Program-made: the position numbers and the translations under genes
Notes under the pieces: model-generated
Told to the model about the DNA's origin: nothing
The model's database searches: none
Seen by the model: only the letters and a program-made list of their open reading frames with translations
In this document: piece after piece, positions 1-64,000 of the stretch
How the letters are laid out: each line of letters opens with the position of its first letter
Position numbering within the stretch: position 1 is the stretch's first letter
From: a virus
Length of the DNA stretch: 64,000 nucleotides
Virus record (IMG/VR): IMGVR_UViG_3300045972_000807
Location: 1 to 64,000 of that record
Direction: 5' to 3' (one strand)

Positions 1-228
1 ATGGCACTTAACGGTGTAGCATGGACAAACGGTGTAGTTAGTTTAACGTCGGATTTGATTTTCGGCGTTTCGGTATTAGCCGAGACCGGCTGGATGCCGA
101 TAAGCCAGTTAGACAAGGACGACCTGGCTTACGTCCGAAAGCTGGTTGACCACAATACTAGCTGCCCTTTCCTTGAGGACTTGGCAGTTGCAGCAGTTAA
201 GCTAACTATTGTACCTGTAGAAGCTTAA
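1..228 (+). CDS. Small hypothetical protein, possibly 5'-truncated
   Basis: A 75-residue acidic protein that I do not recognise. It starts with ATG at the first base of the window, so no ribosome-binding site can be seen and the real start may lie upstream. Mixed hydrophobic and charged composition, no transmembrane segment, no cysteine pair. It is the first of five small plus-strand genes and is followed directly by a hairpin terminator, which separates it from the next four. Confidence 0.55.
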   Translation: MALNGVAWTNGVVSLTSDLIFGVSVLAETGWMPISQLDKDDLAYVRKLVDHNTSCPFLEDLAVAAVKLTIVPVEA

Positions 229-236
229 CTGACCCG

Positions 237-260
237 GCGGCCCCTAGCGGGGCCTATTTC
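237..260 (+). terminator. Rho-independent-type terminator after the first small gene
   Basis: A perfect 6-bp GC stem (GGCCCC 239-244, GGGGCC 249-254) with a TAGC loop, followed by a short T-rich run, lies just after the stop codon of the first gene. The Shine-Dalgarno sequence of the next gene (AGGAG, about 269) follows directly. Confidence 0.6.
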
Positions 261-279
261 TAATTTTAGGAGAATCAAA

Positions 280-504
280 ATGGCTAAAGCAAAATCAAAC
301 GTTCAGGCAGTTAAGAAGATGATGGAGTTCAGTTCTGTGGGCCCTATCAAGCAAGTGTTCATCATGACTGCGCTCGAAGAGTACTCTAAGCAGATTCTTG
401 CTGACAAAAGCAAGTGGCCCGACAACTCCATGATCTCGCAAGAGGCTTGGAAGGCTGCCGCCCAAGAAACCTTGGACGATCTCAAAGCCCACTTCGGAAG
501 TTAA
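280..504 (+). CDS. Small hypothetical protein
   Basis: A 74-residue protein of unknown function, lysine-rich at the N-terminus and mostly helical in character, with no membrane segment. AGGAG about 8 bases upstream supports the ATG. It begins a run of four closely packed plus-strand genes of the kind often found in phage early regions, but nothing in the sequence shows its role. Confidence 0.65.
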   Translation: MAKAKSNVQAVKKMMEFSSVGPIKQVFIMTALEEYSKQILADKSKWPDNSMISQEAWKAAAQETLDDLKAHFGS

Positions 505-507
505 GGG

Positions 508-702
508 ATGGCACACTACAAAGACGTTACTCGAAAGTCTATCAACGCAGAATGGGAAGACTCATTCATTACCTGCTTTTACAAAGAGGCAGACAAGGGC
601 GCAAAGATAGACTGGGAGACAGCAACCAAGCTTAGCCGCCAAGGTTGGGCGCCTAAGGACGCGGTAGCCGAGTATCTTAAACTTAAGGGAGAACCAAAAT
701 GA
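508..702 (+). CDS. Small hypothetical protein
   Basis: A 64-residue soluble protein with a highly charged, helix-prone sequence. It starts 3 bases after the preceding stop codon and uses GGAAG at the end of that gene as its likely ribosome-binding site. Its end overlaps the next start by 4 bases, so the genes are probably translationally coupled. Function unknown. Confidence 0.65.
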   Translation: MAHYKDVTRKSINAEWEDSFITCFYKEADKGAKIDWETATKLSRQGWAPKDAVAEYLKLKGEPK

Positions 703-920
703 AGGTAACAAGCGAAAACACCGAGCCAACGCGAGGTTCGATTTCACGATTCACCGCTGAGGCGTCTGAGCTTGGTCTACCGCCAGGTCAATGGCCCAAG
801 ACGTTAGAAACAAGCTTGGGTAACGGGCAGCCCTTTGTGCTGTTCTCAGTACACGACGGAGGCACTCGCCATTACGAGCAGGACAAAGGCTGTATAACTC
901 TTTTGGTGTACAACGATTGA
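699..920 (+). CDS. Small hypothetical protein
   Basis: A 73-residue protein that starts in an ATGA overlap with the previous gene, with AAGGGAG as ribosome-binding site. The C-terminal half looks beta-rich and contains a DGGTRHYEQDKG stretch that could be a turn in a small barrel. No family recognised. Confidence 0.65.
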   Translation: MKVTSENTEPTRGSISRFTAEASELGLPPGQWPKTLETSLGNGQPFVLFSVHDGGTRHYEQDKGCITLLVYND

Positions 921-921
921 T

Positions 922-1218
922 ATGCCAAAACCTGCTAGGTGGCACAACGCGGTGATGCTAGAATCCTTCTTAGGCTTCTCTAAAGGATCTAAGATTAAGG
1001 TAAGACTAGCAGTGACTAAAAGGCCCTTAGCTGTAGGTCCCGTCTACATCTTGTTTGACGGGACTAGGTCGATAAGGGTAGTTAGCGAGTTATCAGGAAT
1101 GTTCCGGACTGCTGGAGCTTGCGATGTTTCCGAGGCGGTAACTAGAGCCTATCGAAGGTACTTAGAAAGAAATCCGCCGGGACAAAGATACACGGAGCAA
1201 GAGTATCTGTTCGATTAA
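922..1218 (+). CDS. Small basic hypothetical protein
   Basis: A 98-residue basic protein of unknown function, the last of the plus-strand series. It starts one base after the previous stop codon and lacks a clear Shine-Dalgarno sequence of its own, which suggests coupling to the upstream gene. It ends 2 bases before a very strong hairpin that separates this transcription unit from the convergent minus-strand genes. Confidence 0.6.
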   Translation: MPKPARWHNAVMLESFLGFSKGSKIKVRLAVTKRPLAVGPVYILFDGTRSIRVVSELSGMFRTAGACDVSEAVTRAYRRYLERNPPGQRYTEQEYLFD

Positions 1219-1220
1219 GG

Positions 1221-1272
1221 CAAGCAAAGACGCCTCCTAAGGAACCTAATCCTTAGGAGGCGTCTTTGCTTG
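1221..1272. terminator. Bidirectional terminator between convergent genes
   Basis: Bases 1221-1242 and 1251-1272 are exact reverse complements, giving a perfect 22-bp stem with an 8-base loop. It lies between the last plus-strand gene (ends 1218) and the last minus-strand gene (ends 1278), so it can stop transcription from both sides. On the plus strand it is followed by GCGGTTTTAG. It marks the end of the long minus-strand array. Confidence 0.85.
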
Positions 1273-1277
1273 CGGTT

Positions 1278-2540
1278 TTAGTCGTAAACTAATTCGGCTA
1301 CGTTAACCGAGTTACTACCTGGGTGTTGCGCTTCGTACAAAGCTGCTACACAATGCTCGTACAAGGATTCTAGGGAGGGGCCTCTTGAATCCATAAAGCC
1401 TGCTCTGCCGTAAGCCAGTCCTATGCTAACCGTTAACTTTAGTTCCAGCCTTGGGTTCTTGTCTGTTTCAGCAAAAACCATGAGGTAGTTAGCTAGGTCC
1501 TCGCGTATCTCTTCGGCTACCTGCATACAGCCAGGTACTGTAGTCTCCGGAAGGAAGATCGCAAACTCTGCTCCGCCTAAGCGCCCTGCAACGTCTGTTA
1601 CGCGAAGCTTGGCGTCAAGAACTCTAGCTACCCTTTTAAGTATCTTGTCGCCTATGCTGTACCCGTGCAGGTCATTGAAGGACTTGAAATCGTCTATGCT
1701 CATTATCAGTAAGCTGGAAGTTCCTTCGGTAAGCCTAGACGCCTTGATATAATCTCTATTGCATATCTTCCAGAACATGCGTCGGTTATAAAGCCCTGTA
1801 AGCTCATCTAGCTCCGTGAGTCTCTCAAGGTCGTCTCTTTGCTTGAGTAGCTTTTCATTAAGTTCTTTTAGCTGGCTATTGGTTGTCTCAGTTCTAACAA
1901 AGCTGTGCCACCTAAACGCTGATACTGCCATTGCTAATGGGGCGGACAAGACCAAGTCCATAGCCGAGTGTCTGAAATACTCCCCAACCTCAGCATTTCT
2001 TGCTAAGTAAACCCCTAGGGGAACCATCAGGTAAGCTGACCCGAACAACGGCACCGTTATGCTAGGCGGTGCATGATACGAAAGCGCAACGACAGCTAGC
2101 ACACCGTAGAAAACTAACCCACCTGTCTGCGCCCCGTTAACGATGTCCATGTACGATATGCTCAACCCGGCTATAAGGTAGACCGAGCTAACCACAAAGG
2201 CAACTAGCTGGGGATACTTATTGCTTCGCAAGGACACGGCACAAAACACCAGTAGGGCGATTGCGATGGCAAACATGTCCAGGTGTGCTTCAGCCTGCCC
2301 GCTTATAAGCTTTATCTGGGAGTCCTGAGCTTTCTTTTCTATAGCGTACCAGTAGGCCAAGTACGCGTGGGTGGGTATAAGACAGATCAGGAGAGCCAGG
2401 TAGCTTCTAACCGTAGAGATCGCCCCTAGCTCTTGCGTACTCTTGTACGTGGTTAAAGCGTCTCGTACCTTTTCGGGTATGGCCTTGAACATACCTGAGA
2501 CAATACCCTTGGTACTGTCGTAGTCTAAGATAGAATCCAT
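1278..2540 (-). CDS. Membrane protein with a degenerate GGDEF domain, probable c-di-GMP receptor
   Basis: The N-terminal ~215 residues hold five or six hydrophobic segments. A short coiled-coil linker leads to a GGDEF-family domain starting at the conserved DELTGLYNRR. The signature is GGAEF (about residues 322-326) and the first metal-binding motif reads SIDDFK instead of DxDxFK. Both acidic residues that bind the catalytic metal in active diguanylate cyclases are therefore Ser and Ala. The Asn and Asp of the GTP pocket (FND, GD) remain, and so does the RxxD product-binding site (RVTD) five residues before the signature. From family knowledge this predicts an inactive enzyme that may bind c-di-GMP. 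The ATG at 2540 is chosen over an in-frame TTG at 2555. It is the last gene before the convergent terminator. Confidence in GGDEF homology is high; the receptor role is inferred. Confidence 0.85.
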   Translation of the reverse strand: MDSILDYDSTKGIVSGMFKAIPEKVRDALTTYKSTQELGAISTVRSYLALLICLIPTHAYLAYWYAIEKKAQDSQIKLISGQAEAHLDMFAIAIALLVFCAVSLRSNKYPQLVAFVVSSVYLIAGLSISYMDIVNGAQTGGLVFYGVLAVVALSYHAPPSITVPLFGSAYLMVPLGVYLARNAEVGEYFRHSAMDLVLSAPLAMAVSAFRWHSFVRTETTNSQLKELNEKLLKQRDDLERLTELDELTGLYNRRMFWKICNRDYIKASRLTEGTSSLLIMSIDDFKSFNDLHGYSIGDKILKRVARVLDAKLRVTDVAGRLGGAEFAIFLPETTVPGCMQVAEEIREDLANYLMVFAETDKNPRLELKLTVSIGLAYGRAGFMDSRGPSLESLYEHCVAALYEAQHPGSNSVNVAELVYD

Positions 2541-2561
2541 ATTGTTAACCCCCAACTCTAG

Positions 2562-2762
2562 TTAGTAATGCTCACGTCTGCTATGGGTATCCCTAAAGTC
2601 GCTGTGGCTTAGCATATGAGGATCCCTCTTTTCGCTATGCCGCCTTCGTTCGGTAACTACCTTATCGGGTTTGAGCTTTCCCAAAATTTTTGGTAGTAAC
2701 AGGATAAAAATAAGAGTAACGCCTAGCACAGCAAATGCTGCGTAAATCACAAAGGGACGCAT
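2562..2762 (-). CDS. Small single-pass membrane protein
   Basis: A 66-residue protein with one transmembrane segment at about residues 4-24, followed by a strongly charged tail rich in Arg, Lys and His. A basic tail after the membrane span predicts an outside N-terminus and a cytoplasmic tail. It sits between two membrane GGDEF genes and may be a partner of one of them. A small holin-like role cannot be excluded from shape alone. AAAGG lies about 12 bases before the ATG. Confidence 0.6.
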   Translation of the reverse strand: MRPFVIYAAFAVLGVTLIFILLLPKILGKLKPDKVVTERRRHSEKRDPHMLSHSDFRDTHSRREHY

Positions 2763-2786
2763 TTTTAATTCTAACCTTTATCTATA

Positions 2787-2792
2787 ATTATA
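2787..2792 (-). promoter_or_regulatory. Possible -10 element
   Basis: The AT-rich gap before the small membrane gene contains a perfect TATAAT on the minus strand, about 25 bases before the ATG. No convincing -35 element lies at normal spacing, so this is only a weak suggestion that the last two genes can be transcribed separately from the upstream operon. Confidence 0.2.
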
Positions 2793-2821
2793 AGAGCTAG
2801 ATTTATTTAACCGATACCAAG

Positions 2822-4837
2822 CTAATTTGTACTGAAGTCCGGGTAGGCTACTTCAGATACTGCACTAATAGGAAAGCTAGCTGAATCTACAGGGCGGGAG
2901 AAATAGTACCCTTGCCCAAAGTCGCAGTCAATGCTCTTAAGAAGTTTGCCTTGTAAATTTGTCTCTACGCCTTCCGCTATAACCTTTAAGCCAAGCTTGT
3001 GGGCCATAACTGTTATGGCCTCGCACACAGACATATCGGGAGAGCCTTCATGCAAAGACCTTACAAAGCTTTGATCTATCTTGATGTAGTCAATGGGAAA
3101 CTTCTTTAGGTACGCCAAGCTAGAGTACCCAGTGCCAAAATCGTCCAGTGCTATCTCGATGCCACTAGCTTGTAGGCTATCGAGTTTATCCGCCACCGGC
3201 TCGTTGTTAACCATGATCGTGCTTTCCGTTATCTCTATAACCAGCGCATCCCCCGGGAGACCAAACTGATCTAGAGTTTCCTGTATCTTAAGCTGATGCT
3301 TGTCTAGAGACCGGAACTGGACTGCACTAACATTGACGCTCATCTTAAATTCCGGGTTTATTCTTCTCCAAGCAGCACATTGCCTTATGGCCTCATTGAA
3401 TATGAAGTCCCCAAGTTCCAAGATAAGCCCAGTGTCCTCAGCAACCGGTATAAACTCGGCAGGACTAATCTTGCCGTACCGGGGATGGGCCCACCGTACT
3501 AGGGCCTCGGCCTTAACAATCTTGCCTGTAGAAAGATCTACAATAGGCTGGTACTGCAAAAAGAACTCCCGGTTAGCCAAAGCACTATGAAAGTCACTTA
3601 TGATACGCGTACGCTTCAAGGAAGTTTCTTGCATAGCTGAGTCGTAGTAGCAGTACCTGTTGCGCCCGCTCTTTTTCGCCTCGTACATTGCTTGGTCTGC
3701 GTTCTTAAACAAGGTGGGTATGTCAACGGCATCTTTGGGATGGACTGTTATCCCTATGCTAGCTGAGACATACGCTGTGTCAGCCCCTAGCTTGAAACCT
3801 TCACTAAGGACCTTAAGTACGTTAGAGGCCACAAGGCCGGCATCCTCAGGATTAGCTATGTTATAGATAACCACGACGAATTCGTCTCCGCCTAACCGGC
3901 CAACGCAGTCTGTATTCCTAACGCAAGTCTTCATACGCGCAGCTGCCTCTACCAGAAGCCTGTCCCCTGCTTGGTGGCCGTGTGCGTCGTTAACTTCTTT
4001 GAACCTGTCAAGGTCAACAAACAATAGGCCAACCAGCGAAGTACTTCTTCCCGCAGCCACAACGTCTTCCAAGATGTTGTAAACTCTAGCTCGGTTAGGT
4101 AGTCCCGTAAGGCCGTCAAAGTAAGCACCCTTCCAGTTGGTTAAGACATTCTCGTAGTCAAGCGTGAAGCTTATAAACGCTAAAGAGGACAGATAAACCA
4201 AGGGCCCTATAAGGGGAAGATCAAGATACATACCATAGGCAAACACGTCTATCATCTGACCTGCAAAATACCAAGATAAGCAAAATAGCAGTATACCTGA
4301 CGTATGGTCCTGCTTGATTAGGTAATACTTTACTAGGTAGAACATCTGTACCAAGATAATAAAAAGCATTATTGCTTTAAACATAAGGTACTCGGGAGTT
4401 AGGACTCCCGTTGGGGATGCTGCGATGTAGTTGTAGATAGCTACGTCGCGCAGATGCATGTCTGGGCTAAACGCCTCTATGTTACCTATAGAGAGAAAAG
4501 CAAAGCACACTGCTAAGGATCCCAGAGCATAAGAAAATCCCAATGTCTTGGTATTACCACTTTTGGTGTACAGAGAGACGAACCTTAGCATCAACAGGTT
4601 AAGCAGCCCGCTGATAAAAATGCTGATAGGTAGAATGTGCCCAAACTCTTGCTGTGTGACAGCCAGCAAGAGATTCCTGTGGGTTAACCCAGACACTACG
4701 CCTACCGCGCACATTGCGGAGAACGTAAGGTTCATTTTGTCTGAGTGCCTTTGAATGCCTATCCTAGCATGGGTTAGGGAGGCATAAGCGCAAACACCTA
4801 TAAGAATATAGGTTATGCTAGTCATTATTGCGATCAT
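2822..4837 (-). CDS. Membrane GGDEF-EAL protein (c-di-GMP synthase/phosphodiesterase)
   Basis: A 671-residue protein. About seven hydrophobic segments (residues 3-225) form a membrane sensor region that I cannot assign to a named family. The GGDEF domain follows, with DLDRFK (275-280), an RNTD inhibitory site (307-310) and an intact GGDEF (316-320). The EAL domain has EAL (444-446), Asn502, the EITES glutamate (535), DDFGTGYSSL (565-574), Lys586 and Glu622, that is, every metal and catalytic residue expected in an active phosphodiesterase. It should make and/or degrade c-di-GMP at the host inner membrane. Its start lies 3 bases after the stop of the nuclease gene and the ribosome-binding site AAGGAG is inside that gene, so it is coupled to the morphogenesis operon. 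Such enzymes are common in bacteria but unusual in phages. Confidence 0.95.
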   Translation of the reverse strand: MIAIMTSITYILIGVCAYASLTHARIGIQRHSDKMNLTFSAMCAVGVVSGLTHRNLLLAVTQQEFGHILPISIFISGLLNLLMLRFVSLYTKSGNTKTLGFSYALGSLAVCFAFLSIGNIEAFSPDMHLRDVAIYNYIAASPTGVLTPEYLMFKAIMLFIILVQMFYLVKYYLIKQDHTSGILLFCLSWYFAGQMIDVFAYGMYLDLPLIGPLVYLSSLAFISFTLDYENVLTNWKGAYFDGLTGLPNRARVYNILEDVVAAGRSTSLVGLLFVDLDRFKEVNDAHGHQAGDRLLVEAAARMKTCVRNTDCVGRLGGDEFVVVIYNIANPEDAGLVASNVLKVLSEGFKLGADTAYVSASIGITVHPKDAVDIPTLFKNADQAMYEAKKSGRNRYCYYDSAMQETSLKRTRIISDFHSALANREFFLQYQPIVDLSTGKIVKAEALVRWAHPRYGKISPAEFIPVAEDTGLILELGDFIFNEAIRQCAAWRRINPEFKMSVNVSAVQFRSLDKHQLKIQETLDQFGLPGDALVIEITESTIMVNNEPVADKLDSLQASGIEIALDDFGTGYSSLAYLKKFPIDYIKIDQSFVRSLHEGSPDMSVCEAITVMAHKLGLKVIAEGVETNLQGKLLKSIDCDFGQGYYFSRPVDSASFPISAVSEVAYPDFSTN

Positions 4838-4840
4838 TTT

Positions 4841-5740
4841 TTAGGTGCTCCTTGCAGCAATCAGCTTTACGCTACGCTCCACCCTGGGTAACAGTTTACT
4901 GTCCTCAGTACATATGGTTTTGTACGGACAGTAGTGGCAAAGCTCTTTTAGTTTTGGGTTATCCGAAAGACTTCGGCGCTTACTAACAACGACTTCTACA
5001 TCAGCTACGGTCTTGGCTTGTGACACAGCCAAGAACGCGCGCTTGTAACCTTCTATCCTTTTTAGGATCTTAGGGTACTCCTCCTCGAAAGTGTGTCCGT
5101 AGAACTGGGTGGACGATCTATAAACCCGTTTAGCATTGTTACGGGCTATGTAGATTAGAGTCCAGCCTTCTATGTCGTATCCTTGTTCCTTCAGCAAGGC
5201 AGCGTACGCTTCTATCTGCCTTACGTTTTCTAAATTAGGTAAGAGGCCTTTAGCCTCTAGTTTTCTCATCGACGTTGTCTTATAGTCGATGATTGTTATC
5301 TTGCCGCTCTTGAGAAGAATAGCCCCGTCGAGGTGGCCTACAACAAAGCCTTTTTTGTACTCGTGTTCTCGACCAACTACTACTTCGCTACCGCACTTTT
5401 TACATACCTTAGGCTTCAGGCAAAACTTGTGAAGTCTGCCGCACGAAAAGCATTTCCAGTCCTGAAGCAAAAATGGGCTATGGTCCAGCACCGCCTGTAT
5501 TCCGCTATGAACCGCGGTACCCACAGAGGTAAAGAACGTGCCCATGAATTTGTTACTACGCTTACCGCTTGAAGCACTTGGGTAACTTAATAACCATTTT
5601 GTTCCGCAGAACGGGAAACTAGATATACGGAGAAACCGTAACCTATCAGGGTCTAGCTTCTCCGTAACCTCGTAAGTGTCGATAGCATGTTCAATGGCCT
5701 GTTCAGCTGTCTTCACTACCGTGGGTTGCCGTAATTCCAT
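4841..5740 (-). CDS. Cas4/RecB-like PD-(D/E)XK nuclease
   Basis: A 299-residue nuclease. His78 (GTAVHSG), Asp138 (GHLDGA), Asp152-Tyr-Lys154 (IDYKT) and the Q175-xxx-Y179 motif form the RecB-family active site. Cys45 plus Cys268, Cys271 and Cys277 match the four-cysteine iron-sulphur cluster of Cas4, AddB and Dna2-type enzymes. Between His78 and Asp138 there is an insert with two CxxC pairs (97-100, 113-116), probably a zinc ribbon. Expected activity is single-strand exonuclease in recombination or repair. It directly follows a small unknown gene and precedes the GGDEF-EAL gene by 3 bases. Confidence 0.85.
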   Translation of the reverse strand: MELRQPTVVKTAEQAIEHAIDTYEVTEKLDPDRLRFLRISSFPFCGTKWLLSYPSASSGKRSNKFMGTFFTSVGTAVHSGIQAVLDHSPFLLQDWKCFSCGRLHKFCLKPKVCKKCGSEVVVGREHEYKKGFVVGHLDGAILLKSGKITIIDYKTTSMRKLEAKGLLPNLENVRQIEAYAALLKEQGYDIEGWTLIYIARNNAKRVYRSSTQFYGHTFEEEYPKILKRIEGYKRAFLAVSQAKTVADVEVVVSKRRSLSDNPKLKELCHYCPYKTICTEDSKLLPRVERSVKLIAARST

Positions 5741-6037
5741 TTAGTGTACTGCACCTGAAGGGGTGCAGCTCATAAGCAGGTTATTCAAATCCAGAGTTAT
5801 ACGCATAACGCCGTTACCCGGGAGCTCCAACTGAGCCTCCAAGGGAAGGTGAAGCAGACTAATAGCACTTGTAACGGCGTCTTCAAGATGCTTCTCATAG
5901 GAGAACCCAGGAGTCATCTTTTCAGGTGGGACATTAGAGAGCCGAATAAGCTCTTCGGTGAACGTATGGCACAGGGCGTTGGTGTCGGAAAAATGTAACC
6001 GCACTCGAGGTGTGGTATATACTGATATGTGAACCAT
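5741..6037 (-). CDS. Small hypothetical protein
   Basis: A 98-residue protein of unknown function with no membrane segment. I chose the ATG at 6037 because GAAAGGA lies 6 bases before it; an in-frame ATG at 6052 has a poorly spaced site. The stop codon directly abuts the start of the nuclease gene, so the two are probably translated together. Confidence 0.65.
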   Translation of the reverse strand: MVHISVYTTPRVRLHFSDTNALCHTFTEELIRLSNVPPEKMTPGFSYEKHLEDAVTSAISLLHLPLEAQLELPGNGVMRITLDLNNLLMSCTPSGAVH

Positions 6038-6088
6038 TATAGGTCCTTTCATTGCCCTTACCTAAAAGGAATTATGTTATGTCGTTGA

Positions 6089-6535
6089 CTATCTGTTGTG
6101 CGCGTCCCACGCCTTATTTACCAAGTCTTCATGAGGTACAAAAGACCTTAGGTGCTTCCAACCTGCAGAGGGTCCCCAACGCTTTTCGTTGTCCTCCGGT
6201 ATCTTGGACCTGGTGTATTGTTCCACCTGAATGACCTTAGGGCCACTAAACGAGAAACAAAACTCTAGCATTACTTCAGGACGTATCTTACCTTCAGGCG
6301 TCTTGTGAACAGACGAGAAGTAAGCGTACATCTGTACCTTAGCGAATCCCCATTTGTCCACACCGTACTTGTAGGCGTGTTCATAGTTTTGATACTCCTG
6401 AAACCAAGGGTGCTTAAGCATAGAGTTGGTGCGCCCTTTGCCTAGCTTCTTTACCAAGTCTTTATCTAGTATCGGTGCCAACGGCACCTCTACAGACGAT
6501 AGGACTCTGCGGGTTCTGAGTTTACGAATAGACAC
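6089..6535 (-). CDS. Hypothetical protein with MSIRKL-type N-terminus
   Basis: A 148-residue protein. It starts with GTG supported by AAGGA 6 bases upstream. The N-terminal 14 residues are very basic and are followed by SVE, a tripeptide resembling the SxE sites cut by some phage prohead proteases. Its N-terminus resembles those of about a dozen other proteins in the window. It lies directly downstream of the protease gene, so an internal head protein or scaffold is possible but not shown. Confidence 0.65.
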   Translation of the reverse strand: MSIRKLRTRRVLSSVEVPLAPILDKDLVKKLGKGRTNSMLKHPWFQEYQNYEHAYKYGVDKWGFAKVQMYAYFSSVHKTPEGKIRPEVMLEFCFSFSGPKVIQVEQYTRSKIPEDNEKRWGPSAGWKHLRSFVPHEDLVNKAWDAHNR

Positions 6536-6544
6536 GCTAAGTCC

Positions 6545-7240
6545 TTATCGGTTCCGGAACGCGTTGGTTAGCTCGGTGTTCCAGTCATGGTTGGATATGG
6601 CTGAAGGGTAGGCGGGGTCTTCCACTGCTGAGAGCTCGAAGGGTTTAATGTCGTGAACATTACGGAAGATCAGGAGCCCACCTTCTTCGTAGAACTCCAC
6701 GGGTTGCTTGGGGTTTATGTGCCGGCATTGGCCTTCAATGGCTCCGCAGCAGGAACAGCTATAGTCAGAAACCATACAGCCCATGCTCCATGTTGTCAGG
6801 TCACCCGAGACAATACGCGAGGTTACGTCTGTGCGCTTGGTTGTATCCACAGCTGCGAGTGCCATAACCTTGTAGATACGACCACCGTTGTAACCTTCAG
6901 CGGGCACAAGTGCTACGTCAGCAATGATGCCGATAGCAGCATCGTGTATCTCACTCTTGTGCTCGTAGTGCAACGGCATACCTGCCCATCCCTTGTAGCC
7001 TTGCCGGCCCAACTCTGGATTCCAGCGTACTAGCTCAGCCAAAGGAATGCCGATCCCGTTACGGTTGGGCAAGTCCGAGGTAAGAATGGGTACCACGGAG
7101 AAATGGTAATCGCTAACGTTACTGCTAAGGTTGAACGGCTTGCAGGCGAAAGGCAGGATACGCTCAAAGTCCAGAGTTTGAGCGTCGGATGCGTGAACGG
7201 CCTTAGCGGCTGCGGTGATGTTTAGTCTTTGAATTGCCAT
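6545..7240 (-). CDS. Prohead (head maturation) protease, probable
   Basis: A 231-residue protein. LHYEH (His91/His94) followed by an IG motif, SGDLTTWSMGC (serines 145 and 152) and FELSAVEDPA (Glu202) resemble the His, Ser and acidic blocks of serine-type phage prohead proteases. Between the Ser and acidic blocks lies a Cys/His-rich knuckle (SCSCCG to CRH, residues 161-174) that could bind zinc. The position after terminase and portal supports a head-maturation role. I could not identify a neighbouring scaffold or major capsid gene, which would normally follow. Confidence 0.7.
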   Translation of the reverse strand: MAIQRLNITAAAKAVHASDAQTLDFERILPFACKPFNLSSNVSDYHFSVVPILTSDLPNRNGIGIPLAELVRWNPELGRQGYKGWAGMPLHYEHKSEIHDAAIGIIADVALVPAEGYNGGRIYKVMALAAVDTTKRTDVTSRIVSGDLTTWSMGCMVSDYSCSCCGAIEGQCRHINPKQPVEFYEEGGLLIFRNVHDIKPFELSAVEDPAYPSAISNHDWNTELTNAFRNR

Positions 7241-7251
7241 GATTTTTCCGA

Positions 7252-7500
7252 TTAGGATTTAAGACGCGTGCCGTCCTTGGTATACATCTTGTACTGCTTA
7301 TTAAGCGAGTTCAGCTCAGCAGAGTCGCCTGCAAGATACGCTTTATCGGTAGAGGTCGCTTTACCATCCTTTACCTTAGCCTTGTAAGAGTTAACTGTCT
7401 CCTCCAGCTGCTTCTTACGCGGCTCATACTGGAACTTAATCCAGGATTCGATAGACGCGTAACCTCCGTAGTTACCGGCTGTTAAATTTTTTATAGGCAT
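7252..7500 (-). CDS. Small hypothetical protein with MPIKNL N-terminus
   Basis: An 82-residue lysine-rich, helix-prone protein. The ATG at 7500 overlaps the previous stop by one base (TAATG), which supports it over an in-frame upstream start. Residues 16-18 read SIE, a candidate SxE protease site after a short N-terminal leader. It lies between the portal cluster and the protease, so a small head component is plausible. Confidence 0.6.
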   Translation of the reverse strand: MPIKNLTAGNYGGYASIESWIKFQYEPRKKQLEETVNSYKAKVKDGKATSTDKAYLAGDSAELNSLNKQYKMYTKDGTRLKS

Positions 7501-7934
7501 TACTTGTATCCTAATATCTTGATTGAAAGCCACTTAGAAGGGTCTTCCGTCTGAGCTAAATTAGTTAGCTCCCTGGAAGCTGCTATGTTAACCTTAGCCC
7601 ACTCGAGGCTACTTAACGTAGCATTTTCAGAAATTCGGAGTAACCGTAGACCCAGAGCTCTTTTGTACCGGGCACCTGCGTCTGCAATTGTCTTGGCCGT
7701 TACTAGCTCATGGTTGCCCGCGTGGAAAACAGGCGAGACTATGAACTGTACCAGCCTGTCCTTAATACGCCAAGCCCGTGACCCGATGGGTGTAATCATA
7801 GCAACAGGCATGGACTCAGGATCTCTGCGAGAACCGTAGTCACTAATGAACTCTACGCTTTTAGGGGTCACTGTTTGGATTAAACCAGTGCCTTTTTGAA
7901 GCACTAGGTAGTCACCAGATTTAGGCTTGGACAT
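7500..7934 (-). CDS. Hypothetical protein
   Basis: A 144-residue protein. The first half looks like a small beta-rich domain and the second half is helical. No motif recognised. It overlaps the next gene by one base and lies in the head gene cluster between portal and protease, so a neck, completion or head accessory role is possible by context only. Confidence 0.65.
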   Translation of the reverse strand: MSKPKSGDYLVLQKGTGLIQTVTPKSVEFISDYGSRRDPESMPVAMITPIGSRAWRIKDRLVQFIVSPVFHAGNHELVTAKTIADAGARYKRALGLRLLRISENATLSSLEWAKVNIAASRELTNLAQTEDPSKWLSIKILGYK

Positions 7935-7948
7935 TTGGCAGTTTCCTA

Positions 7949-8416
7949 CTAAACGAAAGGAGAATAGAAAAAATTTTGAGGCAACACTACACCTTGGTTG
8001 CCACTAGGCCGAACGGGAGGCATCTTGTTTAGAGTCAAGCTCATACCAGGTGGTACAACCCGCTCGTCAGACTGGCGAATAAGCTCGGGATAGTGCTCAG
8101 TGCCTTCACCGTGTGAGAAGCGGATGCCTGTGCTTTGCTGAGGACGCATGTCCTTAACAATCCAGTCTTCACAGCAGTCAGGCATAACAGGCTCTTCCTC
8201 GATGATGTAGGCGCGCCACGTAGTAGGCAAAAGACTTTCTACGCGCTTTACGCCCACAACCTTTAGCTGAGAATCAACCCATGCCGAGTCTTCGCCAGCA
8301 GGAGCTTGAACCTGGACACGCTGAAGGTCAGCACCGTCCTTTAGTGCCATAAGGTCCTTGAGCACCTGAGCCTTTAGCTCAGTATCGTACTTGTCCCAAA
8401 TGATTCCGATGTCCAT
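7949..8416 (-). CDS. Hypothetical protein
   Basis: A 155-residue acidic protein of unknown function with several prolines and an aromatic C-terminus (NFFYSPFV). It contains a DCCED stretch but no paired second cysteine motif. It starts one base after the preceding small zinc-type protein and belongs to the head gene cluster. Confidence 0.65.
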   Translation of the reverse strand: MDIGIIWDKYDTELKAQVLKDLMALKDGADLQRVQVQAPAGEDSAWVDSQLKVVGVKRVESLLPTTWRAYIIEEEPVMPDCCEDWIVKDMRPQQSTGIRFSHGEGTEHYPELIRQSDERVVPPGMSLTLNKMPPVRPSGNQGVVLPQNFFYSPFV

Positions 8417-8417
8417 A

Positions 8418-8672
8418 TCAGCCTCCTACGTCAATCATAGAGTCAGGCACCGCGCCAACCGCCCGGTCATCACGGCACAGGAACACAGGCTCCATCTGGC
8501 CGCTCATGGTTCGCACAGAAGAACGAACCATGGGCTTATGGCAGTAAGGGCACACCGAAGGATCAGAGTAGTCAATCTTGTCCTTGGGCTTAGGCGTCAG
8601 GAACGCTGTTTCCTTTTGAGGAGTTAGCTTGTCGAACGCGCTTGCCAGTAAGGCAGTTTTGAGGTATGTCAT
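8418..8672 (-). CDS. Small zinc-binding-type protein
   Basis: An 84-residue protein with CPYC (41-44) and a further single cysteine (FLCRDD), suggesting a small treble-clef or incomplete zinc knuckle. Its ribosome-binding site (AGGATGG) is formed by the last codons of the portal gene, so translation is probably coupled to portal. Function unknown. Confidence 0.65.
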   Translation of the reverse strand: MTYLKTALLASAFDKLTPQKETAFLTPKPKDKIDYSDPSVCPYCHKPMVRSSVRTMSGQMEPVFLCRDDRAVGAVPDSMIDVGG

Positions 8673-8676
8673 TTAT

Positions 8677-10518
8677 TTACCATCCTATTTTCGGCATTGT
8701 GCCATGCTTGGCAAGCAGTTGTTTCTTAACTTCAGCAAACCTATGTGGGTCACTCAAGGACTTGACCGCCTTAACGATCTTGTCGTTGGCCATCTGGGTT
8801 TCATTGGCCGACGCAGGAACAGGCTTGCCTGATTTGTTGTACTTGAAGTCTCCACCGAACTCGCGATCCAAAAGGCTAGGAGTGGGAGTACGCAGCGCGC
8901 TCTTCATTGGGTACGAGTCAACGTGCTTACGGAAATCATCCAGAGACATTAGAGACGCCTCTTCGGTTGTGTCTCCGCTATCGCCAGTATCTTGTCCGTC
9001 GCCAGGTTGCCCAGGTTTCTTGCTAGGGTCAGTGCCCATGAGCTTAGCTATCTGATCCCGAATTTCCTTGTCCTGTGCCAAGTCGAACAGGGAAGCACTC
9101 AGGTCGATATTGGCAGCCGCCGCCCAGGTCTTTAGTCCAACAGGGAAACCCTTTTCAGACAGCTTGTCCAAGTTCTCTAACAGAGCAGCACTGTTAGGGG
9201 TCTTCAAGTTCTTTGCCCACTGAATGGTCGGCATCTTCAGGTTCTTGGTATTCCTCATGTTGTACAGAAGACTCTCAAGCGTTCCTTTGTCCCGAACTTC
9301 CTTGGGGTCCTTGTACAGCTGATTTGTAATGGCAATCAGCGGGAACAGCTTGGAGTAGAACAGCTTGTGAGTGAGGTACTCCCGATAGCTGTCCAGGTTG
9401 TCCATGAACATAGTCAGGGACGCTTCAGCATTAGCGTAAGTCGCATCGGACGACAAGAACGCTTCTGATATTCCCAAAGCTCGCAGCTTGTAAGGCACCA
9501 GTACGTCAGCGCTGTCTGTCCACTTCCAGATTTCACCAGCGGGACGAATGTCAGACAGAGTAACGCCTTGCCGTGTAGCAACCCAAGCGCCTAAAGGATC
9601 CATATCCGACATTTGGAACTTCTGAGTGTACTCCAGCATCTCAGCCGCAGTAGGTTCCCAGTCGTCAGTACCCATCATGATCTGGGTAGTAGCCCGCTGC
9701 CGCTTTGAAGCCTCAGTCAGTGTCCCACGGAACAGAGTCTTCTCAAGCATATACATTGGCAAAAGCCGACGCAGGTAAGACACACAAGCGCTGTCTTGTG
9801 TACCCTTACGAAGAGCAAGCAACGTCGTAACCGGGTCAAGGACATTGGACCCGTTCATAAAGTTCTCAAGGATCTTAGTCGGGTAGCCGCGCAGGGTAGC
9901 GTCAGCATACGGACTATAAGATGCCATGAACTGCTTCAGGTTGTTGGCGCTGTTAACCACCACCACTGGATCAACCGAGAACAAAGGCTGCGGACTGATA
10001 GTGGAGTTAAACCGGTCATGAACCAGGACGTCATGGAAGCCGTTAGTCTTGTTGTCATACAGCAGTGTCCCAATGAAAGCGCCGTCCACCAAAAAGTTGC
10101 GGGATATCTGCGGAAGCATAATCCGCATGTCCAACCGGGCTAACGCATCAGCGTAAAGCTCAGACACCTGCTGGTCAGCACCTGTAAGAGTCCAGTTGCT
10201 GAAAGCAAGTCCACATTGTAGGTCAACGGCTGAGCCTCCTACGTTGTCGTAGTGCCAGATATCTCGCAGCAAGATTCCCAGCTGAGCATCATCGCTGGAG
10301 TTGTCAGGGATGATACCGCGGAACATCGTTGAGAATTGAACGCCGCCGAACATGCCAACGCTCATAGCCGAATCTGCGAACGCGGTCTCTTTATGCTGTC
10401 CGTTAGCTGAGCTACCTGTCCCTTTGGACAGGTACTGGGCGCGTGACCCACCAGGGTTAACTGCCTGGCTACGCTTTTGGAGTACTCCGTTTGCTACGGA
10501 CACACGGGATTTGAACAT
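8677..10518 (-). CDS. Portal protein (head-tail connector vertex)
   Basis: A 613-residue protein. Portal-like features are the N-terminal DIWHYDNVGGSAVDL region and the central block in which a membrane-free helical core (MFMDNLDSYREYL) follows a PYKLRALGISEAFL stretch, as in portals of large myovirus-type phages. The C-terminus is charged and proline-rich. The gene directly follows the large terminase. The portal forms the dodecameric ring through which DNA is packaged and ejected. Assigned from domain order and position; sequence resemblance is moderate. Confidence 0.75.
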   Translation of the reverse strand: MFKSRVSVANGVLQKRSQAVNPGGSRAQYLSKGTGSSANGQHKETAFADSAMSVGMFGGVQFSTMFRGIIPDNSSDDAQLGILLRDIWHYDNVGGSAVDLQCGLAFSNWTLTGADQQVSELYADALARLDMRIMLPQISRNFLVDGAFIGTLLYDNKTNGFHDVLVHDRFNSTISPQPLFSVDPVVVVNSANNLKQFMASYSPYADATLRGYPTKILENFMNGSNVLDPVTTLLALRKGTQDSACVSYLRRLLPMYMLEKTLFRGTLTEASKRQRATTQIMMGTDDWEPTAAEMLEYTQKFQMSDMDPLGAWVATRQGVTLSDIRPAGEIWKWTDSADVLVPYKLRALGISEAFLSSDATYANAEASLTMFMDNLDSYREYLTHKLFYSKLFPLIAITNQLYKDPKEVRDKGTLESLLYNMRNTKNLKMPTIQWAKNLKTPNSAALLENLDKLSEKGFPVGLKTWAAAANIDLSASLFDLAQDKEIRDQIAKLMGTDPSKKPGQPGDGQDTGDSGDTTEEASLMSLDDFRKHVDSYPMKSALRTPTPSLLDREFGGDFKYNKSGKPVPASANETQMANDKIVKAVKSLSDPHRFAEVKKQLLAKHGTMPKIGW

Positions 10519-10572
10519 TGTGGTTTATCCTTAATTACAGGTTAGACCCCTGCTTTACTATATTAAAATTGT

Positions 10573-12738
10573 TCAGTACCTGCGGCGGCCGAAGCCCCCG
10601 GCAAATACCTGGGAGAAGTTGAATGAGGAATTCCCTGCCACTAAGATACCCGGATTGTCTGAAATCTCACGATCAATTTCTTTGAATTTAGACAGATACT
10701 TGGCTACCCGCTCGTTAAGAATCCCTGTTACTGCCAAGACCATCGCTCGGTGTAAGTCATCCGTATAGCGTATCCCTGAAGGAGACGCGCCCTTAGTAAC
10801 GGTACCACCAAGCTCTTGTACGGTTAGCATCTGAAGGTACAGGTGGTCAGAGGGATGATCTCGTAGCTCACGCTTGTAGTCAGTTATAAGTTCTGTCCTA
10901 CCCGGATCAAGATCTAATTTGGGCAAGTACAGGCAGCCACTCTCAACTAAGCTTACCACGTTAGTAAAATCTCCCATTTTTACGCTGTACTGCTGAGATT
11001 TAAGATCCTTAACGTCGTCTTGTGCCTGCTGTAGAATCTGGAGAGAGTTCCAACGGTCTGACAGGAGTGCTTTAACGTTACACTCTTTACAGATAGGCAG
11101 AATAATCTTTTGGTACATCGTAGGGAAATGAATTACCTTTCCCGGTTGAGGAACTACCTCAATAAGAACTGGCACCCTAATGTCACCGCCCATCCGGTAA
11201 GATAGTGCTAACGAAAAAGCGTTATCGGTGGAACCTGCGTCAAGTGCTAGTATCGAGGGTGGATGCTTTGCTGACTTGTATTTACGAACAGCCCTTGCTA
11301 CTGTATGCTCAGAACTAGCTTCATAGGCTACACCGTACCACGGTTCGATTTGAAAGCACGCAAGCGCGCTATCCCGTTGGTAAAAGTCAGAACCAATCTT
11401 AGGAGGGTTAGCCCCGTAATCTCGTTCTGCCTTCTTAGCATTACGTCTGTACGCTGCAACAATGGTGGGATGCTCACGTGGGAACATCGGTGTTATTTCC
11501 CACGTGGGCTGCTTAACACAGCACGCATTCGGGTTGTCGTTATTCTCTAGGTACAGGCGACAGATCTTATCCATCCAAGAGAACGGACTACTGATGTTAA
11601 AGTTGATGCCTTGGCAAAGGTGCTGAATGCCTTTTTCCCGGGCGGCAATAATAGCACCCTGCACAGTAGTCAAGCTATTGGATAGTGACTGGTGAACTTC
11701 GTCTGCATTTGCCCGTTCACGGTCATCGCCATCCCCATCCTCGGACTGATCCGGGTTGAATGGAAACAAACCTAATTCGTCGGTAACTGCTGCGAACCGC
11801 GTATCACCGCGAAGTGTTCTCTTAGCTGGGCCTGAGGAATACAGGTCCAAGTTTCTATGGAACAGGCGTAGGTACAAACCATTGACCTGCTTGAACTGGT
11901 AAAGCTCTTTTCCTGTCTCTAAACGCTTGGCGTCCAGAATTTGGAACAGCTCTTTGTACCAGGTAGAGCTAGCAATAAGCCGTCTGAACGGTGACCAGAG
12001 AGTCTTAGCTGCCTGGTGGGATGTGGTGGCAACCATAGTACACGTAAGCGGAGAGAACTCCTGAATACCGCTATACATAGAACTTAGCTTAGGGCTCTTA
12101 AGTAGCACATGAGTAACGTAGGCTATTAGCATAACGCTAACAGTGGACTTGCCTGACCGCTGCCCAGCGATCATAATCAATTCTGTCTTGTCGTGTAGCT
12201 CGCCGGAAGCCACAAGCTCGTGCTTGGTGGCCTCGCAGTACGGGCAAATCCCGAACTCAAGGAAGGCTACCTTCTTACGAAAATCCTTTGGATCCATGTC
12301 CACAGGGATGTTCATAATGTCCTCGTACCAGAAAGGCTTGGTACACCTTGGGCAGAACTCAGCCAGCAAGACATACGACATGTACATCTGACGAGCAAAG
12401 GGCATCTGTCCTGTACCGATAACCCTAACGCAGAAGTCAAAGAAGTTCTTAGCCATTGGGAGGCTAGAGTCGTCTACCCGCAGATCGCGAACTGTATTGG
12501 TTTCGGGATCATACGCCTTTGCCATTGCATTGGCAACAAAGTTGTCATCAGCATCGTCGGGTAACAATTCCTCAACCGTGGAAACCCATTCCACTTCTCC
12601 ATTAGGAAGTAGCTCAGCATTTACGGGATGATCTTTAACTATACGCTTCCACTTGTCGCAGGAGTACCCTACTATCTTGACCTTCTTAGGATCAGGACAG
12701 GTAAGAAACTTAGCACAGTTAAGACACTTTTTAGCCAT
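10573..12738 (-). CDS. Terminase large subunit (packaging ATPase and nuclease)
   Basis: A 721-residue protein. Walker A is AGQRSGKST (about residues 192-200) and the Walker B/catalytic segment is FAAVTDELGLF. The C-terminal nuclease domain starts at ILALDAGSTDNAF and carries ALLSDRW and a final conserved block containing DDLHRAMVLAV. The N-terminus has a Cys-rich knuckle (CLNC, C, C) and a second pair of CxxC motifs before the ATPase, probably zinc-binding additions. It cuts and pumps DNA into the prohead through the adjacent portal protein. Confidence 0.9.
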   Translation of the reverse strand: MAKKCLNCAKFLTCPDPKKVKIVGYSCDKWKRIVKDHPVNAELLPNGEVEWVSTVEELLPDDADDNFVANAMAKAYDPETNTVRDLRVDDSSLPMAKNFFDFCVRVIGTGQMPFARQMYMSYVLLAEFCPRCTKPFWYEDIMNIPVDMDPKDFRKKVAFLEFGICPYCEATKHELVASGELHDKTELIMIAGQRSGKSTVSVMLIAYVTHVLLKSPKLSSMYSGIQEFSPLTCTMVATTSHQAAKTLWSPFRRLIASSTWYKELFQILDAKRLETGKELYQFKQVNGLYLRLFHRNLDLYSSGPAKRTLRGDTRFAAVTDELGLFPFNPDQSEDGDGDDRERANADEVHQSLSNSLTTVQGAIIAAREKGIQHLCQGINFNISSPFSWMDKICRLYLENNDNPNACCVKQPTWEITPMFPREHPTIVAAYRRNAKKAERDYGANPPKIGSDFYQRDSALACFQIEPWYGVAYEASSEHTVARAVRKYKSAKHPPSILALDAGSTDNAFSLALSYRMGGDIRVPVLIEVVPQPGKVIHFPTMYQKIILPICKECNVKALLSDRWNSLQILQQAQDDVKDLKSQQYSVKMGDFTNVVSLVESGCLYLPKLDLDPGRTELITDYKRELRDHPSDHLYLQMLTVQELGGTVTKGASPSGIRYTDDLHRAMVLAVTGILNERVAKYLSKFKEIDREISDNPGILVAGNSSFNFSQVFAGGFGRRRY

Positions 12739-12759
12739 ATCGGAAATCCAAACAAAAAT

Positions 12760-12788
12760 GGCCCGTACACCGTTACCAGCGCCGGGCC
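12760..12788 (-). terminator. Putative terminator after the recombinase unit
   Basis: GGCCCG (12760-12765) and CGGGCC (12783-12788) form a 6-bp GC stem around a 17-base interior. On the minus strand the stem is followed by ATTTTTGTTT. It lies between the small gene ending at 12795 and the start of terminase at 12738, so it may separate replication genes from packaging genes. The large loop makes it a modest candidate. Confidence 0.45.
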
Positions 12789-12794
12789 CCTACG

Positions 12795-13061
12795 TTACCT
12801 GATTAAGTCTAAGAGTTCGCCATCTTCACCACGCAGGTAGTAGTGCGCGTGAAGGACGGTTAGGCGACCTACCCCATCCACAAAGTGTACCGTGTCCTCT
12901 TTAAGGAGGTCCAGCTCTTCTATGGGTGTAGTGTGCTCTAACCGTACCGTTAAGATTGTTACGAAGTCTTCTACCTTCTTGAACACAGAAGAAACTGTGC
13001 CCAAGTCAGCGTCAGCATAGTCCTCAATCGGCGTCGTCGTCCGCGTCGTCGTCTGAGTCAT
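12795..13061 (-). CDS. Small hypothetical protein overlapping recA-like gene
   Basis: An 88-residue protein, acidic and beta-rich in its C-terminal half (TVHFVDGVGRLTVLHAHYYL). It overlaps the 3' end of the RecA-like gene by 38 bases in another frame. The start is uncertain: in-frame ATGs also exist at 13082 and 13118, which would lengthen the overlap. Function unknown. Confidence 0.5.
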   Translation of the reverse strand: MTQTTTRTTTPIEDYADADLGTVSSVFKKVEDFVTILTVRLEHTTPIEELDLLKEDTVHFVDGVGRLTVLHAHYYLRGEDGELLDLIR

Positions 13062-14553
13062 CGGCTGCTTTAGCCTTCGCATTCCCCTTCGTTTGCTTAG
13101 CTTCCCAGTATAGTGCATCGAGTGCCCCCTTTTTGGATAGGTTTATTAGGCCGCGGCGCAAGTTGACAGGCTTGTACCCTAATGCTTTGCAGACTTCCGC
13201 CCGCTGCTCAGGTGTGCCGATGATTAGCTTCTTGAAAGTAAGCCAGTCAATGTTCTTTTTAGCTTCGCCGAGACCCGGAATGTTTAGCCGCATACTGCTG
13301 CGCTTGCCAGTAATGATGCCGCACAGGAAACCGGTATAGAAAGTGTCCCACACAAGATCATAACCGCGTGCTTCGCCGGTTGAATCAGAAACCCACAACC
13401 GTAGCCACATTTCCTGTTGTGGCGTACTGAGTTTGTTCTTGATCGTCTTGCAGTGGATGTAGCGATAGGTATCTTCACCGCTGCCATCAACAGAAGGCTC
13501 CTTTTCGATCATGCCCTCACCCTTCGGGTGGAAGGGAACACCTGACAACGCACGTGGGTAAACCCGCATACGCTGATCGCTGTTGAACTTGAGTGCTTCG
13601 CCGCAAGGCTCACGCTCAGGGCTTCCGAACATCGCACCCGGGTTCAGACGCAGCTGGTTGATACCCAGCAACGCGATACGCTTGGCCCGTACAAAGCCCT
13701 TGACGCGAGGCAGGTGCAGCGAGAACATACGCGCCTGCACAGCCATAGCCTTCGTGTGCTCATCATTGTCCTGAGCTAACGGCATCAACGACGGATAGCT
13801 ATCAACGATGATAACCGCCTGCAAGCTATCGTCCTTGGCCGGTACCCAGATGCCATGATTGGCTTTGCTCATTACCTTGTCGGCATGAGCCAAATACTTG
13901 GCCTGGTTTGGCTTTGTGTTCTCGTACACGTACCACCAGCGGTCATTGTCGTACCGCTTGTCGGGCAAACGCTTGAGTAGCGCATGAAGCCAGTTAAAGA
14001 AGTCCTCGCCCACCGCTGAGTCTTGGTAGTACACAAGCGGCTTAACCGTATATACTCCTTTCTTGCGAACGCCAAAGATTTCCTCAAACGGCCGGTGAAT
14101 GCCTTGCTCGTTCAGAATATTCTGAATGTAGTCAGAGCTACTACCGGAAGATTGCTCTGCGTCCCACAGCGTAGATATAGGTACGCCCTGGTTGATTGTT
14201 GCCGCCATGATCGTGATGGCCAGCGTTGTCTTGGCTGATTGCTCCGGGCCGAAGATGGTACACATCGTTGGGCCTATGCCACGACCTAGAATCAGGTCGA
14301 TGCCTAGCAGGCCGGAGTGCATACGCGATTCTTCTGATAGCGATATGCTGTTGAGCTTTACAACGCCTGAAACTTCTTCCAACAAACCCAAGTAGTCCAT
14401 CTCGCCGGGAGACGTCTTGACTTTAGAGGACTTAATCTTTTTTACGGGAACGTCTTCTACTTCTTGTTCTACTACCCTACGTACCTTGGCCTTGCGGACT
14501 GGCACTTCTTCCTCAACCTCTGCTGCTTTTCGTTTTGATGCTGCTGTTACCAC
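13024..14553 (-). CDS. RecA/UvsX-like recombinase
   Basis: A 509-residue recombinase. A ~50-residue Lys/Glu-rich extension precedes the RecA core, which has the Walker A-like GPEQSAKTT (102-110), a WDAEQ acid-containing strand, a Walker B-like AVIIVDSYPS and LLGINQLR in place of the usual DNA-binding loop region. The C-terminus is an Asp-rich tail. In Walker A the usual Gly before Lys is Ala; T4 UvsX also departs from the consensus there. It catalyses strand exchange on SSB-coated DNA. The start codon is GTG with AAAGGA 8 bases upstream. SSB is the next gene upstream. Confidence 0.9.
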   Translation of the reverse strand: MVTAASKRKAAEVEEEVPVRKAKVRRVVEQEVEDVPVKKIKSSKVKTSPGEMDYLGLLEEVSGVVKLNSISLSEESRMHSGLLGIDLILGRGIGPTMCTIFGPEQSAKTTLAITIMAATINQGVPISTLWDAEQSSGSSSDYIQNILNEQGIHRPFEEIFGVRKKGVYTVKPLVYYQDSAVGEDFFNWLHALLKRLPDKRYDNDRWWYVYENTKPNQAKYLAHADKVMSKANHGIWVPAKDDSLQAVIIVDSYPSLMPLAQDNDEHTKAMAVQARMFSLHLPRVKGFVRAKRIALLGINQLRLNPGAMFGSPEREPCGEALKFNSDQRMRVYPRALSGVPFHPKGEGMIEKEPSVDGSGEDTYRYIHCKTIKNKLSTPQQEMWLRLWVSDSTGEARGYDLVWDTFYTGFLCGIITGKRSSMRLNIPGLGEAKKNIDWLTFKKLIIGTPEQRAEVCKALGYKPVNLRRGLINLSKKGALDALYWEAKQTKGNAKAKAADDSDDDADDDAD

Positions 14554-14572
14554 GGTTTTATTCCTTTAAATA

Positions 14573-14599
14573 GGGCCGTCCGACATTAGCCGGCGGCCC
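14573..14599. terminator. GC hairpin between SSB and RecA genes
   Basis: GGGCCG (14573-14578) and CGGCCC (14594-14599) pair, with partial extension inward. The plus-strand side is followed by TTTTTT, and the minus-strand side by TATTTAAAGG. It lies just before the ribosome-binding site of the recombinase gene. It may attenuate read-through from the SSB gene and so allow different expression levels. Confidence 0.5.
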
Positions 14600-14628
14600 T
14601 TTTTTAGCTCCTGCAGATTACCTGAGTG

Positions 14629-15140
14629 TTAAAACTCGTCGTCTTCGTCGTCGTCAACCGCAGCCTTTTTCTTGGCTGCTGGTTTCTTGGCAGCCGCAGC
14701 TGGTTTCTTTTTCGGAGGAGGAGCGTCGTCTTCATCCTCGTCCTCGTCTTCATCGTCGTCAACCACGGCCTTCTTCTTGGCAGCAGGCTTGGCTTTGGCC
14801 TTGGCCTTTGCCGGTGGCTCGTCATCTTCGTCCTCTTCATCTTCGTCGTCTTCATCTACGACAGGCTTTTTCTTTGCGGCCGGTTTCTTCTTGGCAGGAG
14901 GCTCATCTTCGTCCTCGTCGTCGAAGTCATCGTCCTCATCGTCAGCCGCCGGCTTCTTCTTGGCAGCTGGTTTCTTCTTCGCCGGTGGCTCGTCGTCCTC
15001 ATCTTCGTCGAAGTCGTCATCTTCGTCATCGGCGGCTGGCTTGGCCTTAGCCTTAGCAGCAGGTTTCTTCTTCGGCGGAGGAGTATCGTCCTCGTCTTCT
15101 TCGTCTTCTTCATCGTCCTCGTCGGCGACTTTCTTCTTGC
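14629..15140 (-). repeat. Degenerate tandem repeat encoding the SSB tail
   Basis: About five imperfect units of roughly 80-100 bases alternate GAC/GAT/GAA/GAG runs with AAG/GCC/CCG runs. They encode acidic clusters separated by PPAKKK-type blocks. The low-complexity composition also creates long spurious reading frames on the opposite strand. Confidence 0.8.
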
Positions 15141-15903
15141 CCTTGGCCGCCGGTTTGTCTTCCATGAAGCCCATGCGCTTGGCCCACTTGGCGTACTCGG
15201 CCTCGGCTTCCTTCTGCGTGGGCGTAATCATCAGTGCTGACAAATCCCAGATCAGGTACGTGCGCTCTTCCTTGGTCAAAGGAGCCTGGGTGCCCATCTG
15301 CACTTCGTACATTTGTGCAGGTGCCACTGACTTGTCACGCTTGATGCTGACGTCTGCGCCGTAACGTGGATGTGCAACCGAGTAGTTGACTGTTTCGCCT
15401 TCAGCGTTTTCAACAGTGTTGAGCTGCTTCAGATCTTGCAGGCGGCGGAGAACCGAGCCTGTCAAGCGAACTGCCTTGACCGGAGTCCAGCTTTCACTGG
15501 CCTTCGACTTGTAACCTGATTCTTGCTCTTCAGCAGTGGCCTTGATTTTGACTGGTTTGTTGGCCTGGTCTTTGCGGTGAACCGCATTGATGAAGTAGTC
15601 CATAGCGAACCGAACGTGGCCGCTTTCGTCGTCGCACCACGGGCAATGCTTCGTGCTGTCCTGACGACCTGTTTCAATGTCGAACGCTGCACATGGGTAA
15701 TAGAAGTTACCCTTGCCGCCGTCCTTCTTCTTCGTTTCAATCCAGTGACCGCCATAAGCGTGAACTGAACCGAACGGGCGGAGCTTCACAAACTTCTTGT
15801 CGGGCAGATCATAGAGATCAACCACGTCAGCGGGCTTGCGAATATCGCCTTGACCTTTAACCTGGACATCGTCCATGTCAAAACCTGTTTTCTTCGTAAC
15901 CAT
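14629..15903 (-). CDS. Single-stranded DNA-binding protein with long acidic/basic tail
   Basis: A 424-residue protein. The first ~250 residues look like a phage SSB core with a zinc-type Cys element: a Cys in YYPCAAFD followed by CPWCDDESGHV. The last ~165 residues are six acidic Asp/Glu clusters separated by Pro/Lys/Ala blocks of the PPAKKKPAAKKKP type. The protein ends in DDDEDDEF, resembling the acidic, Phe-ended tip that SSB proteins use to recruit partners. It should coat single strands in replication and recombination with the RecA-like and Mre11-like proteins nearby. AGGAG lies 6 bases before the ATG. Confidence 0.8.
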   Translation of the reverse strand: MVTKKTGFDMDDVQVKGQGDIRKPADVVDLYDLPDKKFVKLRPFGSVHAYGGHWIETKKKDGGKGNFYYPCAAFDIETGRQDSTKHCPWCDDESGHVRFAMDYFINAVHRKDQANKPVKIKATAEEQESGYKSKASESWTPVKAVRLTGSVLRRLQDLKQLNTVENAEGETVNYSVAHPRYGADVSIKRDKSVAPAQMYEVQMGTQAPLTKEERTYLIWDLSALMITPTQKEAEAEYAKWAKRMGFMEDKPAAKGKKKVADEDDEEDEEDEDDTPPPKKKPAAKAKAKPAADDEDDDFDEDEDDEPPAKKKPAAKKKPAADDEDDDFDDEDEDEPPAKKKPAAKKKPVVDEDDEDEEDEDDEPPAKAKAKAKPAAKKKAVVDDDEDEDEDEDDAPPPKKKPAAAAKKPAAKKKAAVDDDEDDEF

Positions 15904-15938
15904 AGAACACTCCTGTTAAAACTGTACTGCACCTACTA

Positions 15939-16970
15939 TTAAAAGTTTTTCGATCCAAGTAGCTTTTTTTCTCTTATGGATAGAATCTCTTCAATGCCTA
16001 ACGTCTTCCTAACCTCGCCTTTAGGGTCTGCTAGCTTAGCCAGAAATCTAATGGTCGACGGGGACTCGCCTTTTATTAAACCTACGTCCACTGCATCTAC
16101 TGAAAGTTCAGCAGACCCAGCCCTAGTATCATCGTCCCCGGAGACCCAGTTAGACTCATCGTCACCCGGCAGAACAGATTCGTTCCTGCCGGTGTCATAT
16201 CTTGTGGCGCAATGCTTGCGCGCTGTAAAAAACCAGTTGCGTATATGCGTTGTTAGAGGTCCTTTCTCGTAATCACATTTATCAATCGCCCTTGCGGACG
16301 CCAAGATGTACTCACCGCACATATCGTTGAGGCTAATGCGGCAATCAAAATACTGGACGTAGTCCCGTTGCGCCGTCATGATCGACAGGCGTATGTACTT
16401 GCTGAGGATAGCACCTCGGTACTCAGCCGCCAGCGTAGCCTGGTGCCTCACTAAGGTAAGGCAGTGAAACAGATTACCACCTGGCACTAGCAGGCGCTTT
16501 TCTGTCTCTGAAACAATACGCAGGTGTTCCTGATTCTCTATGCTGCGTAGCTTAGAAAGAGCTTCGTAGTCTTTGCACTCGTCCAGGAACGAATGGCAAG
16601 CAAGTAAGGCGACGCCCCTATCCAAGCGCAAGGTGCCTATGGTCTTAACCTTCTCCGCCCTAGGCTTTAGTATCCAAGTTATGGCTGCTTCAATGAACTG
16701 CCGCTTGGACAAAAGAGAAACCCGTCTCCGGTAGTTCTCTTCTTGCCAGCCTATGAGCCCCGTAACGACCACGTCTAAGTATCGAGTGTTCTCTACGATG
16801 CATTTCAATGCGCCGTTTAGGTATCGGTCCAAAGTCTCTAGGTATTGAGATGTGGTCAAGTTACCATCCATCTCTCCGCTAGACGCCTTTAGTATTCCGA
16901 AGACCCAAGAGTTCTCGTACTTGCTGTTGGTTTCTTTTGTACGGTTTGTTCCGCCAGTGCCGGTAGCCAT
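15939..16970 (-). CDS. Divergent sigma-70-like factor (tentative)
   Basis: A 343-residue protein. Residues ~183-255 resemble sigma-70 region 2: a helix with YRGAILSKYIRLSIM, then LNDMCGEYILASARAIDKCDY followed by EKGPLTTHIRNWFFTARKH. These fit the core-binding helix, the DL-x-QEG-x-GL-x-A-x-x-x-FD helix and the fSTYA-x-WWIR -10-recognition helix in order and spacing. No convincing region 4 helix-turn-helix is seen, although the C-terminus is basic. If real, it could redirect host RNA polymerase to late phage promoters, like T4 gp55. The ~180-residue N-terminal half is unassigned. Confidence 0.5.
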   Translation of the reverse strand: MATGTGGTNRTKETNSKYENSWVFGILKASSGEMDGNLTTSQYLETLDRYLNGALKCIVENTRYLDVVVTGLIGWQEENYRRRVSLLSKRQFIEAAITWILKPRAEKVKTIGTLRLDRGVALLACHSFLDECKDYEALSKLRSIENQEHLRIVSETEKRLLVPGGNLFHCLTLVRHQATLAAEYRGAILSKYIRLSIMTAQRDYVQYFDCRISLNDMCGEYILASARAIDKCDYEKGPLTTHIRNWFFTARKHCATRYDTGRNESVLPGDDESNWVSGDDDTRAGSAELSVDAVDVGLIKGESPSTIRFLAKLADPKGEVRKTLGIEEILSIREKKLLGSKNF

Positions 16971-16992
16971 TTTTTGCCCCTAGTGTGTTTTG

Positions 16993-17406
16993 CTAATCTT
17001 TGAATGAAAGGTCAGCGTTCAGGAAACCCTTCTCGAATAACGACTTGAAAGTCATTACCAAGTGCTTACAGCACGCAGGTTTACCTGGGGTAACAGGAGC
17101 CTCACCGTTGCAATAGTGAATGTCAGCAGCGCCCTTCTGCCAAAGCCTATATTCCCAACGGTACATAAAGTCTGAGCAACTGCACGAAACCTTCACGTTG
17201 CTCTTCGCGTCTATCTGGGTAACAGCGCAGGCGTACACGTAACCTTTGGGGTCACCCTGCTTCTTGCTATAGGCTTTAGATATGGCTTTGAACAGCCCAG
17301 TGGACTTAGACACGCCTGTCTTAAGCCCTGTAATGCGAACGTACTCAGCTCTTTCGTGCCGACCAAAATCGACATTTTTCAGAATACGCATAGGTGTCAT
17401 TGGCAT
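16993..17406 (-). CDS. SWIM-type zinc-finger protein
   Basis: A 137-residue protein with the CxC...CxH pattern of SWIM fingers: CSC (75-77) and CKH (113-115), with a 35-residue spacer. SWIM domains bind DNA or proteins. The ATG at 17406 is chosen because GAAAGGG lies 6 bases upstream; an earlier in-frame start at 17421 lacks support. It sits between the metallopeptidase and the sigma-like gene. The exact role is unknown. Confidence 0.7.
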   Translation of the reverse strand: MPMTPMRILKNVDFGRHERAEYVRITGLKTGVSKSTGLFKAISKAYSKKQGDPKGYVYACAVTQIDAKSNVKVSCSCSDFMYRWEYRLWQKGAADIHYCNGEAPVTPGKPACCKHLVMTFKSLFEKGFLNADLSFKD

Positions 17407-17432
17407 ACAATTCCCTTTCAAGGATCTCTTAA

Positions 17433-18449
17433 CTAATCAGATTTAGATCCGTAGTCTCTACCCTTGTTGCCGATAGCGTGCTGAACGGTTTCCTCGACTA
17501 GCCTTACGACTATCTTCGGAAGCGTTACCCCAGTCATGTAGAGCGCCAAAGCTTCTGCAAGAGTTTCCTGCACGTTCTTTGTAGCGTATTCCGTGATGAT
17601 CGGGTTAAGATCAGTGCTATGAAGATCCTCAGTGGGCCACAAGCCTTTAAGGATATCAAATTCTTCGGCAGCTATTAGGACGTTAATGTCCCTCGGCCCT
17701 AACTTATGAGACTGCTTTATGGATCGCAGTATTAAATTAGTCTTAGCTTTTTGAGTGTCATCCTCAAAGGCACTCTTCCAGTTCCCAATGGAGTCGGACG
17801 CCTTGAACGGCTTCCACATAGCCCGAGCTTCCTCCAAGGTTACCGTAGTGGGTTGGACGCTTCGCATGTAGAGCTGAACCCACTCGGCCCGAAGTTTCTT
17901 GCTGTTAAGCAAGTAATGGTCCAAAGCGTGGGCCATCTCATGCAGGATAACGTAGCTGTTAAGCTCGATCTGCGTGGTGTCGGCGGTGCACAAGGTAACA
18001 CGGGAAACTTCTTTACCCGGCTTAAACCACCCAGCGTACTTGCTGACCTTGTGTTTCAGTTCGTAAACCACAGGCATCTCAAGCATGAACAGCAGCCCAT
18101 GATGCTTTAGAACCTTAATGGCTGCCTTAGTTCCTTCAACCGCTGTGGCCTCGGCTTCCTTCGAGAACTTGGAGAACTTGTGGAACTCAATACCCATGCC
18201 GGTGTCCACAGCACCCCGGTACAGGTGCGTGAGGTTCTGACCGTACACAGTACCTGGCTCAGGATCACTGCCCAAGTTAAGGACGATTGAGTCTTTGGGA
18301 ATCTCAACCCGCTTGGGGCTAAAATGCCGATCCTTTTCAAGGTCGACCAAGATGCCTTCACTGGTGGGCTTAACCGCCTGGCCCAAATGGTAAACCGTAT
18401 CCTGGTTCTCCCGAAAGGTCTTGAATACAAGGTAATCGTTCTTTTTCAC
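17433..18449 (-). CDS. Gluzincin-type zinc metallopeptidase
   Basis: A 338-residue protein with HEMAH (170-174) in a hydrophobic helix and a downstream ETLAEALALY helix whose glutamate can be the third zinc ligand, as in gluzincins. No signal peptide or membrane segment, so it should act in the cytoplasm or inside the virion. It starts at a GTG that overlaps the stop of the J-domain gene (GTGA). Substrate unknown; coupling to a J-domain gene suggests a role in protein turnover or assembly. Confidence 0.75.
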   Translation of the reverse strand: MKKNDYLVFKTFRENQDTVYHLGQAVKPTSEGILVDLEKDRHFSPKRVEIPKDSIVLNLGSDPEPGTVYGQNLTHLYRGAVDTGMGIEFHKFSKFSKEAEATAVEGTKAAIKVLKHHGLLFMLEMPVVYELKHKVSKYAGWFKPGKEVSRVTLCTADTTQIELNSYVILHEMAHALDHYLLNSKKLRAEWVQLYMRSVQPTTVTLEEARAMWKPFKASDSIGNWKSAFEDDTQKAKTNLILRSIKQSHKLGPRDINVLIAAEEFDILKGLWPTEDLHSTDLNPIITEYATKNVQETLAEALALYMTGVTLPKIVVRLVEETVQHAIGNKGRDYGSKSD

Positions 18450-19120
18450 TTTGCTCTTCCTTTAGTTAAGATAGCCACCTGAATTAGGCTAGCTCTTTTG
18501 TCTACTTCATTCTGCACAATGACCTGAGCCATTTCACGGTTACCTGTCTTGCACAGGCAAAGGGCTTTGAAGGATAAGCCCGCCTTCAATTTGGCTAGGC
18601 GACGGAAGGCCGCACCGTGGTAACGCTTGAGGTCTGCCAGTTCTATCTTGTGGCCTATGCCCAGGATCATTAGAGCCAGCATCTCTACGTTAGCAGTCTC
18701 AGCAGCAGTCTTCACGAGTTGAAACTTAACCTCGTCGCCTGTCTCACGATCAGGGTGGTAGTATTGCATTAGCCGTCGACGGTACCGGTCAGCTATTTCT
18801 ACGTCTAGCTTCTCGAATACGGGATTACCTTCCCCGTCTAAAAGCCAGCGTAACCGTGTATCCCCGGCTGTAGAGAAACGCTTGTCGGGCGTGGACTGTT
18901 CCTCGAGTGCGATAGCCGCCGCCTCAGCAGAGACTAGCTCTTCGTAATCCTTAGCAACAGAGTTTAGCTTGTCTAGGTTAACGTTAAGCCCCGCTAGTTC
19001 GGTGTCAATCTCTTTAGTGAGTTTGCTGTAGTCGTCACACAGGTTTATAAGATCAGACTGAACCAGGGCTTCGTGGATCAACGCCTCAGAGATCTGGCTT
19101 GTCAGTTGGTTCTGGTTCAT
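18446..19120 (-). CDS. J-domain (DnaJ-like) protein
   Basis: A 224-residue protein. Residues ~108-150 look like a J-domain: a basic helix (DRYRRRLMQYY), the HPD tripeptide at 122-124 and a following helix (KFQLVKTAAETANVEML). HPD is the motif that stimulates DnaK ATPase. The N-terminal ~100 residues are helical and probably coiled coil. It probably recruits the host DnaK to phage complexes. It overlaps both neighbours: 35 bases with the upstream gene and 4 with the metallopeptidase. Confidence 0.7.
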   Translation of the reverse strand: MNQNQLTSQISEALIHEALVQSDLINLCDDYSKLTKEIDTELAGLNVNLDKLNSVAKDYEELVSAEAAAIALEEQSTPDKRFSTAGDTRLRWLLDGEGNPVFEKLDVEIADRYRRRLMQYYHPDRETGDEVKFQLVKTAAETANVEMLALMILGIGHKIELADLKRYHGAAFRRLAKLKAGLSFKALCLCKTGNREMAQVIVQNEVDKRASLIQVAILTKGRAK

Positions 19121-19337
19121 CTTTAGAATTCCGGTTGAACAGGGCCTGCTCTATGAGGATTGTGGTCTCTACTAGGATAGCCCCCATTAGAGTATCCACA
19201 AACCGGGACATAGGTAGATCGGGGTTAAGGTAACCGCTGCGACCAACTACCTCGCCCAGTATGCGCTTGGCATCAACACGTTTCTGTGCTGCCAGTTCTC
19301 GCAGGGTGTCTAGGCGATCCTCAAATTTGGCGTCCAT
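19086..19337 (-). CDS. Small helical hypothetical protein
   Basis: An 83-residue helical protein with an acidic C-terminus, no recognised family. Its end overlaps the J-domain gene by 35 bases, and its start directly abuts the stop of the GTP cyclohydrolase gene. Possibly a partner of the J-domain protein, by context only. Confidence 0.6.
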   Translation of the reverse strand: MDAKFEDRLDTLRELAAQKRVDAKRILGEVVGRSGYLNPDLPMSRFVDTLMGAILVETTILIEQALFNRNSKDEPEPTDKPDL

Positions 19338-20006
19338 TTAGTTCTTCCCAGAGTTATGATGGTAACTCAGGAACTCAGCACGAACAGGAGACGCTAAGAA
19401 GCTACCGCCTAAGCGAGCAGTTACAGTAGAAGAGTTAACGTCCCTAACGCCCCTAGCTTTTACGCAAAAGTGCTCAGCGTCTACGATTACTGCTACGTTA
19501 TCTGTGTCTAAGATAAAGCACAGGGCGTGAAAGATCTGCTCTGTTAACCTCTCCTGGATCTGAGGGCGTTTAGCAAAGAAATCCACGATACGATTTATCT
19601 TGGAAAGACCAATTACCTTAGTTTTTGGAATGTAAGCAACCGTGGCCTTACCTGAAATCGTTATGAAATGGTGCTCGCAGGAGCTTTGAACCGTGGCGCG
19701 AGTTAAAACCATTTCGTTGTAGTGCATCTTGTTGTCCACTGTGGTGCACTTTGGAAACAAGTTATAGTTAAGACCGTAGAAGATTTCGTCTACGTACATC
19801 TTAGCAACACGCCTAGGTGTGTCAATAAGACTGTCGTCGGTTAAATCTAATCCAAGGGCTTTCATAATCTCAGCAAAATGGCTCTCAATAAGAGCCCTTT
19901 TAGAAACTTCTGTTTCAGTGTTACCTTTGTCCATTGGAGTTTCAACTCCGATAGATGCCAAATGAGCGTGAACGGATGCTCCGAGAATAGAATCTACTTG
20001 TGCCAT
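19338..20006 (-). CDS. folE: GTP cyclohydrolase I (FolE type)
   Basis: A 222-residue enzyme that converts GTP to 7,8-dihydroneopterin triphosphate. Zinc ligands are the Cys and His of SSCEHHF and the Cys of [16 protein letters not shown] and [12 protein letters not shown] are family signatures. The ATG at 20006 follows AAAGGAAACATT; an in-frame start at 20075 would run into the homing endonuclease gene. In phages this enzyme is often the first step towards 7-deazaguanine DNA bases that block restriction, but no other gene of that pathway is visible here. It could instead supply folate or queuosine. Confidence 0.93.
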
Positions 20007-20016
20007 AATGTTTCCT

Positions 20017-20895
20017 TTACTTTGTAAAATGTTTGTTACCTGCGAGTTTAGCTTTTCGGCGTACCCAGGCATCACGCAGCTTTTGCTTAACTTCTTCGGT
20101 ACGAACTAAACCCCGGTTTAGAGTATGTCCGGGTTTACCTCTATGCCCGTCGCCTATTGCTTTTCTAGCCTCTTCAGATACTGAATGCCCCATTAGTGAC
20201 ACTGACCTCTTTTTCTTACCTTCCTCCCAGCGTTGTTCTCTTCCAGCTTCCCAAACAACCCGGCGTTCGTGTCTAAGCTTTCGGCTAGCGAGCTTGTTGA
20301 AGTACCTTACGTGCCTTTCAATTTCTTTTTTCCTAAGCGTATCTTCTCTTAACTGTCGCTTAGCTTCTACGCGTTTGTTTATTGCGTCTCTACGTTCAGC
20401 TACCTTAACCGCTGAGGCTTCTTTTTCGTGATCTCTAGAAGCCGGCCAACTCTTTCCTTTGTTATGAGAAGGTCTTCCAGCGTTAGCCAAACCTATCTTA
20501 ATCTTGGTTTCAGGAGCTATAGCTCCTCTTGAGCCACCACCGTCTCTTATGTTTACGCAATTTTCTGGAATTCTCTTACGCAGGTGTTCCACAGCAACTG
20601 ACTCAAATAAGTCTAGTTCTGTTTTAGACCTGGCCCAAAGAACCCTCTCGGTTTTAATACACTTACGCCCGTACTTTTGCTTGAAGCGTCTAACAATTAA
20701 ACCTGAGCCCACGTAAGTAGGAGAGAACTCGCTACCTATGTGCAAACCTGTATAAAACCTTTTAGCGTTAGTCTTAGGGCTGGTTAGAGTTGTTAGGTAT
20801 AGGTAACCTATGCCTCTATGCCTGAGCGGTCTTTCGGTTTTGGATAGAACTGCTTTAGCTAAAGCGTTAGAGGTTATACTGAAAGGGTTTTTCAT
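20017..20895 (-). CDS. GIY-YIG homing endonuclease with NUMOD3-type motifs
   Basis: A 292-residue protein. The N-terminal domain has GIGYLYL and YTGLHIG, corresponding to the GIY and YIG motifs, a [11 protein letters not shown] helix with its Arg, and a glutamate in [12 protein letters not shown]. Two NUMOD3-like DNA-binding motifs follow ([14 protein letters not shown] and [14 protein letters not shown]), with a very basic linker. This resembles the freestanding Seg endonucleases of T4. It is wedged between folE (10 bases away) and an unknown gene (TAATG overlap), as expected of a mobile intronless homing gene. Confidence 0.8.
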
Positions 20896-21479
20896 TAACC
20901 TTTCTCCCTAGGGTTTCGCTCCCTTACTGAATTTGTTTCACGGTTTAGTTGTGCCATCTGCTGGCGCTTTAACTGTCTAGCATTGGGCCCAGGACGGACG
21001 TCTTGGTTGTTACCCATCGGAGTCTTAGCGTCACCGCCTAACTCTTTTATAAGGTCGGCTATATTCGGTTTCTTGTCCTGATCTTTTCTTAGAGTCAAGT
21101 CCAGGAATAGCGTTCGCTCCTCAGCAGTTAGATCACACTGTTGGGCAATGAACGATGCCATCTTGATCTTTAAAGCCTGATCTAGCATGGCATGAAGCGT
21201 ATGAAAGTATTTACCGGCCTGCGGTTCCTCTTCCATAGCTAAGCGTAATACTTCTACGCCGTCCTGCAATCCGTTATCTAGTGCTAATAGTTTAGGCGCG
21301 ATAACGTTAATCAGGAAATCTCTAGCAGCGTTTATTCCAGGGGCTAAAACCAATGGGGTACCGGCTTGGTAGGTCTTGCTAAGGTCTACCAGAGCCTGAT
21401 TCATAGGTACCTGGGGCTTACCCGGTATGTCAGCTCTTACCGACGCAGGCTTTAACTTAGCTCTGCTTTTGAATCTCAT
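20895..21479 (-). CDS. Hypothetical protein
   Basis: A 194-residue protein with a basic N-terminus, a helical middle (residues 50-150) and a low-complexity Gln/Arg/Asn-rich tail. No family recognised. It shares overlapping start and stop codons with both neighbours, so it belongs to the replication and repair operon headed by the polymerase. Confidence 0.65.
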   Translation of the reverse strand: MRFKSRAKLKPASVRADIPGKPQVPMNQALVDLSKTYQAGTPLVLAPGINAARDFLINVIAPKLLALDNGLQDGVEVLRLAMEEEPQAGKYFHTLHAMLDQALKIKMASFIAQQCDLTAEERTLFLDLTLRKDQDKKPNIADLIKELGGDAKTPMGNNQDVRPGPNARQLKRQQMAQLNRETNSVRERNPREKG

Positions 21480-21760
21480 AGACCTACCCAGCTAGTTAGC
21501 AGATAGAAAGGCCACACCTTCTCCCATAACAGGTGCTCCAGTGGGAACCCCATAGTAAGGCCTACCCAAAAGCGCCAGTCAGTTAGAAGGCTTCTGGCTT
21601 CATGGTAACACTTTACCAGTGTACCCAACTCATTAAAATGAAAGTGAGGTTCAGTCCGTTTACGCGGCGGCACAAAGAGTTCGGGGTGATCTTCTACCTT
21701 GTAATCCTCAGCGGCCTTAAAAGGCTTGAACCCTGGCCTGTGGTTGGTTTTTAGAGTCAT
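21476..21760 (-). CDS. Small hypothetical protein
   Basis: A 94-residue protein with a basic, His-rich first half and an aromatic, hydrophobic C-terminus (residues 63-94, many Trp, Phe and Leu) that could contact a membrane. It overlaps the Mre11-like gene upstream and the next gene downstream by 4 bases each. Confidence 0.6.
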   Translation of the reverse strand: MTLKTNHRPGFKPFKAAEDYKVEDHPELFVPPRKRTEPHFHFNELGTLVKCYHEARSLLTDWRFWVGLTMGFPLEHLLWEKVWPFYLLTSWVGL

Positions 21761-22773
21761 GCGGCTATTGCTCCTCGTTTGGCTATCAGCTCTCGGTTAG
21801 CACGTAAAACTGCTTTATGCAACTTGGGATCTACCTTTTCAGAAACCATCCAGTCGCTAAGTGCTTGCTCGATGTTAAACTTTACGGCGCTGCTGTGATC
21901 GTCAATCACAAAGTCAGACATAACGAGTGCCTCGAGTTCGCTCTTGGTAGTGAACGTATTGTGCTTCACCACGTTGGGATGCTTATCCAGAACGCCGTCG
22001 TGTAGGGCAACACCTGCCTTAACAAACAGCTTGCAAAGGATATTTGGGTCGCTAGGTATAAGGTCTTCTATGTCTGAAGGCTTCTCGATGACGATGTTCC
22101 TTAGGACATACTGCGGGCTGTGCTTTACGTTCTCAACAGTACGTGCTTCAGCATCGACCAAGTGCCAATACTTTCCTTCCTTCTCCCCAAAGTACGTCTG
22201 ATACAGGGTACCGGAATAATGAACGTTCTTTCCCGCCTTGTGCATCGTGTGCAGATGACCTGCTACACAAAAGCACTTGGGACTTATCTTGGTTCCCACA
22301 TTGAACGGCCTGCCTGAGTCCATGAAGGAGCCTGCTACCTCAACGTGAATGACGTTAGTGGCACCAGCTTCTACTTCCTTGTAGAAGGGCCAAGGCAAAA
22401 GGTTGATAGGATGATCTGTGTCCCTAAAGATCATTGTAGGCTTTGACAGTATGATCTTCACGTTGGGCTTCCTCATGTGAAACAAAAGGTCTAGCCCAGT
22501 GTGGTGAACATCAAGTCTATCGTGGTTGCCTGAGATCATCACAAACTTCATCTCAGCAAACTCATCGAAGAGGTCAATGAGCAGCATGTGTGCTTCGTAA
22601 CTCAAGACGGGCTTGTCGCCTATGTCCCCGTAGAACACAACCAGACGACAACCCTTCTTCCGAGCTTTAGCTACGACGCTGCGAACTTCCTGGATAATAT
22701 ATTTATTTAGTTCGGGGATGTGTTTTGACAGTCGTCCGTCAAAATGCAAATCGCCTATCCCACAGAATAACAT
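21757..22773 (-). CDS. Mre11/SbcD-like (T4 gp47-type) nuclease subunit
   Basis: A 338-residue calcineurin-like phosphoesterase. GDLHFD (residues 7-12), YGDIGD, SGNHDR and GHLHT (about 172-176) are the successive metal-binding motifs of the Mre11 family. In T4, gp47 works with the ATPase gp46 (Rad50-like) to resect DNA ends for recombination and to degrade host DNA. No Rad50 partner is visible here. The C-terminal ~100 residues are specific to this protein. Confidence 0.85.
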   Translation of the reverse strand: MLFCGIGDLHFDGRLSKHIPELNKYIIQEVRSVVAKARKKGCRLVVFYGDIGDKPVLSYEAHMLLIDLFDEFAEMKFVMISGNHDRLDVHHTGLDLLFHMRKPNVKIILSKPTMIFRDTDHPINLLPWPFYKEVEAGATNVIHVEVAGSFMDSGRPFNVGTKISPKCFCVAGHLHTMHKAGKNVHYSGTLYQTYFGEKEGKYWHLVDAEARTVENVKHSPQYVLRNIVIEKPSDIEDLIPSDPNILCKLFVKAGVALHDGVLDKHPNVVKHNTFTTKSELEALVMSDFVIDDHSSAVKFNIEQALSDWMVSEKVDPKLHKAVLRANRELIAKRGAIAA

Positions 22774-22876
22774 GAACTTTGCCCTAAGGTAGATTACAGT
22801 TTAAAGCGTTAACCACAGGTACCTAGCGTACATGAGCTAGGTACTTATCTCACAAGAGTGGGTTACGGCACACAGG
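22774..22876 (-). other. Gene-free gap with a 9-bp perfect hairpin
   Basis: Within this 103-base gap, GTACCTAGC (22819-22827) and GCTAGGTAC (22836-22844) form a perfect stem with an 8-base loop. It lies after the primase gene and before the Mre11-like gene. It is not followed by a U-run, so it may be an operator, a processing site or a weak terminator. The 12-base string GTACCTAGCGTA recurs at 49879-49890 in another gap. Confidence 0.5.
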
Positions 22877-23821
22877 TCACGTAGACGCAACGCTTTGGTA
22901 TAGCTGATGGAGTTTGCGAACTAACGATTTAGGCATATTAAACGGGTCGTATTCGCCTTCCCACTTATACAACTCGAAATCGTATATGTTGAGGTAACCG
23001 TCACAGGCTTCCTTTAGCATCATTGACGCTGTGTGACCTGCCTCGTCTCCGTCCATACACAAGATAAGATTCTCTATGCCGGCCAACTCTATAAGCCGGC
23101 GCTTAGCGTCCGACCACGACTGAGTTCCCAGCATCGCCACCGCAGGTAGACCTTCTTGCATTAGCCTCATAGGGTCCCTGGGGCCCTCAGTAAGGATAAG
23201 AGTACTGGACCCATTGGCTACTTCAAGTGCTTGGTCAAATAAGAACAAGCCCTGTGTCTTGCTCCACAACCCAGGCTTGTTAAGGTACGATGGAAACTTC
23301 TTGCTCTTAGGTTTTTCCTTCTGAGCCCGAATGTACCCGACCTCTTTATGGTTAACCATAACCGGAAAGTACAGGCTACGGCTGTCAACTATCTTGGCTC
23401 CCACAGTCTCCCTGAGGAAGTCGATCGGTACGCCGCGCCAACCGTCCTTGATACCCAAGGTAGTCACGTTCTTTGCCGACATAGACTTTAAAGTAGCCGG
23501 GTCAATTATTCGATCGTCTACGTCTGTCGAATGAACATTGAAGAATGCTTCATAGGGCTCTGTGTCAATTGGGGGCGTGGCTTCTGACCCTGCTTCAATG
23601 CCAAGCTTTTCAGCTAGTTTGCTAAAAGCACCTTTTGCGCCACACGACCAACACTTGTAGAACCCTTGGTACGGTGGCCTAGCCTTAACACTACAACTGG
23701 GGTTGCTATCAGCGTGAAAGGGGCAAACGATGACGGTGTATTCACCTTGTCGCTTGCCCTTCAGGCTGTTTAGGATTCCCTCTATGTCGTAGTTATTTTT
23801 GTAAGTAGGCGCAGTGCTCAT
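22877..23821 (-). CDS. DnaG-type primase
   Basis: A 314-residue primase. The N-terminal zinc finger is CPFH followed by CSV and CWSCG. The TOPRIM domain has LILTEGPRDPMRLM (catalytic Glu) and LILCMDGDEAG (the DxD-like acidic pair). There is no attached helicase domain, so the replicative helicase must be separate and is not visible in the window. It lays RNA primers for the family A polymerase encoded two genes upstream. It overlaps the preceding small gene by 4 bases. Confidence 0.88.
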   Translation of the reverse strand: MSTAPTYKNNYDIEGILNSLKGKRQGEYTVIVCPFHADSNPSCSVKARPPYQGFYKCWSCGAKGAFSKLAEKLGIEAGSEATPPIDTEPYEAFFNVHSTDVDDRIIDPATLKSMSAKNVTTLGIKDGWRGVPIDFLRETVGAKIVDSRSLYFPVMVNHKEVGYIRAQKEKPKSKKFPSYLNKPGLWSKTQGLFLFDQALEVANGSSTLILTEGPRDPMRLMQEGLPAVAMLGTQSWSDAKRRLIELAGIENLILCMDGDEAGHTASMMLKEACDGYLNIYDFELYKWEGEYDPFNMPKSLVRKLHQLYQSVAST

Positions 23822-24126
23822 GATGCAATTGTGAACCGATCAACAATCTCGTCTTCCTCTGGACCGTAGTCCTCGAGAGGATATAGGAACCGGGCTATGT
23901 TACCAACCCGGACTTCAACCCAGTATGTTTTGGCACCATTACTTTGCTTCTGCTCTCGATAAAGTTTTAGGGCTTCCTCAAGGGACTCATTTTGAGGGAG
24001 TGCAACGAAGTCGCCTTCATACGGCCAGTGGTAAGCCACGACGAACCGTACTTGTTCTTTGGAGGCATTAGCCACCAGGTTGGCAATGTTTATTATCTGC
24101 CCCGGCGATGTAGAGATCATTTTCAT
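23818..24126 (-). CDS. Small hypothetical protein
   Basis: A 102-residue acidic protein of unknown function, linked by 4-base overlaps to both the DNA polymerase and the primase genes. This tight coupling suggests a replication accessory, but there is no recognisable motif. Confidence 0.6.
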   Translation of the reverse strand: MKMISTSPGQIINIANLVANASKEQVRFVVAYHWPYEGDFVALPQNESLEEALKLYREQKQSNGAKTYWVEVRVGNIARFLYPLEDYGPEEDEIVDRFTIAS

Positions 24127-27100
24127 GCTTTGCTCCTAACTAGGTTTTGCTCTTTCAACATTAAAAGGATCTGGCCCTTAACGTCGTCGTACGGTACGCC
24201 CAGGATAGGGTAGTTCTCGAATAGGTATTCGCGTTCTCCCTTGTCAAGCCAGCACCAGAAGATCTGCCTCATGGCTTCGTCCACATCATCGCAAAGCCCC
24301 ATAGCTTTTTGGTCTTCAAGGGACTTACGCATGATCTTGCCCAGTTCAGGGATCTCATAGTTCCATTTATAGACAGTGTCCTCGCGAGCACACAACTCTA
24401 ACTCTACCTCAGGCGCAGCCAGCATCTTGAATCCAAAATGCTTTTCATAGTAAGCCGCAGTGCCTAGCGTAGAGCTCCAGAGTCCAATTTGGATCTGAGG
24501 CAATACCAACTCATAGGGCGTAGAGTAATAAGAAGCATCGTGAACCAATCGACTGATACGGGAGAACGCTTTGTTACCTCCGAGTGGGCATTCCTCTAAT
24601 GCTTCCTGTACTCTTGGGCGCTTGCTATAGAGATACGTGTTGGTATAGCTTAGGTAACCGCTAACTACACCTACCTCAGACGCTATACCCTGAACCGGAG
24701 AGTTCTTAGCACGCCGACCAGCGTCACCGATCGACTTGCCCAGTTTGGTAACTGCGCGCCACAACCTACGGGGGCGACCAATTGGAGACATAACGCAGAA
24801 GTCTTTTTCGATCTGAGCCTTCATGCGAGCAAGCCATTGCATACCCTTAGGCATGTCTTTTTCCATCTTGGCCAAGATGGTTTCGGCTTGCTCTACAAAC
24901 GGATCAATGTCCATCGCAAGTTCTAAGTCTTCGAGAAGCTGTGCCGTGTCACCACCAGGTGGTACCGCCTTCAAAAGCTTCTTCAATTCAGCTATGCGGC
25001 TCTTCTGCAAATCTCGGCCAAGTGTCCTAGGTGACTTACCGTACACCACACCGAACACCACGCTCTTAACAGCCTCGCGCATCGGGTCTTTCTTCTCAAT
25101 CCACTTACCGAAGAACCGGAACACGTTTGCAATGTGCGCGTCGCCCTCCTTCTTTAGCCTCTCACGAATTTCATCCGTGGGATTGGCAATAAGTAAGCGT
25201 CGTAGGCGTAAGCCTGCATTGAAGGACTCTGCAATGGCCTTGTCGTATGCGACGTTGCCCCACATCCGAATCTCGTGAGCACTAAAGTCCCAACGGGGGC
25301 TAAGCGTATGCCTGCGGCTTATAAACATCCTCTTGATTAGTTTGGCTAACTTCCCACGGTTGGGAACGTTCTGCAAATTGGGATCAAAGGAGCTTAACCG
25401 GCCTGTAACCACGCCGAAGAAGTCGAATGAAGGTCGTAGGCATCCGTCTAGTTGCCCATCTTTGCTAGTCAGGATGGCGTCTCGCCAAGAACCCACGTAG
25501 GTACTCAGCAGTTTGCGGGCTTCACTGTACTCGGAAAGCAGCTGTGCTTCCTCATACGTGTCCTTGTACTCAGCCAAGAACGCTTTGTCCACTGAAGGTG
25601 TACCTGTGGGCGTAAACGATGTAGGCTTTAGCTTGAGAACCTGAAAGAACAATATCTCAAGATGCTTGGGCTTGATCTGAAAAGCCGATACGTCAGCACT
25701 TACCTTGAACAGCGTGTTGTTAGTGCGACCTGTGCTCTTGTTTAGAAGTTTTGTAGCATCAACTACCGACTCAAGGCTAAGCAGCTTGCGCTTCAATTGA
25801 GCCATAAGCGGAATCAGCTTGGAAACCTTAGGGTCCAAGAGTGACTCGCAATACTCCATGTCCACATAAGTACCGTACTCCTCCATCAGGGACAGAGTCT
25901 TACTGGTGATACCCATCTGGTGGATAACGTGCTTAATGAAGTGCGGGTAGAACGATACCAGTTGTCCCTTGTCATCGCGAACCTTAGTACGCTTGGCCTG
26001 AGCGCACTGACCCAGGTATAGGCCGAACGTAGCACACGGATCAAGAGCGCAATAGTCTTGTGCCCCCGTGTGTTCCATGATGTTGACCGCACTGATGGTG
26101 TCCCGTTGCTCCTTAGAGAACGGCATCGTGTAGTAACTGTCATTGCCGTAGAGGCAGAACATATTCCGCAAGTTGCCCATGCGGGGTTTAACCGGAGTAG
26201 ACTCTAGTCCGCGGAACGACGAGGTATTCAGGATACCCAAGTTTTCGTCTAGCAAATGCTCACCGGCTTGAACCTCGTACACATGATGGTGTACTGCTGG
26301 TATCTTTAATTTGGATCGCAGTATGCGAAGGTCGAACTTGCCGTTGAAGAACACAATACGCTTGAGCATCTCTGGTTTAGAGACAGCCCAGAACTTTCGT
26401 AGTTCCCGCTTGATGTATCTTTGTTCTTCAGCATCAAAGGGAGAGTTCTTGTGCTCGATCGGAAGGATGTAACCCTTCTCTGTGTCGAAGGCAATCTGGT
26501 ATGTCAGTATCTTGTTGCGGTAACTGCTCAGGTTGTTGGTTTCCAAGTCACAAGCAAACTCAGCAGCCTCACGCTGCTTCTCCATTAGCCTATCAAACTT
26601 CTCTATCGTGTCCACAATCACCGGCTTGGCCTTTATGCCAGCCAAGCTCTCAGGATTGTGCCCACGCACCAAGTTAGAGGCGTTACGTGCCACAAGATAC
26701 AGCAAGTCAGACAGAGACGCGTCCTTGTCGCTGTTGTCAGCCTTGTATAGCAGTTGGTCCAGCGGTAATGTCTGGCAATACTTGATACCTTCATGCTCTA
26801 CTGGGTTGCCCAGCATGTACCGCATGTACGGTAAGTGAGGCAACATCAATGAGCTACAACGGAAGCCACTCAGCAGTATCTTAGTGGGCTTCAGTTGATC
26901 GATTGTTTCTTTCCACGTAGCCGAGGAGAACACCGCAACCGCAAACGCGTGAGTGTTCTGGGCTTGTAGATTGTCTGTAAGGGCGTGGCCCAAGATGGCC
27001 TGTATAGAGTTGCCGGTGACGTTGACCACCATGTTTCTGCCGGAGCCCTCATCCGGAGACATTAGCTTGTGGTTATCGTGGTCTACCTTGTCGGCTTTTT

Positions 27101-27203
27101 CAATCAGAACTAAGAGTCGTTCCTTGGCCTTCTTCCATCCGGAAGTAACGACGGGCCCTAGCCGCTCACTAGATGAGAAATTGTTAAATTCAAGTTGTTC
27201 CAT
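24123..27203 (-). CDS. DNA polymerase I-like (family A) with 3'-5' exonuclease
   Basis: A 1026-residue replicative polymerase, longer than bacterial Pol I and without a 5'-3' nuclease domain. Exonuclease motifs are DLET (about 219), NGKFDLR and DYCALDP. Polymerase motifs are GRLSSFDPNLQNVPN, motif A WDFSAHEIR, motif B with Arg, Lys, Phe and Tyr in REAVKSVVFGVVYG, and motif C LVHDASYY. In motif C the usual Glu after the catalytic Asp (residue 889) is Ala. The extra length lies in the N-terminal ~215 residues and an insert between motifs A and B. No strong Shine-Dalgarno sequence precedes the ATG. It follows a double terminator, so it probably begins a transcription unit. Confidence 0.93.
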   Translation of the reverse strand: MEQLEFNNFSSSERLGPVVTSGWKKAKERLLVLIEKADKVDHDNHKLMSPDEGSGRNMVVNVTGNSIQAILGHALTDNLQAQNTHAFAVAVFSSATWKETIDQLKPTKILLSGFRCSSLMLPHLPYMRYMLGNPVEHEGIKYCQTLPLDQLLYKADNSDKDASLSDLLYLVARNASNLVRGHNPESLAGIKAKPVIVDTIEKFDRLMEKQREAAEFACDLETNNLSSYRNKILTYQIAFDTEKGYILPIEHKNSPFDAEEQRYIKRELRKFWAVSKPEMLKRIVFFNGKFDLRILRSKLKIPAVHHHVYEVQAGEHLLDENLGILNTSSFRGLESTPVKPRMGNLRNMFCLYGNDSYYTMPFSKEQRDTISAVNIMEHTGAQDYCALDPCATFGLYLGQCAQAKRTKVRDDKGQLVSFYPHFIKHVIHQMGITSKTLSLMEEYGTYVDMEYCESLLDPKVSKLIPLMAQLKRKLLSLESVVDATKLLNKSTGRTNNTLFKVSADVSAFQIKPKHLEILFFQVLKLKPTSFTPTGTPSVDKAFLAEYKDTYEEAQLLSEYSEARKLLSTYVGSWRDAILTSKDGQLDGCLRPSFDFFGVVTGRLSSFDPNLQNVPNRGKLAKLIKRMFISRRHTLSPRWDFSAHEIRMWGNVAYDKAIAESFNAGLRLRRLLIANPTDEIRERLKKEGDAHIANVFRFFGKWIEKKDPMREAVKSVVFGVVYGKSPRTLGRDLQKSRIAELKKLLKAVPPGGDTAQLLEDLELAMDIDPFVEQAETILAKMEKDMPKGMQWLARMKAQIEKDFCVMSPIGRPRRLWRAVTKLGKSIGDAGRRAKNSPVQGIASEVGVVSGYLSYTNTYLYSKRPRVQEALEECPLGGNKAFSRISRLVHDASYYSTPYELVLPQIQIGLWSSTLGTAAYYEKHFGFKMLAAPEVELELCAREDTVYKWNYEIPELGKIMRKSLEDQKAMGLCDDVDEAMRQIFWCWLDKGEREYLFENYPILGVPYDDVKGQILLMLKEQNLVRSKA

Positions 27204-27226
27204 TATCTACATTAAAAAGAACAAAG

Positions 27227-27264
27227 CAAAATGGACGGCTTAGTTGCCTAAGCCGTCCATTTTG
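27227..27264 (-). terminator. Terminator hairpin with 16-bp stem
   Basis: Bases 27227-27242 and 27249-27264 are perfect reverse complements with a 6-base loop. On the minus strand the stem is followed by CTTTGTTCTTTTT, a U-rich run. It is the second of two tandem hairpins between the 27.4 kb gene and the polymerase gene. Confidence 0.8.
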
Positions 27265-27272
27265 TTAAAAAG

Positions 27273-27300
27273 GGTAGCTGAGGGAATTCCCTCAGCTACC
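27273..27300 (-). terminator. Terminator hairpin, 28-base perfect palindrome
   Basis: A perfect 28-base palindrome (arms of 14 with GAATTC at the centre) followed on the minus strand by CTTTTT. It is the first hairpin met by transcription coming from the virion gene block at higher coordinates, and it isolates that block from the replication block. Confidence 0.8.
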
Positions 27301-27386
27301 AACTCTAATGTAGAGTCCCACCTAATATCCAACTACTGGATGGGTACGGCAGGAGCAACCGTCACTACACGAGAGGCATTTAAAAC

Positions 27387-27728
27387 CTATTCAAGTCCAA
27401 TATGCAGCTCACCTGGGCTGTTGAACTTGATCCGCATCGCTGCGAAGGTTTTGTTGAAAGACGTAATTGCCTTTACAGGTACCGTGTTGACGTCCCACAA
27501 GATTGATGCTTGAATCACAGGATCCTCATCGAGGGCCTGTGACGTTGGGCTCAAGGTGAAAGACACTTCAACAGCTACGTTAGCCTGAAAAGCCAAGTTA
27601 CGAACGTGTCGCGCAAGCTTGCCGAAGCCAGATGCCGACAAGAAAATTACGCCAGGCGCACTAGCGTAGACGTGTGTGGTAAGCGTGTTGTTTACGTCGT
27701 CCGGAAACGATCTTACGTTAATGGCCAT
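27387..27728 (-). CDS. Hypothetical protein, probably structural
   Basis: A 113-residue beta-rich protein that resembles a small virion protein in composition (many Val, Thr, Ser, Ala; no Cys). No family recognised. It is the last gene of the large minus-strand virion block and is followed by the double terminator. Confidence 0.6.
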   Translation of the reverse strand: MAINVRSFPDDVNNTLTTHVYASAPGVIFLSASGFGKLARHVRNLAFQANVAVEVSFTLSPTSQALDEDPVIQASILWDVNTVPVKAITSFNKTFAAMRIKFNSPGELHIGLE

Positions 27729-27734
27729 GGGCTG

Positions 27735-28199
27735 TTACTCTTGTGTTGCGGGTTCTTTGGCGGCCAAGGCAGCCGCGTCAGCTGCAGCTTGGTCAGCGGC
27801 GGCGGCATCGGAAGCAGCTTTGTCCGAGGCGGCCTGCGCTTCAGCCGCAGCAGCTTCTTCAGCTGCCTTAGCTTCCTCAGCAGCCTTAGCGGCGGCCGCT
27901 TGCTCAGCAGCCAAGGCGTCAGCAGCGGCCTTGGCAGCTTTGTTTGCCTCAAATGACGCTGATTCCTGAGCAGCAGCCTCGTCGCCCAGGATTACCCGAA
28001 TGTGCTCGATAACGTGGGCACTGACCAGCTCCACGTTATCGAGAACGCGCAAGAGCCAAACTTTGGACTCGCCGGTCTTGTGGTGCACTTCTTCTACAAA
28101 GGCATTGAACTCGGCTTGGGTAAGTGCCTCGGCGTCCGATACGGTTTTGCCGATCTTGACCAGGTAAGCACGAACTACTTCAGTAGATATATCCAGCAT
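27735..28199 (-). CDS. Hypothetical protein with long Ala-rich helical tail
   Basis: A 154-residue protein. Residues 1-75 form a small helical domain. Residues ~75-150 are an Ala/Glu/Asp/Lys-rich low-complexity helix with repeated AAEEA and AAADAA units, likely a coiled coil or rod. It lies just after the giant helicase gene. The function is unknown; such tails occur in scaffold-like and structural phage proteins. Confidence 0.6.
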   Translation of the reverse strand: MLDISTEVVRAYLVKIGKTVSDAEALTQAEFNAFVEEVHHKTGESKVWLLRVLDNVELVSAHVIEHIRVILGDEAAAQESASFEANKAAKAAADALAAEQAAAAKAAEEAKAAEEAAAAEAQAASDKAASDAAAADQAAADAAALAAKEPATQE

Positions 28200-28211
28200 T
28201 TAATTTACTCC

Positions 28212-31200
28212 TTATTGACCAAAAAATTGTTCCATCGACTTCTTAGTAGCCTTTGGAATCTCGCGGCGCAGGGCGCCGAAGCTCTTGTGCAGTTCAGCTT
28301 CGTTGGTAAGCACCAGTCCTGACGCGTCCAACTTCTTCAGGAAGGCCACAGCCTCCATTGGAGAGTTGAAGTAACGAGTTAACTGCGGCTTAGCTACATA
28401 AAACTTAACACCTGAGACCTGAACGTTGCGAACTGCTGTAGTGTTACCTTTGTTGCCCATGGATGGCAGACGCAAGTACACCACACCGTTTTCCGTCGAG
28501 ATGAAGGCGTTAACCATCTTCTTATCGGGGTTAGGCTTATGCGTCAACAGATAGAAGTTCTTCTGCTGAGTAGCGTTTGCCATACCAAACAACGACGTAG
28601 CGTTTGCTCGCATGCCCAGCCACTTCGTGTAGAAGTTAGCAAGCAGTTCGCTTTGCTGTTTAGGCATCGTGTAACCGGATGCCTGCAGCTTCTTAAAGAA
28701 GCGCAGCATTGTCTGAGGGTTCAGAAGCTTGGCGTAGTAGTTCGGTGGCGTAGGAACAAACTTCATTGCCTCCAAAATCTTAGCCGTCTTCTTATCCGAA
28801 GCTGGGTCCTTGAAGGTCAAGCCGATGATATCGTTGTTGACCAGCAGGTCCAATGCCACGTAAGCGTGCTTGTCCACTGTTTCCTGTTCGACGACTTCCT
28901 TGATGACCTTCTTGGAAGGCATAACCTTCTTAACGTCAGGCACATCGATCGGTGTGTCGATTGGGATGCTACCTGACATTTTTGCCAGGGCACCGCGAAC
29001 GTCACGACCAGAAGTTTGAGGCTTGGTGATAACGAAAGTGCTCAGGATAGAAGCGTAAACCACTTCACCCGTAGAGAGCTTGACACGGACTTTGCCCACA
29101 CGGAACTTAGCACCGGTGATCTCGCCTTCACCTGCGTCGATGTGAACCTTTAGGCCCAACACCTTGCCCATGAACTCACGGCGCTTGGTCAAGGCAGCAT
29201 CTTCTGCCTCGTCACCTGTAGAGACTGGGTTTTCGTCTTCCTCGCTCTCGCTTTCATCGCTCTCCACAGCCACTTCGTTCAACTGCAGGTACTGGTCAAG
29301 GCGAACCAAGCCCAGCTGATCCGCACCGTACAGGTTCAAGCCCGGCACGTAGGGAATCCGGCGCATGATAGCGCTACCCGGCAGGTCAGCACCCTTTTCC
29401 AGCTTAACCATCTTCAATCGGCCAGCAGGGTCGAGCAGGTGCTTGTTCTGATTACGGAAGGTATCGTAGTCATCCTTCTCGCACATCAAGAACTTACGAT
29501 ACATACCGTCAGGTCCGAGGTACGGCGCCAGTGCTTCCTTGGTGTTGTTCTCGCGGATGTTATCCAGCGAAAGATTGAACAGTTCAGGAACTTCCAAGTC
29601 CGTGTATGCTGGGTTAGCAGCTTCTTCCACAGAGGCAATACGCACCTTCTTGGTCAACAGGTAGGCAACCTTCGTAATGTCGATGGTACCTGAGCACAAG
29701 ATCCAGTCGTAGTAGGTAGCGGGACGAGTCTCAGTGGCCTTCACGTTAGGACGGCCAATACGCGAGTTACCTTGCTCCAGAGCGCCAGGGCTCATAACCG
29801 TTTCGCAACGGATAAGGCGCGAGCAGAACTGGAGATTCAAACCGGTGTCCATACTCTGCGACACACCAATCATCATGTCCTTTTCAGGATTGGTCGCAAA
29901 TTCAGCGCCACATGCTTCCTTCTGGCCGGCCGTGTATGCAATAGTGCGAGCCTTCACATCAGCAGGAAGTGCGTTGTAGAGCTCTTCGGCGGAAGCTGTC
30001 TGGTTGGTGAACACCAGAATCTTGCCTGGGATCTTGGCGCCTGTATGCTCGCGGAAGATCTTGACCAACTCAGCTACCTTAGGCGAATTGCGGTCATCGC
30101 CTTGCAACGATGCGCCCAGTTTATCCCGCGAAGGAGCCACAAGGAACTGCTCCAGGCGAGCCAAGTAAGGACGCAGCAGTTCGTCAAGTCCACCGGACAT
30201 TTCAGACGTTTGATCTTCATCGTCCAATTCGTCCAAGGTTTCTTCGCGTTCTTTGCTGTCCATGTTGGAGAACTGGCCCACGCCCAGCAACTTAGCCAAG
30301 TCCTTGTTCTTTTCAGCGGCCTTCATCAGCTCTTGAATAGAGATATTCAAGATGGAGTCGTACACTTCTTTCTGAGCATGGCTCATTTCCACAAAGTGAT
30401 CCATGGACTCAATACGCGGTGGCAACACAGCAGCCCACTCTTTACGCTTCACGGAAACGTAGCGGCAATTGTCTTTCAGCTTACGCAAGATGTCCAGTTC
30501 AGCTCCGGGCTTCATCTGACGAATCTTGCCAGGTGTGCCGTTGGCGCTGTACTGGGTGTTGAAGTTTTCAACTGAGCCGAACACCGTAGGATCCAACAAA
30601 GAGAACTGGCCTGCGATGTCGGAAGGACTATTGTCCATGAACGTACCCGAGGCAAGACGCTTCTTGGGAATGTCAATCACCAGTGTTGAAATGGCTTGCG
30701 TCTGAGTAGCGCTGGGGTTCTTGACCTTGTGCGACTCGTCCAGGGCAGCGTACTGGAAGTTAAACTGCCGTAGGAATTCGACCACCCGGAATACTTGCGT
30801 AGACGATGTACCGTAGCCGATGTTGAGGGTCTTGCTACCTTTTGCCAAGTTGTAGTCAGCAATAACGATAGTGTTGATTGGCGCAGCCTCAATCATCTTT
30901 TCTAGGCCGGCGTAGCCAATGTTCTTCAGCGTGTAGTGGTTAACCGCTACCACGTTGACCTTACCGTTGGTGAAGTAAGTGAACTCTTGGACGTACTGAG
31001 AGACCAAGTGAGCTGGGCAAAGAACCAGGAAAGGTCCTTTAACGCCTTGAGCCATTTCCTTCAGGATGTCAGTAACGATGATAGCGGTCTTACCGCCACC
31101 GGCCTGCACAGCCAAGATAGCGTTATCCGGGCTATCACGCAGCATGTTACCAACGTTGTGCTGGTGAGGCATCAAGCCGCGTGCATCTGCCATGTAGGGC

Positions 31201-32822
31201 AAAGCAGGTGCTTGGTACGCGGTGTCGATAGGCGCAGCCATGTACTTAGCACGAGCTTGACGATCAGCCTCGATGATCTGCATATGCTGACCAGCGTACT
31301 CGGTGAACACAATACAGGCAGCCAGGAAGCTGGAGATCGTCAACACGGAGTAGATAGCAAAGTAAGCGTCTTCGTTCTTCTTGATGTCAGTAACCAGCTT
31401 GGCCACAGTATCGCAGAAGTGTTGGAACTGAAGCAGTTCCTTTTCCTTTGCTTCCCACTGAGGATTCGTCTTGCATTCCTTCCACATCTTAGCCAACTCG
31501 TAGACGTGGTAGAGTGCAAACTCGGCCAGGAGCGTGCCTTCGTAGTCGGGGTTCAGGTTCAACAGGCGAAGGCCATCGGATACAAACATCGCCAAAGACG
31601 AGAACGAACTGCCGCCTACCTTGCCCGACAAGGAGGAAACACGGGTCATGAAGTTCTGCAGCTTGTCATTGCCCATCATGGGGCTCATGATGAAGCCACG
31701 AATCTGGGTAACGTTCAAAGGCTGGGCGCGTGACAGGTCACGGATTTCCAGATTGCCTTCACCGTTAACATAGCTCCACTTCTTGTTGACCCAGTCAATC
31801 AAGACGTTTTGCATACCTGGAAGCTTCTTGACCTTGTCTTCATAAGCCTGGCTCATTGAGCCGTCAGGGTTCAGGAGCTCGGTAGCCATCGCAATGTCGT
31901 AACGGCTAATGTTGTTGACTTCCTTGGGAAGATACAGCAACGTAGCGTCAGTGTCGATCAGGATGCCGTCCTTGTTGGTACGAGGCTCACCGCCGACAGG
32001 GATAGTAGCCGCGATGTCGGCGAGGGGCTTGGTTGTCTTGGGCAGGTCAATAGACGCGTTGGTGCGGCCTTGAGCCCAGGTACGGACAAGGCCGTACAGG
32101 TCAATCACACGGACGTTATCGAAGTCAGTGTTGCACAGGTAGGCTACTTGCTCGCGGTTCAGAGTAACCTCAATGAACAGGCGATACATCGAGCCAGACT
32201 GGACAATACGGAACTTGCCGTGCAGGGCGCGCAAGATGTTGGCGTCTTTGCCTTCAACGTAGGCGAACTTCAGAGCGTCGGTAGAGACTTCTTTCTCTTC
32301 AACCGTAATGGAGTTGTTGGTAAAGAACTGAGTGGCCGCGTCCTGCGACGTAGACACAGCGCCCATCATCCGAGCCATGTCGGTGGTGAACGAAATAACG
32401 GGGATGGAAACCTCGGCGCCTGTTGCTGTAAGGGTAACCTTAGCAAACTTGGCAGCACCCAGAGATTCCGTAACAGCCTTGGAGATAACGGGCAGCATTT
32501 GACGATGCTGCTTCATTACCTTTTTGAGGTTGTTAAACGGGAATTCAGGCTTGAGGACTTCGGTTGTCACCGCGCTCCACAGCTGGACATCGCGCCAGCT
32601 TTTGGAACCCATCTTGAACAGCGCAATAAGGCTGGTAACGTTGGACTTTGCCAGCGGGTAAACCTTGGTGTCCAACAGATTGGACATAGGACGCTTAGGC
32701 TTGCCTGAGCCGTTGAACAGAGATAGCACAACGCCAGTGCGGGCTAACGCAGGGCCGGCCTCTACCGTGTGTGCCATCATGTTGACGGCAGGCTTTTTGA
32801 AAAGGTTTAGTGCTGTAATCAT
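28212..32822 (-). CDS. Giant SNF2-type (superfamily 2) helicase/ATPase
   Basis: A 1536-residue protein. A ~550-residue N-terminal region without recognised domains precedes an SF2 core: Walker A VQAGGGKTA (about 570-578), DESH (about 695), then the second lobe with FTNQTASAEELYNAL, VSQSMDTGLNL and QGNSRIGR (about 1010-1020), ending in further ~500 unassigned residues. This layout fits SNF2-like DNA translocases. It is embedded in a block of probable virion genes and not with the replication genes, so it may be packaged and injected, like the large DNA-acting proteins of P1. It lacks a Shine-Dalgarno sequence and starts 5 bases after the previous stop. Confidence 0.85.
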   Translation of the reverse strand: MITALNLFKKPAVNMMAHTVEAGPALARTGVVLSLFNGSGKPKRPMSNLLDTKVYPLAKSNVTSLIALFKMGSKSWRDVQLWSAVTTEVLKPEFPFNNLKKVMKQHRQMLPVISKAVTESLGAAKFAKVTLTATGAEVSIPVISFTTDMARMMGAVSTSQDAATQFFTNNSITVEEKEVSTDALKFAYVEGKDANILRALHGKFRIVQSGSMYRLFIEVTLNREQVAYLCNTDFDNVRVIDLYGLVRTWAQGRTNASIDLPKTTKPLADIAATIPVGGEPRTNKDGILIDTDATLLYLPKEVNNISRYDIAMATELLNPDGSMSQAYEDKVKKLPGMQNVLIDWVNKKWSYVNGEGNLEIRDLSRAQPLNVTQIRGFIMSPMMGNDKLQNFMTRVSSLSGKVGGSSFSSLAMFVSDGLRLLNLNPDYEGTLLAEFALYHVYELAKMWKECKTNPQWEAKEKELLQFQHFCDTVAKLVTDIKKNEDAYFAIYSVLTISSFLAACIVFTEYAGQHMQIIEADRQARAKYMAAPIDTAYQAPALPYMADARGLMPHQHNVGNMLRDSPDNAILAVQAGGGKTAIIVTDILKEMAQGVKGPFLVLCPAHLVSQYVQEFTYFTNGKVNVVAVNHYTLKNIGYAGLEKMIEAAPINTIVIADYNLAKGSKTLNIGYGTSSTQVFRVVEFLRQFNFQYAALDESHKVKNPSATQTQAISTLVIDIPKKRLASGTFMDNSPSDIAGQFSLLDPTVFGSVENFNTQYSANGTPGKIRQMKPGAELDILRKLKDNCRYVSVKRKEWAAVLPPRIESMDHFVEMSHAQKEVYDSILNISIQELMKAAEKNKDLAKLLGVGQFSNMDSKEREETLDELDDEDQTSEMSGGLDELLRPYLARLEQFLVAPSRDKLGASLQGDDRNSPKVAELVKIFREHTGAKIPGKILVFTNQTASAEELYNALPADVKARTIAYTAGQKEACGAEFATNPEKDMMIGVSQSMDTGLNLQFCSRLIRCETVMSPGALEQGNSRIGRPNVKATETRPATYYDWILCSGTIDITKVAYLLTKKVRIASVEEAANPAYTDLEVPELFNLSLDNIRENNTKEALAPYLGPDGMYRKFLMCEKDDYDTFRNQNKHLLDPAGRLKMVKLEKGADLPGSAIMRRIPYVPGLNLYGADQLGLVRLDQYLQLNEVAVESDESESEEDENPVSTGDEAEDAALTKRREFMGKVLGLKVHIDAGEGEITGAKFRVGKVRVKLSTGEVVYASILSTFVITKPQTSGRDVRGALAKMSGSIPIDTPIDVPDVKKVMPSKKVIKEVVEQETVDKHAYVALDLLVNNDIIGLTFKDPASDKKTAKILEAMKFVPTPPNYYAKLLNPQTMLRFFKKLQASGYTMPKQQSELLANFYTKWLGMRANATSLFGMANATQQKNFYLLTHKPNPDKKMVNAFISTENGVVYLRLPSMGNKGNTTAVRNVQVSGVKFYVAKPQLTRYFNSPMEAVAFLKKLDASGLVLTNEAELHKSFGALRREIPKATKKSMEQFFGQ

Positions 32823-32827
32823 AGGAG

Positions 32828-33529
32828 TTAGAACAGTTTTTTAACGCCGTTAAAAGGGTACTTGCGAACCATTGGTGTCCAGATCTTTGTCTCAATGTGC
32901 TTTGCGAGCGCCTTATGAGTTTTCTTTCCGGAGACGATGGGCAGGGAGTGGCAGTAGATACTGAGGACTACAGTCGCTGCTGAACTTCCTATAAAATTGA
33001 TCACTATTGACGTTGCCGCGTTGATCTCTTTCTTGTATGATCTTTCTTCTATCTTGGTGAAGCCAGGTAGCGGATTACCTAATAGCCACTTCTCAAGCGT
33101 GGGATCCTCATTCGCCTTTAGGCGCGCGGTATTCACCACATGAAAGTTACGCTCAGCCTGGCCGGCGACTGCGGCCGTCCGGGTGGCTGAGGAGATCGTG
33201 AAGAACTTGAAGAGCTCTGTGTCGTTGCAGTATTTAACTGCCTTGACTCGATTGGATTTTAACCAATCCTCGATGCCCTTATTCACAGCCTTGGCGTTAG
33301 CATGATCGAACGGGTCAATGTCAGCATCCTTGCAGATCGAAAGGAACTGGCGAATGGTTTTCATCCAGGTATCCAGGGTATCGGTTCCCTGCGGAGTCTT
33401 TTCCAGAGCCTTCACCCAGTGCTTGAGTGCTTTATGGTTATAGGCTTTGGGGTACCTGGATACGGTTGGATTCAAGTGGCCGTCCACGCCAAGCAGTGTT
33501 AGACTTTCATTTGCGATTTTTGCTACCAT
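32828..33529 (-). CDS. Hypothetical protein
   Basis: A 233-residue basic, mainly helical protein. A hydrophobic stretch near residues 170-195 (INAATSIVINFIGSSAATVV) could be a membrane or buried helix. It sits 5 bases upstream of the giant helicase start and is probably translated with it. No family recognised. Confidence 0.65.
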   Translation of the reverse strand: MVAKIANESLTLLGVDGHLNPTVSRYPKAYNHKALKHWVKALEKTPQGTDTLDTWMKTIRQFLSICKDADIDPFDHANAKAVNKGIEDWLKSNRVKAVKYCNDTELFKFFTISSATRTAAVAGQAERNFHVVNTARLKANEDPTLEKWLLGNPLPGFTKIEERSYKKEINAATSIVINFIGSSAATVVLSIYCHSLPIVSGKKTHKALAKHIETKIWTPMVRKYPFNGVKKLF

Positions 33530-33576
33530 GGCAGTTCTCTTTGTGCTTGTTGGAATGTGTATTAAAAGGTTTCAGG

Positions 33577-34263
33577 CTAACCCAAGGATTTAACGACTTG
33601 CTCAGACACGTCTCGGTATTGTGCCATCATGTAGTCAGCCATGCCCTTCTTGGCTTGCTCTACGGTAACACGGAATTCCTTGAAGTCTTCCTTGTCCATA
33701 CGGCCCTTAGCAGACTCTTGGACTAGCGTCATGCTAGTAACCAGCTGAGAAGCAATGTCCATGTAGGAAGGGCGAATGGTGCGATCAACGATAGACTGGC
33801 CTAGGTTGGCTTTGTCCTTCAACACCTGTAGGTCGCCCAGCAATTCGCGTACCGTGCTTACCAAGGTATTGAAACCGTAGATGCCTTTAGTGGATTTTGA
33901 TTCGCGGATGTGATGCTCGGCCATAGGCAGAACTTCGCATACGGATTGGATGAGTGCCTTAATGATTAGGCTGGACGCTCCATCTGCGTTGCCCATGCTA
34001 ATCATTTCTACAATCGTATCCGCCTGCGTACCGAACCGTGAGTTCAGAGCCATGACCACTTCCGGGTCTTTTATGGCTACAGGTTTGTTTCCGTTAACCG
34101 ACACCAAGGCAAGCTCAGTGCCTGTCTTGGTCTTCAGCTTAGTGGTTGGTTTCTTCTTGAGCTCTTTTGTCTTAGTGTCCACGTCCTTTGCCTTGATAGC
34201 ATCGGACTTGGGCACACGGAGTTTAGGCTTAGGAGCCTGACTAGGTTTAGTTGCAAATCTCAT
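33577..34263 (-). CDS. Hypothetical protein with Lys-rich N-terminus
   Basis: A 228-residue protein. The first ~50 residues are a Lys/Pro/Thr-rich unstructured segment that could bind DNA or act as a leader; the rest is helical. No motif recognised. It is in the operon of probable virion or ejected proteins. Confidence 0.65.
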   Translation of the reverse strand: MRFATKPSQAPKPKLRVPKSDAIKAKDVDTKTKELKKKPTTKLKTKTGTELALVSVNGNKPVAIKDPEVVMALNSRFGTQADTIVEMISMGNADGASSLIIKALIQSVCEVLPMAEHHIRESKSTKGIYGFNTLVSTVRELLGDLQVLKDKANLGQSIVDRTIRPSYMDIASQLVTSMTLVQESAKGRMDKEDFKEFRVTVEQAKKGMADYMMAQYRDVSEQVVKSLG

Positions 34264-34268
34264 TTTGT

Positions 34269-35045
34269 TTAGTGCTTTACCAACACACGGAACTGGTTAG
34301 GCAACTCCTGGATTAGCATGTAGGAATCTTGGAACATATGGCTGCGGTCGCCTACTTCTTCGTACCCAGCTTTGTCGGCTACGTGCCGTATGTCATTGAA
34401 AAAGTTAGTCAAAGCGCCCTTGGGATCCTTGGGATTGTCTTTGACCTTAAAGAGATAGTTCTCTTCATGCGTAGACGGCTGGGTAACCTTGTAGCACTCA
34501 AGGTAGAACATGTCTGAGTAATAGCCGATAGGACTTTGGGCATCGTAATGCGGGTTAGCGGCTTCTTTGAACTCTTTAGGCAGTGCTCGGCACAGGCGTG
34601 TAAAGAAGTCCATACCTGTTACAGCTTCTACCTTGATCCTTTTAGCTTTAACCTTGGACTTTACCTTGTCCACTGGGTAGGAAGCCACCACGGTTATAAG
34701 CTCTTCGCCGTAACCATTGAAGTTGCTTACGACCCCTTTTATCATGGGCATAACGTGGGCTCTTGTAAACACTAAACCGGTGTGCAACTTACCCAGTTTG
34801 TGAGCAGAGAACTCCTTAGGAGTCTTGTCCTTAGCTTCCCTTGTGAGATTAAGGTTAGGCATCTCACCGTAGATGTTCCACACTATACCGATAACCTGTT
34901 TTACCATCAGGCCTTCAGACTTACCGTCCCAGCCTTCGTTAACGGCCAACCGCTTTACTCGGGCTTCTGACACCTTGGTAGTCTCAAGTATCGCATGAAG
35001 CCAGCAAGGCATCTTCCACGGGGGTACGTATGGTTTAATAGGCAT
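34269..35045 (-). CDS. Hypothetical protein with MPIK N-terminus
   Basis: A 258-residue basic protein of mixed structure, with no recognised motif or membrane span. The N-terminus MPIKPY belongs to the MPIK/MSIR group found in many neighbours. It starts 3 bases after the stop of the preceding gene. Confidence 0.65.
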   Translation of the reverse strand: MPIKPYVPPWKMPCWLHAILETTKVSEARVKRLAVNEGWDGKSEGLMVKQVIGIVWNIYGEMPNLNLTREAKDKTPKEFSAHKLGKLHTGLVFTRAHVMPMIKGVVSNFNGYGEELITVVASYPVDKVKSKVKAKRIKVEAVTGMDFFTRLCRALPKEFKEAANPHYDAQSPIGYYSDMFYLECYKVTQPSTHEENYLFKVKDNPKDPKGALTNFFNDIRHVADKAGYEEVGDRSHMFQDSYMLIQELPNQFRVLVKH

Positions 35046-35048
35046 GAT

Positions 35049-35435
35049 TTAGTTGTCCTGATCTAGATAGTCCATAACAGCTTGGTACTCTTTTGGATTA
35101 GAGACCTTGCGGAATTGTAGTGCGTAGTCATCGTTGTCTTTGACCATCTGCAGTATTGAGTCTTGCGCCCCAAGCTCTTGCATTAGCTTGAGTGCTTCCT
35201 GCTCGTTACCTTTGGTGTACTCTTTAAGGAGCCCCTGGAGTAACCTGTTAGCCTTAGTTGACATTGTTTTAACTACGTTCCTAGGCGCCGGGTTACCGTC
35301 AGCCATATTGAAAGTGGAACGCCGCTCGCTAAGGATGTCTTCCAGAAGCATTGTCTTGTCGTACGCTTTAACTATAACCGAAGGCAAGGTATAGCGGTGC
35401 ATGTTTGCCATAACCCCATACTTCCGAATGCTCAC
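35049..35435 (-). CDS. Hypothetical protein with MSIRK N-terminus
   Basis: A 128-residue helical protein. The GTG start overlaps the stop of the Nudix gene (GTGA), so the two are translationally coupled. An internal ATG (MANMHR, codon 9) is an alternative start. Function unknown. Confidence 0.6.
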   Translation of the reverse strand: MSIRKYGVMANMHRYTLPSVIVKAYDKTMLLEDILSERRSTFNMADGNPAPRNVVKTMSTKANRLLQGLLKEYTKGNEQEALKLMQELGAQDSILQMVKDNDDYALQFRKVSNPKEYQAVMDYLDQDN

Positions 35436-35938
35436 AGTGTTCTCCCAAACTTCACCATAGCCAAAGTAGCCAACAGAAGCGCGTCTTCTGTTTTAAGAAG
35501 GTCTTCCAGGGAGTGCCATCGAACGTAAGCGTTCTCTTCCACCTCGCTACCGTCACCCACCGCCTGAGTAAATCCGCAACCGGCAAGGTCAGCGGAGAAC
35601 GAATGCGTTACCTTGGTGCACCCCTTGTAGGTGTACACTGGACCGTGGTAGGTCACAGCTTCTTCTAGCACAACAGCGCCAGCCTCTTCGCGAAGCTCCC
35701 TCAGGCAAGTCTGCATAGGAGTCTCGCCTGGGTCTATGGAGCCTGTTAAGCTACACAGCTTAGGCTTGTTTGAAACCGTAGCGCTCATCTGCTCGTGCAA
35801 TAGCAAAAAAGGACGGCCATCAGTGCGTGTTGAGTCGTAGCACAAGCAGGTGATGCCATCGTGGTTCTCAGCCAGGTACTCGATGCCTGAGTCTGTTATG
35901 TTGTGGCTGAACCAACCACCGTCGTAGAGTTTAGTCAT
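35432..35938 (-). CDS. Nudix hydrolase
   Basis: A 168-residue protein with a complete Nudix box (residues 66-88): Gly, five residues, Glu (72), seven residues, then REL-REE-AG. Nudix enzymes cut nucleoside diphosphates linked to other groups, such as ADP-ribose, NAD-related compounds, dinucleotides or mRNA caps; the substrate cannot be told here. Both ends overlap neighbours by 4 bases, upstream with the solute-binding-like gene and downstream with a small unknown gene. Confidence 0.88.
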   Translation of the reverse strand: MTKLYDGGWFSHNITDSGIEYLAENHDGITCLCYDSTRTDGRPFLLLHEQMSATVSNKPKLCSLTGSIDPGETPMQTCLRELREEAGAVVLEEAVTYHGPVYTYKGCTKVTHSFSADLAGCGFTQAVGDGSEVEENAYVRWHSLEDLLKTEDALLLATLAMVKFGRTL

Positions 35939-36750
35939 TTTGTCGCAGTACCGTAAGCAGGCAAAAGTGGAGGTTTATTTGCTGTCAAAATCTTTGAGAT
36001 TGTCTTGTCAGCCAATAGCTTGTTGGTTGCGTTAAGCATAGGCCTGTAAAGATGCATGTTCTTGCTCTTGCGGGAAAACCCAAAGCCTATGAAAGCGTCT
36101 TTTATGCTTCCTGCGTACTTAGGTCCTCTAATGCTTCCCTGCGAAAGCATAAAATCCCCAGCGTCCTTATTAACAACCACCGCGACCTTAGTTCCCTTGG
36201 GAGACATTATCAAATTCTGAAACGCCATGATATTGCTCGAGGACAATACAACGCTTTTGGGCTTTGTTTCTTGTGCTACCAAAGAGGTTGCAGAAGGTCC
36301 AAAAGAGTAAATCGTAAAGTCACTTATTTCGTCTGAACCGGTGTCCCACGTCCAACGAGAGTCGTACGGAACAAAAAAGGCGTAAGACGAACGGACGATG
36401 GGCGTTGAGGCGTAAAGGATCTTTTCGTTACGCTCTTCCGGGTCTTCGTTAACAGTAAGCGTGAAGATTACATCCGCTTCCCCTGTGGCTACAAGCTGCA
36501 TCGACTCTTGAAAAGAATGCATCTCAGTCGTACACGAAATCTTAGCTTCAGAACAGATCGCGCTCATAACCTTAACAAGAGCCCCATCTATAACCCCGTT
36601 ACTCTTATAGGAGAACGGTGGGTATACGTGAGACACTAGCTTCAGGCTTTCCGTAGGAGCAGGCTCTTTGCTCTTTACGGGTTTACCGGCCGATACTGCG
36701 GCGATTACGATCGTCAGCAGTATGCCGCTTACGGCAAGTTTCTTAATCAT
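35935..36750 (-). CDS. Exported solute-binding-like protein (SBP family 3 type)
   Basis: A 271-residue protein with a Sec signal peptide: MIKK, a hydrophobic core of about 16 residues and a VSA cleavage site. The mature part has the pattern of family 3 extracellular solute-binding domains: a first strand then YPPFSY, GxxVKVMSAIC, a stretch ending VATGEADVIFTLTVNEDPEERN, then YASTPIVRSSYAFFVP. It should be periplasmic and bind a small ligand. It overlaps a membrane-protein gene upstream by 8 bases and the Nudix gene by 4. The ATG at 36750 is preferred to a TTG at 36765. No ABC transporter genes are present, so it more likely senses or interferes than imports. Confidence 0.75.
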   Translation of the reverse strand: MIKKLAVSGILLTIVIAAVSAGKPVKSKEPAPTESLKLVSHVYPPFSYKSNGVIDGALVKVMSAICSEAKISCTTEMHSFQESMQLVATGEADVIFTLTVNEDPEERNEKILYASTPIVRSSYAFFVPYDSRWTWDTGSDEISDFTIYSFGPSATSLVAQETKPKSVVLSSSNIMAFQNLIMSPKGTKVAVVVNKDAGDFMLSQGSIRGPKYAGSIKDAFIGFGFSRKSKNMHLYRPMLNATNKLLADKTISKILTANKPPLLPAYGTATK

Positions 36751-37204
36751 ATTCGGTAGTCTCAAAGCAGATGTCGTCCACAGACATTGTGAACTGTCTC
36801 TGGGACAGAGTGGGCCACCAGCTGTACTCTACAGCAACACACCATTCACCCTGGACTATCTTGGGTATTATGGTGGAAGAAGCTACTTTGAAATCTTCAT
36901 CAACTGAGCTAAAGGACGTTCCGTCAATCAGGAGGTAGTCCTCAGGATGACCTTTACGGTACAGCTTGTGTGCAGAGCTTATGACTGACTTTTTAAGCCC
37001 CTTCATAGTCCTTACTTCCATAAGGATAGACGTATTCTGGGACTTGTTATGATTTACGATCACTATAGCCTCTTTTTGCCTGAAGGGAACCTCAGACACA
37101 AAGGATACCATCACGATGTACATAACTAGGAACACAAGGGCTGCTACGAGTAACCGTAGCACCCAACTGCTCACTTCCATTAGTCGCTCACTGAGCGTGC
37201 TCAT
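36743..37204 (-). CDS. Single-pass membrane protein with periplasmic domain
   Basis: A 153-residue protein with a short cytoplasmic N-terminus, one transmembrane segment (about residues 15-37) and a ~115-residue domain predicted outside, containing two Cys and several Trp/Tyr. It overlaps the coiled-coil membrane gene upstream by 4 bases and the solute-binding-like gene downstream by 8. The three may form one envelope complex. No family recognised. Confidence 0.65.
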   Translation of the reverse strand: MSTLSERLMEVSSWVLRLLVAALVFLVMYIVMVSFVSEVPFRQKEAIVIVNHNKSQNTSILMEVRTMKGLKKSVISSAHKLYRKGHPEDYLLIDGTSFSSVDEDFKVASSTIIPKIVQGEWCVAVEYSWWPTLSQRQFTMSVDDICFETTEYD

Positions 37205-37770
37205 TTTCCAGGCTCCTTAGTCGAGTGCTCGCTAACAGGGGCTGCTTTAGCAGCTCTTTCTGTTATAGCTTTATCGACCCATTCGGCAAATTGGGACTTT
37301 AGACCCAATAGCATAATGGCAACCAATGCCATAAATATACCCTGAACCACAGTCTTGATGAACTTTTCCTTCAAGTCCTTTTTGAGCTTCTTGTCTTCAG
37401 CTTCTTTCTCACGTTTGATCTTAAGCTGTTCAGCATACTGATCGTGATGCTCGTGATGCTCGTCTGCACTCTTTCCCGGGAGAGACTCCACAATGCTTTC
37501 GACGTGCCGTTTTATGTGCCTAACGTCGGTCTCTAGCCTAGTTAACCTATGCTCGTGTACCTGCAGAGCTGGTTGGGAAGACGCGGGGATAACAGGCGGA
37601 GTCTTGTATTCACGGCGTACAGAATGTTCCAAAGGGACAGGTTCAGAGTCTACCGGGCCATAGCCTCCCAAGGGAGCTAAGTCTGAATCTGGCGGGAACT
37701 CTTTACGCTTGTTAACGGACGGCGGCAGATCGCGCGGACGTTTAGGTTCGTTGGACTGGTCGTCGGTCAT
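37201..37770 (-). CDS. Coiled-coil, C-terminally anchored membrane protein (holin/XhlA-like?)
   Basis: A 189-residue protein: a Pro-rich flexible N-terminus (1-70), a coiled coil (about 75-100, RLTRLETDVRHIKRHV), a His/Lys/Glu-rich helix, one transmembrane segment (about 148-167) and a short charged end. The coiled coil followed by a single span recalls XhlA-type holin-associated proteins, but it could equally be a scaffold for the two envelope proteins encoded next. ATG at 37770 with GAGG 5 bases upstream. Confidence 0.55.
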   Translation of the reverse strand: MTDDQSNEPKRPRDLPPSVNKRKEFPPDSDLAPLGGYGPVDSEPVPLEHSVRREYKTPPVIPASSQPALQVHEHRLTRLETDVRHIKRHVESIVESLPGKSADEHHEHHDQYAEQLKIKREKEAEDKKLKKDLKEKFIKTVVQGIFMALVAIMLLGLKSQFAEWVDKAITERAAKAAPVSEHSTKEPGK

Positions 37771-37814
37771 AAACACCTCATAGTTTGGATTAGGCTAGCT
37801 GAGGTTTAGTTATT

Positions 37815-38027
37815 TTATCTCCCTTTGCTAACTAACTTATCGTAATCGTCCCTACAGTCTGAATCGCAAAACCTAGGATTCATACTGCCCTCCTCGATGG
37901 GCTCTCCGCAAGCCAAACAGTACCCATTGCCTACTACAGGCTTATGCAGGTTAGCTGTTATGGCGTTAAGCGCGTCAGTCATTGAGCGCTCGTAATGGTC
38001 AGTGGCTAAGTCTACAATATCTACCAT
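37815..38027 (-). CDS. TraR/DksA-like C4 zinc-finger protein
   Basis: A 70-residue protein with Cys37-x2-Cys40 and Cys54-x3-Cys58 in the pattern YCLACGEPIEE...FCDSDC typical of TraR/DksA-family proteins. The N-terminus MVDIVDLATD with Asp3 and Asp6 resembles the TraR tip that enters the RNA polymerase secondary channel. It may reprogram host transcription without ppGpp. GAGGTGA precedes the ATG. Other small C4 fingers are possible. Confidence 0.65.
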   Translation of the reverse strand: MVDIVDLATDHYERSMTDALNAITANLHKPVVGNGYCLACGEPIEEGSMNPRFCDSDCRDDYDKLVSKGR

Positions 38028-38030
38028 GAT

Positions 38031-38528
38031 TCACCTCGCAACCTTGAACAGCTCTGGTTGCCCTTTAGGGGTTATAACCTTGGTACTCTTTTCAGCACAC
38101 ATTCCGTCTTGCATACACTCGATAATGTCTCGAGTTATATGCCTAGCCCTGAGATGCTTCACAAGAATGTGAGTCTCAATAGGCACATCGCCTTGAATTT
38201 CAATCGCCGCTAGCATACGATGCCGGCCTTCATGCCCAGTGATCTTAGCTACGCCTTCAAAATTTCCTTCTTCCCAGGCCTCTGGCACGGTTACATCAAG
38301 GAAAGGAGCACCGATAGTGCCACCCGACTTTATGTGATCCACAATCAGTTGAACCTTGTCTTTTTCCCCGTCCAAAGGAAGGGCTAAGGACAAAAACACT
38401 GAAGGTTTCATCAGTACCTGCAATCCAAAGTAGTCTATATCCGCGTTATACGGAACAGCACCCCAGCCACTTTTGTTGTCGATGGTTACCTTGGCAGTTA
38501 CACGATTTGCAATTTTGGTTATTGGCAT
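38031..38528 (-). CDS. ParB/sulfiredoxin-like protein (GHEGRHR motif)
   Basis: A 165-residue protein. Residues 96-110 (KITGHEGRHRMLAAI) match the core GxxRxxA-type motif of the ParB/sulfiredoxin fold, in which this loop binds nucleotide or DNA. No helix-turn-helix is attached. The N-terminus MPITKI belongs to the MPIK-like group. Its role is unknown; nuclease or nucleotide-binding activity is possible from the fold. Confidence 0.5.
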   Translation of the reverse strand: MPITKIANRVTAKVTIDNKSGWGAVPYNADIDYFGLQVLMKPSVFLSLALPLDGEKDKVQLIVDHIKSGGTIGAPFLDVTVPEAWEEGNFEGVAKITGHEGRHRMLAAIEIQGDVPIETHILVKHLRARHITRDIIECMQDGMCAEKSTKVITPKGQPELFKVAR

Positions 38529-38562
38529 AGTTTACGCTCCCGGCAGGGATAGATAGCACTCA

Positions 38563-38586
38563 GGGAGCCTCTAAGTAGAGGCTCCC
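38563..38586 (-). terminator. Hairpin downstream of a probable virion gene
   Basis: GGGAGCCTCTA (38563-38573) and TAGAGGCTCCC (38576-38586) form a stem of about 10 bp with a very small loop. The minus-strand side is followed by TGAGTGC, not a U-run, so it may protect the 3' end of the upstream message or stop transcription weakly. Confidence 0.5.
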
Positions 38587-38595
38587 TTGAACTTC

Positions 38596-39393
38596 TTAGG
38601 ACAGACCCATCTCTTCGATTTGGGTAATAATCTTGTCCACGTACTCTTGCTGAGCCGCGTCGCCGGGGCCGGTACCGTCTTGGTTACCGTAGGCCAGCTT
38701 GTAGTAGTCCTTCATCGTGTTGATGGGTTCATTGAACACGGTGGACTTGACTCCCTTTTTGACCTTCATGTTGTCGTCTTGGTAGGCGGCAATGATGAAG
38801 TCGCTCTTGACAGTTTGCTTGCCAGCGTCAGTGATGACGATAGCGTCGCCGGTAGCGTTGGAGGACAGGCAGAATCCGTAGTCCACGTCTGTAGTCCAGG
38901 GGCCTTGTTTCACGAATGCTACCAGGTCATGGCGTTCCACGGAAGCCATGGACACACGGTTCAAACGGGGGATAGAGCCTGTGGGGCTCACGCGGGATGC
39001 TTGCACCAGGGATTCGAGATCGTCAACGCCGTTACGGGCCAGGTATTTGCCTGAGGCGCCTTCCTTCATTTCCCAGAGGGTCTTGTCATTGTTGTCCAGG
39101 TACATATTGCTGGACAGGACGCGGAAGTCCTTTGCCAGGTCAGCAATGCTTTCCACTGGGCGGGTTTCGCGGGATGCGGCAACGTAGCCAATGATTGTCG
39201 TATCGTTCAATTTGCGGAACGATGCGGCAATGGGCGCGCCGGCGCTTTTGAGAGCAGCCGTGATCGAGGCCAGGATGGACTCGCGCTTGGCGTTGGGTTG
39301 AATGGACGCAGTGACCTTAGCCAGGCTAGGGGTAACCATCTTGTATTCATGGATGGTTGCTGCGCTTACGGTGATGGGAGCTTGGTGTTTCAT
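38596..39393 (-). CDS. Probable virion structural protein
   Basis: A 265-residue protein without Cys-rich or enzyme motifs, balanced in charge and rich in Ala, Val, Ser and Thr, as common in virion proteins. It has its own Shine-Dalgarno sequence (AAGGAA) and its message ends in a strong hairpin, both features of a highly expressed gene. It is a candidate for a major head or tail component, but I cannot match it to a known capsid fold. Confidence 0.5.
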   Translation of the reverse strand: MKHQAPITVSAATIHEYKMVTPSLAKVTASIQPNAKRESILASITAALKSAGAPIAASFRKLNDTTIIGYVAASRETRPVESIADLAKDFRVLSSNMYLDNNDKTLWEMKEGASGKYLARNGVDDLESLVQASRVSPTGSIPRLNRVSMASVERHDLVAFVKQGPWTTDVDYGFCLSSNATGDAIVITDAGKQTVKSDFIIAAYQDDNMKVKKGVKSTVFNEPINTMKDYYKLAYGNQDGTGPGDAAQQEYVDKIITQIEEMGLS

Positions 39394-39413
39394 TTTGAAA
39401 GTTTCCTTGTGAA

Positions 39414-40217
39414 TTACATTAGACCGTCGTCGTTGATAGAACGATTGTTTACTTCAGTGATCTCGTCGTTAAGATCAACGACTCCATCGTTAATAAGAGC
39501 TTGCTGCTCTGCGTCGTCACCCTCCGTTACCGGAGCTCCATCGTCTATCCCGGTCCTAGTGTTCCGGGGCGTAGAGTCGGAAGTAACCACATTTGCTGTA
39601 GTCATGTCGTCCATGGATGACATAGGCATCAGAAAATCGTCTACTTCCTCGGGATACGGAGCAGGTATGTTAGCTACAGCAGGGGCGGTAGCGATAACCT
39701 GCGCGGGTGGTGGTGCAGAGGCTGCTACAGCCATACCCACAAAAGGATCGGCGTCTGTTCCGATCTGATCGGCCTCAAGGGTAGAGCAAAGCTCAATTAC
39801 CTTTTGAAGGTCGACCACAGGGGCGTCTAGCGCGTCAGCTAACTTGCTAACCTGCTCAACCGTAGGCATCGGAAATACCACCAGGTAAGCCTTCACCAAA
39901 GTCAGGATAGCGTCCTCAATAAAGAGGTCGTTAACTGGCTCAGGGTTTAAGAACTCGTCCCAGTTAACCGTCGAGGCCGTCTTAGGCTTGGCAGGTTCTG
40001 CTGGCTTTGCCGGTTCGGCCGGTTCAGCGGGCTTGGCTGGCTCAACAGGCTTAGAAGGTTTGGCAGGCTCTGCAGGTTTAGCTGGCTTAGTCGGCTCCTC
40101 CGGTTTAGAGGGCTTGGCAGGTTCAGCCGGTTTAGCAGGTTCTGCTGGCTCCTCAGGCTTCTGTTGACCAGAAGGGCCTTCCGCGGCCGTTATAGTTCGT
40201 AACTTAATTATGGGCAT
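39414..40217 (-). CDS. Hypothetical protein with Pro-Ala-Lys-Glu repeat
   Basis: A 267-residue protein. After an MPIIKLRTITAAEG leader, residues ~17-78 are tandem three-residue units of the EPA/KPA/EPS type, forming an extended, rigid, charged linker. A helical domain (80-150) and an acidic, disordered C-terminus follow. The TAAEG site could be a protease cut. Probably an internal or surface virion protein. Confidence 0.6.
   Translation of the reverse strand: MPIIKLRTITAAEGPSGQQKPEEPAEPAKPAEPAKPSKPEEPTKPAKPAEPAKPSKPVEPAKPAEPAEPAKPAEPAKPKTASTVNWDEFLNPEPVNDLFIEDAILTLVKAYLVVFPMPTVEQVSKLADALDAPVVDLQKVIELCSTLEADQIGTDADPFVGMAVAASAPPPAQVIATAPAVANIPAPYPEEVDDFLMPMSSMDDMTTANVVTSDSTPRNTRTGIDDGAPVTEGDDAEQQALINDGVVDLNDEITEVNNRSINDDGLM
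39980..40170 (-). repeat. Short tandem repeat encoding (E/K)P(A/S) units
   Basis: About twenty imperfect 9-base units, seen on the plus strand as variations of GGTTCTGCTGGCTTTGCC. They encode alternating Glu-Pro-Ala and Lys-Pro-Ala. Such repeats change length easily by slippage. Confidence 0.75.
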
Positions 40218-40265
40218 CCTAATTTCTCCATCTTACTGAATATAACATTGATCTCGCAGCGTTAT

Positions 40266-40523
40266 TTACCGCATATGCGGATGGCGTCTTGTATGACACG
40301 ACTCGCATAGCGTCATTAAATTTGCGTTGGACGTTAGACCTCCTCGGTTAAGAGACCGTATGTGGTGGGTGTGTAAATGCTGGGTTGAACCGCAGTCCAA
40401 GCATTTGTTACCGTCCCGGTCTTGGATCTCCTTTACCTTCTGGTACCAGTTCTTGCCGTAAGAGTCCCGGCGTATAACCGTTCCTCCTGAGCTGCCTTTT
40501 CTCCTGGAATTTGACAGGGCCAT
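40266..40523 (-). CDS. HNH endonuclease
   Basis: An 85-residue protein that is little more than an HNH domain: CLDCG, HTHHI, an asparagine in LTSNANLMTL, and CESCH, giving the two CxxC zinc pairs and the HNH triad. TAGGAG 8 bases upstream supports the start. It overlaps the upstream gene by 116 bases in another frame. It may be a homing endonuclease or a packaging-associated HNH; distance from terminase favours homing. Confidence 0.85.
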   Translation of the reverse strand: MALSNSRRKGSSGGTVIRRDSYGKNWYQKVKEIQDRDGNKCLDCGSTQHLHTHHIRSLNRGGLTSNANLMTLCESCHTRRHPHMR

Positions 40524-40872
40524 TATCTGCGCTCCTAACTATGAGTGTCTTTGTTATTGGTTCGAGGGTCCACACATAATGCTGATCGCTTAGCACAGCA
40601 CTACCTGCCAACAGAGGGAAATTAGACGCCAATTCAGGAATCATAACTTCCACAACTTCCTTGAAGATTTCTCTGGGTAGTTGGCGTTGCAGGGATATGC
40701 TAGTTGTGCCTTGAAACTGATAGCTTTTCTTCTTACGGGTCACGCGTATCTTAACGTGCGCCAGCAGCCCTGAGTCATCGGCCACTACCCGCAGGACAGA
40801 TAGGTTAAGCCGTTGTGCTAAGGTTTTTAGGATCAATAGCAGGTTTGTCTTGGGTGGGGTAAACCTAGGCAT
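40408..40872 (-). CDS. Hypothetical basic protein, 3' end overlapped by HNH gene
   Basis: A 154-residue very basic protein, unrecognised. The ATG at 40872 has GGTGA 5 bases upstream and overlaps the previous stop; a GTG at 40881 is an alternative. Its last ~38 residues are read from bases that also encode the N-terminus of the HNH protein. The original 3' end may have been replaced when the HNH gene inserted. Confidence 0.55.
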   Translation of the reverse strand: MPRFTPPKTNLLLILKTLAQRLNLSVLRVVADDSGLLAHVKIRVTRKKKSYQFQGTTSISLQRQLPREIFKEVVEVMIPELASNFPLLAGSAVLSDQHYVWTLEPITKTLIVRSADNGPVKFQEKRQLRRNGYTPGLLRQELVPEGKGDPRPGR

Positions 40873-42118
40873 AGTTGTCACCCAGCCTAGCTTGTATCAG
40901 TAGCACAGTAGACACTGTCTTTTCAAGATCTTTCTTGCCGAACAGGTAAGGCTTTATCTTGTTAGCAATGCCCATTTTTCCTGCATGAGCCAAACCGGTG
41001 TACACCAAAGCCAAGCACAGGTTAAGAGCAGTTACTACGTCAGCGCTGTCCTGTACCAAGTGCCCAAGCCAGCTTATGCCGGTATTTAGTCCCGCCATTC
41101 CCGAGATGCTCAGGATTACGCCAGTGAGACCTTCAGGATCAGCGAACAGGTCAGCAACATCGAAGTGACCTTTGAGGGCCATAACAATGGACGTCATGTT
41201 CAAGTCAGTGTTGGGGTGTCCGGTAAAGGAAGCATTGATCCACAGGTACAGGAGCAGAGCAGCTATAACTACACCGCCTACCTTAGTAAGGATGGGGTGA
41301 GCGTGAAGCACGTCGTCTACCTTGGCTGCACCGGACTTGATCTTGTCCAACCAGCCTTCTTCCTCAAGAGACTTTAGGGTCTCAATTAGCAGTTTAGGTC
41401 CAGCGTGTGCCAGCTTGACAAACGCGTTAACCAGAACCTTGAGGTTGAAGCCTATGCCCTTGAGTAGAGCGAAGATGTCCTTTTGCTTCAAGGCAACGAT
41501 GACATCCTTGATACCAATCTTTAACCCATCGACCAGCTCATGGGTAAGTTCCTTGAGATGGTCCATTAGGGCGCCCAAGGGACCCGGAATACTGAATGCT
41601 GTCTGGACACTTGGGTCCAGCGTATCAATAGTGGAACAGTAGAGCTCGTAGGTTATGTCGTTAGCTGACATAACAGGGTAACGCTTGATACTCTTTGCCA
41701 TACTGCTATGCACAAGGAACTGAGCATTAAGGCCAAGCTCTTTTAGGCACTCGTTAGCGTCAAGGCCCTTGGACTTGGCGTACTTACGAAAGATTTCAAG
41801 AACCTTTTCACAGTCCTCATAGGCCTCAGGAGCATCCTCACGAGTGATATGCTCTTCAGCAATGTAGTTCAACTGCTCAATGGCTTCCTTAGCCTTACGC
41901 TGAACAGCCTCAGGGAGCTTATGGAGTCCAGCACCACCTGTAAGAGGCTTAAGCTCAAAGTCCTTAACTTCCTTTGGGGTGAGTTCATGGTCGTAGGTCA
42001 ACACGCCGTGCCTAACACCATCAATGCCTTGGTTGCTTGGATCGTAATGCACGTAACCTTTAGGTACTGCGCCGAGTCCGGGCGGCCTGTACACTAGGCC
42101 GTATTTGAATTCTGCCAT
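40865..42118 (-). CDS. Helical protein with membrane segments, possible ejection protein
   Basis: A 417-residue protein. The first half is soluble and helical; the second has about three hydrophobic segments (near 287-303, 333-355 and 370-390). Together with its place among probable virion genes this could be an internal head protein ejected to form a channel in the host membrane. No family recognised and no catalytic motif. Confidence 0.55.
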   Translation of the reverse strand: MAEFKYGLVYRPPGLGAVPKGYVHYDPSNQGIDGVRHGVLTYDHELTPKEVKDFELKPLTGGAGLHKLPEAVQRKAKEAIEQLNYIAEEHITREDAPEAYEDCEKVLEIFRKYAKSKGLDANECLKELGLNAQFLVHSSMAKSIKRYPVMSANDITYELYCSTIDTLDPSVQTAFSIPGPLGALMDHLKELTHELVDGLKIGIKDVIVALKQKDIFALLKGIGFNLKVLVNAFVKLAHAGPKLLIETLKSLEEEGWLDKIKSGAAKVDDVLHAHPILTKVGGVVIAALLLYLWINASFTGHPNTDLNMTSIVMALKGHFDVADLFADPEGLTGVILSISGMAGLNTGISWLGHLVQDSADVVTALNLCLALVYTGLAHAGKMGIANKIKPYLFGKKDLEKTVSTVLLIQARLGDNYA

Positions 42119-42124
42119 TGTTAT

Positions 42125-43618
42125 TTATCTCCGAATTAGTCCGCCGTTACCCCAACCGTACGGGGTAGCTGGAGATATAGAAAGGCCAATAGGTCCTGTT
42201 GAACCGTAGCGCCCAGCACCTGCTAGGGAACCATCACCGCCAGTTAGGCCCTTAATCAGCAGGTTGCGTTTGACTTGCTTAGCGTCAGCGTCCGCAGCAG
42301 TCTTTATATCGTTAGCAAGGCTCTGATAGAACTGCGTACGATCAACTTCCAAGCTGATTGCTTGACCGGAGAAGTTGTAGGCTTTTTCGCCTTCCAATAG
42401 GTACTGTGCTTGTAGCAATTGGACTTCGGTGTACTTCAACCACAACTCCCGGATCATCGCATCCGCGTTTGTCATATTAAAAGTTGTGAACAGGCCGCCA
42501 GCACCGTTGAAAGTGTCTCGCCCACGGGCCAGCATGGTAACGATCACTGGTACAGAGAACAACTCGTCTTGGAAGCCCATGAGCGTTGTCTTAGCCTTGG
42601 AGATCATAGCCTCAACGCTCTTTACTGCCCTAAGGATAGAAGCGTTAACTACAAACAGCTGACCTGTATCGCGGTAGGCAGTACCGATTTGGTTCTTGTA
42701 CTTCCAAGAAATGATGTAGGGGTCCAAAGACGCCGCAACAGAGTTGGTATCAAAGGCAGCTTGGTAGTACCAGCCCGACGACACACGCTTGCTCTGGTTG
42801 ATCTTAATATCTTTAGCCAGGAGTGTATTGCCTACAGAGGCGTAGACATCCGCGGAGACAGAATCCCAAGCGCGATCAAGAACAATGTCGAGATAAGCCA
42901 AATCACCCACCATTTCGACAGTATCCTGCGCACCCAGGCCCACAGTGAAATTTTCGGCGACGCGGAGGTTCTCAAACGCATATTGGTTTACCGTGTTGTT
43001 AAGGTTAAGTTCCCAGCGAAGCTGGTACGTGTCGTTGGACTCAGAAGGCTCAAGCGTAGACGGAGTGTTGACTACCGCGTGGGCTTCCACCGCAACGGAC
43101 GTAGACGAAGTCGAAATCGTAAAGTCGTAGGCATTGCCGGTAGCATAAACCGTACCGCGTTTGTCCAACAAAGACCAGGTAACGTAGCCGCTGGTGACGT
43201 CTGTACCAGCAGGCAAAATAAAGAATGCCTTGCCAATCGCCGCGCCACCAATATCAATGGTGTCCATCAGAGCTTGGAAGGCAAAAGGGTTTGTATCCTG
43301 GAACTTAACAGCTATGTCTTCGCGAACTGAAACGGCTACGGTAAAGTTGTAATGGATGCCGTTGGAGTCGATGATAGCCAAGCCTATGCCGTAGCTGGTG
43401 CCGTCTAGTCCGCCCGTTACCTGCACGTCCACGATAGCCCCGTTGAGGGCCAACACCGAGAACACCAACGGTGGGTTAGTGGTAGGCGCAAGCGTGTAAG
43501 GCGTGGCGCTTGCGACACTGCTATTTGGGCCAAGTAGCGCAGACAGGTCAATCGGAACTGACCTGTCTTGCCATTGGCTCTTAACGATAACAGCTTGGGT
43601 TTGTGGGTTGTCGATCAT
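42125..43618 (-). CDS. Structural protein with Ig-like beta domains
   Basis: A 497-residue protein. Residues ~1-330 are beta-rich with Thr/Ser/Val-rich strands and repeated Ig-like segments, followed by a helical section (340-460) and a Gly-rich C-terminus. It is probably a tail, baseplate or neck component. Its start overlaps the stop of the next small gene by 4 bases. Confidence 0.6.
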   Translation of the reverse strand: MIDNPQTQAVIVKSQWQDRSVPIDLSALLGPNSSVASATPYTLAPTTNPPLVFSVLALNGAIVDVQVTGGLDGTSYGIGLAIIDSNGIHYNFTVAVSVREDIAVKFQDTNPFAFQALMDTIDIGGAAIGKAFFILPAGTDVTSGYVTWSLLDKRGTVYATGNAYDFTISTSSTSVAVEAHAVVNTPSTLEPSESNDTYQLRWELNLNNTVNQYAFENLRVAENFTVGLGAQDTVEMVGDLAYLDIVLDRAWDSVSADVYASVGNTLLAKDIKINQSKRVSSGWYYQAAFDTNSVAASLDPYIISWKYKNQIGTAYRDTGQLFVVNASILRAVKSVEAMISKAKTTLMGFQDELFSVPVIVTMLARGRDTFNGAGGLFTTFNMTNADAMIRELWLKYTEVQLLQAQYLLEGEKAYNFSGQAISLEVDRTQFYQSLANDIKTAADADAKQVKRNLLIKGLTGGDGSLAGAGRYGSTGPIGLSISPATPYGWGNGGLIRR

Positions 43619-43821
43619 AGGGTTTTAAGATGCTCTTGCATCTGCTCCAGCGACCACTGAGCGTGGTGCGTGAGGACTCGGCATGTTTCTTTAGCAGTAG
43701 CATCAAGCCCTGAGCCAGAGTTAACTAGAGAGCCTATACGTTTAACGATAAGCTCCAGCTTTTTGGCTTCAGAGAAAATGTCTGAAGCTGAGCTAGCTGT
43801 TTTAAGGTGCTTGATAGGCAT
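43615..43821 (-). CDS. Small helical protein with MPIKHL N-terminus
   Basis: A 68-residue helical protein, unrecognised. It overlaps the structural gene downstream by 4 bases and has the shared MPIK-type N-terminus. Confidence 0.6.
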   Translation of the reverse strand: MPIKHLKTASSASDIFSEAKKLELIVKRIGSLVNSGSGLDATAKETCRVLTHHAQWSLEQMQEHLKTL

Positions 43822-43834
43822 TTTGATTCCTAGA

Positions 43835-44839
43835 TTACAAAGCTGGGCACGAAATTATGGTCTTACGTTTATCAACAAACACCTGTACTAGGGTTTTGTC
43901 GTCGCCGGTAAAGTTAATGTGTCCTTTGAACTGCTTTTGGTCTCGGGTCAAGCCAGAGATCTTAGAGGTAAGCAGTTTAGTCACAGTGTCGGTAGACTCT
44001 CCGCATTCCCAGGCAGTGACCGGATAACCCGGGTTCATTAGCGTCCACGTCTTACTAGTCGCGTAACCTAATTCTTGCATTACCTTTTCAAGCTGTTTGA
44101 AAGTTTTGGAAAGCTTAGGCTTAGCAGCAGTCTCAACCGAAGCCTGGGCAGGTTTGCACTTCTTAGCCAGGTACTGAGCAGTAGGAAGGTCGCAAGTGTA
44201 AACCTTATTGGGGCCGTCCTTCTCTGTAATCAAGCGAATCTTCTTACCGTCAGAAGATTTGCGGACGCCGAACCTGTCCCCAGTCTCCAGGGACACAGTG
44301 CGCTGAGCTTCGTTCATGCCGTCAAAGCCTTTGCCGGTAAACGTGAACCAAGCGTAATCTTCGTTTGGCTTAATTCGAGATTCAATCTCAGCTGAAGAGT
44401 GCACCAGCTTCAGCTGGTTAAGCGTGTACTTTTCAGTCGACCCGTCTGCGCCTTTAGTAACCGCCCAGGGATGACCTGCAGGCTGCTTAGTCGTCTTGGA
44501 AATGTCGGTCATGAAGTCAAGAGCCTCATTCCGAGTCATAGCCTGAGGAGACTTCTGCTGCTTGCTGCCTTCAAAGTAATACACGACGTATTTACCCGGG
44601 ACGCCCGCAGCTAGGATGGGGTCGTTTAACCTGGCCTCGATAAGAAAAGCAGCTGTAAGCACAGTGCCTTCGTCCTTGTCAGAGTCCCACACGCCGTACG
44701 AGCGATCCTTGCCAGGGATCTCAGCAGAGATCGTGTCCTTGCCTTGCTCAATACGACCCTTGAACTGGATCTTTGAAGCTTCGTCCGGGTAGGCCTTCTT
44801 TACAGCAGCTTCCCACTCTTCGTAGTTCTTGATTGGCAT
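43835..44839 (-). CDS. Hypothetical protein with MPIKNY N-terminus
   Basis: A 334-residue protein of mixed alpha/beta character. Residues ~235-334 look like a separate C-terminal domain after a flexible Ala/Lys/Pro linker. No family recognised. It is followed immediately by further small genes with matching N-termini, forming a set of abutting genes. Confidence 0.6.
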   Translation of the reverse strand: MPIKNYEEWEAAVKKAYPDEASKIQFKGRIEQGKDTISAEIPGKDRSYGVWDSDKDEGTVLTAAFLIEARLNDPILAAGVPGKYVVYYFEGSKQQKSPQAMTRNEALDFMTDISKTTKQPAGHPWAVTKGADGSTEKYTLNQLKLVHSSAEIESRIKPNEDYAWFTFTGKGFDGMNEAQRTVSLETGDRFGVRKSSDGKKIRLITEKDGPNKVYTCDLPTAQYLAKKCKPAQASVETAAKPKLSKTFKQLEKVMQELGYATSKTWTLMNPGYPVTAWECGESTDTVTKLLTSKISGLTRDQKQFKGHINFTGDDKTLVQVFVDKRKTIISCPAL

Positions 44840-45334
44840 TTACTTCACCTTGTTCTGTTGAACAGCAGCGTAGAGAGCCTTCATGGATTGGAAGAAGTTC
44901 TCAGCGAACTCAGCTTGGTCTCGCAGAGCTTCTTCCACATAGGCCCGATGTTTGTCCAAGCCGTTGGACCATTTCTCGAATTCCTTAACGGTCTTGGCTT
45001 TCTTGATATTGGAGAAGTCAGGCGCAGCGGGGCCGTCAGCCAGATATTCCATACGTGGGTCAAACGTATCGTGACCCAGGCTATCGAAGTCCACACGGTT
45101 ACCGTTAAGGTTTAAGGCAAATGCCTCTTCCTCGCCGCTGACAGGGTTCTTAAAAGAGAACACCAGGTTTTCACCTGTGCCGTCTACAGCGTTTTTGTCC
45201 ACCTTGAGCTTGATACCGTTGTCAGCAAAGATGCCCACAACAAACTTGCCGGCGTCTTGTGCGTTCATGTCGGCCACGACAGGATTTAAGCTACGAGCCG
45301 CAATTTCCTTCAAGGCGATGTTCTTGATTGTCAT
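44840..45334 (-). CDS. Hypothetical protein with MTIKNI N-terminus
   Basis: A 164-residue acidic protein with a beta-rich first half and a helical second half. It begins and ends flush with its neighbours, without a spacer. Function unknown. Confidence 0.6.
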   Translation of the reverse strand: MTIKNIALKEIAARSLNPVVADMNAQDAGKFVVGIFADNGIKLKVDKNAVDGTGENLVFSFKNPVSGEEEAFALNLNGNRVDFDSLGHDTFDPRMEYLADGPAAPDFSNIKKAKTVKEFEKWSNGLDKHRAYVEEALRDQAEFAENFFQSMKALYAAVQQNKVK

Positions 45335-45718
45335 TTACTTGACTCCTTGGTTGTTCATAACGATACGGCCCCGGTAAAGAACTTTTCCAGGTTGCCTGGA
45401 CGATACCGGAGAATTGAATTCGGTGTAAGGCTCTTTGCCTTTGTTGGGGAGCTTCAGTGCTTCCCTAATAGAGTTTTCACCCTGGCTATAAAAGTCTTTG
45501 GAGAGCACTCGGTCAGCCGTAATCTCCACGATGTAAACAAACTTCTTTGTCCGTACATTTTCAGGATAGACAGCGAAGGTACCACCCAGGGCCTTAACGA
45601 TCTTAGCTAGTGCCTTCTCTATGGGCACTACTAGGGCGATAGTTGCCTCTTGATCTGCGGGAGTAACTACCGGAGCCGACAGGACTACCCGTTTGGCGAT
45701 TTGTTCTATTGCGGACAT
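45335..45718 (-). CDS. Hypothetical protein
   Basis: A 127-residue protein with an alpha/beta pattern (helix, then strands around YIVEITADRVL). It directly abuts the genes on both sides. The size and helix-strand order are like those of several neighbours, which may be distant paralogues. Function unknown. Confidence 0.6.
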   Translation of the reverse strand: MSAIEQIAKRVVLSAPVVTPADQEATIALVVPIEKALAKIVKALGGTFAVYPENVRTKKFVYIVEITADRVLSKDFYSQGENSIREALKLPNKGKEPYTEFNSPVSSRQPGKVLYRGRIVMNNQGVK

Positions 45719-45985
45719 TTAGTCTTCCTTGTTAAGTAAACGGGCTGCTATTTCTCTTAGTTTAGCGCTTGCACTAGCCTTGTACAGCGCCCCAGCACCT
45801 GATTGCCTAACTGCCTTGTAGCCTAACTGCCTTAAAGTGTCCACAGCATCTGCTAAGGTAGCCGTATAGAACAGGTTACCTCCGTCCGTGATGGTAACCC
45901 ACGGTGCCGTGGCGTTAGACCTATGCTCTACTGCAGGGAGAAGTGAGCAGGCATCGTAGCCTGCTGGGACTTTAGGAAGAGACAC
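45719..45985 (-). CDS. Small hypothetical protein
   Basis: An 88-residue protein starting with GTG. It contains a TITDGGNLFYTATLADAVDTLRQLGYKAV-like region (given here only in part as ATLADAVDTLRQLGY), an alpha/beta unit. No family recognised. Confidence 0.55.
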   Translation of the reverse strand: MSLPKVPAGYDACSLLPAVEHRSNATAPWVTITDGGNLFYTATLADAVDTLRQLGYKAVRQSGAGALYKASASAKLREIAARLLNKED

Positions 45986-46000
45986 AGTATTAGTCCCGTA

Positions 46001-46276
46001 TTACAGGTATTCAGAAGCTAAAGCCTGCAGCTCAGCTTTAGACAGAGTAAAGTCTTTTCGCGAGCCTTTTTGTACAGCTGATAACTGTATGCTGTTACCC
46101 ACTTTTTTAGCAAGCCCCTTATTGAGTGCCACTTTACCTGGCTCCTCAAAGGTGTCTCCTAGAGAGAATTTTTCAAGAGAAACACCCTTGGGTGCTTGTA
46201 GCTTTGTACTCGTCCAGTTCGTAGAAGTTACTAGACGAGAAGAGATAGCACTAATGGTCGTTTTATTGAAAGTCAT
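46001..46276 (-). CDS. Small basic hypothetical protein
   Basis: A 91-residue basic protein with a Thr/Ser-rich N-terminus and a beta-rich middle. It lies 5 bases after the stop of the 407-residue gene. Function unknown. Confidence 0.55.
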   Translation of the reverse strand: MTFNKTTISAISSRLVTSTNWTSTKLQAPKGVSLEKFSLGDTFEEPGKVALNKGLAKKVGNSIQLSAVQKGSRKDFTLSKAELQALASEYL

Positions 46277-46281
46277 TTTGG

Positions 46282-47505
46282 TTAGTCCTTGTTGATGTTG
46301 ATTAAGATTTGGTTAACAGCTTTGTCTGAGAGGTTGAAGCGTTCCTTGAGGAAGTCCAAGTCTTCTGCTGAAGCCGCGGGGGCATCTGTGCCGCGAAGGA
46401 TAAAGAAGCTAATGCAAGTAGACTTAACTCCCTTGTATTCCTTCTCGGTGATTGCGGCACGCATACGAGCCCGGGTTTTAACCACGAGGCCCTTAACGTC
46501 CAGGTAAAGCTGTTGCTGAATCTTGTCCACCAAAGCCTTATCACGCACGGTGGGCTTGAGGAAGAAGTTCAACTGCTGCTCTTCGCTGTTGCTTTCCACA
46601 GCCGCAATGTGCTCGCTAAACGAGAACAACTCGCGCTTGATGCTCTCAGGCGAGATAAGCAAGTCGATTTGGATACGCTTGATGTTGTTGGCGAAGTGGG
46701 AGATTTGCAGGAGGTCGCTAAGCTCGTTGGCTACGGTTGCCAACTTAGCTGGATTGATCTCGCTGGTCAGCAAAGCATTTGAAGGAGGCTCGAACTCGTG
46801 GAGCACATCCATGAAGTAGGTCTTCTTGCCCATCAGGCCTGAGCCCAGAACAAAGGACACCACAATGAACAGCTGAGGAATACGCGATCCCTTTTCGTCG
46901 ATAACGTCCTTCAGCTCGATGTACGAGCAGTAGCAAAGGTTGTCACCGTCAGGGAACAGGTAGGAGAACGTTGTGGTGTCACCGTAGGCGATTGCACGGC
47001 TAACCAGCTTTTGAATGTTCTTGATAACCAACGCAAACTCTTCAGGCATAGTTTTAGCAGCCTGATTAGAAAGGAAGTTACCGGCATCGGCCAAGCCCTG
47101 AGTGATTTGCTTGCGGACTGAAGCGATACCGGCCAGTGCTGTATTGGAGTCAGCACCCAGCGCCTTGCTCATACGGAGCTTGGCTTCGAGGGCGCCTAGG
47201 GCATCTTTGCTTTCCCAGAGGGACCGTACGATGGCAAAGTTCTTTTCCAAGTTCTTTACCAGTGACGGTTTGAGATTAGACTTGCCCGTAGGCGAGTTCT
47301 TAACATCGGGAGTGCTGAGATCGATAACAAAGTTGTTAGCAGTAGCAATTTTCTTCTGAAAGACTTTCAAAAGGCTAAGGCTGTCCGACACCGACTCTGA
47401 TATCTTAGTGAGGTCGGTTTGAACTTGCTTGAGCGTTGTGTAGGAACGCTCAGCAAACTCTTGTGCTGCGATCTCGCTGTGTGTCTTCAATTTTTTAACG
47501 GACAT
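46282..47505 (-). CDS. Hypothetical protein with MSVKKL N-terminus
   Basis: A 407-residue protein. Residues 1-190 are helical with coiled-coil potential, 190-260 are hydrophobic and beta-rich (LFIVVSFVLGSGLMG), and the rest is mixed. No signature motif. It is the largest of the MPIK-type group after the helicase region and is a candidate internal virion protein. Confidence 0.6.
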   Translation of the reverse strand: MSVKKLKTHSEIAAQEFAERSYTTLKQVQTDLTKISESVSDSLSLLKVFQKKIATANNFVIDLSTPDVKNSPTGKSNLKPSLVKNLEKNFAIVRSLWESKDALGALEAKLRMSKALGADSNTALAGIASVRKQITQGLADAGNFLSNQAAKTMPEEFALVIKNIQKLVSRAIAYGDTTTFSYLFPDGDNLCYCSYIELKDVIDEKGSRIPQLFIVVSFVLGSGLMGKKTYFMDVLHEFEPPSNALLTSEINPAKLATVANELSDLLQISHFANNIKRIQIDLLISPESIKRELFSFSEHIAAVESNSEEQQLNFFLKPTVRDKALVDKIQQQLYLDVKGLVVKTRARMRAAITEKEYKGVKSTCISFFILRGTDAPAASAEDLDFLKERFNLSDKAVNQILININKD

Positions 47506-47551
47506 AATGTTCCATGCCTTTTATGGGATATACGATTTAAAATTGAACATG

Positions 47552-48877
47552 CTAGTATCTCTTATCAGTGTTTGGGCGTACCATCGAAGGTGTATTTGCC
47601 GAAGCCTGGGGGTTCCGCTTAGGAAGAATTATGTAGAGCTCTTGAGGCTGGCAGGGACGTACCTGGCACTCCCAACCTAGGACCGCCCTACGTTTATCGT
47701 TCCACCAATTGGAACTCGTAACCTGAAAAACTTTACCGTAAGTGCTATCGGTAATAATGTCGCCAGTGTCTACGTAGGGAATAGCAGGGGACATTACGAT
47801 CTGAAACGGGTCCGTGTTCTCAAGCTGAGTTTCCAATGAGGTTTGGTTTAGCTTGGGAAACTCGAACAGAGTCTGATTGTTGGATTGGTTGTACTGAATC
47901 TCAGCGTGTGTTGCGCTTGCGGTATCGGGATCACCTGGGAGCACAAAGGAAAATACGTGGGCGCGGCCGTCGCAGAACCGCTTCAGTTGCGATTCGTCTG
48001 TTAGACGGATTTGGTCTACAAAGATCTGGGCCGGTATAACCTTGTTACCGTTATAGAGGCGTACGCTGTCAATGCTTATTGCACCCATAGGCAGTATGGT
48101 GGGCTTGAAGGTAATAGTGCCGCCTTGGATAAGGGGCACAAAGGGCTCCATGTCTATCAATGCGTTACCCTTTACAGTGGAGTCCAGCATTTGCGATTCA
48201 AGAATAATCCGCACGCCGTTATGCACTAAAAATCCGCCTACATGGCCTGTACCGAAACAGATAGGGCAGGCTACGTCTGTAGAGACATCAAAGCCGAAGT
48301 CCATACCTGTGCCCAATACGTGGTCGAACAGCTCACGAGCAACCGTGCCTTCTCCGCTGACAGGGCCCGCGTCTGAGAAGCCGTCAGAGATTACAACGTC
48401 CGAGTTGGACGTAGCAAAGTCGTCCTCCTCAATAAAGCCTGTACCGGGGCCGCCCGAGAAGGGCTTGCTTATTAAGGGCTCTTCAGTATCGTACAAACCC
48501 AAGGGAGCCAATTGAACTCCGCCTCCACCACCGCCACCAACCATAGGGCCAAATACAGTCTTGTTGGGCACGGCGCCGTAAGGCATCGTACCAAACTGCT
48601 GACCAGTAAGGAGTTGGTTGATAACGCCCGGGCGCGCGTCGCCGTTCTCGTCCAACAGAGTTTTAGGGACCTTGCTGGCCTTAGACTGGCACGCACAAAT
48701 TATGCCGCACTTCATCTTAGAGTACAAGATAGAAGGGAAGCCTTGTACCTGAAAAGCATTGTCGTAACGGCGTGCTTGCGTGCTGACAATTCGATCTATG
48801 GATTGCCTAGCAACGTCTACAGCCCGAGTGTTAGTCGGGAGGATGCGGTTGTTGGTGGGGCGGTTTACGATTGGCAT
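47552..48877 (-). CDS. Probable tail or baseplate structural protein
   Basis: A 441-residue protein, beta-rich with a poly-Gly linker (about residues 116-122) and a CPICFGTGHVGG motif (about 206-217), a single Zn-knuckle-like pair, plus an upstream CGIICAC. A late section of strands (240-400) looks like a jellyroll or beta-sandwich. Its position next to the spanin and fibre genes supports a tail role. No family recognised. Confidence 0.55.
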   Translation of the reverse strand: MPIVNRPTNNRILPTNTRAVDVARQSIDRIVSTQARRYDNAFQVQGFPSILYSKMKCGIICACQSKASKVPKTLLDENGDARPGVINQLLTGQQFGTMPYGAVPNKTVFGPMVGGGGGGGVQLAPLGLYDTEEPLISKPFSGGPGTGFIEEDDFATSNSDVVISDGFSDAGPVSGEGTVARELFDHVLGTGMDFGFDVSTDVACPICFGTGHVGGFLVHNGVRIILESQMLDSTVKGNALIDMEPFVPLIQGGTITFKPTILPMGAISIDSVRLYNGNKVIPAQIFVDQIRLTDESQLKRFCDGRAHVFSFVLPGDPDTASATHAEIQYNQSNNQTLFEFPKLNQTSLETQLENTDPFQIVMSPAIPYVDTGDIITDSTYGKVFQVTSSNWWNDKRRAVLGWECQVRPCQPQELYIILPKRNPQASANTPSMVRPNTDKRY

Positions 48878-48885
48878 CTTTAACC

Positions 48886-49728
48886 TTACGGGGATGTTGG
48901 TGAAGGCGTTTCTAGGGCCTTATTCAGTGCGGGCATAAACGGCGCGCTACCCGGAATTAAAGCTGGTAGCAGTAACGGGGCGATTGAGAGTACGCCGTCC
49001 TTGATCTTACTAACTACAAGGAGTGGCGTACTTTCCTCTGTAGACACTGTTGTGGGGTCGATAGAGGTATCGTACAACAATGTCTGTAGCTCAGAAGCTG
49101 AAGCCGGTGTAATGCTACACCCCACGATGCGAACAGAGTTGTAGGCGTCTATGAGGGCGTTCAATTGCCGAATAGCGTCGTCTCCATCCTGTGCTATTGC
49201 GTGGAGAGATTGTTGAGTCGCGTCGTCAGGTCGGCATTGCGCTTGGTTCCCAGTTCCACCGGTAAGGGCGGGATCACTGTTGCCTTGTACACCGTCGGCG
49301 GGATGTTGGACGAGTTGACCACTGGCGGTTTGGTTGTTGAGCACGCCGACATTAGCAGCAGGCTTGCTATGAAAAACGAGCGGTTTGTTAGCTGTGGGAT
49401 TCTTGTGTGCATACTGATTCTCCTGTTTGAGGTTACCTGCGATATTATTAACATTATCCTGAAGGACTGTGCTGTTGCCCTGGGCTATACCGTTGGCAGT
49501 AGCCGCAGCTACGCTGTAGTCGCTCTTGAGTTTGTCGACTACCTTTTGGTCTTCAACAACCTTTGCGGCTAAGGCTGCGTCCCCCTTACGGGCTGCCACA
49601 TAGTAACCTGAGCCATAGATACCAATTGCTATCGCAACAACCGTTACTATCTTTGCCAGAAGGATATACGGTGTCGCGGGATTAGCTACGGGAATTACTG
49701 CGGCTGCTATTTCTGATTCTATACTCAT
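48886..49728 (-). CDS. Inner-membrane spanin (Rz-like)
   Basis: A 280-residue protein with an N-terminal membrane segment (about residues 21-43) and a long periplasmic part. The segment DDATQQSLHAIAQDGDDAIRQLNALIDAY (only partly quoted: AIRQLNALIDAY) is the classic Rz-type C-terminal signature. It joins the outer-membrane lipoprotein encoded inside it to fuse the membranes during lysis. The ATG at 49728 has AGGAG 9 bases upstream; an in-frame start at 49764 is less likely. It is longer than lambda Rz, with a Pro-rich, beta-poor extension at the C-terminus. Confidence 0.8.
   Translation of the reverse strand: MSIESEIAAAVIPVANPATPYILLAKIVTVVAIAIGIYGSGYYVAARKGDAALAAKVVEDQKVVDKLKSDYSVAAATANGIAQGNSTVLQDNVNNIAGNLKQENQYAHKNPTANKPLVFHSKPAANVGVLNNQTASGQLVQHPADGVQGNSDPALTGGTGNQAQCRPDDATQQSLHAIAQDGDDAIRQLNALIDAYNSVRIVGCSITPASASELQTLLYDTSIDPTTVSTEESTPLLVVSKIKDGVLSIAPLLLPALIPGSAPFMPALNKALETPSPTSP
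49194..49412 (-). CDS. Outer-membrane lipoprotein spanin (Rz1-like), nested
   Basis: A 72-residue lipoprotein in a different frame wholly inside the inner spanin gene. The signal peptide ends in the lipobox LMSAC, and the mature part is Pro-rich (PPVV, IPPTV, VIPPLPVE), the hallmark of Rz1. AGGAG 7 bases before the ATG at 49412 supports independent initiation. It shows that the host has an outer membrane. Confidence 0.82.
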   Translation of the reverse strand: MHTRIPQLTNRSFFIASLLLMSACSTTKPPVVNSSNIPPTVYKATVIPPLPVELGTKRNADLTTRLNNLSTQ

Positions 49729-49905
49729 TTTGATCTGCTCCTGTCTGTATCTACCTAAAAACACCCATTTCTAAGTGCGCCTGAAAGTACCTAAAATAGC
49801 CGGGGAATCTACCTGTACCTAGTACAGTGTACCGTTATCCACTCTTGCCATCTACCACCTGTTCTAGCCTACGCTAGTGTACCTAGCGTAGGCTGTTTGC
49901 CTCGC
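49729..49905 (-). other. Gene-free gap before the spanin genes
   Basis: This 177-base gap holds the spanin ribosome-binding site, an inverted repeat CTGTAC-CTA-GTACAG (49813-49827) and the terminator hairpin of the protease gene. The short palindrome could be an operator. No tRNA or conserved promoter is clear. Confidence 0.5.
49866..49894 (-). terminator. Hairpin with 12-bp stem after the papain-like protease gene
   Basis: AGCCTACGCTAG (49866-49877) and CTAGCGTAGGCT (49883-49894) pair perfectly around a 5-base loop. It follows the stop of the protease gene (49906) on the minus strand. The U-run is weak (next bases AGAACAGG), so termination may be partial. Confidence 0.55.
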
Positions 49906-50718
49906 CTATTTGTTTATGACCCAGGCGTCGGAAGTAAGGCGCATGTTGGTTACGTAGGCGTAAGGAACGCTGAAGTACCCACCAATGCCCCACTCGGGAC
50001 CCCAGCTGTTTCTGAAAAGGAAACGCTGAACCGTATCGTTGTAGCCAACCATTAGGACAGCGTGCCCACCCACGCACTTTTCTCCGGGTTTGGGCATCTG
50101 AACCTGGCCGGTGTGAGCAACCTGAGGGCCTTCAAAGGATTCGTAAAGCTGAAGTCCGCATACGATAGGAAAACCTGATGCCAAGGTTTGTTTAACCTGC
50201 AGGGGGTCCGTGTTGATGACCTGAGCAAACTTGCTTATCTTTCGAGTGGCAGCGTCAGCGTACGCAGCGTCATGAGGCTTTTGGGTAACCTTGGTAACGT
50301 CATAGGGCCATACGAGCTCTTGGCAAATACCGTAGGTGCTGAGTGCCTTGATGCCGTCATGGATGAAAGCCCCAGCGTCTTGCCCTGTTGAGTTTTCAAG
50401 AATACGTTCGTTGTAGTACGTGAAAAGCCTACTTACCTCAAAGTAAGAACCCTTTTGAGGATTGAAGGCTCCCTGCGTGTTTTCAAGATACTCAAGCGCT
50501 CCGCTGAAAGCGTGACCACTGCATGAACCAATAGGTCCCTGGTTCTCTACAGGTGAGCACCCTGGGCGCAAGTCCACAATTGGGGGCAACGAATTAGGAG
50601 CCACCAGCATAAAGTGCGGCGATGCCACCACGTCGAGGTGCGGAGCTCTGTGTGAGCGGGTTGACGCCTTAAGAGCGTAGGTATGACCTTTGGGTTTGTG
50701 TGCGGTTATCGTTGCCAT
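49906..50718 (-). CDS. Papain-like (C1A) cysteine protease
   Basis: A 270-residue protein with the full papain tetrad: Gln60 and Cys66 in NQGPIGSCSGHAF, His219 in VGGHAVLMVGY and Asn237 in FRNSWGPEWGIGGYF. The ~45-residue N-terminal stretch is short for an inhibitory pro-domain, and there is no signal peptide. It lies between lysis and fibre genes, so it may be a virion component that degrades host surface proteins, or it may process tail proteins. Confidence 0.9.
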   Translation of the reverse strand: MATITAHKPKGHTYALKASTRSHRAPHLDVVASPHFMLVAPNSLPPIVDLRPGCSPVENQGPIGSCSGHAFSGALEYLENTQGAFNPQKGSYFEVSRLFTYYNERILENSTGQDAGAFIHDGIKALSTYGICQELVWPYDVTKVTQKPHDAAYADAATRKISKFAQVINTDPLQVKQTLASGFPIVCGLQLYESFEGPQVAHTGQVQMPKPGEKCVGGHAVLMVGYNDTVQRFLFRNSWGPEWGIGGYFSVPYAYVTNMRLTSDAWVINK

Positions 50719-50741
50719 GTTCTTACTCTCAAATAGGGTTG

Positions 50742-51758
50742 TTATGCGTAGAAACTGGGAGCCTTGTTCTTTGTGGCTATGTTAGTGCTTTGGTAGTGCA
50801 AGTCCACCGAGTGGATGAATGGCTGTGTTCCCCCAGTGTTGGCACTTAACACAATTCTTGCAAGTATGAGCGAATCCACTTCCAGGTTAGCCAGTGGTAT
50901 AAGAGAGCCTCCAGTTATCTGGACTTCAGCAATCATGTGTTGGTACTGAGTCGTACTAGACGCCTGTACCCACGTAACAGACACAGGAGCCGTGAAAGCA
51001 GCTTGGTTAAAGCCTTTAGCCTCCGTGAGGTACGCCGTGAAGCTTACTGTCTCGTTTACGCCTGAAGCGTTCAGACTCCAGTGAACGTGAATGAATATGT
51101 CGGTGCCGGGTGCCCAGTCGTGTGGTATGTGGTAGTTGAATGACAGTTCATCGTTTATTCCAAACTGGTACTGGCTTATTGCTCCCCTGTAGGTATTCCA
51201 TGTTGGGGCAGAGCCTCCTCCGCGTACAACCATAGAGCCAATAATGTCGTGCCATCCCCAGGTTGGAGTTACCGTGTCTACCTTTATGCCGTAGCCTGAT
51301 GCCTTGTTGATAACCACGTAGTTAAACAGGTTGCTACTGCTACCTGCTACGTTGACCCAGTTAGTTCCGTCAAACTGCAAAATGTTACCTGTGGCGGGAG
51401 AGGTAAGCACCACATCCGACAATGCACTAATAGACGAGGTAACAGTAACAGGAGAACCAGTAGACGTAATTCTTCCCTTTGCGTCTACAGTGAAAGGTGT
51501 AATCTGTGTACTTACGTTGTTGTAGGTACCTGCTGTAACGCCTGAGTTAGCCAGAGTGAAAGCACCTGCGCCCCTGGACAGGCTTCCCGTAACGTCCCCG
51601 GTTACCGTAGCCGAACCTACCTCAACCACGGTGGTTCCCTTAAGGGTAAATAGCACGCCGTCGGCTGTGTTAACCGCTACCTCCCCAGCTACAAGCTGTA
51701 GGTTGGTGGGTACCTTATTCGCTACCGAAGATTTCTTCAATAGAATTGTTTGTGCCAT
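50742..51758 (-). CDS. Tail fibre-type protein (paralogue 1)
   Basis: A 338-residue protein. Residues 1-45 (QTILLKKSSVANKVPT then GEVAVNTADG) match the N-termini of two other fibre genes here and resemble the N-terminal attachment part of phage receptor-binding proteins. Next comes one copy of the repeat TGDVTG...SGVTAGTY...FTVDAKGRI, then a unique ~170-residue C-terminal beta domain that may bind the receptor. Confidence 0.75.
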   Translation of the reverse strand: MAQTILLKKSSVANKVPTNLQLVAGEVAVNTADGVLFTLKGTTVVEVGSATVTGDVTGSLSRGAGAFTLANSGVTAGTYNNVSTQITPFTVDAKGRITSTGSPVTVTSSISALSDVVLTSPATGNILQFDGTNWVNVAGSSSNLFNYVVINKASGYGIKVDTVTPTWGWHDIIGSMVVRGGGSAPTWNTYRGAISQYQFGINDELSFNYHIPHDWAPGTDIFIHVHWSLNASGVNETVSFTAYLTEAKGFNQAAFTAPVSVTWVQASSTTQYQHMIAEVQITGGSLIPLANLEVDSLILARIVLSANTGGTQPFIHSVDLHYQSTNIATKNKAPSFYA

Positions 51759-51760
51759 GT

Positions 51761-52189
51761 TTATTTACCGTAGTTAGATTTAGGTAAGAAACAGAGTAGG
51801 TTGTACAGACTGTTAGGGCTGTATATAGCCGGGCTAGGGATAAGCAGGGCAGTAGCACACCACTCAGAGCAAAAGCTAGCGCCTTTTGGTGCTAGGTTAA
51901 AGTTGAAGAACTGATCCAAGAGAAGGAGGGCAACAGAGTACTTTGTGCCTTTAGTATCTGCAAAGTACGTTTTAACTTCCACAGCCTGAGCCCAAGGAAC
52001 TTCTACTAGGTCCCAGGTTTCAGTATCGTTAAAATCTATTTTCTTACGCCGAACTCCTCCGTCGCGTGCTGTAGACGTGTAGCCTTCGCCGTCCATAACT
52101 ATCTCACAGTGGCTATAAGGGCCGTGGGTAAACCTGCGGATAAGACTGTCTACCCAGTTACCGGGTGCTTTGTAAAAGGCTACTTGCAT
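51761..52189 (-). CDS. NlpC/P60-like (YiiX-type) cysteine hydrolase
   Basis: A 142-residue protein with the permuted NlpC/P60 pattern: His27 in GPYSHCEIVMDG and Cys107 in SFCSEWCATAL. Such enzymes cleave peptide or amide bonds, often in peptidoglycan or lipids. It could be the endolysin or a tail-associated wall hydrolase; no signal peptide is seen. TTGGAG 8 bases upstream supports the ATG at 52189; a start at 52252 would overlap the preceding gene. Confidence 0.7.
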   Translation of the reverse strand: MQVAFYKAPGNWVDSLIRRFTHGPYSHCEIVMDGEGYTSTARDGGVRRKKIDFNDTETWDLVEVPWAQAVEVKTYFADTKGTKYSVALLLLDQFFNFNLAPKGASFCSEWCATALLIPSPAIYSPNSLYNLLCFLPKSNYGK

Positions 52190-52203
52190 TAGGTGTTCTC
52201 CAA

Positions 52204-52749
52204 CTAAAAGATTATTGCGTTTGGGTAAACATCCGTGTACACCAAGGGCCACATAGGTACAACGGCAACTGAGTAAAAATCGTAGTTACCTGGGTCACTC
52301 GATGCCAGCATGTTAGCATGGTGAGCCTCGGCTATTCCAAAAGTTTGCATGTCCTGAGTAGCTACTTGCATGAACACACCCAAAGCTAGTTCGGGTGCCA
52401 TCGCAACAAAATCGCCTGTCATAGTTTTCCACATGATACCGGAAGGCATGCTAGCGCCCATCATAACTAGTCCGAGGTATTGGATACGCGAGCTATTGTC
52501 GGTGTGAAACCAGTAATCTCCTACTTTTACGCCAGAAAATTTACGAAGGTCTCTATCCACTTGAATAGATTTCCACATCTGTTGTTTTACCATTTCCAAG
52601 CAGTCAGCGTCTAGCGTTTCTTGCGAGGGGAGGGCATCCCCTGAAACCCACACTAGGTTTTCGTAAACCGAGCCGTCACCCGATGACTGCACAAGAACTG
52701 TTGGGTACTTTTCAGAGATAGCCTGTATATACGTGACTGTTATAGCCAT
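52204..52749 (-). CDS. Tail fibre assembly-type protein (DUF4376-like)
   Basis: A 181-residue protein. The region KVGDYWFHTDNSSRIQYLG followed by MWKTMTGDFVAMAPELA and a His-containing helix resembles the DUF4376 domain found in fibre-assembly and tail proteins. It lies between fibre genes, which supports a chaperone or tip role. Confidence 0.65.
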   Translation of the reverse strand: MAITVTYIQAISEKYPTVLVQSSGDGSVYENLVWVSGDALPSQETLDADCLEMVKQQMWKSIQVDRDLRKFSGVKVGDYWFHTDNSSRIQYLGLVMMGASMPSGIMWKTMTGDFVAMAPELALGVFMQVATQDMQTFGIAEAHHANMLASSDPGNYDFYSVAVVPMWPLVYTDVYPNAIIF

Positions 52750-52758
52750 TTTGCATCC

Positions 52759-53535
52759 TTAAGAAAATTCTTGAACCGTGATGCCGTTACGTGCCAGCAT
52801 ACCGTTAAACATCGCGTTCTTACCCTGGTTAACGTACCAGGTACCTGAGGCACTTGCGCCTACGTAAAGCGTATAGGTAACCGCTGAAACTGTAGAAGGA
52901 GCATCGTTAATGGTAAATGTCATAGGCACAGGTTGTCCAGACTGCCAACAGGTATTGCAGAACACGCCAATGCAGGTTGTACCTCGAAATAAAGAGGCGT
53001 TAAGTTGTCTACCACTCTGGTTGTGGTCGAACGTAAATGAGCCAGAAATGTTTATTCGGCTAGCTGTAGCGTTTGGTGTTATTACCTGGGACCAAATAGC
53101 TGTCCCTGCTGTTGATGTTGTTGGTGTACTGTTGGATATAGCTAGAAGTGTATTGCCGCTCTGTGCTGCAATTACAGATGTTTGCGACTGTAGGACAATT
53201 CCTGAACCGAAAGATACTGCTACGTTAGTTACTGAGACTATACGGCCCTTAGCGTCTACAGTGAACTGTGGAATTTGTGCTGCACTACCGTAAGTTCCAG
53301 CTACTGCGCCTGAAGCGGCTAAGGTAAGTGTTCCCGCCTGCCCTGAAATAGTGCCTGTAACGTCACCAGTAAGAGTGGCTGCGCCTATCTCTACTACCGA
53401 TGCAGTTCCGTTATTTTTTGAAAGGTAAAGCTTACCGTCGTAGGTATTTACGCCTAGTTCACCCAGTGCTAGCTGAACCGTGGTTGGCACTCGGGCAGGT
53501 ACTGACGAGCGTTTAAGAAGAATCTGTTGAGTCAT
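52759..53535 (-). CDS. Tail fibre-type protein (paralogue 2)
   Basis: A 258-residue protein with the same N-terminal module as its neighbours (QQILLKRSSVPARVPT, GELGVNTYDGKLYL), one LTGDVTG...GAVAGTYG...FTVDAKGRI repeat and a distinct ~130-residue C-terminal beta domain (ends GITVQEFS) that resembles a jellyroll/TNF-like tip. Confidence 0.75.
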   Translation of the reverse strand: MTQQILLKRSSVPARVPTTVQLALGELGVNTYDGKLYLSKNNGTASVVEIGAATLTGDVTGTISGQAGTLTLAASGAVAGTYGSAAQIPQFTVDAKGRIVSVTNVAVSFGSGIVLQSQTSVIAAQSGNTLLAISNSTPTTSTAGTAIWSQVITPNATASRINISGSFTFDHNQSGRQLNASLFRGTTCIGVFCNTCWQSGQPVPMTFTINDAPSTVSAVTYTLYVGASASGTWYVNQGKNAMFNGMLARNGITVQEFS

Positions 53536-53564
53536 GTAATCGTCCTATATAGGAAAAGGAAGGA

Positions 53565-53584
53565 GGCCCGCTATATAGCGGGCC
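53565..53584 (-). terminator. GC palindrome between fibre genes
   Basis: GGCCCGCTATATAGCGGGCC is a perfect 20-base palindrome. On the minus strand it is followed by TCCTTCCTTTTCC, a pyrimidine-rich run. It lies after the 586-residue fibre gene and before the next fibre gene. A second short palindrome, CCTATATAGG, lies at 53544-53553. Confidence 0.65.
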
Positions 53585-53604
53585 TATTGTCGGTCAACTA
53601 AAGG

Positions 53605-55365
53605 TTAAAAGCTTCCGCCGTCGATGGTGTCGGTGTTACGCAGGCCGTCGGTAATACCGTAGCCCGTGATAGTGGTCGGGGTACCAGTGATGGAGCTAAA
53701 CGCTGGAGTGATCGTTGTAGCCGAACCGGCAGCGGTAACACGACCCTTAGCATCCACCGTGAACGAGCTATGCTGGGTAGCAGAGTTGCTGTAGGTTCCA
53801 GCAGTTACGCCGGATGCCGCCAGGGTTACAGCAAAGCTGCCTGTGCCTGTACCGGTAGCATCGCCAGTCAGCGTGATCGTTTGATCGCCGCTGTTGGTGC
53901 CTGTCAAACCCAGGTCAGTCTTGAGCGTAGCCAGCGTGTTGACTTCAGGCGCGCCGGTACCCGCTGTCTTGCGATAGATCAGGCTGGCGGTTGCCATGTT
54001 AGCCATCTTGGCCAGAGTCACTGCACCTGCAGCAATAGTACCTGTGATTGCTGTAGTACCTGTACCAGTAACGTCACCACCCAAGGTAATTGCCTGATTG
54101 CCAGTGATGTACGCACTGGAGTCAAAAGAGGCAACACCGTTGGTCAGCTTAACCAGGCCAGTGGACACGCTGGACAAAGCCGCAATGCTTGTGAGCTTTG
54201 CGTTGAGTGCTTGCGCGTCGGTGACACCATAGCCGGCCAAGGTTGTTGGGGTACCGGTAATGGAGCTGAAAGCTGGGGCAATGGTTGTGGGGGCGCCCAC
54301 GGAGGTAATTCGGCCCTTAGCATCCACAGTGAACGAGCTATGCTGAGTTGCGCTGTTGTCGTAGGTACCTGCGGTTACGCCCGAGGCTGAAAGCGTAAGC
54401 GCGATAGAGCCTGTGCTGAGGGCTGTTGCAGACGCAGTAGCGTCACCGGTTACAGCCAGTGTCTGCGTAGAAGCCAGTTGGGCTACGTTGGTAACGTTAC
54501 CCAGGCCTACGTCTGTGCTTGTGAGCACAACAGTGCCCGATCGGCCAGCAACGCTGATTACTTCGTTGGCAATGCCGTCGATCTTGTCCCATGTAGTTCC
54601 GTCAAAAACAACAGAGTCACCAACGTTCCATTGGCTGAGTCCGTCTAAGCTAGTTGCGCCAGCAGTAGCTACCTTGTAGTAGTAACCTTTGGTTCCCGTG
54701 CTAGATACAAGCGCAGGGATATTGGTTGTAGCGTTCCACGTACCTTGGTAGTTTAATCCACCAATCAACGATGACGGGATTTGGGCTGTGGTGAGCTTAC
54801 CAGTGCCGTCCAAGGTAGCAACACCTGAAGCTGCGCCCAGTTGCGTGGTGGAGACAGCGCCGATAGCCGCAGGTGTGACGTTAACCGCAGTAGCGGAAGT
54901 AACGCGGCCCTTGGCGTCCACAGTAACCTGTGCAACTGCTGAGCTTGAACCATAGGTACCTGCGGTAACACCTGATGCTGCCAAGGTAAGAGCCACCGAA
55001 GTAGAGCCTGAACCTGTTGCGTCGCCTGTGTAGGATATCGACTGGTTGCCGGTCAGGTAGGCGCTTGTATCCAGAGAGGCCGCGCCTGCGGTCAGCTTAA
55101 CCAAGCCTGTGCTGGAAGTAGACAGGGCGGCGACAGAGGTTAGAGTAGCATTAGAAGCCTGCAGTGCGTCGGTGATACCGTAGCCAGCCAACGTTGTTGG
55201 CTTATTGAACACGGTAGCCCAATCGTTCAAAGCTACGATAGCGCCAGCCAGGTTCTTGAAGAACAGCTTGCTGTCAGCGTAGTTGATTGCTATTTCGCCG
55301 AATGCCAATGAGGGAGGTACGTTTGTGGCTGTGCCTGATTTTTTGATAAGAATTGTCTGAGACAT
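53605..55365 (-). CDS. Tail fibre-type protein with tandem repeats (paralogue 3)
   Basis: A 586-residue protein. The N-terminus (QTILIKKSGTATNVPP, GEIAINYADSKLFF) matches paralogues 1 and 2. It contains three copies of the TGDATG...[10 protein letters not shown]...VDAKGRVT repeat and four of the (T)LAGYGITD-type unit, and ends in IDGGSF. It should form a trimeric beta-rich shaft. There is no distinct C-terminal receptor domain, so another protein may provide the tip. Confidence 0.75.
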   Translation of the reverse strand: MSQTILIKKSGTATNVPPSLAFGEIAINYADSKLFFKNLAGAIVALNDWATVFNKPTTLAGYGITDALQASNATLTSVAALSTSSTGLVKLTAGAASLDTSAYLTGNQSISYTGDATGSGSTSVALTLAASGVTAGTYGSSSAVAQVTVDAKGRVTSATAVNVTPAAIGAVSTTQLGAASGVATLDGTGKLTTAQIPSSLIGGLNYQGTWNATTNIPALVSSTGTKGYYYKVATAGATSLDGLSQWNVGDSVVFDGTTWDKIDGIANEVISVAGRSGTVVLTSTDVGLGNVTNVAQLASTQTLAVTGDATASATALSTGSIALTLSASGVTAGTYDNSATQHSSFTVDAKGRITSVGAPTTIAPAFSSITGTPTTLAGYGVTDAQALNAKLTSIAALSSVSTGLVKLTNGVASFDSSAYITGNQAITLGGDVTGTGTTAITGTIAAGAVTLAKMANMATASLIYRKTAGTGAPEVNTLATLKTDLGLTGTNSGDQTITLTGDATGTGTGSFAVTLAASGVTAGTYSNSATQHSSFTVDAKGRVTAAGSATTITPAFSSITGTPTTITGYGITDGLRNTDTIDGGSF

Positions 55366-55398
55366 GATACACTTTCTAAGGGTTGAGGTTGCAAAAGG

Positions 55399-55605
55399 TT
55401 AAAAAATTCCGCCGTCCATAACTAAGGCTTCGACGAACGTAGCAAGTTCCGTGGTGGGTAGGTTTGCCATTGGGACTAGCCCTGAGTCATCCAATGGTGC
55501 AATGCCTCCCGGCATGCCCTTCTTTTCGGAAATATCAGTTTCCACCTCGGTTTCGGTAGCTAGGGACGTATCTAGCTGGCCGGATCTTACTACGGTTCGT
55601 GCCAT
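55399..55605 (-). CDS. Small fibre-related protein
   Basis: A 68-residue protein with GGIAPLDDSGLVPMANLP, a motif common in phage tail fibres, and a C-terminus VMDGGIF resembling the IDGGSF end of the neighbouring fibre. It may be a small fibre segment or adaptor, or a remnant of a longer fibre gene. Confidence 0.6.
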   Translation of the reverse strand: MARTVVRSGQLDTSLATETEVETDISEKKGMPGGIAPLDDSGLVPMANLPTTELATFVEALVMDGGIF

Positions 55606-55663
55606 GGTTTATTACCTGTTTAGTTAATTAGAGTTCCCATTAAATTGAATTTGAAGAATGCGG

Positions 55664-56599
55664 CTATTGGTTAGGGAATGGAGAACTTGTAACTGTAAAG
55701 TTTGAGGTATACCTGGCAACTCCGCTAGTAATACGCAAATCGTCCAGATAGTCCTGTGCGTAGCCGTTAGAGAACCCGCCTATGGTAAGGGGTACCGCGG
55801 CGTTGTACTGAGGTGTTCCATTCATAGTCGCAGTTCCGTCCAAAACACCATCTAGGAATACTCTAAGAGTTGTTCCCTGCTTGGTCATTGCAATATGCCG
55901 CCAGCCACTTCCTACGGCTACTGTTGTTGCCCCGGCTAGTGCGTTTGTGGTACCGTTGAAATAGAACCAAACTACGCGTCCCGTAGACCCAATACCGAAT
56001 GACCAGTAGTCACTGCCGCCTGTTGCGGTCATGTGTCCAACCTGGATTGGCTGGGTAGCAGTCCCCTTAGCCAATTGATGGTTAATCCACATTTCGATAG
56101 TGAAATCAGACTGTGCCCAGTTAGTCAATGCTGTGGTGTACGGGAACGTTGCGTAACGCGCAGTTCCGTCCATGTTCAAACTTTGGCTAAACTTTGCACC
56201 CGAACTAAAGTAAGCCATGCTATGGTTAGTAGCAACGTTGCCCTTTTGATCTGTAAGATTACCATCAAAGTGGCATAGCAAGGCTACGTTTGCAAAGTAC
56301 GGATCTGAAGCGGGTGGCTGGACCGTACAGTTAGCTGATGCCTGACCTTGGCCGTTTAAGGGGCTCCAAGGTTGCGTAGCCGTTACCGTGCAACTTCCCG
56401 CGGCAACTACAGTGGCAGTCGAACCTGCTATTGAAATAATACCCGAGTCGCTAGAGGTATATGTCCACGACGTAGTCAGAGTTGACGAAGGGGGAGTTAT
56501 AGTAAAAGGTGCATCACCAAAAGTCTTGGTGGGCATTGAAAATGTACCTAGTACAGGCATAGTATCGCCTAGGTACCCCTGTGAAGATATTATAGACAT
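55664..56599 (-). CDS. Ig-like plus LamG-like jellyroll protein
   Basis: A 311-residue protein. Residues ~17-95 resemble a bacterial Ig-like (Big) domain: TWTYTSSDSGI then VTATQPW. Residues ~105-311 are a LamG/concanavalin-like jellyroll (FTIEMWIN, WRHIAMTKQG, LRVFLDGVL, YLDDLRITSGVARYT). It is related to each unit of the giant protein at the right edge. Probable carbohydrate binding on the host surface. Confidence 0.8.
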   Translation of the reverse strand: MSIISSQGYLGDTMPVLGTFSMPTKTFGDAPFTITPPSSTLTTSWTYTSSDSGIISIAGSTATVVAAGSCTVTATQPWSPLNGQGQASANCTVQPPASDPYFANVALLCHFDGNLTDQKGNVATNHSMAYFSSGAKFSQSLNMDGTARYATFPYTTALTNWAQSDFTIEMWINHQLAKGTATQPIQVGHMTATGGSDYWSFGIGSTGRVVWFYFNGTTNALAGATTVAVGSGWRHIAMTKQGTTLRVFLDGVLDGTATMNGTPQYNAAVPLTIGGFSNGYAQDYLDDLRITSGVARYTSNFTVTSSPFPNQ

Positions 56600-56608
56600 T
56601 TAGTTTCC

Positions 56609-57850
56609 TTAAAACAAGCCCACGCCAGTAGCTAGCCAAGTTGTGGCGTTGACTCGCTTCATTAAGGTAGCTAAACCGTTGACTGCCAGCGTGCGCGTGC
56701 CAGTTGTAGCGGTGCCCACAAGCTTCATGGTGTCGGTAGTAACCGTGATCGTTATAGGCGAGGCAGACGTATTCAAAATCTGAATCACGGTACCAATTGG
56801 GAATGCCACGGCGCTGTTAGCTGGAATAGTGATGTTGCCCGATGCTTCTAGGCAGGTACCTCGGTCAGCTAAAGCTAGCGTGTACGCGCCTACTATTGTT
56901 TGGGGCACATCGCGTAGACGATCAACAAATGCTGTAGAAGCTATCGTAGTACCTGCGGTACCCCACACTTGAGTTGTGGTAGAGGTTACACTGATAGCTG
57001 CCGTACCTGCCAAGGTAATACGTCCTTTGCTGTCTACTTGAATCTGAGGAACGTGCGTAGCGTCACCGTAGTTACCGGCTGTAACGCCGGAGGCCGCTAG
57101 CGTAAGCGCGATAGTACCTGTACCTGAACCTGTGGCATCCCCTGTATAGGTGGTTGAAGGTGGCGTGGATGCTATAACGCTTAGCCCAGTTACACGTCCT
57201 TTGGCGTTAACCGTAATTTGAGGCGTGTTAGTAGCGTCTCCGTAGACACCTGGCGTAACACCTGTATTAGAAAGTGTAGTTGCTATTGTTCCGTTAGCCA
57301 ACGGAGTAGATGCTGCGGTAATGTCTCCGCTAAGTGCTAAGTTTACAGCACCAACATCGGCAATAGCCCGGGCTGCTGTGTAATATTTGTTTACCGTACC
57401 CTCAGTAAGGTTATCGGTGGTAGACCCAGACCAAGTACCTGTTGCTCCCTGAGGTCCTGTAGCTCCGGTTGCCCCGTTAGTCCCTATGTATCCGTTAGCT
57501 CCGGTGGGTCCTTGGGGCCCAGCTGGTCCGTCAATGCCTTGTAAACCTCGAGGGCCTGTAGCACCCGTAGCACCGTCTGACCCAACGTATCCGTTAGCGC
57601 CTGTGGGGCCTGTAGGTCCCTGAGAGCCAGTAGGGCCCTGTGGTCCCTGAATGCCAGGTATACCTTGGGGGCCTGCTGGGCCTGTTGGGCCTGTGGCCTG
57701 TTTAGCTGCCAAGTCTTGCTGAATGCCGTAGATGATACCGTCAAGCTGGACTAGGGCAGCCAGTACGGCGTCAATGTCGCCTAGACGGGCATCGTAAATT
57801 GTTCCGCCTGGTATAGGCATGTTCAAACGGGGTGTGGTACTAACGCTCAT
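56609..57850 (-). CDS. Collagen-like tail fibre protein
   Basis: A 413-residue protein. Residues 54-138 are Gly-x-y triplets typical of collagen ([18 protein letters not shown]), interrupted by GANGYVG and GANGYIG. A fibre section follows with three repeats of TGDATG...[11 protein letters not shown]...VDSKGRIT, and a C-terminal ~100-residue beta domain ([18 protein letters not shown]). It should form a trimer with a thin collagen-like stalk. Confidence 0.82.
57437..57691 (-). repeat. Collagen-like Gly-x-y repeat coding region
   Basis: About 28 consecutive GGN-NNN-NNN codon triplets encode Gly-x-y, with Pro frequent in position x and Thr, Pro and Ala in y. The two GANGY breaks divide the stretch into three segments of similar length. 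Confidence 0.8.
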
Positions 57851-57875
57851 GATAATTTCCTTGGTTAAAAGTCTT

Positions 57876-57907
57876 AACTAGGCCTAAGAGATTTCTTAGG
57901 CCTAGTT
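57876..57907 (-). terminator. Terminator hairpin after the giant LamG gene
   Basis: AACTAGGCCTAAGA (57876-57889) and TCTTAGGCCTAGTT (57894-57907) form a perfect 14-bp stem with a GATT loop. On the minus strand it follows the stop of the giant gene and is followed by AAGACTTTTAACC. Confidence 0.7.
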
Positions 57908-57917
57908 TGTTGCTACG

Positions 57918-60900
57918 TTAGTTAGTAGGGAACGCTGCGGTGGGTACTGCAAAGTCTGCGGTATACCGGCCAGTGCCCTTAGTTATACGCAGGTCATCAA
58001 TGTATCCAGCGTAGTAGTAAGTTCCTGTTCCAGCATTGTCGAATCCCACGGTAACGCCACTTGCACCTATCGTGTAGTTGGTTGTGTCTGCGTAAGAAGA
58101 TCCAACCTGAACACCGTTAACGTACATCTTAGTCACGCCGTTGACGCGGGACAGAGCGATGTGGTACCAAGTGTTTACTGCCAATACAGGGCCTGTGATA
58201 CGCGCTGCTGTGCTAACATAGTAGGTCAAGGTAGTACCTGAAGCCAGGTACAGCCAAGGGTACGTGCCGTTAGCACCCGCTGGGCGGAAGCCTAACAAGG
58301 TAGCAAACCCGTTAGCCAACGCGGTGGGATAAGTCCAGAACTCCATAGTGAAGTCACCAGTGCCCAAGGCAAGGTTGGCCGAGGAAGGTATCGTTGCGTA
58401 GTCGTTAGCCCCGCTAAGATAAAGCGATCCGTTACCAAACTTGCTGAAGCTGCTGACCTTAGCATTACCTGCCAGAACAACATCGTTAGCACCTGAGGTG
58501 TCTGTCGCCGCACCGTTGGTACCGCTAAGCAGCAACTTGGCATTACTAACCGCGGTTAGCGGGGTGGTAGAGGGCGTGAAGTTAGCTGGGTATTGAGCCG
58601 AGCCTTTAACGATACGCAGGTTGGAAATGTATCCGTTAAAGTAATAGGCTGGCGTAGTAACTACAGGGTCTGTCCTACCTACAGTGGCGCGATACGAGGC
58701 GGACCTAGTGCCAAAAGTGCTTATAGATCCTGACCCTGAAGCGATCCCGTTTATGTAGAAGGTTAAAACTCCGCCGCTAGCCACAAGAGCTATGTGATTC
58801 CACGTATTGACTGAGATAGTGGAAGTAGAACCTAACTGAGAAGCTGTATTACCTACCCCAGTGGCGTACTCAAAGTTAATAGCCCCTGTGGTAAGAATAC
58901 TTACGTCACACTGATGGTTTGCCCAGTTATTAGCCCCGCCGTCACTCAGGAAGACAATCTGTTGAATAGCAGCTAACGAGTTTGTATAAACCCAAGCTTC
59001 AATAGTGAAATCCCCAGCATTGAAGGTCGACAAAGAAGTTCCAGAGTTAGACGCAACTAAGTAATCTGTAGTTCCATTGAAGTAGATAGAGCCACCTTTT
59101 GTTTCGGCGTTGTTTCCAAACGGGCTAAACGTGCCTTGCGTTGGGTTACCTGTAGCTGTAACTGCCAAGGAGTTGGCGCTACTGTCAAGGAATACCTTGT
59201 TGGTAGACACATTCTGGGTAACGTTCTGGATGTCACCTTGTAACAACAAAGAGTTAAAGCTGAAGTACGGGTCAGTAGCACTGCTATCAGGCAATGCAGC
59301 TGTCGGTGCTGTAAAGTTGGCAGTGTACCGAGCTAGGCCGTTAGTGATTCGCAGATCGTCGATGTAGCCAGGAAAGTAGTTAAGTGCACTTGGACCGTAT
59401 CGACCTATAGTAGCCGAGCGTGCCGCGCTAGACGTATAGGTTGAGGTTGCGGTTGCGCTAGCTACACCATTAACGTACACTGTTACGGTGGTACCTACTT
59501 TGCACACAGCCACGTGTGACCAGGTATTCAAAGCAACTGTTGCCGAGCTTGTTATGTTTACCGTGCCGTCAAAGTAGCTAACCGTGTTAGCGGGCAGCAA
59601 CAAAAACTCATCCGTATTGGCAAAACTCACGATGCGTGATGTGCTGGCAGCTGTAGGATAGACCCATGCTTCAATCGTGAAGTTCCCACTGAAAGCTAAA
59701 CCCAGGCTTGGCGACGTTACTAGGTAGTCTGTGCTTCCGTTGAACTTCATAGCGCCTGTGCCGTACTTGACCACCGACGTTTGGGTGGCCGCACCGCTAA
59801 CGGTAACGATAGCGTTCTTACCAGTGCCATCCACAATGCCTGCGCCTACGCCGTTCAGCAAAAGAACCGTGTTGTTCACCGGAGCCAAGGGACCTGTGGG
59901 CACTGCAAAGTTGCTAGTGTACAAAGCTGTACCGTTAACAACTCGAACATTGCTAAGGTAACCGTTGACCAAGCCTGTGACGTCGTTCCGCATACCAATA
60001 TACATTACTGCATTTTGGCCTATCGTTGCAGCCACATTGCCAACGTAAACAGACACACCGTTAACAAAAGCGCGCAGGACGCTGCTTGAGCGAGACACGG
60101 CCAAGTGTGTCCATGTGTTGATTGGAATGTTGGCAGTAGTAGTGAGGTAACCCACTGCAGCGTAACCCCAAGCTATCTTGCCAGTTCCAGTCCCAGGAGT
60201 AATCAGGAACTGGTCACTAGAACCTGAACCGCCGGTGCAGACAATCTCCATGTCACCTGTAGTCTTAGGATAAATCCAAGCTTCAATAGTGTGGTCCCCA
60301 GCAAATATCCAGTTGCTGCTTGCAGGGGCAGTAAAGTAGTCTGTTGAGCCATTGAAGTACAGGGAGCCGCCGTGAACAGCCGGGTTGTAGGTTACGGACG
60401 AGAACGGAGAAAACGCCTGAATACTAGGAGTTCCCGAGGGAGTCAAAGTAAAGTTGCTGGCACTGTTATCCTTGAAACGGTTGCTCTGAAGAGCAAGTAC
60501 GCTTGTACCGGCTACAGCAGTCAAGGGACTTGTAGTAGGCGTGAATCCGGCCGAGTAGAGCGCTGTACCTTTTACAAGGCGGAAGTTGCTCATGTAACCT
60601 GTGAGGGGAGCCCAACCTGGAAATCCACCAAGGTTCAAAGGTTGTGAAACCGTATTGACTTCCATGGAGCTTGTATAGCCTGTTCCCGAAGCAAGAGTCT
60701 TGGACACACCGTCTATGAACAGCAACCAAGTTCCCGAAGACCGAACTACAGCAATGTGCTGCCATTTATTGGCAACTACGGCACCAGTAGGTCCTGAGAA
60801 GTAGTTGAACGCACCGCCGCCGTCAGAGCCTGCCAGTATGAAAGCACCGGTGGCGTCAACAGAAACGTACCATTGGAAGTTAGCCCAGCCACTACCCGAG

Positions 60901-63900
60901 CTGTTCTTCATGATGGGTTGGTATGCTGAGCTGACAGTGGAGTACTGCCACCATTCCATCGTGAAGTCGCCTGTACCCAGAGTGAGAGCGCTAGCTGAAG
61001 CTAAGGGCACAGTAACGTAGTCGGAACTTCCGTTAAACAGGCTGCTCCAGCTTGCTGTGGTGTACGGAGAGAACGTTGCTTGCGTAGGTGTGCCTACCCG
61101 GGTTATAGTGGCTGCGTTATAGCTGCTATCCACAACAAGGTTGTTGTTCATAGCCGGAGCTGAGTAGCTAGTGCCGTCAGCGTGCAGCAGCAAACTTACT
61201 TGATTGAAGTAAGGGTCTGCGGAACTGCTATCACCGAACGTCTGTACTGGCGGCACAAAGCCTGACCAGTAGCGTGCGTAGCCCTTGGTGAATCGGAAAT
61301 CGTCAATGTAGCCTTGGAACGCGTAGGTCGTGTCTGCCTGAGCACTACCCACAACAAAGGGCAGACTGTTGTCGTACACCGAGCCCGCCAGAGTAGCGCT
61401 TGCTCCCAAGGCACCGTTGACAAACAACGAGAAGGTATTACCCTTACGCGTCATCGCTACGTGTGCCCAGGTGTTGGCTACAAGGCTTATTGAACTCGAA
61501 AGGTTTATACCCCAGGTAGTTCCGTTAACCGATACAACCATAGCAGGGGCCAAAGGATTGAGAGTCAACTCGATGCCGTAGCCATTTACCGTCTTCTTAG
61601 CCCACACACCGCAGGGGTTGATAGTTCCAGGAGTGTTGATCCAGCACTCCACCGTGAAGTCACCGCTGCCGAAGACCAGGTTGGGGTTATGCGGGATGGT
61701 AAGGTAGTCTGTTGTACCGTTGAAGTACATGGACTTACTACCAAACTTTTTCTGGACAGTAGAGGTACGCGCACCCGCGATGGTGTTAACATCGTTCTTA
61801 CCAGTAGCGTCCACAATAGCCAGGTTAGCGCTAGTCAACAGCAGCGCGGTGTTGGCATTGGTGGTCAACGGTGTAGTAGGCACGGCGAAGCTGCCTGTGT
61901 ACCGTGCAACACCCTTGGTGATACGCACTTCGTCGATGTAGCCTGTGAAGTATTGCGAGCCCGTGCCCGTAGCGTAGTAGCCTATTCCAGCTACAGTGTT
62001 ATCGACCAGAGAGTTAGCCCAGGCAACGCTGCTATCTTTGTATCCGTTAAGATACACTGACACAACACCGCTTGTCTTAACCACAGCCAAGTGAGTCCAA
62101 GCATTCAGGGCAAGGATACCTGTAGTGGTAAGCTTCTGTGCTGTCGTGTCTGCCAAGTAAACTGTGCCGGTTGTGTTAACCGTTATCTGGATACCGGACG
62201 TAGACCCGCCCAGCACCATAGCGTACAGCGTACCCACAGTCCGTCCTGTAGGGTAAACCCACATTTCAATCGTGAAGTCACCAGTATTAAATACCAGTGC
62301 GGTGTTAGCCGGCATGTAAAAGCCGTCTGTAGTTCCGTTGAACTGCATTGAAGCACTGCCAAACTTAGATACAGCAGTGCTTAGTTTAGCACCACTGGTG
62401 GTCAACAGAACGTTCTTGCCCGTGTTGTCTACAATACCCGCGTTGGTTCCGCTCAGCAAAAACGACGTATTGGTAATTGCGGTCAGCGGTGCAGTGCTAG
62501 GAACAAAGCTAGTCGTGTAGACAGCAGACTTAACTATCCGAAGGTTGCTAAGGTAACCAGGGTAAAGCTGACCACCGGCACCTTGCGCGCCTACGTACAG
62601 TGTACCGCTGAAAGCGTCAGCCGTGTTGTAGCTGATTTGAGTAACGTTAACGCCGTTAACGTAAAGCACGCAGTTGTTAGTGCCAGTGCCTTGACGGACA
62701 ATTGCAATATGGTTCCAGGAATTTACAGGCAGGTAAGAGCTTGTAGCCAAAAGCAAGCTACCGTTTATAACAAAGGCTACTCCGGATGTTCCCGTGCCCC
62801 GGTTAACCAAAATAGCCCAACCGCTTCCCGAACCTGCGTAAGTGCCGGCGACCTGATACCCGTAAGTCGTGCTAGCACCGCTGGTATTAACCCAGCACTC
62901 CAGCGTGAAGTCACCTGCGCCAAGCATAACATTGGTGCTTGCAGGTACGGTCAAGTAGTCGGATGTTCCGTTGAAGTACAGGGAGCCACCGTTGACTGAA
63001 GAGTTGTAGGAACTGCTAACAGGGAACGGTGAACCTTGCTGCACGCTGGGAGAGCCGGTAACAGTGATAGCCAGGTTGTTTGCACTGTTGTCTTTGAAGC
63101 GTGAGCTTTGGAACAACAAAGCACCTGTGCCTGATACTGCGGTTAGCGCAGAAGTAGGAGGTGCAAAGTTGGTTGTGTAAAGCGCAGTGCCTTTCAGGAC
63201 ACGGGCGTTAGACACGCTAATGCCGGTACCGTTGAACGTAGCACCGCCTGAAGTCCAATAGCCAGAGTAAACACCAAAAGTAGTGTCTGATATTGCACCA
63301 GCAGTCGTAGCTGACCCGCCTAGCACTCCGTTGTAGAAGGCTCGAACTGTGTTACCTTGCCGGGTTATAGCAAAATGATTCCAGGTGTTATAGGAAATAG
63401 TACCTATGGTCGTGTTCATTACGTCCCAAGTGCTACCGGTTGTAGAGATATAGACGTTTACGCTTCCGGAGCTTACCGCAATAAGCCAGCTATATCCGTT
63501 CTTGGAAAGGACGGCTACGTTAGCCGGAACTGTTGTGGGCACATAAGCCCAGCACTCAATAGTGAAGTCGCCTGTACCAACCTGGGTAGCTGCTGTGTTG
63601 GCTGTGCTAACGTAGTCCGATGCTGTCGGGAAGTTAACGTTCCAGCCAGAATTGCTAAACGGGCTCTTAGAACCTTGGCTAGGGCTACCGACCTTGGTCA
63701 GCGTAAGGTTGTTGGCACTTGAGTCTACAAACACGTTGTTTTGAGCCGCATTAGCGCCGTCAGCGTGCAGCAACAGGGAGTCGTACTGGAAGTACGGGTC
63801 GGTTGAAGACACGTCTGGGAACTGAGCGTAAGGCACTGACAGTGCAGTGTAGAGGGCACTACGCGACACCCGCACGTTAGCCAAGTAACCGTTAAGATAG

Positions 63901-64000
63901 AACGGTGTGGACATTACGCCCATTGAGATACCGTTCTGACCCAAGGTGTAGTTGTTACCGGATGAGCCTCCGGTCATCACTCCGGCAACGCCGTTAACAA
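57918..64000 (-). CDS. Giant LamG-repeat protein, 5' end outside the window
   Basis: At least 2027 residues are visible; the reading frame is open to the right edge, so the start is missing. It consists of at least nine complete LamG/concanavalin-like jellyroll domains of about 200-230 residues, each marked by DFTIExW, a WxHIAxxR strand, FVNG and a terminal GYIDDLRITKGxARYTxxF, plus a partial unit at the edge. Linkers read DPYFxxxSLLLHADG or similar. No transmembrane segment or enzyme motif. Such domains bind sugars or proteins; a long side fibre or adhesin is likely. Confidence 0.85.
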   Translation of the reverse strand, partial: VNGVAGVMTGGSSGNNYTLGQNGISMGVMSTPFYLNGYLANVRVSRSALYTALSVPYAQFPDVSSTDPYFQYDSLLLHADGANAAQNNVFVDSSANNLTLTKVGSPSQGSKSPFSNSGWNVNFPTASDYVSTANTAATQVGTGDFTIECWAYVPTTVPANVAVLSKNGYSWLIAVSSGSVNVYISTTGSTWDVMNTTIGTISYNTWNHFAITRQGNTVRAFYNGVLGGSATTAGAISDTTFGVYSGYWTSGGATFNGTGISVSNARVLKGTALYTTNFAPPTSALTAVSGTGALLFQSSRFKDNSANNLAITVTGSPSVQQGSPFPVSSSYNSSVNGGSLYFNGTSDYLTVPASTNVMLGAGDFTLECWVNTSGASTTYGYQVAGTYAGSGSGWAILVNRGTGTSGVAFVINGSLLLATSSYLPVNSWNHIAIVRQGTGTNNCVLYVNGVNVTQISYNTADAFSGTLYVGAQGAGGQLYPGYLSNLRIVKSAVYTTSFVPSTAPLTAITNTSFLLSGTNAGIVDNTGKNVLLTTSGAKLSTAVSKFGSASMQFNGTTDGFYMPANTALVFNTGDFTIEMWVYPTGRTVGTLYAMVLGGSTSGIQITVNTTGTVYLADTTAQKLTTTGILALNAWTHLAVVKTSGVVSVYLNGYKDSSVAWANSLVDNTVAGIGYYATGTGSQYFTGYIDEVRITKGVARYTGSFAVPTTPLTTNANTALLLTSANLAIVDATGKNDVNTIAGARTSTVQKKFGSKSMYFNGTTDYLTIPHNPNLVFGSGDFTVECWINTPGTINPCGVWAKKTVNGYGIELTLNPLAPAMVVSVNGTTWGINLSSSISLVANTWAHVAMTRKGNTFSLFVNGALGASATLAGSVYDNSLPFVVGSAQADTTYAFQGYIDDFRFTKGYARYWSGFVPPVQTFGDSSSADPYFNQVSLLLHADGTSYSAPAMNNNLVVDSSYNAATITRVGTPTQATFSPYTTASWSSLFNGSSDYVTVPLASASALTLGTGDFTMEWWQYSTVSSAYQPIMKNSSGSGWANFQWYVSVDATGAFILAGSDGGGAFNYFSGPTGAVVANKWQHIAVVRSSGTWLLFIDGVSKTLASGTGYTSSMEVNTVSQPLNLGGFPGWAPLTGYMSNFRLVKGTALYSAGFTPTTSPLTAVAGTSVLALQSNRFKDNSASNFTLTPSGTPSIQAFSPFSSVTYNPAVHGGSLYFNGSTDYFTAPASSNWIFAGDHTIEAWIYPKTTGDMEIVCTGGSGSSDQFLITPGTGTGKIAWGYAAVGYLTTTANIPINTWTHLAVSRSSSVLRAFVNGVSVYVGNVAATIGQNAVMYIGMRNDVTGLVNGYLSNVRVVNGTALYTSNFAVPTGPLAPVNNTVLLLNGVGAGIVDGTGKNAIVTVSGAATQTSVVKYGTGAMKFNGSTDYLVTSPSLGLAFSGNFTIEAWVYPTAASTSRIVSFANTDEFLLLPANTVSYFDGTVNITSSATVALNTWSHVAVCKVGTTVTVYVNGVASATATSTYTSSAARSATIGRYGPSALNYFPGYIDDLRITNGLARYTANFTAPTAALPDSSATDPYFSFNSLLLQGDIQNVTQNVSTNKVFLDSSANSLAVTATGNPTQGTFSPFGNNAETKGGSIYFNGTTDYLVASNSGTSLSTFNAGDFTIEAWVYTNSLAAIQQIVFLSDGGANNWANHQCDVSILTTGAINFEYATGVGNTASQLGSTSTISVNTWNHIALVASGGVLTFYINGIASGSGSISTFGTRSASYRATVGRTDPVVTTPAYYFNGYISNLRIVKGSAQYPANFTPSTTPLTAVSNAKLLLSGTNGAATDTSGANDVVLAGNAKVSSFSKFGNGSLYLSGANDYATIPSSANLALGTGDFTMEFWTYPTALANGFATLLGFRPAGANGTYPWLYLASGTTLTYYVSTAARITGPVLAVNTWYHIALSRVNGVTKMYVNGVQVGSSYADTTNYTIGASGVTVGFDNAGTGTYYYAGYIDDLRITKGTGRYTADFAVPTAAFPTN
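57918..64000 (-). repeat. Tandem LamG-domain coding repeats, about 600-690 bases each
   Basis: The codons for the conserved DFTIExW strand lie near 58340, 58990, 59680, 60285, 60960, 61650, 62270, 62890 and 63555, giving a fairly regular period. The repeats are diverged at the DNA level but keep the same strand order, so they probably arose by old duplications. Confidence 0.75.

Follow-up and report, generated by a model that had tools for sequence, protein, structure and literature searches.

The window, that is, the whole 64,000-nt stretch of DNA analysed here, comprises bases 1 to 64,000 of a virus record of 171,756 bp and represents its left end. Four genes on its minus strand follow each other in the order of transcription, namely, a Cas4-like nuclease of the PD-(D/E)XK type (4841..5740; PDDEXK_1 1.6e-10, phrog_1706 4e-21), a GGDEF-EAL protein of 671 aa with seven transmembrane (TM) helices (2822..4837), a 66-aa protein with a single N-terminal TM helix (2562..2762), and a 420-aa protein with six TM helices and a degenerate GGDEF domain (1278..2540). 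The genes share their orientation, are tightly spaced and have intact reading frames. Analyses of repeats and RNA folding revealed a perfect hairpin with a 24-bp stem and a 6-nt loop beyond the last gene (1220..1273; no strand assigned). The original prediction of two membrane-bound GGDEF proteins, one of them with an intact EAL domain, separated by a 66-residue membrane protein, is borne out by the open reading frames and hydropathy, and for the two GGDEF proteins also by Pfam matches and individual residues. Both represent the only GGDEF domains of the complete 171,756-bp record, and a search of the record for a PilZ domain or receptor retrieved none.

The trio is located only 1.3 kb from the end of the contig, but several lines of evidence place it in a phage genome. 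From about 102 kb down to position 1,278, every open reading frame kept by a simple gene call is located on the minus strand, and this 100-kb block harbors the terminase, portal, UvsX, SSB, DNA polymerase, head-tail connector, tail fibres and tail sheath. The trio represents its final part. The nuclease gene is conserved among phages, with counterparts in 76 phage records, for the most part Motura/BcepSauron/Erwinia jumbo phages but also PaBG; a length coverage of at least 80% is reached in 42 records. Given the seamless junction with this nuclease gene and the co-oriented 100-kb block, the GGDEF genes are phage genes and no chimera, which speaks against host DNA joined in assembly, the possibility named with the original prediction. 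Their codon fit ranks 4 and 11 from the low end among 53 large genes, which is on the low side yet inside the phage range, no more than 1.7 sd away from the mean of the phage. Family matches of the terminase, portal and head protease are to phage proteins of the head and of packaging, and the terminase has counterparts in 89 phage records (about 29-35% identity, at least 80% of the length covered). Homologous terminase, portal and head protease together with the Cas4-like nuclease link the virus, a large contractile-tailed phage of bacteria, to the Motura/BcepSauron/RSL1-like lineage of jumbo phages. The latter are delimited by a genome of >200 kb, and the present record, which is linear and without an end repeat, is possibly a fragment.

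The hairpin is located between converging gene blocks and is the longest perfect one of the 171.8-kb record (RNA fold -49 kcal/mol, z -12.3). It is likely a two-way terminator that closes the operon, a function that we infer because no long T run follows the stem. The position of the module at the end of this operon suggests an expression with or after the structural genes.

The two catalytic domains of the 671-aa protein are recognized far beyond chance (Pfam GGDEF 1e-44; EAL 4.5e-72, almost full length). The GGDEF domain (residues 238-394) comprises the metal Asp D275, N283, an I-site at R307-D310 and the signature at 316-320, thus combining a GG(D/E)EF motif with the metal Asp of a cyclase. 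The EAL domain (residues 416-649) exhibits the EALxR motif and the complete set of E, N, E, D, D, K, E and Q expected for an active enzyme (E444, N502, E535, D565, D566, K586, E622, Q642). The catalytic and metal residues of both domains correspond to the consensus of 78 bacterial homologues, whose invariance at the GGDEF and EAL motifs holds by construction, because an intact G[GS][DE]EF and an EAL-like pattern had been required for their selection; this does not apply to the metal Asp (78/78). Hydropathy indicates seven TM helices in the N-terminal part, with an eighth peak falling inside the GGDEF fold, and the charge pattern of the loops places the GGDEF-EAL part on the cytoplasmic side. 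In the AlphaFold model, the catalytic part adopts the folds expected for these domains (pLDDT mostly 80-95); the membrane parts of this model and of that of the 420-aa protein have low confidence and were taken for helix counts only, which agree with hydropathy. The best PDB match is MorA (4rnh, 7e-101), and the MorA and PA0575 hybrids are the nearest solved structures in Foldseek. The start codon of the gene is located 3 bp past the nuclease stop, and its Shine-Dalgarno sequence AAGGAG lies within the upstream nuclease gene and provides a good ribosome site.

Judged by its residues, the 671-aa protein has what is needed for c-di-GMP turnover. Its best NCBIfam equivalogs are phosphodiesterases, albeit every one scores under its cut-off. 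The most likely net activity in the infected cell would be the hydrolysis of c-di-GMP by the EAL domain.

The 420-aa protein is composed of six TM helices according to hydropathy, a linker helix and a GGDEF domain (Pfam 1.6e-29), and ATG at 2540 is a likelier start than TTG at 2555, which corresponds to the longest open reading frame (425 aa). Its GGDEF domain deviates from that of a cyclase. The metal Asp, which is present in 78/78 homologues, is replaced by S281, the His of GHxxGD is replaced by Y294, and the signature reads GGAEF (322-326; A324) instead of GG(D/E)EF. A324 is a single base away from GGEEF (GCA versus GAA), but S281 requires two base changes, and a sequencing error can thus not account for both. 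The degeneracy of the second GGDEF domain, i.e. GGAEF and the exchange of the metal Asp for Ser, had been missed in the original prediction. The proposed c-di-GMP module is accordingly supported in part, namely, with respect to the phage context and the full set of turnover residues in the 671-aa protein. As two catalytic positions are lost in the 420-aa protein, this second GGDEF protein would be a binder or partner at most, which leaves the 671-aa protein as the sole candidate enzyme of the two. By sequence, the 420-aa protein is not a cyclase and is predicted to be catalytically dead as such. The I-site motif RxxD is retained (R313-V-T-D316), and the combination of a dead active site with a kept RxxD is that of degenerate receptors. 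The second I-site position, which we take to be equivalent to R390 of PleD, is a Glu, and the binding of c-di-GMP may thus be weak. The GGDEF part of the model (pLDDT mostly 77-93) is preceded by a helix that leads into the domain, and Foldseek retrieved WspR, SiaD and PleD. No credible bacterial relatives were found for the membrane part, with one broken frame as the sole candidate. Laboratories convert GGDEF or GGEEF to GGAEF in order to inactivate cyclases (PMC3229569, PMC12282931). PopA and PelD are examples of degenerate GGDEF proteins that serve as c-di-GMP receptors (reviewed in PMC3974145). The most likely role of the 420-aa protein would thus be that of a c-di-GMP-binding regulatory partner.

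The TM helix of the 66-aa protein spans residues 5-23, and its C-terminal tail is basic; the protein has no family match and no phage match by tblastn. A promoter ahead of its gene was considered because of a TATAAT and rejected, as the promoter scan finds none there. This protein may be unrelated to the module.

The distribution of GGDEF and EAL domains was investigated in 50 virus records chosen by terminase similarity or as known relatives. One of the 50 contains a GGDEF match, namely, IMGVR 3300007511_000003 (G034). Its product is a GAF-GGDEF protein, whose GAF domain was assigned from the sequence rather than from a family match; the GGDEF domain is intact and the EAL domain is cut after about 54 profile positions. 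The gene is the last one of the terminase-portal-protease block and its start codon abuts the previous gene. DNA of G034 occurs in three assemblies, but the copies differ by only 0-4 bases in 10.7 kb, which makes a selection test on this gene useless, and no close homologue of the module genes fit for such tests was found. In the phylogenetic tree, the 671-aa protein groups with proteins of beta- and gammaproteobacteria (SH-aLRT 98) and is separated from G034 as well as from the remaining viral sequences; since the bacteria had been picked as nearest to the 671-aa protein, this topology documents only that these viral proteins are not one family. The simplest reading is that the 671-aa gene and the G034 gene represent two separate captures at one operon end. 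The nearest homologues stem from beta- and gammaproteobacterial methylotrophs and Burkholderiales, which is a lead only with respect to the host.

A GGDEF-EAL alignment retrieved 77 loci from 2.9 million viral contigs. The same trio, for which the original prediction had suggested a search in related phages, is present neither in the 50 related records nor in the 77 loci; two or more GGDEF domains occur at a few of the latter, but none exhibits this architecture with an adjacent second GGDEF protein. Scans of viral_contigs with the single 420-aa, terminase or nuclease protein retrieved no relatives, whereas the terminase alignment as a query did. At least two of the loci are clearly phage-derived because of their neighboring genes: in L232 (190.9 kb), a tail sheath gene lies beside the GGDEF/EAL reading frames, whereas L242 (80 kb) has a GGDEF-EAL gene near rIIB. 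They differ from the present module by the split into two frames and an HDOD-like neighbor (L232) or by a PAS-GGDEF-EAL protein and a response regulator (L242). Many further GGDEF-EAL matches in supposed phages are short or unannotated (faecal contigs, Listeria, Salmonella, Acinetobacter), may be host DNA and were left out, and the "diguanylate cyclase" of E. coli phage 683R6 was discarded, as it is DgcM flanked by bacterial genes. GGDEF or EAL matches were also found in at least eight PHROGs families. Genes for c-di-GMP metabolism are rare in phages, but not unheard of.

The comparison with known systems allows us to specify what is novel. The 671-aa protein agrees with MorA, PA0575 and MucR of Pseudomonas in the succession of GGDEF and EAL and in all catalytic residues, with 41-42% identity in the catalytic part, but it is phage-encoded and has a seven-TM N-terminal domain with only remote bacterial kin (about 22-25% identity; Methylococcus MAG L107). 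The 420-aa protein resembles PopA, PelD, CdgA and SgmT (PMC3974145) in its dead active site and retained RxxD I-site, but it combines GGAEF with the loss of the metal Asp, its membrane domain is without relatives, and its binding is putative. SP-15 (KT624200, SP15_150; PMC5977210) is likewise a large contractile-tailed phage with a GGDEF gene, but this phage infects Bacillus, and its cyclase is a small single GGEEF protein encoded in a sugar-gene cluster, without EAL domain or dead partner. The Mu-like viruses of the Cariaco Basin (PMC7785012) also carry a phage-borne c-di-GMP gene, which was proposed to be auxiliary, but only a cyclase. The terminase-related G034 carries its gene at the corresponding end of its terminase-portal-protease block, but differs by GAF instead of seven TM helices, the cut EAL domain, the missing second GGDEF protein and a separate place in the tree. 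GGDEF and EAL genes in phages are hence already known (SP-15, PMC5977210; Mu-like viruses, PMC7785012; PHROGs), and the literature searched, whose coverage is incomplete, contained no tested phage c-di-GMP enzyme. The predicted pair of an intact hybrid and a dead, I-site-keeping GGDEF protein in a Motura-like phage is new among the viruses searched.

We therefore propose, with a probability of roughly one half, that the locus encodes a membrane-anchored phage module consisting of a sensor-coupled c-di-GMP hydrolase and a dead, c-di-GMP-binding GGDEF partner. The seven-TM sensor would be fused to GGDEF and EAL, with the EAL domain hydrolysing c-di-GMP in the infected cell and the GGDEF domain serving as a part regulated by GTP or by the product. 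The dead GGDEF protein would bind c-di-GMP and regulate either of the two other proteins of the trio or proteins of the host. The presumed benefit would be that infected cells and progeny are kept out of aggregates, that surface polysaccharide receptors are changed, or that superinfection is controlled. A more specific and considerably more tentative proposal is a circuit of two proteins that would break down host c-di-GMP as well as sense it. Expressed with the virion genes, it would report or enforce the c-di-GMP state of the infected cell, e.g. with respect to aggregation, receptor display or superinfection, and it would have been kept at the operon end where a relative has separately acquired a GGDEF-EAL gene.

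Because the 671-aa protein also has an intact GGDEF domain, including signature and metal Asp, the direction of the reaction could be the opposite one. A net diguanylate cyclase would raise c-di-GMP and lead to a sessile, matrix-covered infected cell, and G034 with its intact GGDEF and cut EAL domain at the same operon end points to such a use there. A lone cyclase-type GGEEF gene is present in phage SP-15. This explanation is unlikely for the 671-aa protein, given its complete EAL domain with all catalytic residues and the predominance of phosphodiesterases among its family matches. Diguanylate cyclases act as dimers, and the 420-aa protein, with its dead active site, its intact domain fold and a helix ahead of the GGDEF domain, would also fit a wrong pairing, either in inactive mixed dimers with GGDEF proteins of the host or the phage or by soaking up c-di-GMP, so that the output falls without sensing. 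Its membrane part is without bacterial relatives, so that it could pair with host proteins only via the GGDEF domain or the linker, which makes this scenario rather improbable.

A counter-defence, in which the EAL domain would degrade the cyclic dinucleotide alarm of a CBASS-like system instead of the housekeeping c-di-GMP pool, is more doubtful still. Several phosphodiesterase families of jumbo phages have been suggested to be counter-nucleotide defences, but those listed are HD-GYP, HD-alarmone, DHH, calcineurin-like and 2H (PMC7824862). EAL domains are c-di-GMP specialists, and a seven-TM sensor with a dead GGDEF partner suits signal control more than a constitutive scavenger. Recently captured passenger genes without a role in infection, the second one in decay, would conform with the single GGDEF-bearing record among the 50 relatives, the catalytic residues lost in the second GGDEF domain and the fourth-lowest codon fit of the 420-aa gene, but are very improbable in view of intact and tightly packed frames, a codon fit still within the phage range, the good ribosome site inside the upstream gene, the kept I-site of the 420-aa protein and the separate capture in G034 at the same operon end.

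The preferred reading of a sensor-coupled hydrolase with a dead partner touches on a central regulator of the bacterial surface, as c-di-GMP governs surface polysaccharides and motility. Phage N4 requires a c-di-GMP-dependent glycan (PMC8669472) and phage Clew-1 requires Psl, a receptor under c-di-GMP control (PMC12339003); the dependence of both phages on high c-di-GMP for their receptor shows why this second messenger may matter to phages. As an intact enzyme is naturally paired here with a dead GGDEF protein, each gene can be tested cleanly on its own. If our interpretation is true, a sensor-coupled enzyme and its dead, I-site-keeping partner would represent a direct handle on the viral control of the infected cell's lifestyle.

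The GGDEF-EAL alignment scan of viral contigs recovered EAL proteins of about 600 amino acids that are common to about 20 contigs (L241, most of L244-L263, and L267), with a GGDEF part that was not reached by the GGDEF model. They are probably recurrent prophage genes.

The full virus record (G000) contains two distinct tail sheath genes, assigned to the families phrog_15433 (97564-100017; L007:15067-17517) and phrog_23 (144290-146245; L010:3293-5245). At its right end, a reading frame that continues past the contig end (L011:10408-11256) encodes a long acidic protein, rich in E/D, in which lysine/alanine/proline blocks recur. The portal gene (L182:10711-13962; 1083 aa) of the terminase-related phage record G034 appears to harbor an intein-like insert (CLAEGSYV...VSNGIVVHN).

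The 80-kb phage contig L242 encodes an rIIB-like lysis inhibitor whose tail resembles an acyl carrier protein (L242:1880-3265); a PAS-GGDEF-EAL gene lies close by, as does a response regulator. The 190.9-kb phage contig L232 has a tail sheath gene surrounded by GGDEF and EAL reading frames together with HDOD-like and PAS-like proteins (L232:4932-10357), and this is a further signalling cluster carried by a large phage.

Follow-up and report, generated by a model that had tools for sequence, protein, structure and literature searches.

What is the role of an exported solute-binding protein (SBP) that a phage encodes in an overlapping gene chain with two membrane proteins? The locus lies in the first 64,000 bases, hereafter the window, of an uncultured virus record of 171,756 bp. 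The window phage is related by its tail sheath and its SNF2 helicase to Achromobacter phage Motura and Burkholderia phages BcepSaruman and Sauron. It is a large (jumbo) myophage, and its host is probably Gram-negative. A sequence-only reading of the window had described a family 3 solute-binding pattern chained with a bitopic membrane protein, a coiled-coil membrane protein and a Nudix hydrolase (Table 1). It had proposed a periplasmic sensing or interference complex, possibly linked to superinfection exclusion or lysis control, or feeding the membrane GGDEF proteins of the phage.

Table 1. Positions of the genes of the chain, of the block that contains them and of the TAXI cassettes of large phages
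Feature	Position	Strand	Basis
Nudix hydrolase, 168 aa	window 35432..35938	(-)	PF00293, 51.3 bits
Exported SBP-like protein, predicted family 3 fold, 271 aa	window 35935..36750	(-)	PF00497, AlphaFold2, fold matches, alignments, tree
Bitopic inner-membrane protein, 153 aa	window 36743..37204	(-)	homologs in 12 other contigs, phmmer 2e-20 to 3e-14
Coiled-coil protein with C-terminal membrane helix, 189 aa	window 37201..37770	(-)	phmmer 8e-9 to 4e-5
Eight-gene block containing the three envelope genes	window 34264..38595	(-)	flanking genes adjacent in three of the closest relatives
TAXI cassette	L071:6370-8203
TAXI cassette	L083:5907-9001
TAXI cassette	L084:7055-9062
TAXI cassette	L085:6667-8556
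TAXI cassette	L099:3048-4915
TAXI cassette	L100:2944-4942
TAXI cassette	L067:11038-13261

A phage-encoded member of SBP family 3

The family 3 pattern was borne out by a match of the protein to PF00497 (3e-10; 40.4 bits, where the curated cut-off is 26.4), which is the only PF00497 match in the whole 171,756-bp record. The ATG at 36750 was chosen as the start over a TTG at 36765, because the relatives start at an ATG with the same 8-nt overlap with the preceding gene. A putative Sec signal peptide is suggested at the N-terminus, MIKKLAVSGILLTIVIAAVSAG, by its basic start and hydrophobic stretch (hydropathy peak 2.08). The sequence also shows a V-S-A cleavage-type site without a lipobox, and the N-termini of the SBPs contain no lipobox.

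The window SBP shares 35-38% identity with 13 phage relatives from IMG/VR, as against 20-32% with bacterial homologs. In the tree, these 14 phage proteins form a clade with a support of 100/98, in which the window protein sits on a long branch. Searches by tblastn against 50,697 phage records returned nothing significant for the window SBP, nor for one SBP and one bitopic protein taken from the contigs. Several of the bacterial homologs are orphan genes that lie outside ABC operons. One of them (L095:5937-6911, minus strand) has an N-terminal extension that by eye resembles a peptidoglycan-binding domain, which hints at a cell-wall link for this orphan SBP group.

As the sequence-only reading had stated, transporter families are absent: a Pfam scan of 20 window proteins gave none. 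In particular, no ABC permease or ATPase genes adjoin the SBP gene among these scanned neighbours, and none were recognized by inspection next to the corresponding genes of the other contigs.

Predicted fold and binding cleft

As single-sequence AlphaFold2 modelling was unusable (pLDDT 32), we used an alignment of the SBP with 12 relatives (13 sequences). The resulting model has a pLDDT of 81 and a pTM of 0.75, with approximately half of the residues at 90 or above. Its closest match is the glutamine-binding protein (TM 0.72; Z 25.1, rmsd 2.1 over 216 residues). The SBP is thus predicted to adopt the two-lobed, type II periplasmic binding fold, whose absence from a structure prediction would have counted against the sequence-only reading. 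Other fold neighbours identified with Foldseek and VIA-align 2 are the binding proteins ArtJ and LAO, and the model is equally near to sensor domains, namely a histidine kinase sensor domain, BvgS VFT2 and GluR0. A profile search with the SBP returns the same families. The predicted fold therefore fits transport and sensing alike and does not separate them.

Across the alignment of the relatives, Cys66 and Cys73 are invariant and a GPSxT loop is kept. Arg106 is nearly invariant and aligns with the Arg of AncQR, in the place of the carboxylate-binding Arg. At position 194, the window SBP has an Asn that is invariant in the phage relatives, whereas amino-acid binders have an Asp, which binds the alpha-amino group; the roles of the Arg and the Asp are those in LAO/HisJ. 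The window SBP thus lacks the Asp that marks the amino-acid-binding subgroup.

In summary, the phage protein shares with the family 3 SBPs (GlnBP, LAO/HisJ, ArtJ) and the VFT sensors (3h7m, BvgS VFT2, GluR0) the HMM match, the two-lobed fold (Z 22-25), the putative export signal and the carboxylate-binding Arg. It differs from them in being phage-encoded, in having no transporter genes in the scanned neighbourhood, in the Asn that replaces the amino-group Asp, and in its two phage-specific membrane partners.

The SBP and two membrane proteins form a conserved unit

The bitopic protein has one N-terminal membrane segment (residues 18-36), followed by a C-terminal domain with invariant WC and CFE motifs that is probably periplasmic. 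It had no match in plasmids, nor in 398 genomes of the phylum, a weak negative since that search had no positive control. The coiled-coil protein has one membrane segment (residues 137-155), and all its Pfam matches are below cut-off. It matches phrog_937, the XhlA-like phage 'hemolysins', weakly (E 1e-4, 23 bits); XhlA-type proteins likewise consist of a coiled coil followed by a single C-terminal membrane helix.

In the window, the coiled-coil and bitopic genes overlap by 4 nt, the bitopic and SBP genes by 8 nt, and the SBP and Nudix genes by 4 nt. The RNA folding of the bitopic/SBP overlap is unremarkable. A profile scan of IMG/VR collected 12, later 13, virus contigs with close relatives of the SBP. 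In every contig with enough upstream sequence, 12 in all, homologs of both membrane proteins precede the SBP in the same order; the thirteenth ends just upstream of the SBP gene. Even the overlaps are conserved, the first being of 4 nt in all 11 tabulated contigs and the second of 8 nt in ten of them and of 4 nt in the other. The similarity of the window proteins to their counterparts is clear for the bitopic protein and lower for the coiled-coil protein (phmmer values in Table 1; that of the L159 coiled coil was not reported).

When the bitopic protein, the SBP and the coiled-coil protein were used in turn as the seed, the scans retrieved 12, 13 and 8 contigs, respectively, all from the same set. 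As these scans rely on sequence patterns, the counts are lower bounds, and the coiled-coil scan started from a narrower alignment. In close pairs, dN/dS is mostly 0.0-0.2 for all three genes, which points to purifying selection. Conservation of the three genes together across unrelated phages, beyond a chance neighbourhood, is thus well supported by these comparisons, and we call this unit the trio. In a limited literature search, we did not find it described.

The chain with the two membrane proteins thus stands as the sequence-only reading had it. As for the Nudix gene, it does overlap the SBP gene in the window, but it did not turn up next to the trio in any other contig, and we rejected it as a fourth member. 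Regarding the proposed periplasmic complex, the predicted two-lobed binder does belong with both membrane proteins as a conserved unit; that the three proteins form a complex, and that the SBP senses a ligand, is our inference.

Accessory cargo in the window phage, lysis neighbours elsewhere

In the window, genes 33577-34263 and 38596-39393 flank an eight-gene block that includes the SBP chain, but their homologs lie side by side in L022, L023 and L048, three of the closest relatives. The block is therefore an insertion, and the chain accessory cargo, in the window phage. No lysis genes were recognized close to the trio in the window, where its downstream neighbour is the Nudix gene. The same block harbours a gene for a small DksA-like zinc-finger protein (phrog_54; 37815-38027, minus strand). 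Elsewhere on the minus strand, the window codes for two membrane proteins with GGDEF domains, one with a GGAEF signature that is possibly inactive (1278-2555) and a GGDEF-EAL protein with intact motifs (2822-4837). Among 22 other related records searched, two (G034 and G036) have a GGDEF domain.

The 13 other contigs are fragments, several of them near-copies recovered from shared metagenomes, and the tree points to about five independent lineages carrying the trio. Their gene contents differ: G608 encodes members of the terminase, portal and head-closure Hc3 families, G610 encodes a tape-measure protein together with another kind of portal, and G609 encodes a T4-like clamp loader, SbcC and a DnaB-like helicase. 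The sheath of the window phage had no match in these contigs, in a search of fragments without a positive control. On these grounds, the carriers look like at least three phage types unlike the jumbo myophage of the window, and thus at least four with it.

In all 13 contigs, holin-type and/or endolysin genes are found within approximately 3 kb downstream of the SBP gene. Two main variants occur, both on the SBP strand. The first pairs a 3TM holin (GTA_holin_3TM, phrog_3427) with an M15 endolysin (phrog_894); the second has a GH108 endolysin (phrog_315), accompanied in some contigs by a 3TM protein of phrog_1544. One contig has the 3TM protein only, and another ends inside the endolysin gene. 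A simple scan for lipobox-type o-spanins near the trio and the lysis regions, admittedly crude, gave no convincing candidate. Late genes with other functions are also found near lysis cassettes.

Parallel cassettes with an unrelated SBP family

We searched for PF00497 in 40 related virus records, some of them fragments, and in the Motura and BcepSaruman genomes. The single match is a G009 protein (L067:9817-10995, minus strand) in which the domain is combined with a membrane helix at the N-terminus and with a LysM domain in one fusion. It was rejected as a relative of the window SBP, having no BLAST similarity to it and falling outside the phage clade in the tree, and it appears to be an independent acquisition.

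SBPs of the TAXI/NMT1_3 family (PF16868) were found in six of the 43 records searched, mostly relatives. They are typically preceded by a coiled-coil protein with a transmembrane hairpin and by a small membrane protein, as in Motura, G024, Vibrio phages RYC and Va1, G025, G030 and G009 (Table 1). These TAXI/TRAP-type orphan cassettes (Motura gp276, RYC, Va1, G024, RP12/RP31) thus have the same order as the trio, membrane coiled coil, small membrane protein and exported SBP. They differ from it by their SBP family and by the hairpin before the coiled coil, and we found no sequence relation between the membrane proteins of the two types. Nevertheless, they suggest that the pairing of an SBP with a coiled-coil membrane protein is a design that recurs among phages, part of a wider pattern.

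The genes next to the TAXI cassettes vary. That of RYC lies beside NAD-salvage-type genes annotated as PRPP synthetase and nicotinate phosphoribosyltransferase (L099:5407-8384), and that of G024 beside genes that by reading are NMN adenylyltransferase/Nudix-like and nicotinamide phosphoribosyltransferase-like (L083:9511-12566). In Motura, the genes after the SBP gene carry the annotations homospermidine synthase and glutathionylspermidine synthase (L071:8268-11093).

Proposed role of the trio

Our favoured reading, which we hold tentatively and with a little less than even confidence, is that the trio is one phage envelope module that senses a ligand late in infection and most likely acts on lysis. 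The SBP would capture a small molecule in the periplasm. This ligand would probably be carboxylate-bearing, since the Arg and the GPSxT loop are conserved while Asn replaces the Asp that binds the amino group. The loaded SBP would dock on the periplasmic domain of the bitopic protein, from which the signal would go to the coiled-coil protein, and the latter would intervene late in infection, most likely by timing lysis or by inhibiting it. We favour lysis as the output because the module is directly upstream of holin and endolysin genes in other phages. This neighbourhood is circumstantial evidence for the link with lysis control that the sequence-only reading had raised, and the trio of the window phage itself, which is not beside lysis genes, counts against it. 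In that jumbo phage, the module would act in trans from its accessory insertion.

To our knowledge, the antiholin RI of phage T4 has neither an SBP fold nor separate membrane partners, and it differs further in binding the holin T directly. It nonetheless offers a precedent (PMC8385771): RI, a phage protein of the periplasm made with a cleavable signal, controls a holin when a signal arrives from outside, much as we propose for the trio SBP.

An unlikely alternative is that the phage SBP stands in for a host binding protein, or adds to it, and supplies a host ABC permease with an amino-acid-like nutrient, as has been proposed for cyanophage PstS; the two membrane proteins would then aid folding or docking. 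The nearest transport homologs of its family 3 fold are indeed amino-acid binders, and orphan phage SBPs have precedents in the TAXI proteins, in the TRAP solute receptor-like proteins of Ralstonia phages RP12/RP31 (PMC5468394) and in the pstS genes carried by cyanophages (PMC3429862). Like the trio SBP, cyanophage PstS is a phage-encoded periplasmic binding protein, but it is a host-derived phosphate binder of another SBP family, whereas the trio is a three-gene unit with membrane partners that lies by lysis genes in other phages. Uptake would not need the two phage-specific membrane proteins to which the SBP is strictly linked. The Asp-to-Asn replacement in the amino-acid site, the orphan status of several bacterial homologs and the position of the trio at the end of the late genes also argue against this function.

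Superinfection exclusion or envelope remodelling, in which the trio would block the entry of other phages or mask a receptor, with an SBP lobe that binds either a component of the incoming phage or an envelope protein of the host, seems quite improbable to us. Prediction places all three proteins in the membrane or the periplasm, and their occurrence in unrelated phages is what is expected of a moron-type trait. However, the location by lysis genes does not fit, the conserved cleft residues suggest the binding of a small molecule, and known exclusion families were not matched in Pfam or PHROGs.

We doubt even more that the trio takes a direct part in lysis, for instance by partnering the holin or by taking the place of the spanin step, with the SBP fold serving as a scaffold rather than a sensor. 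Its position next to holin and endolysin genes, the weak XhlA-like match of the coiled coil and the dearth of o-spanin candidates are compatible with such a role. The SBP nonetheless has no lipobox or outer-membrane anchor, the lipobox scan was crude, the binding-cleft residues are conserved and the trio is kept away from lysis genes in the window phage.

Finally, it is very improbable that the SBP feeds the membrane GGDEF and GGDEF-EAL proteins of the phage: there is a precedent in Salmonella, where the periplasmic arginine-binding protein ArtI acts upstream of the diguanylate cyclase STM1987 (PMC8846402), and the window phage does encode both GGDEF proteins, but these are 30 kb from the SBP, their N-terminal parts are membrane regions of several helices in which no periplasmic domain is evident, and none of the 13 other trio contigs, which are fragments, has a GGDEF domain, so that we rejected a general GGDEF link.

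Returning to ligand sensing that acts on lysis, its boldest form would be a so far undescribed receptor system shared by unrelated phages: a Venus-flytrap protein would detect a periplasmic small molecule and, by way of two phage membrane proteins, decide when or whether the cell is lysed. We consider this rather unlikely as it stands, and we know of no phage in which a small-molecule receptor controls lysis. Phage-borne binding proteins are usually filed singly as nutrient genes; here, one of them belongs to a fixed three-gene envelope unit. The position of this unit beside lysis genes in most carriers makes for a testable proposal, namely that phages may gauge a chemical cue outside the inner membrane before they lyse their hosts.
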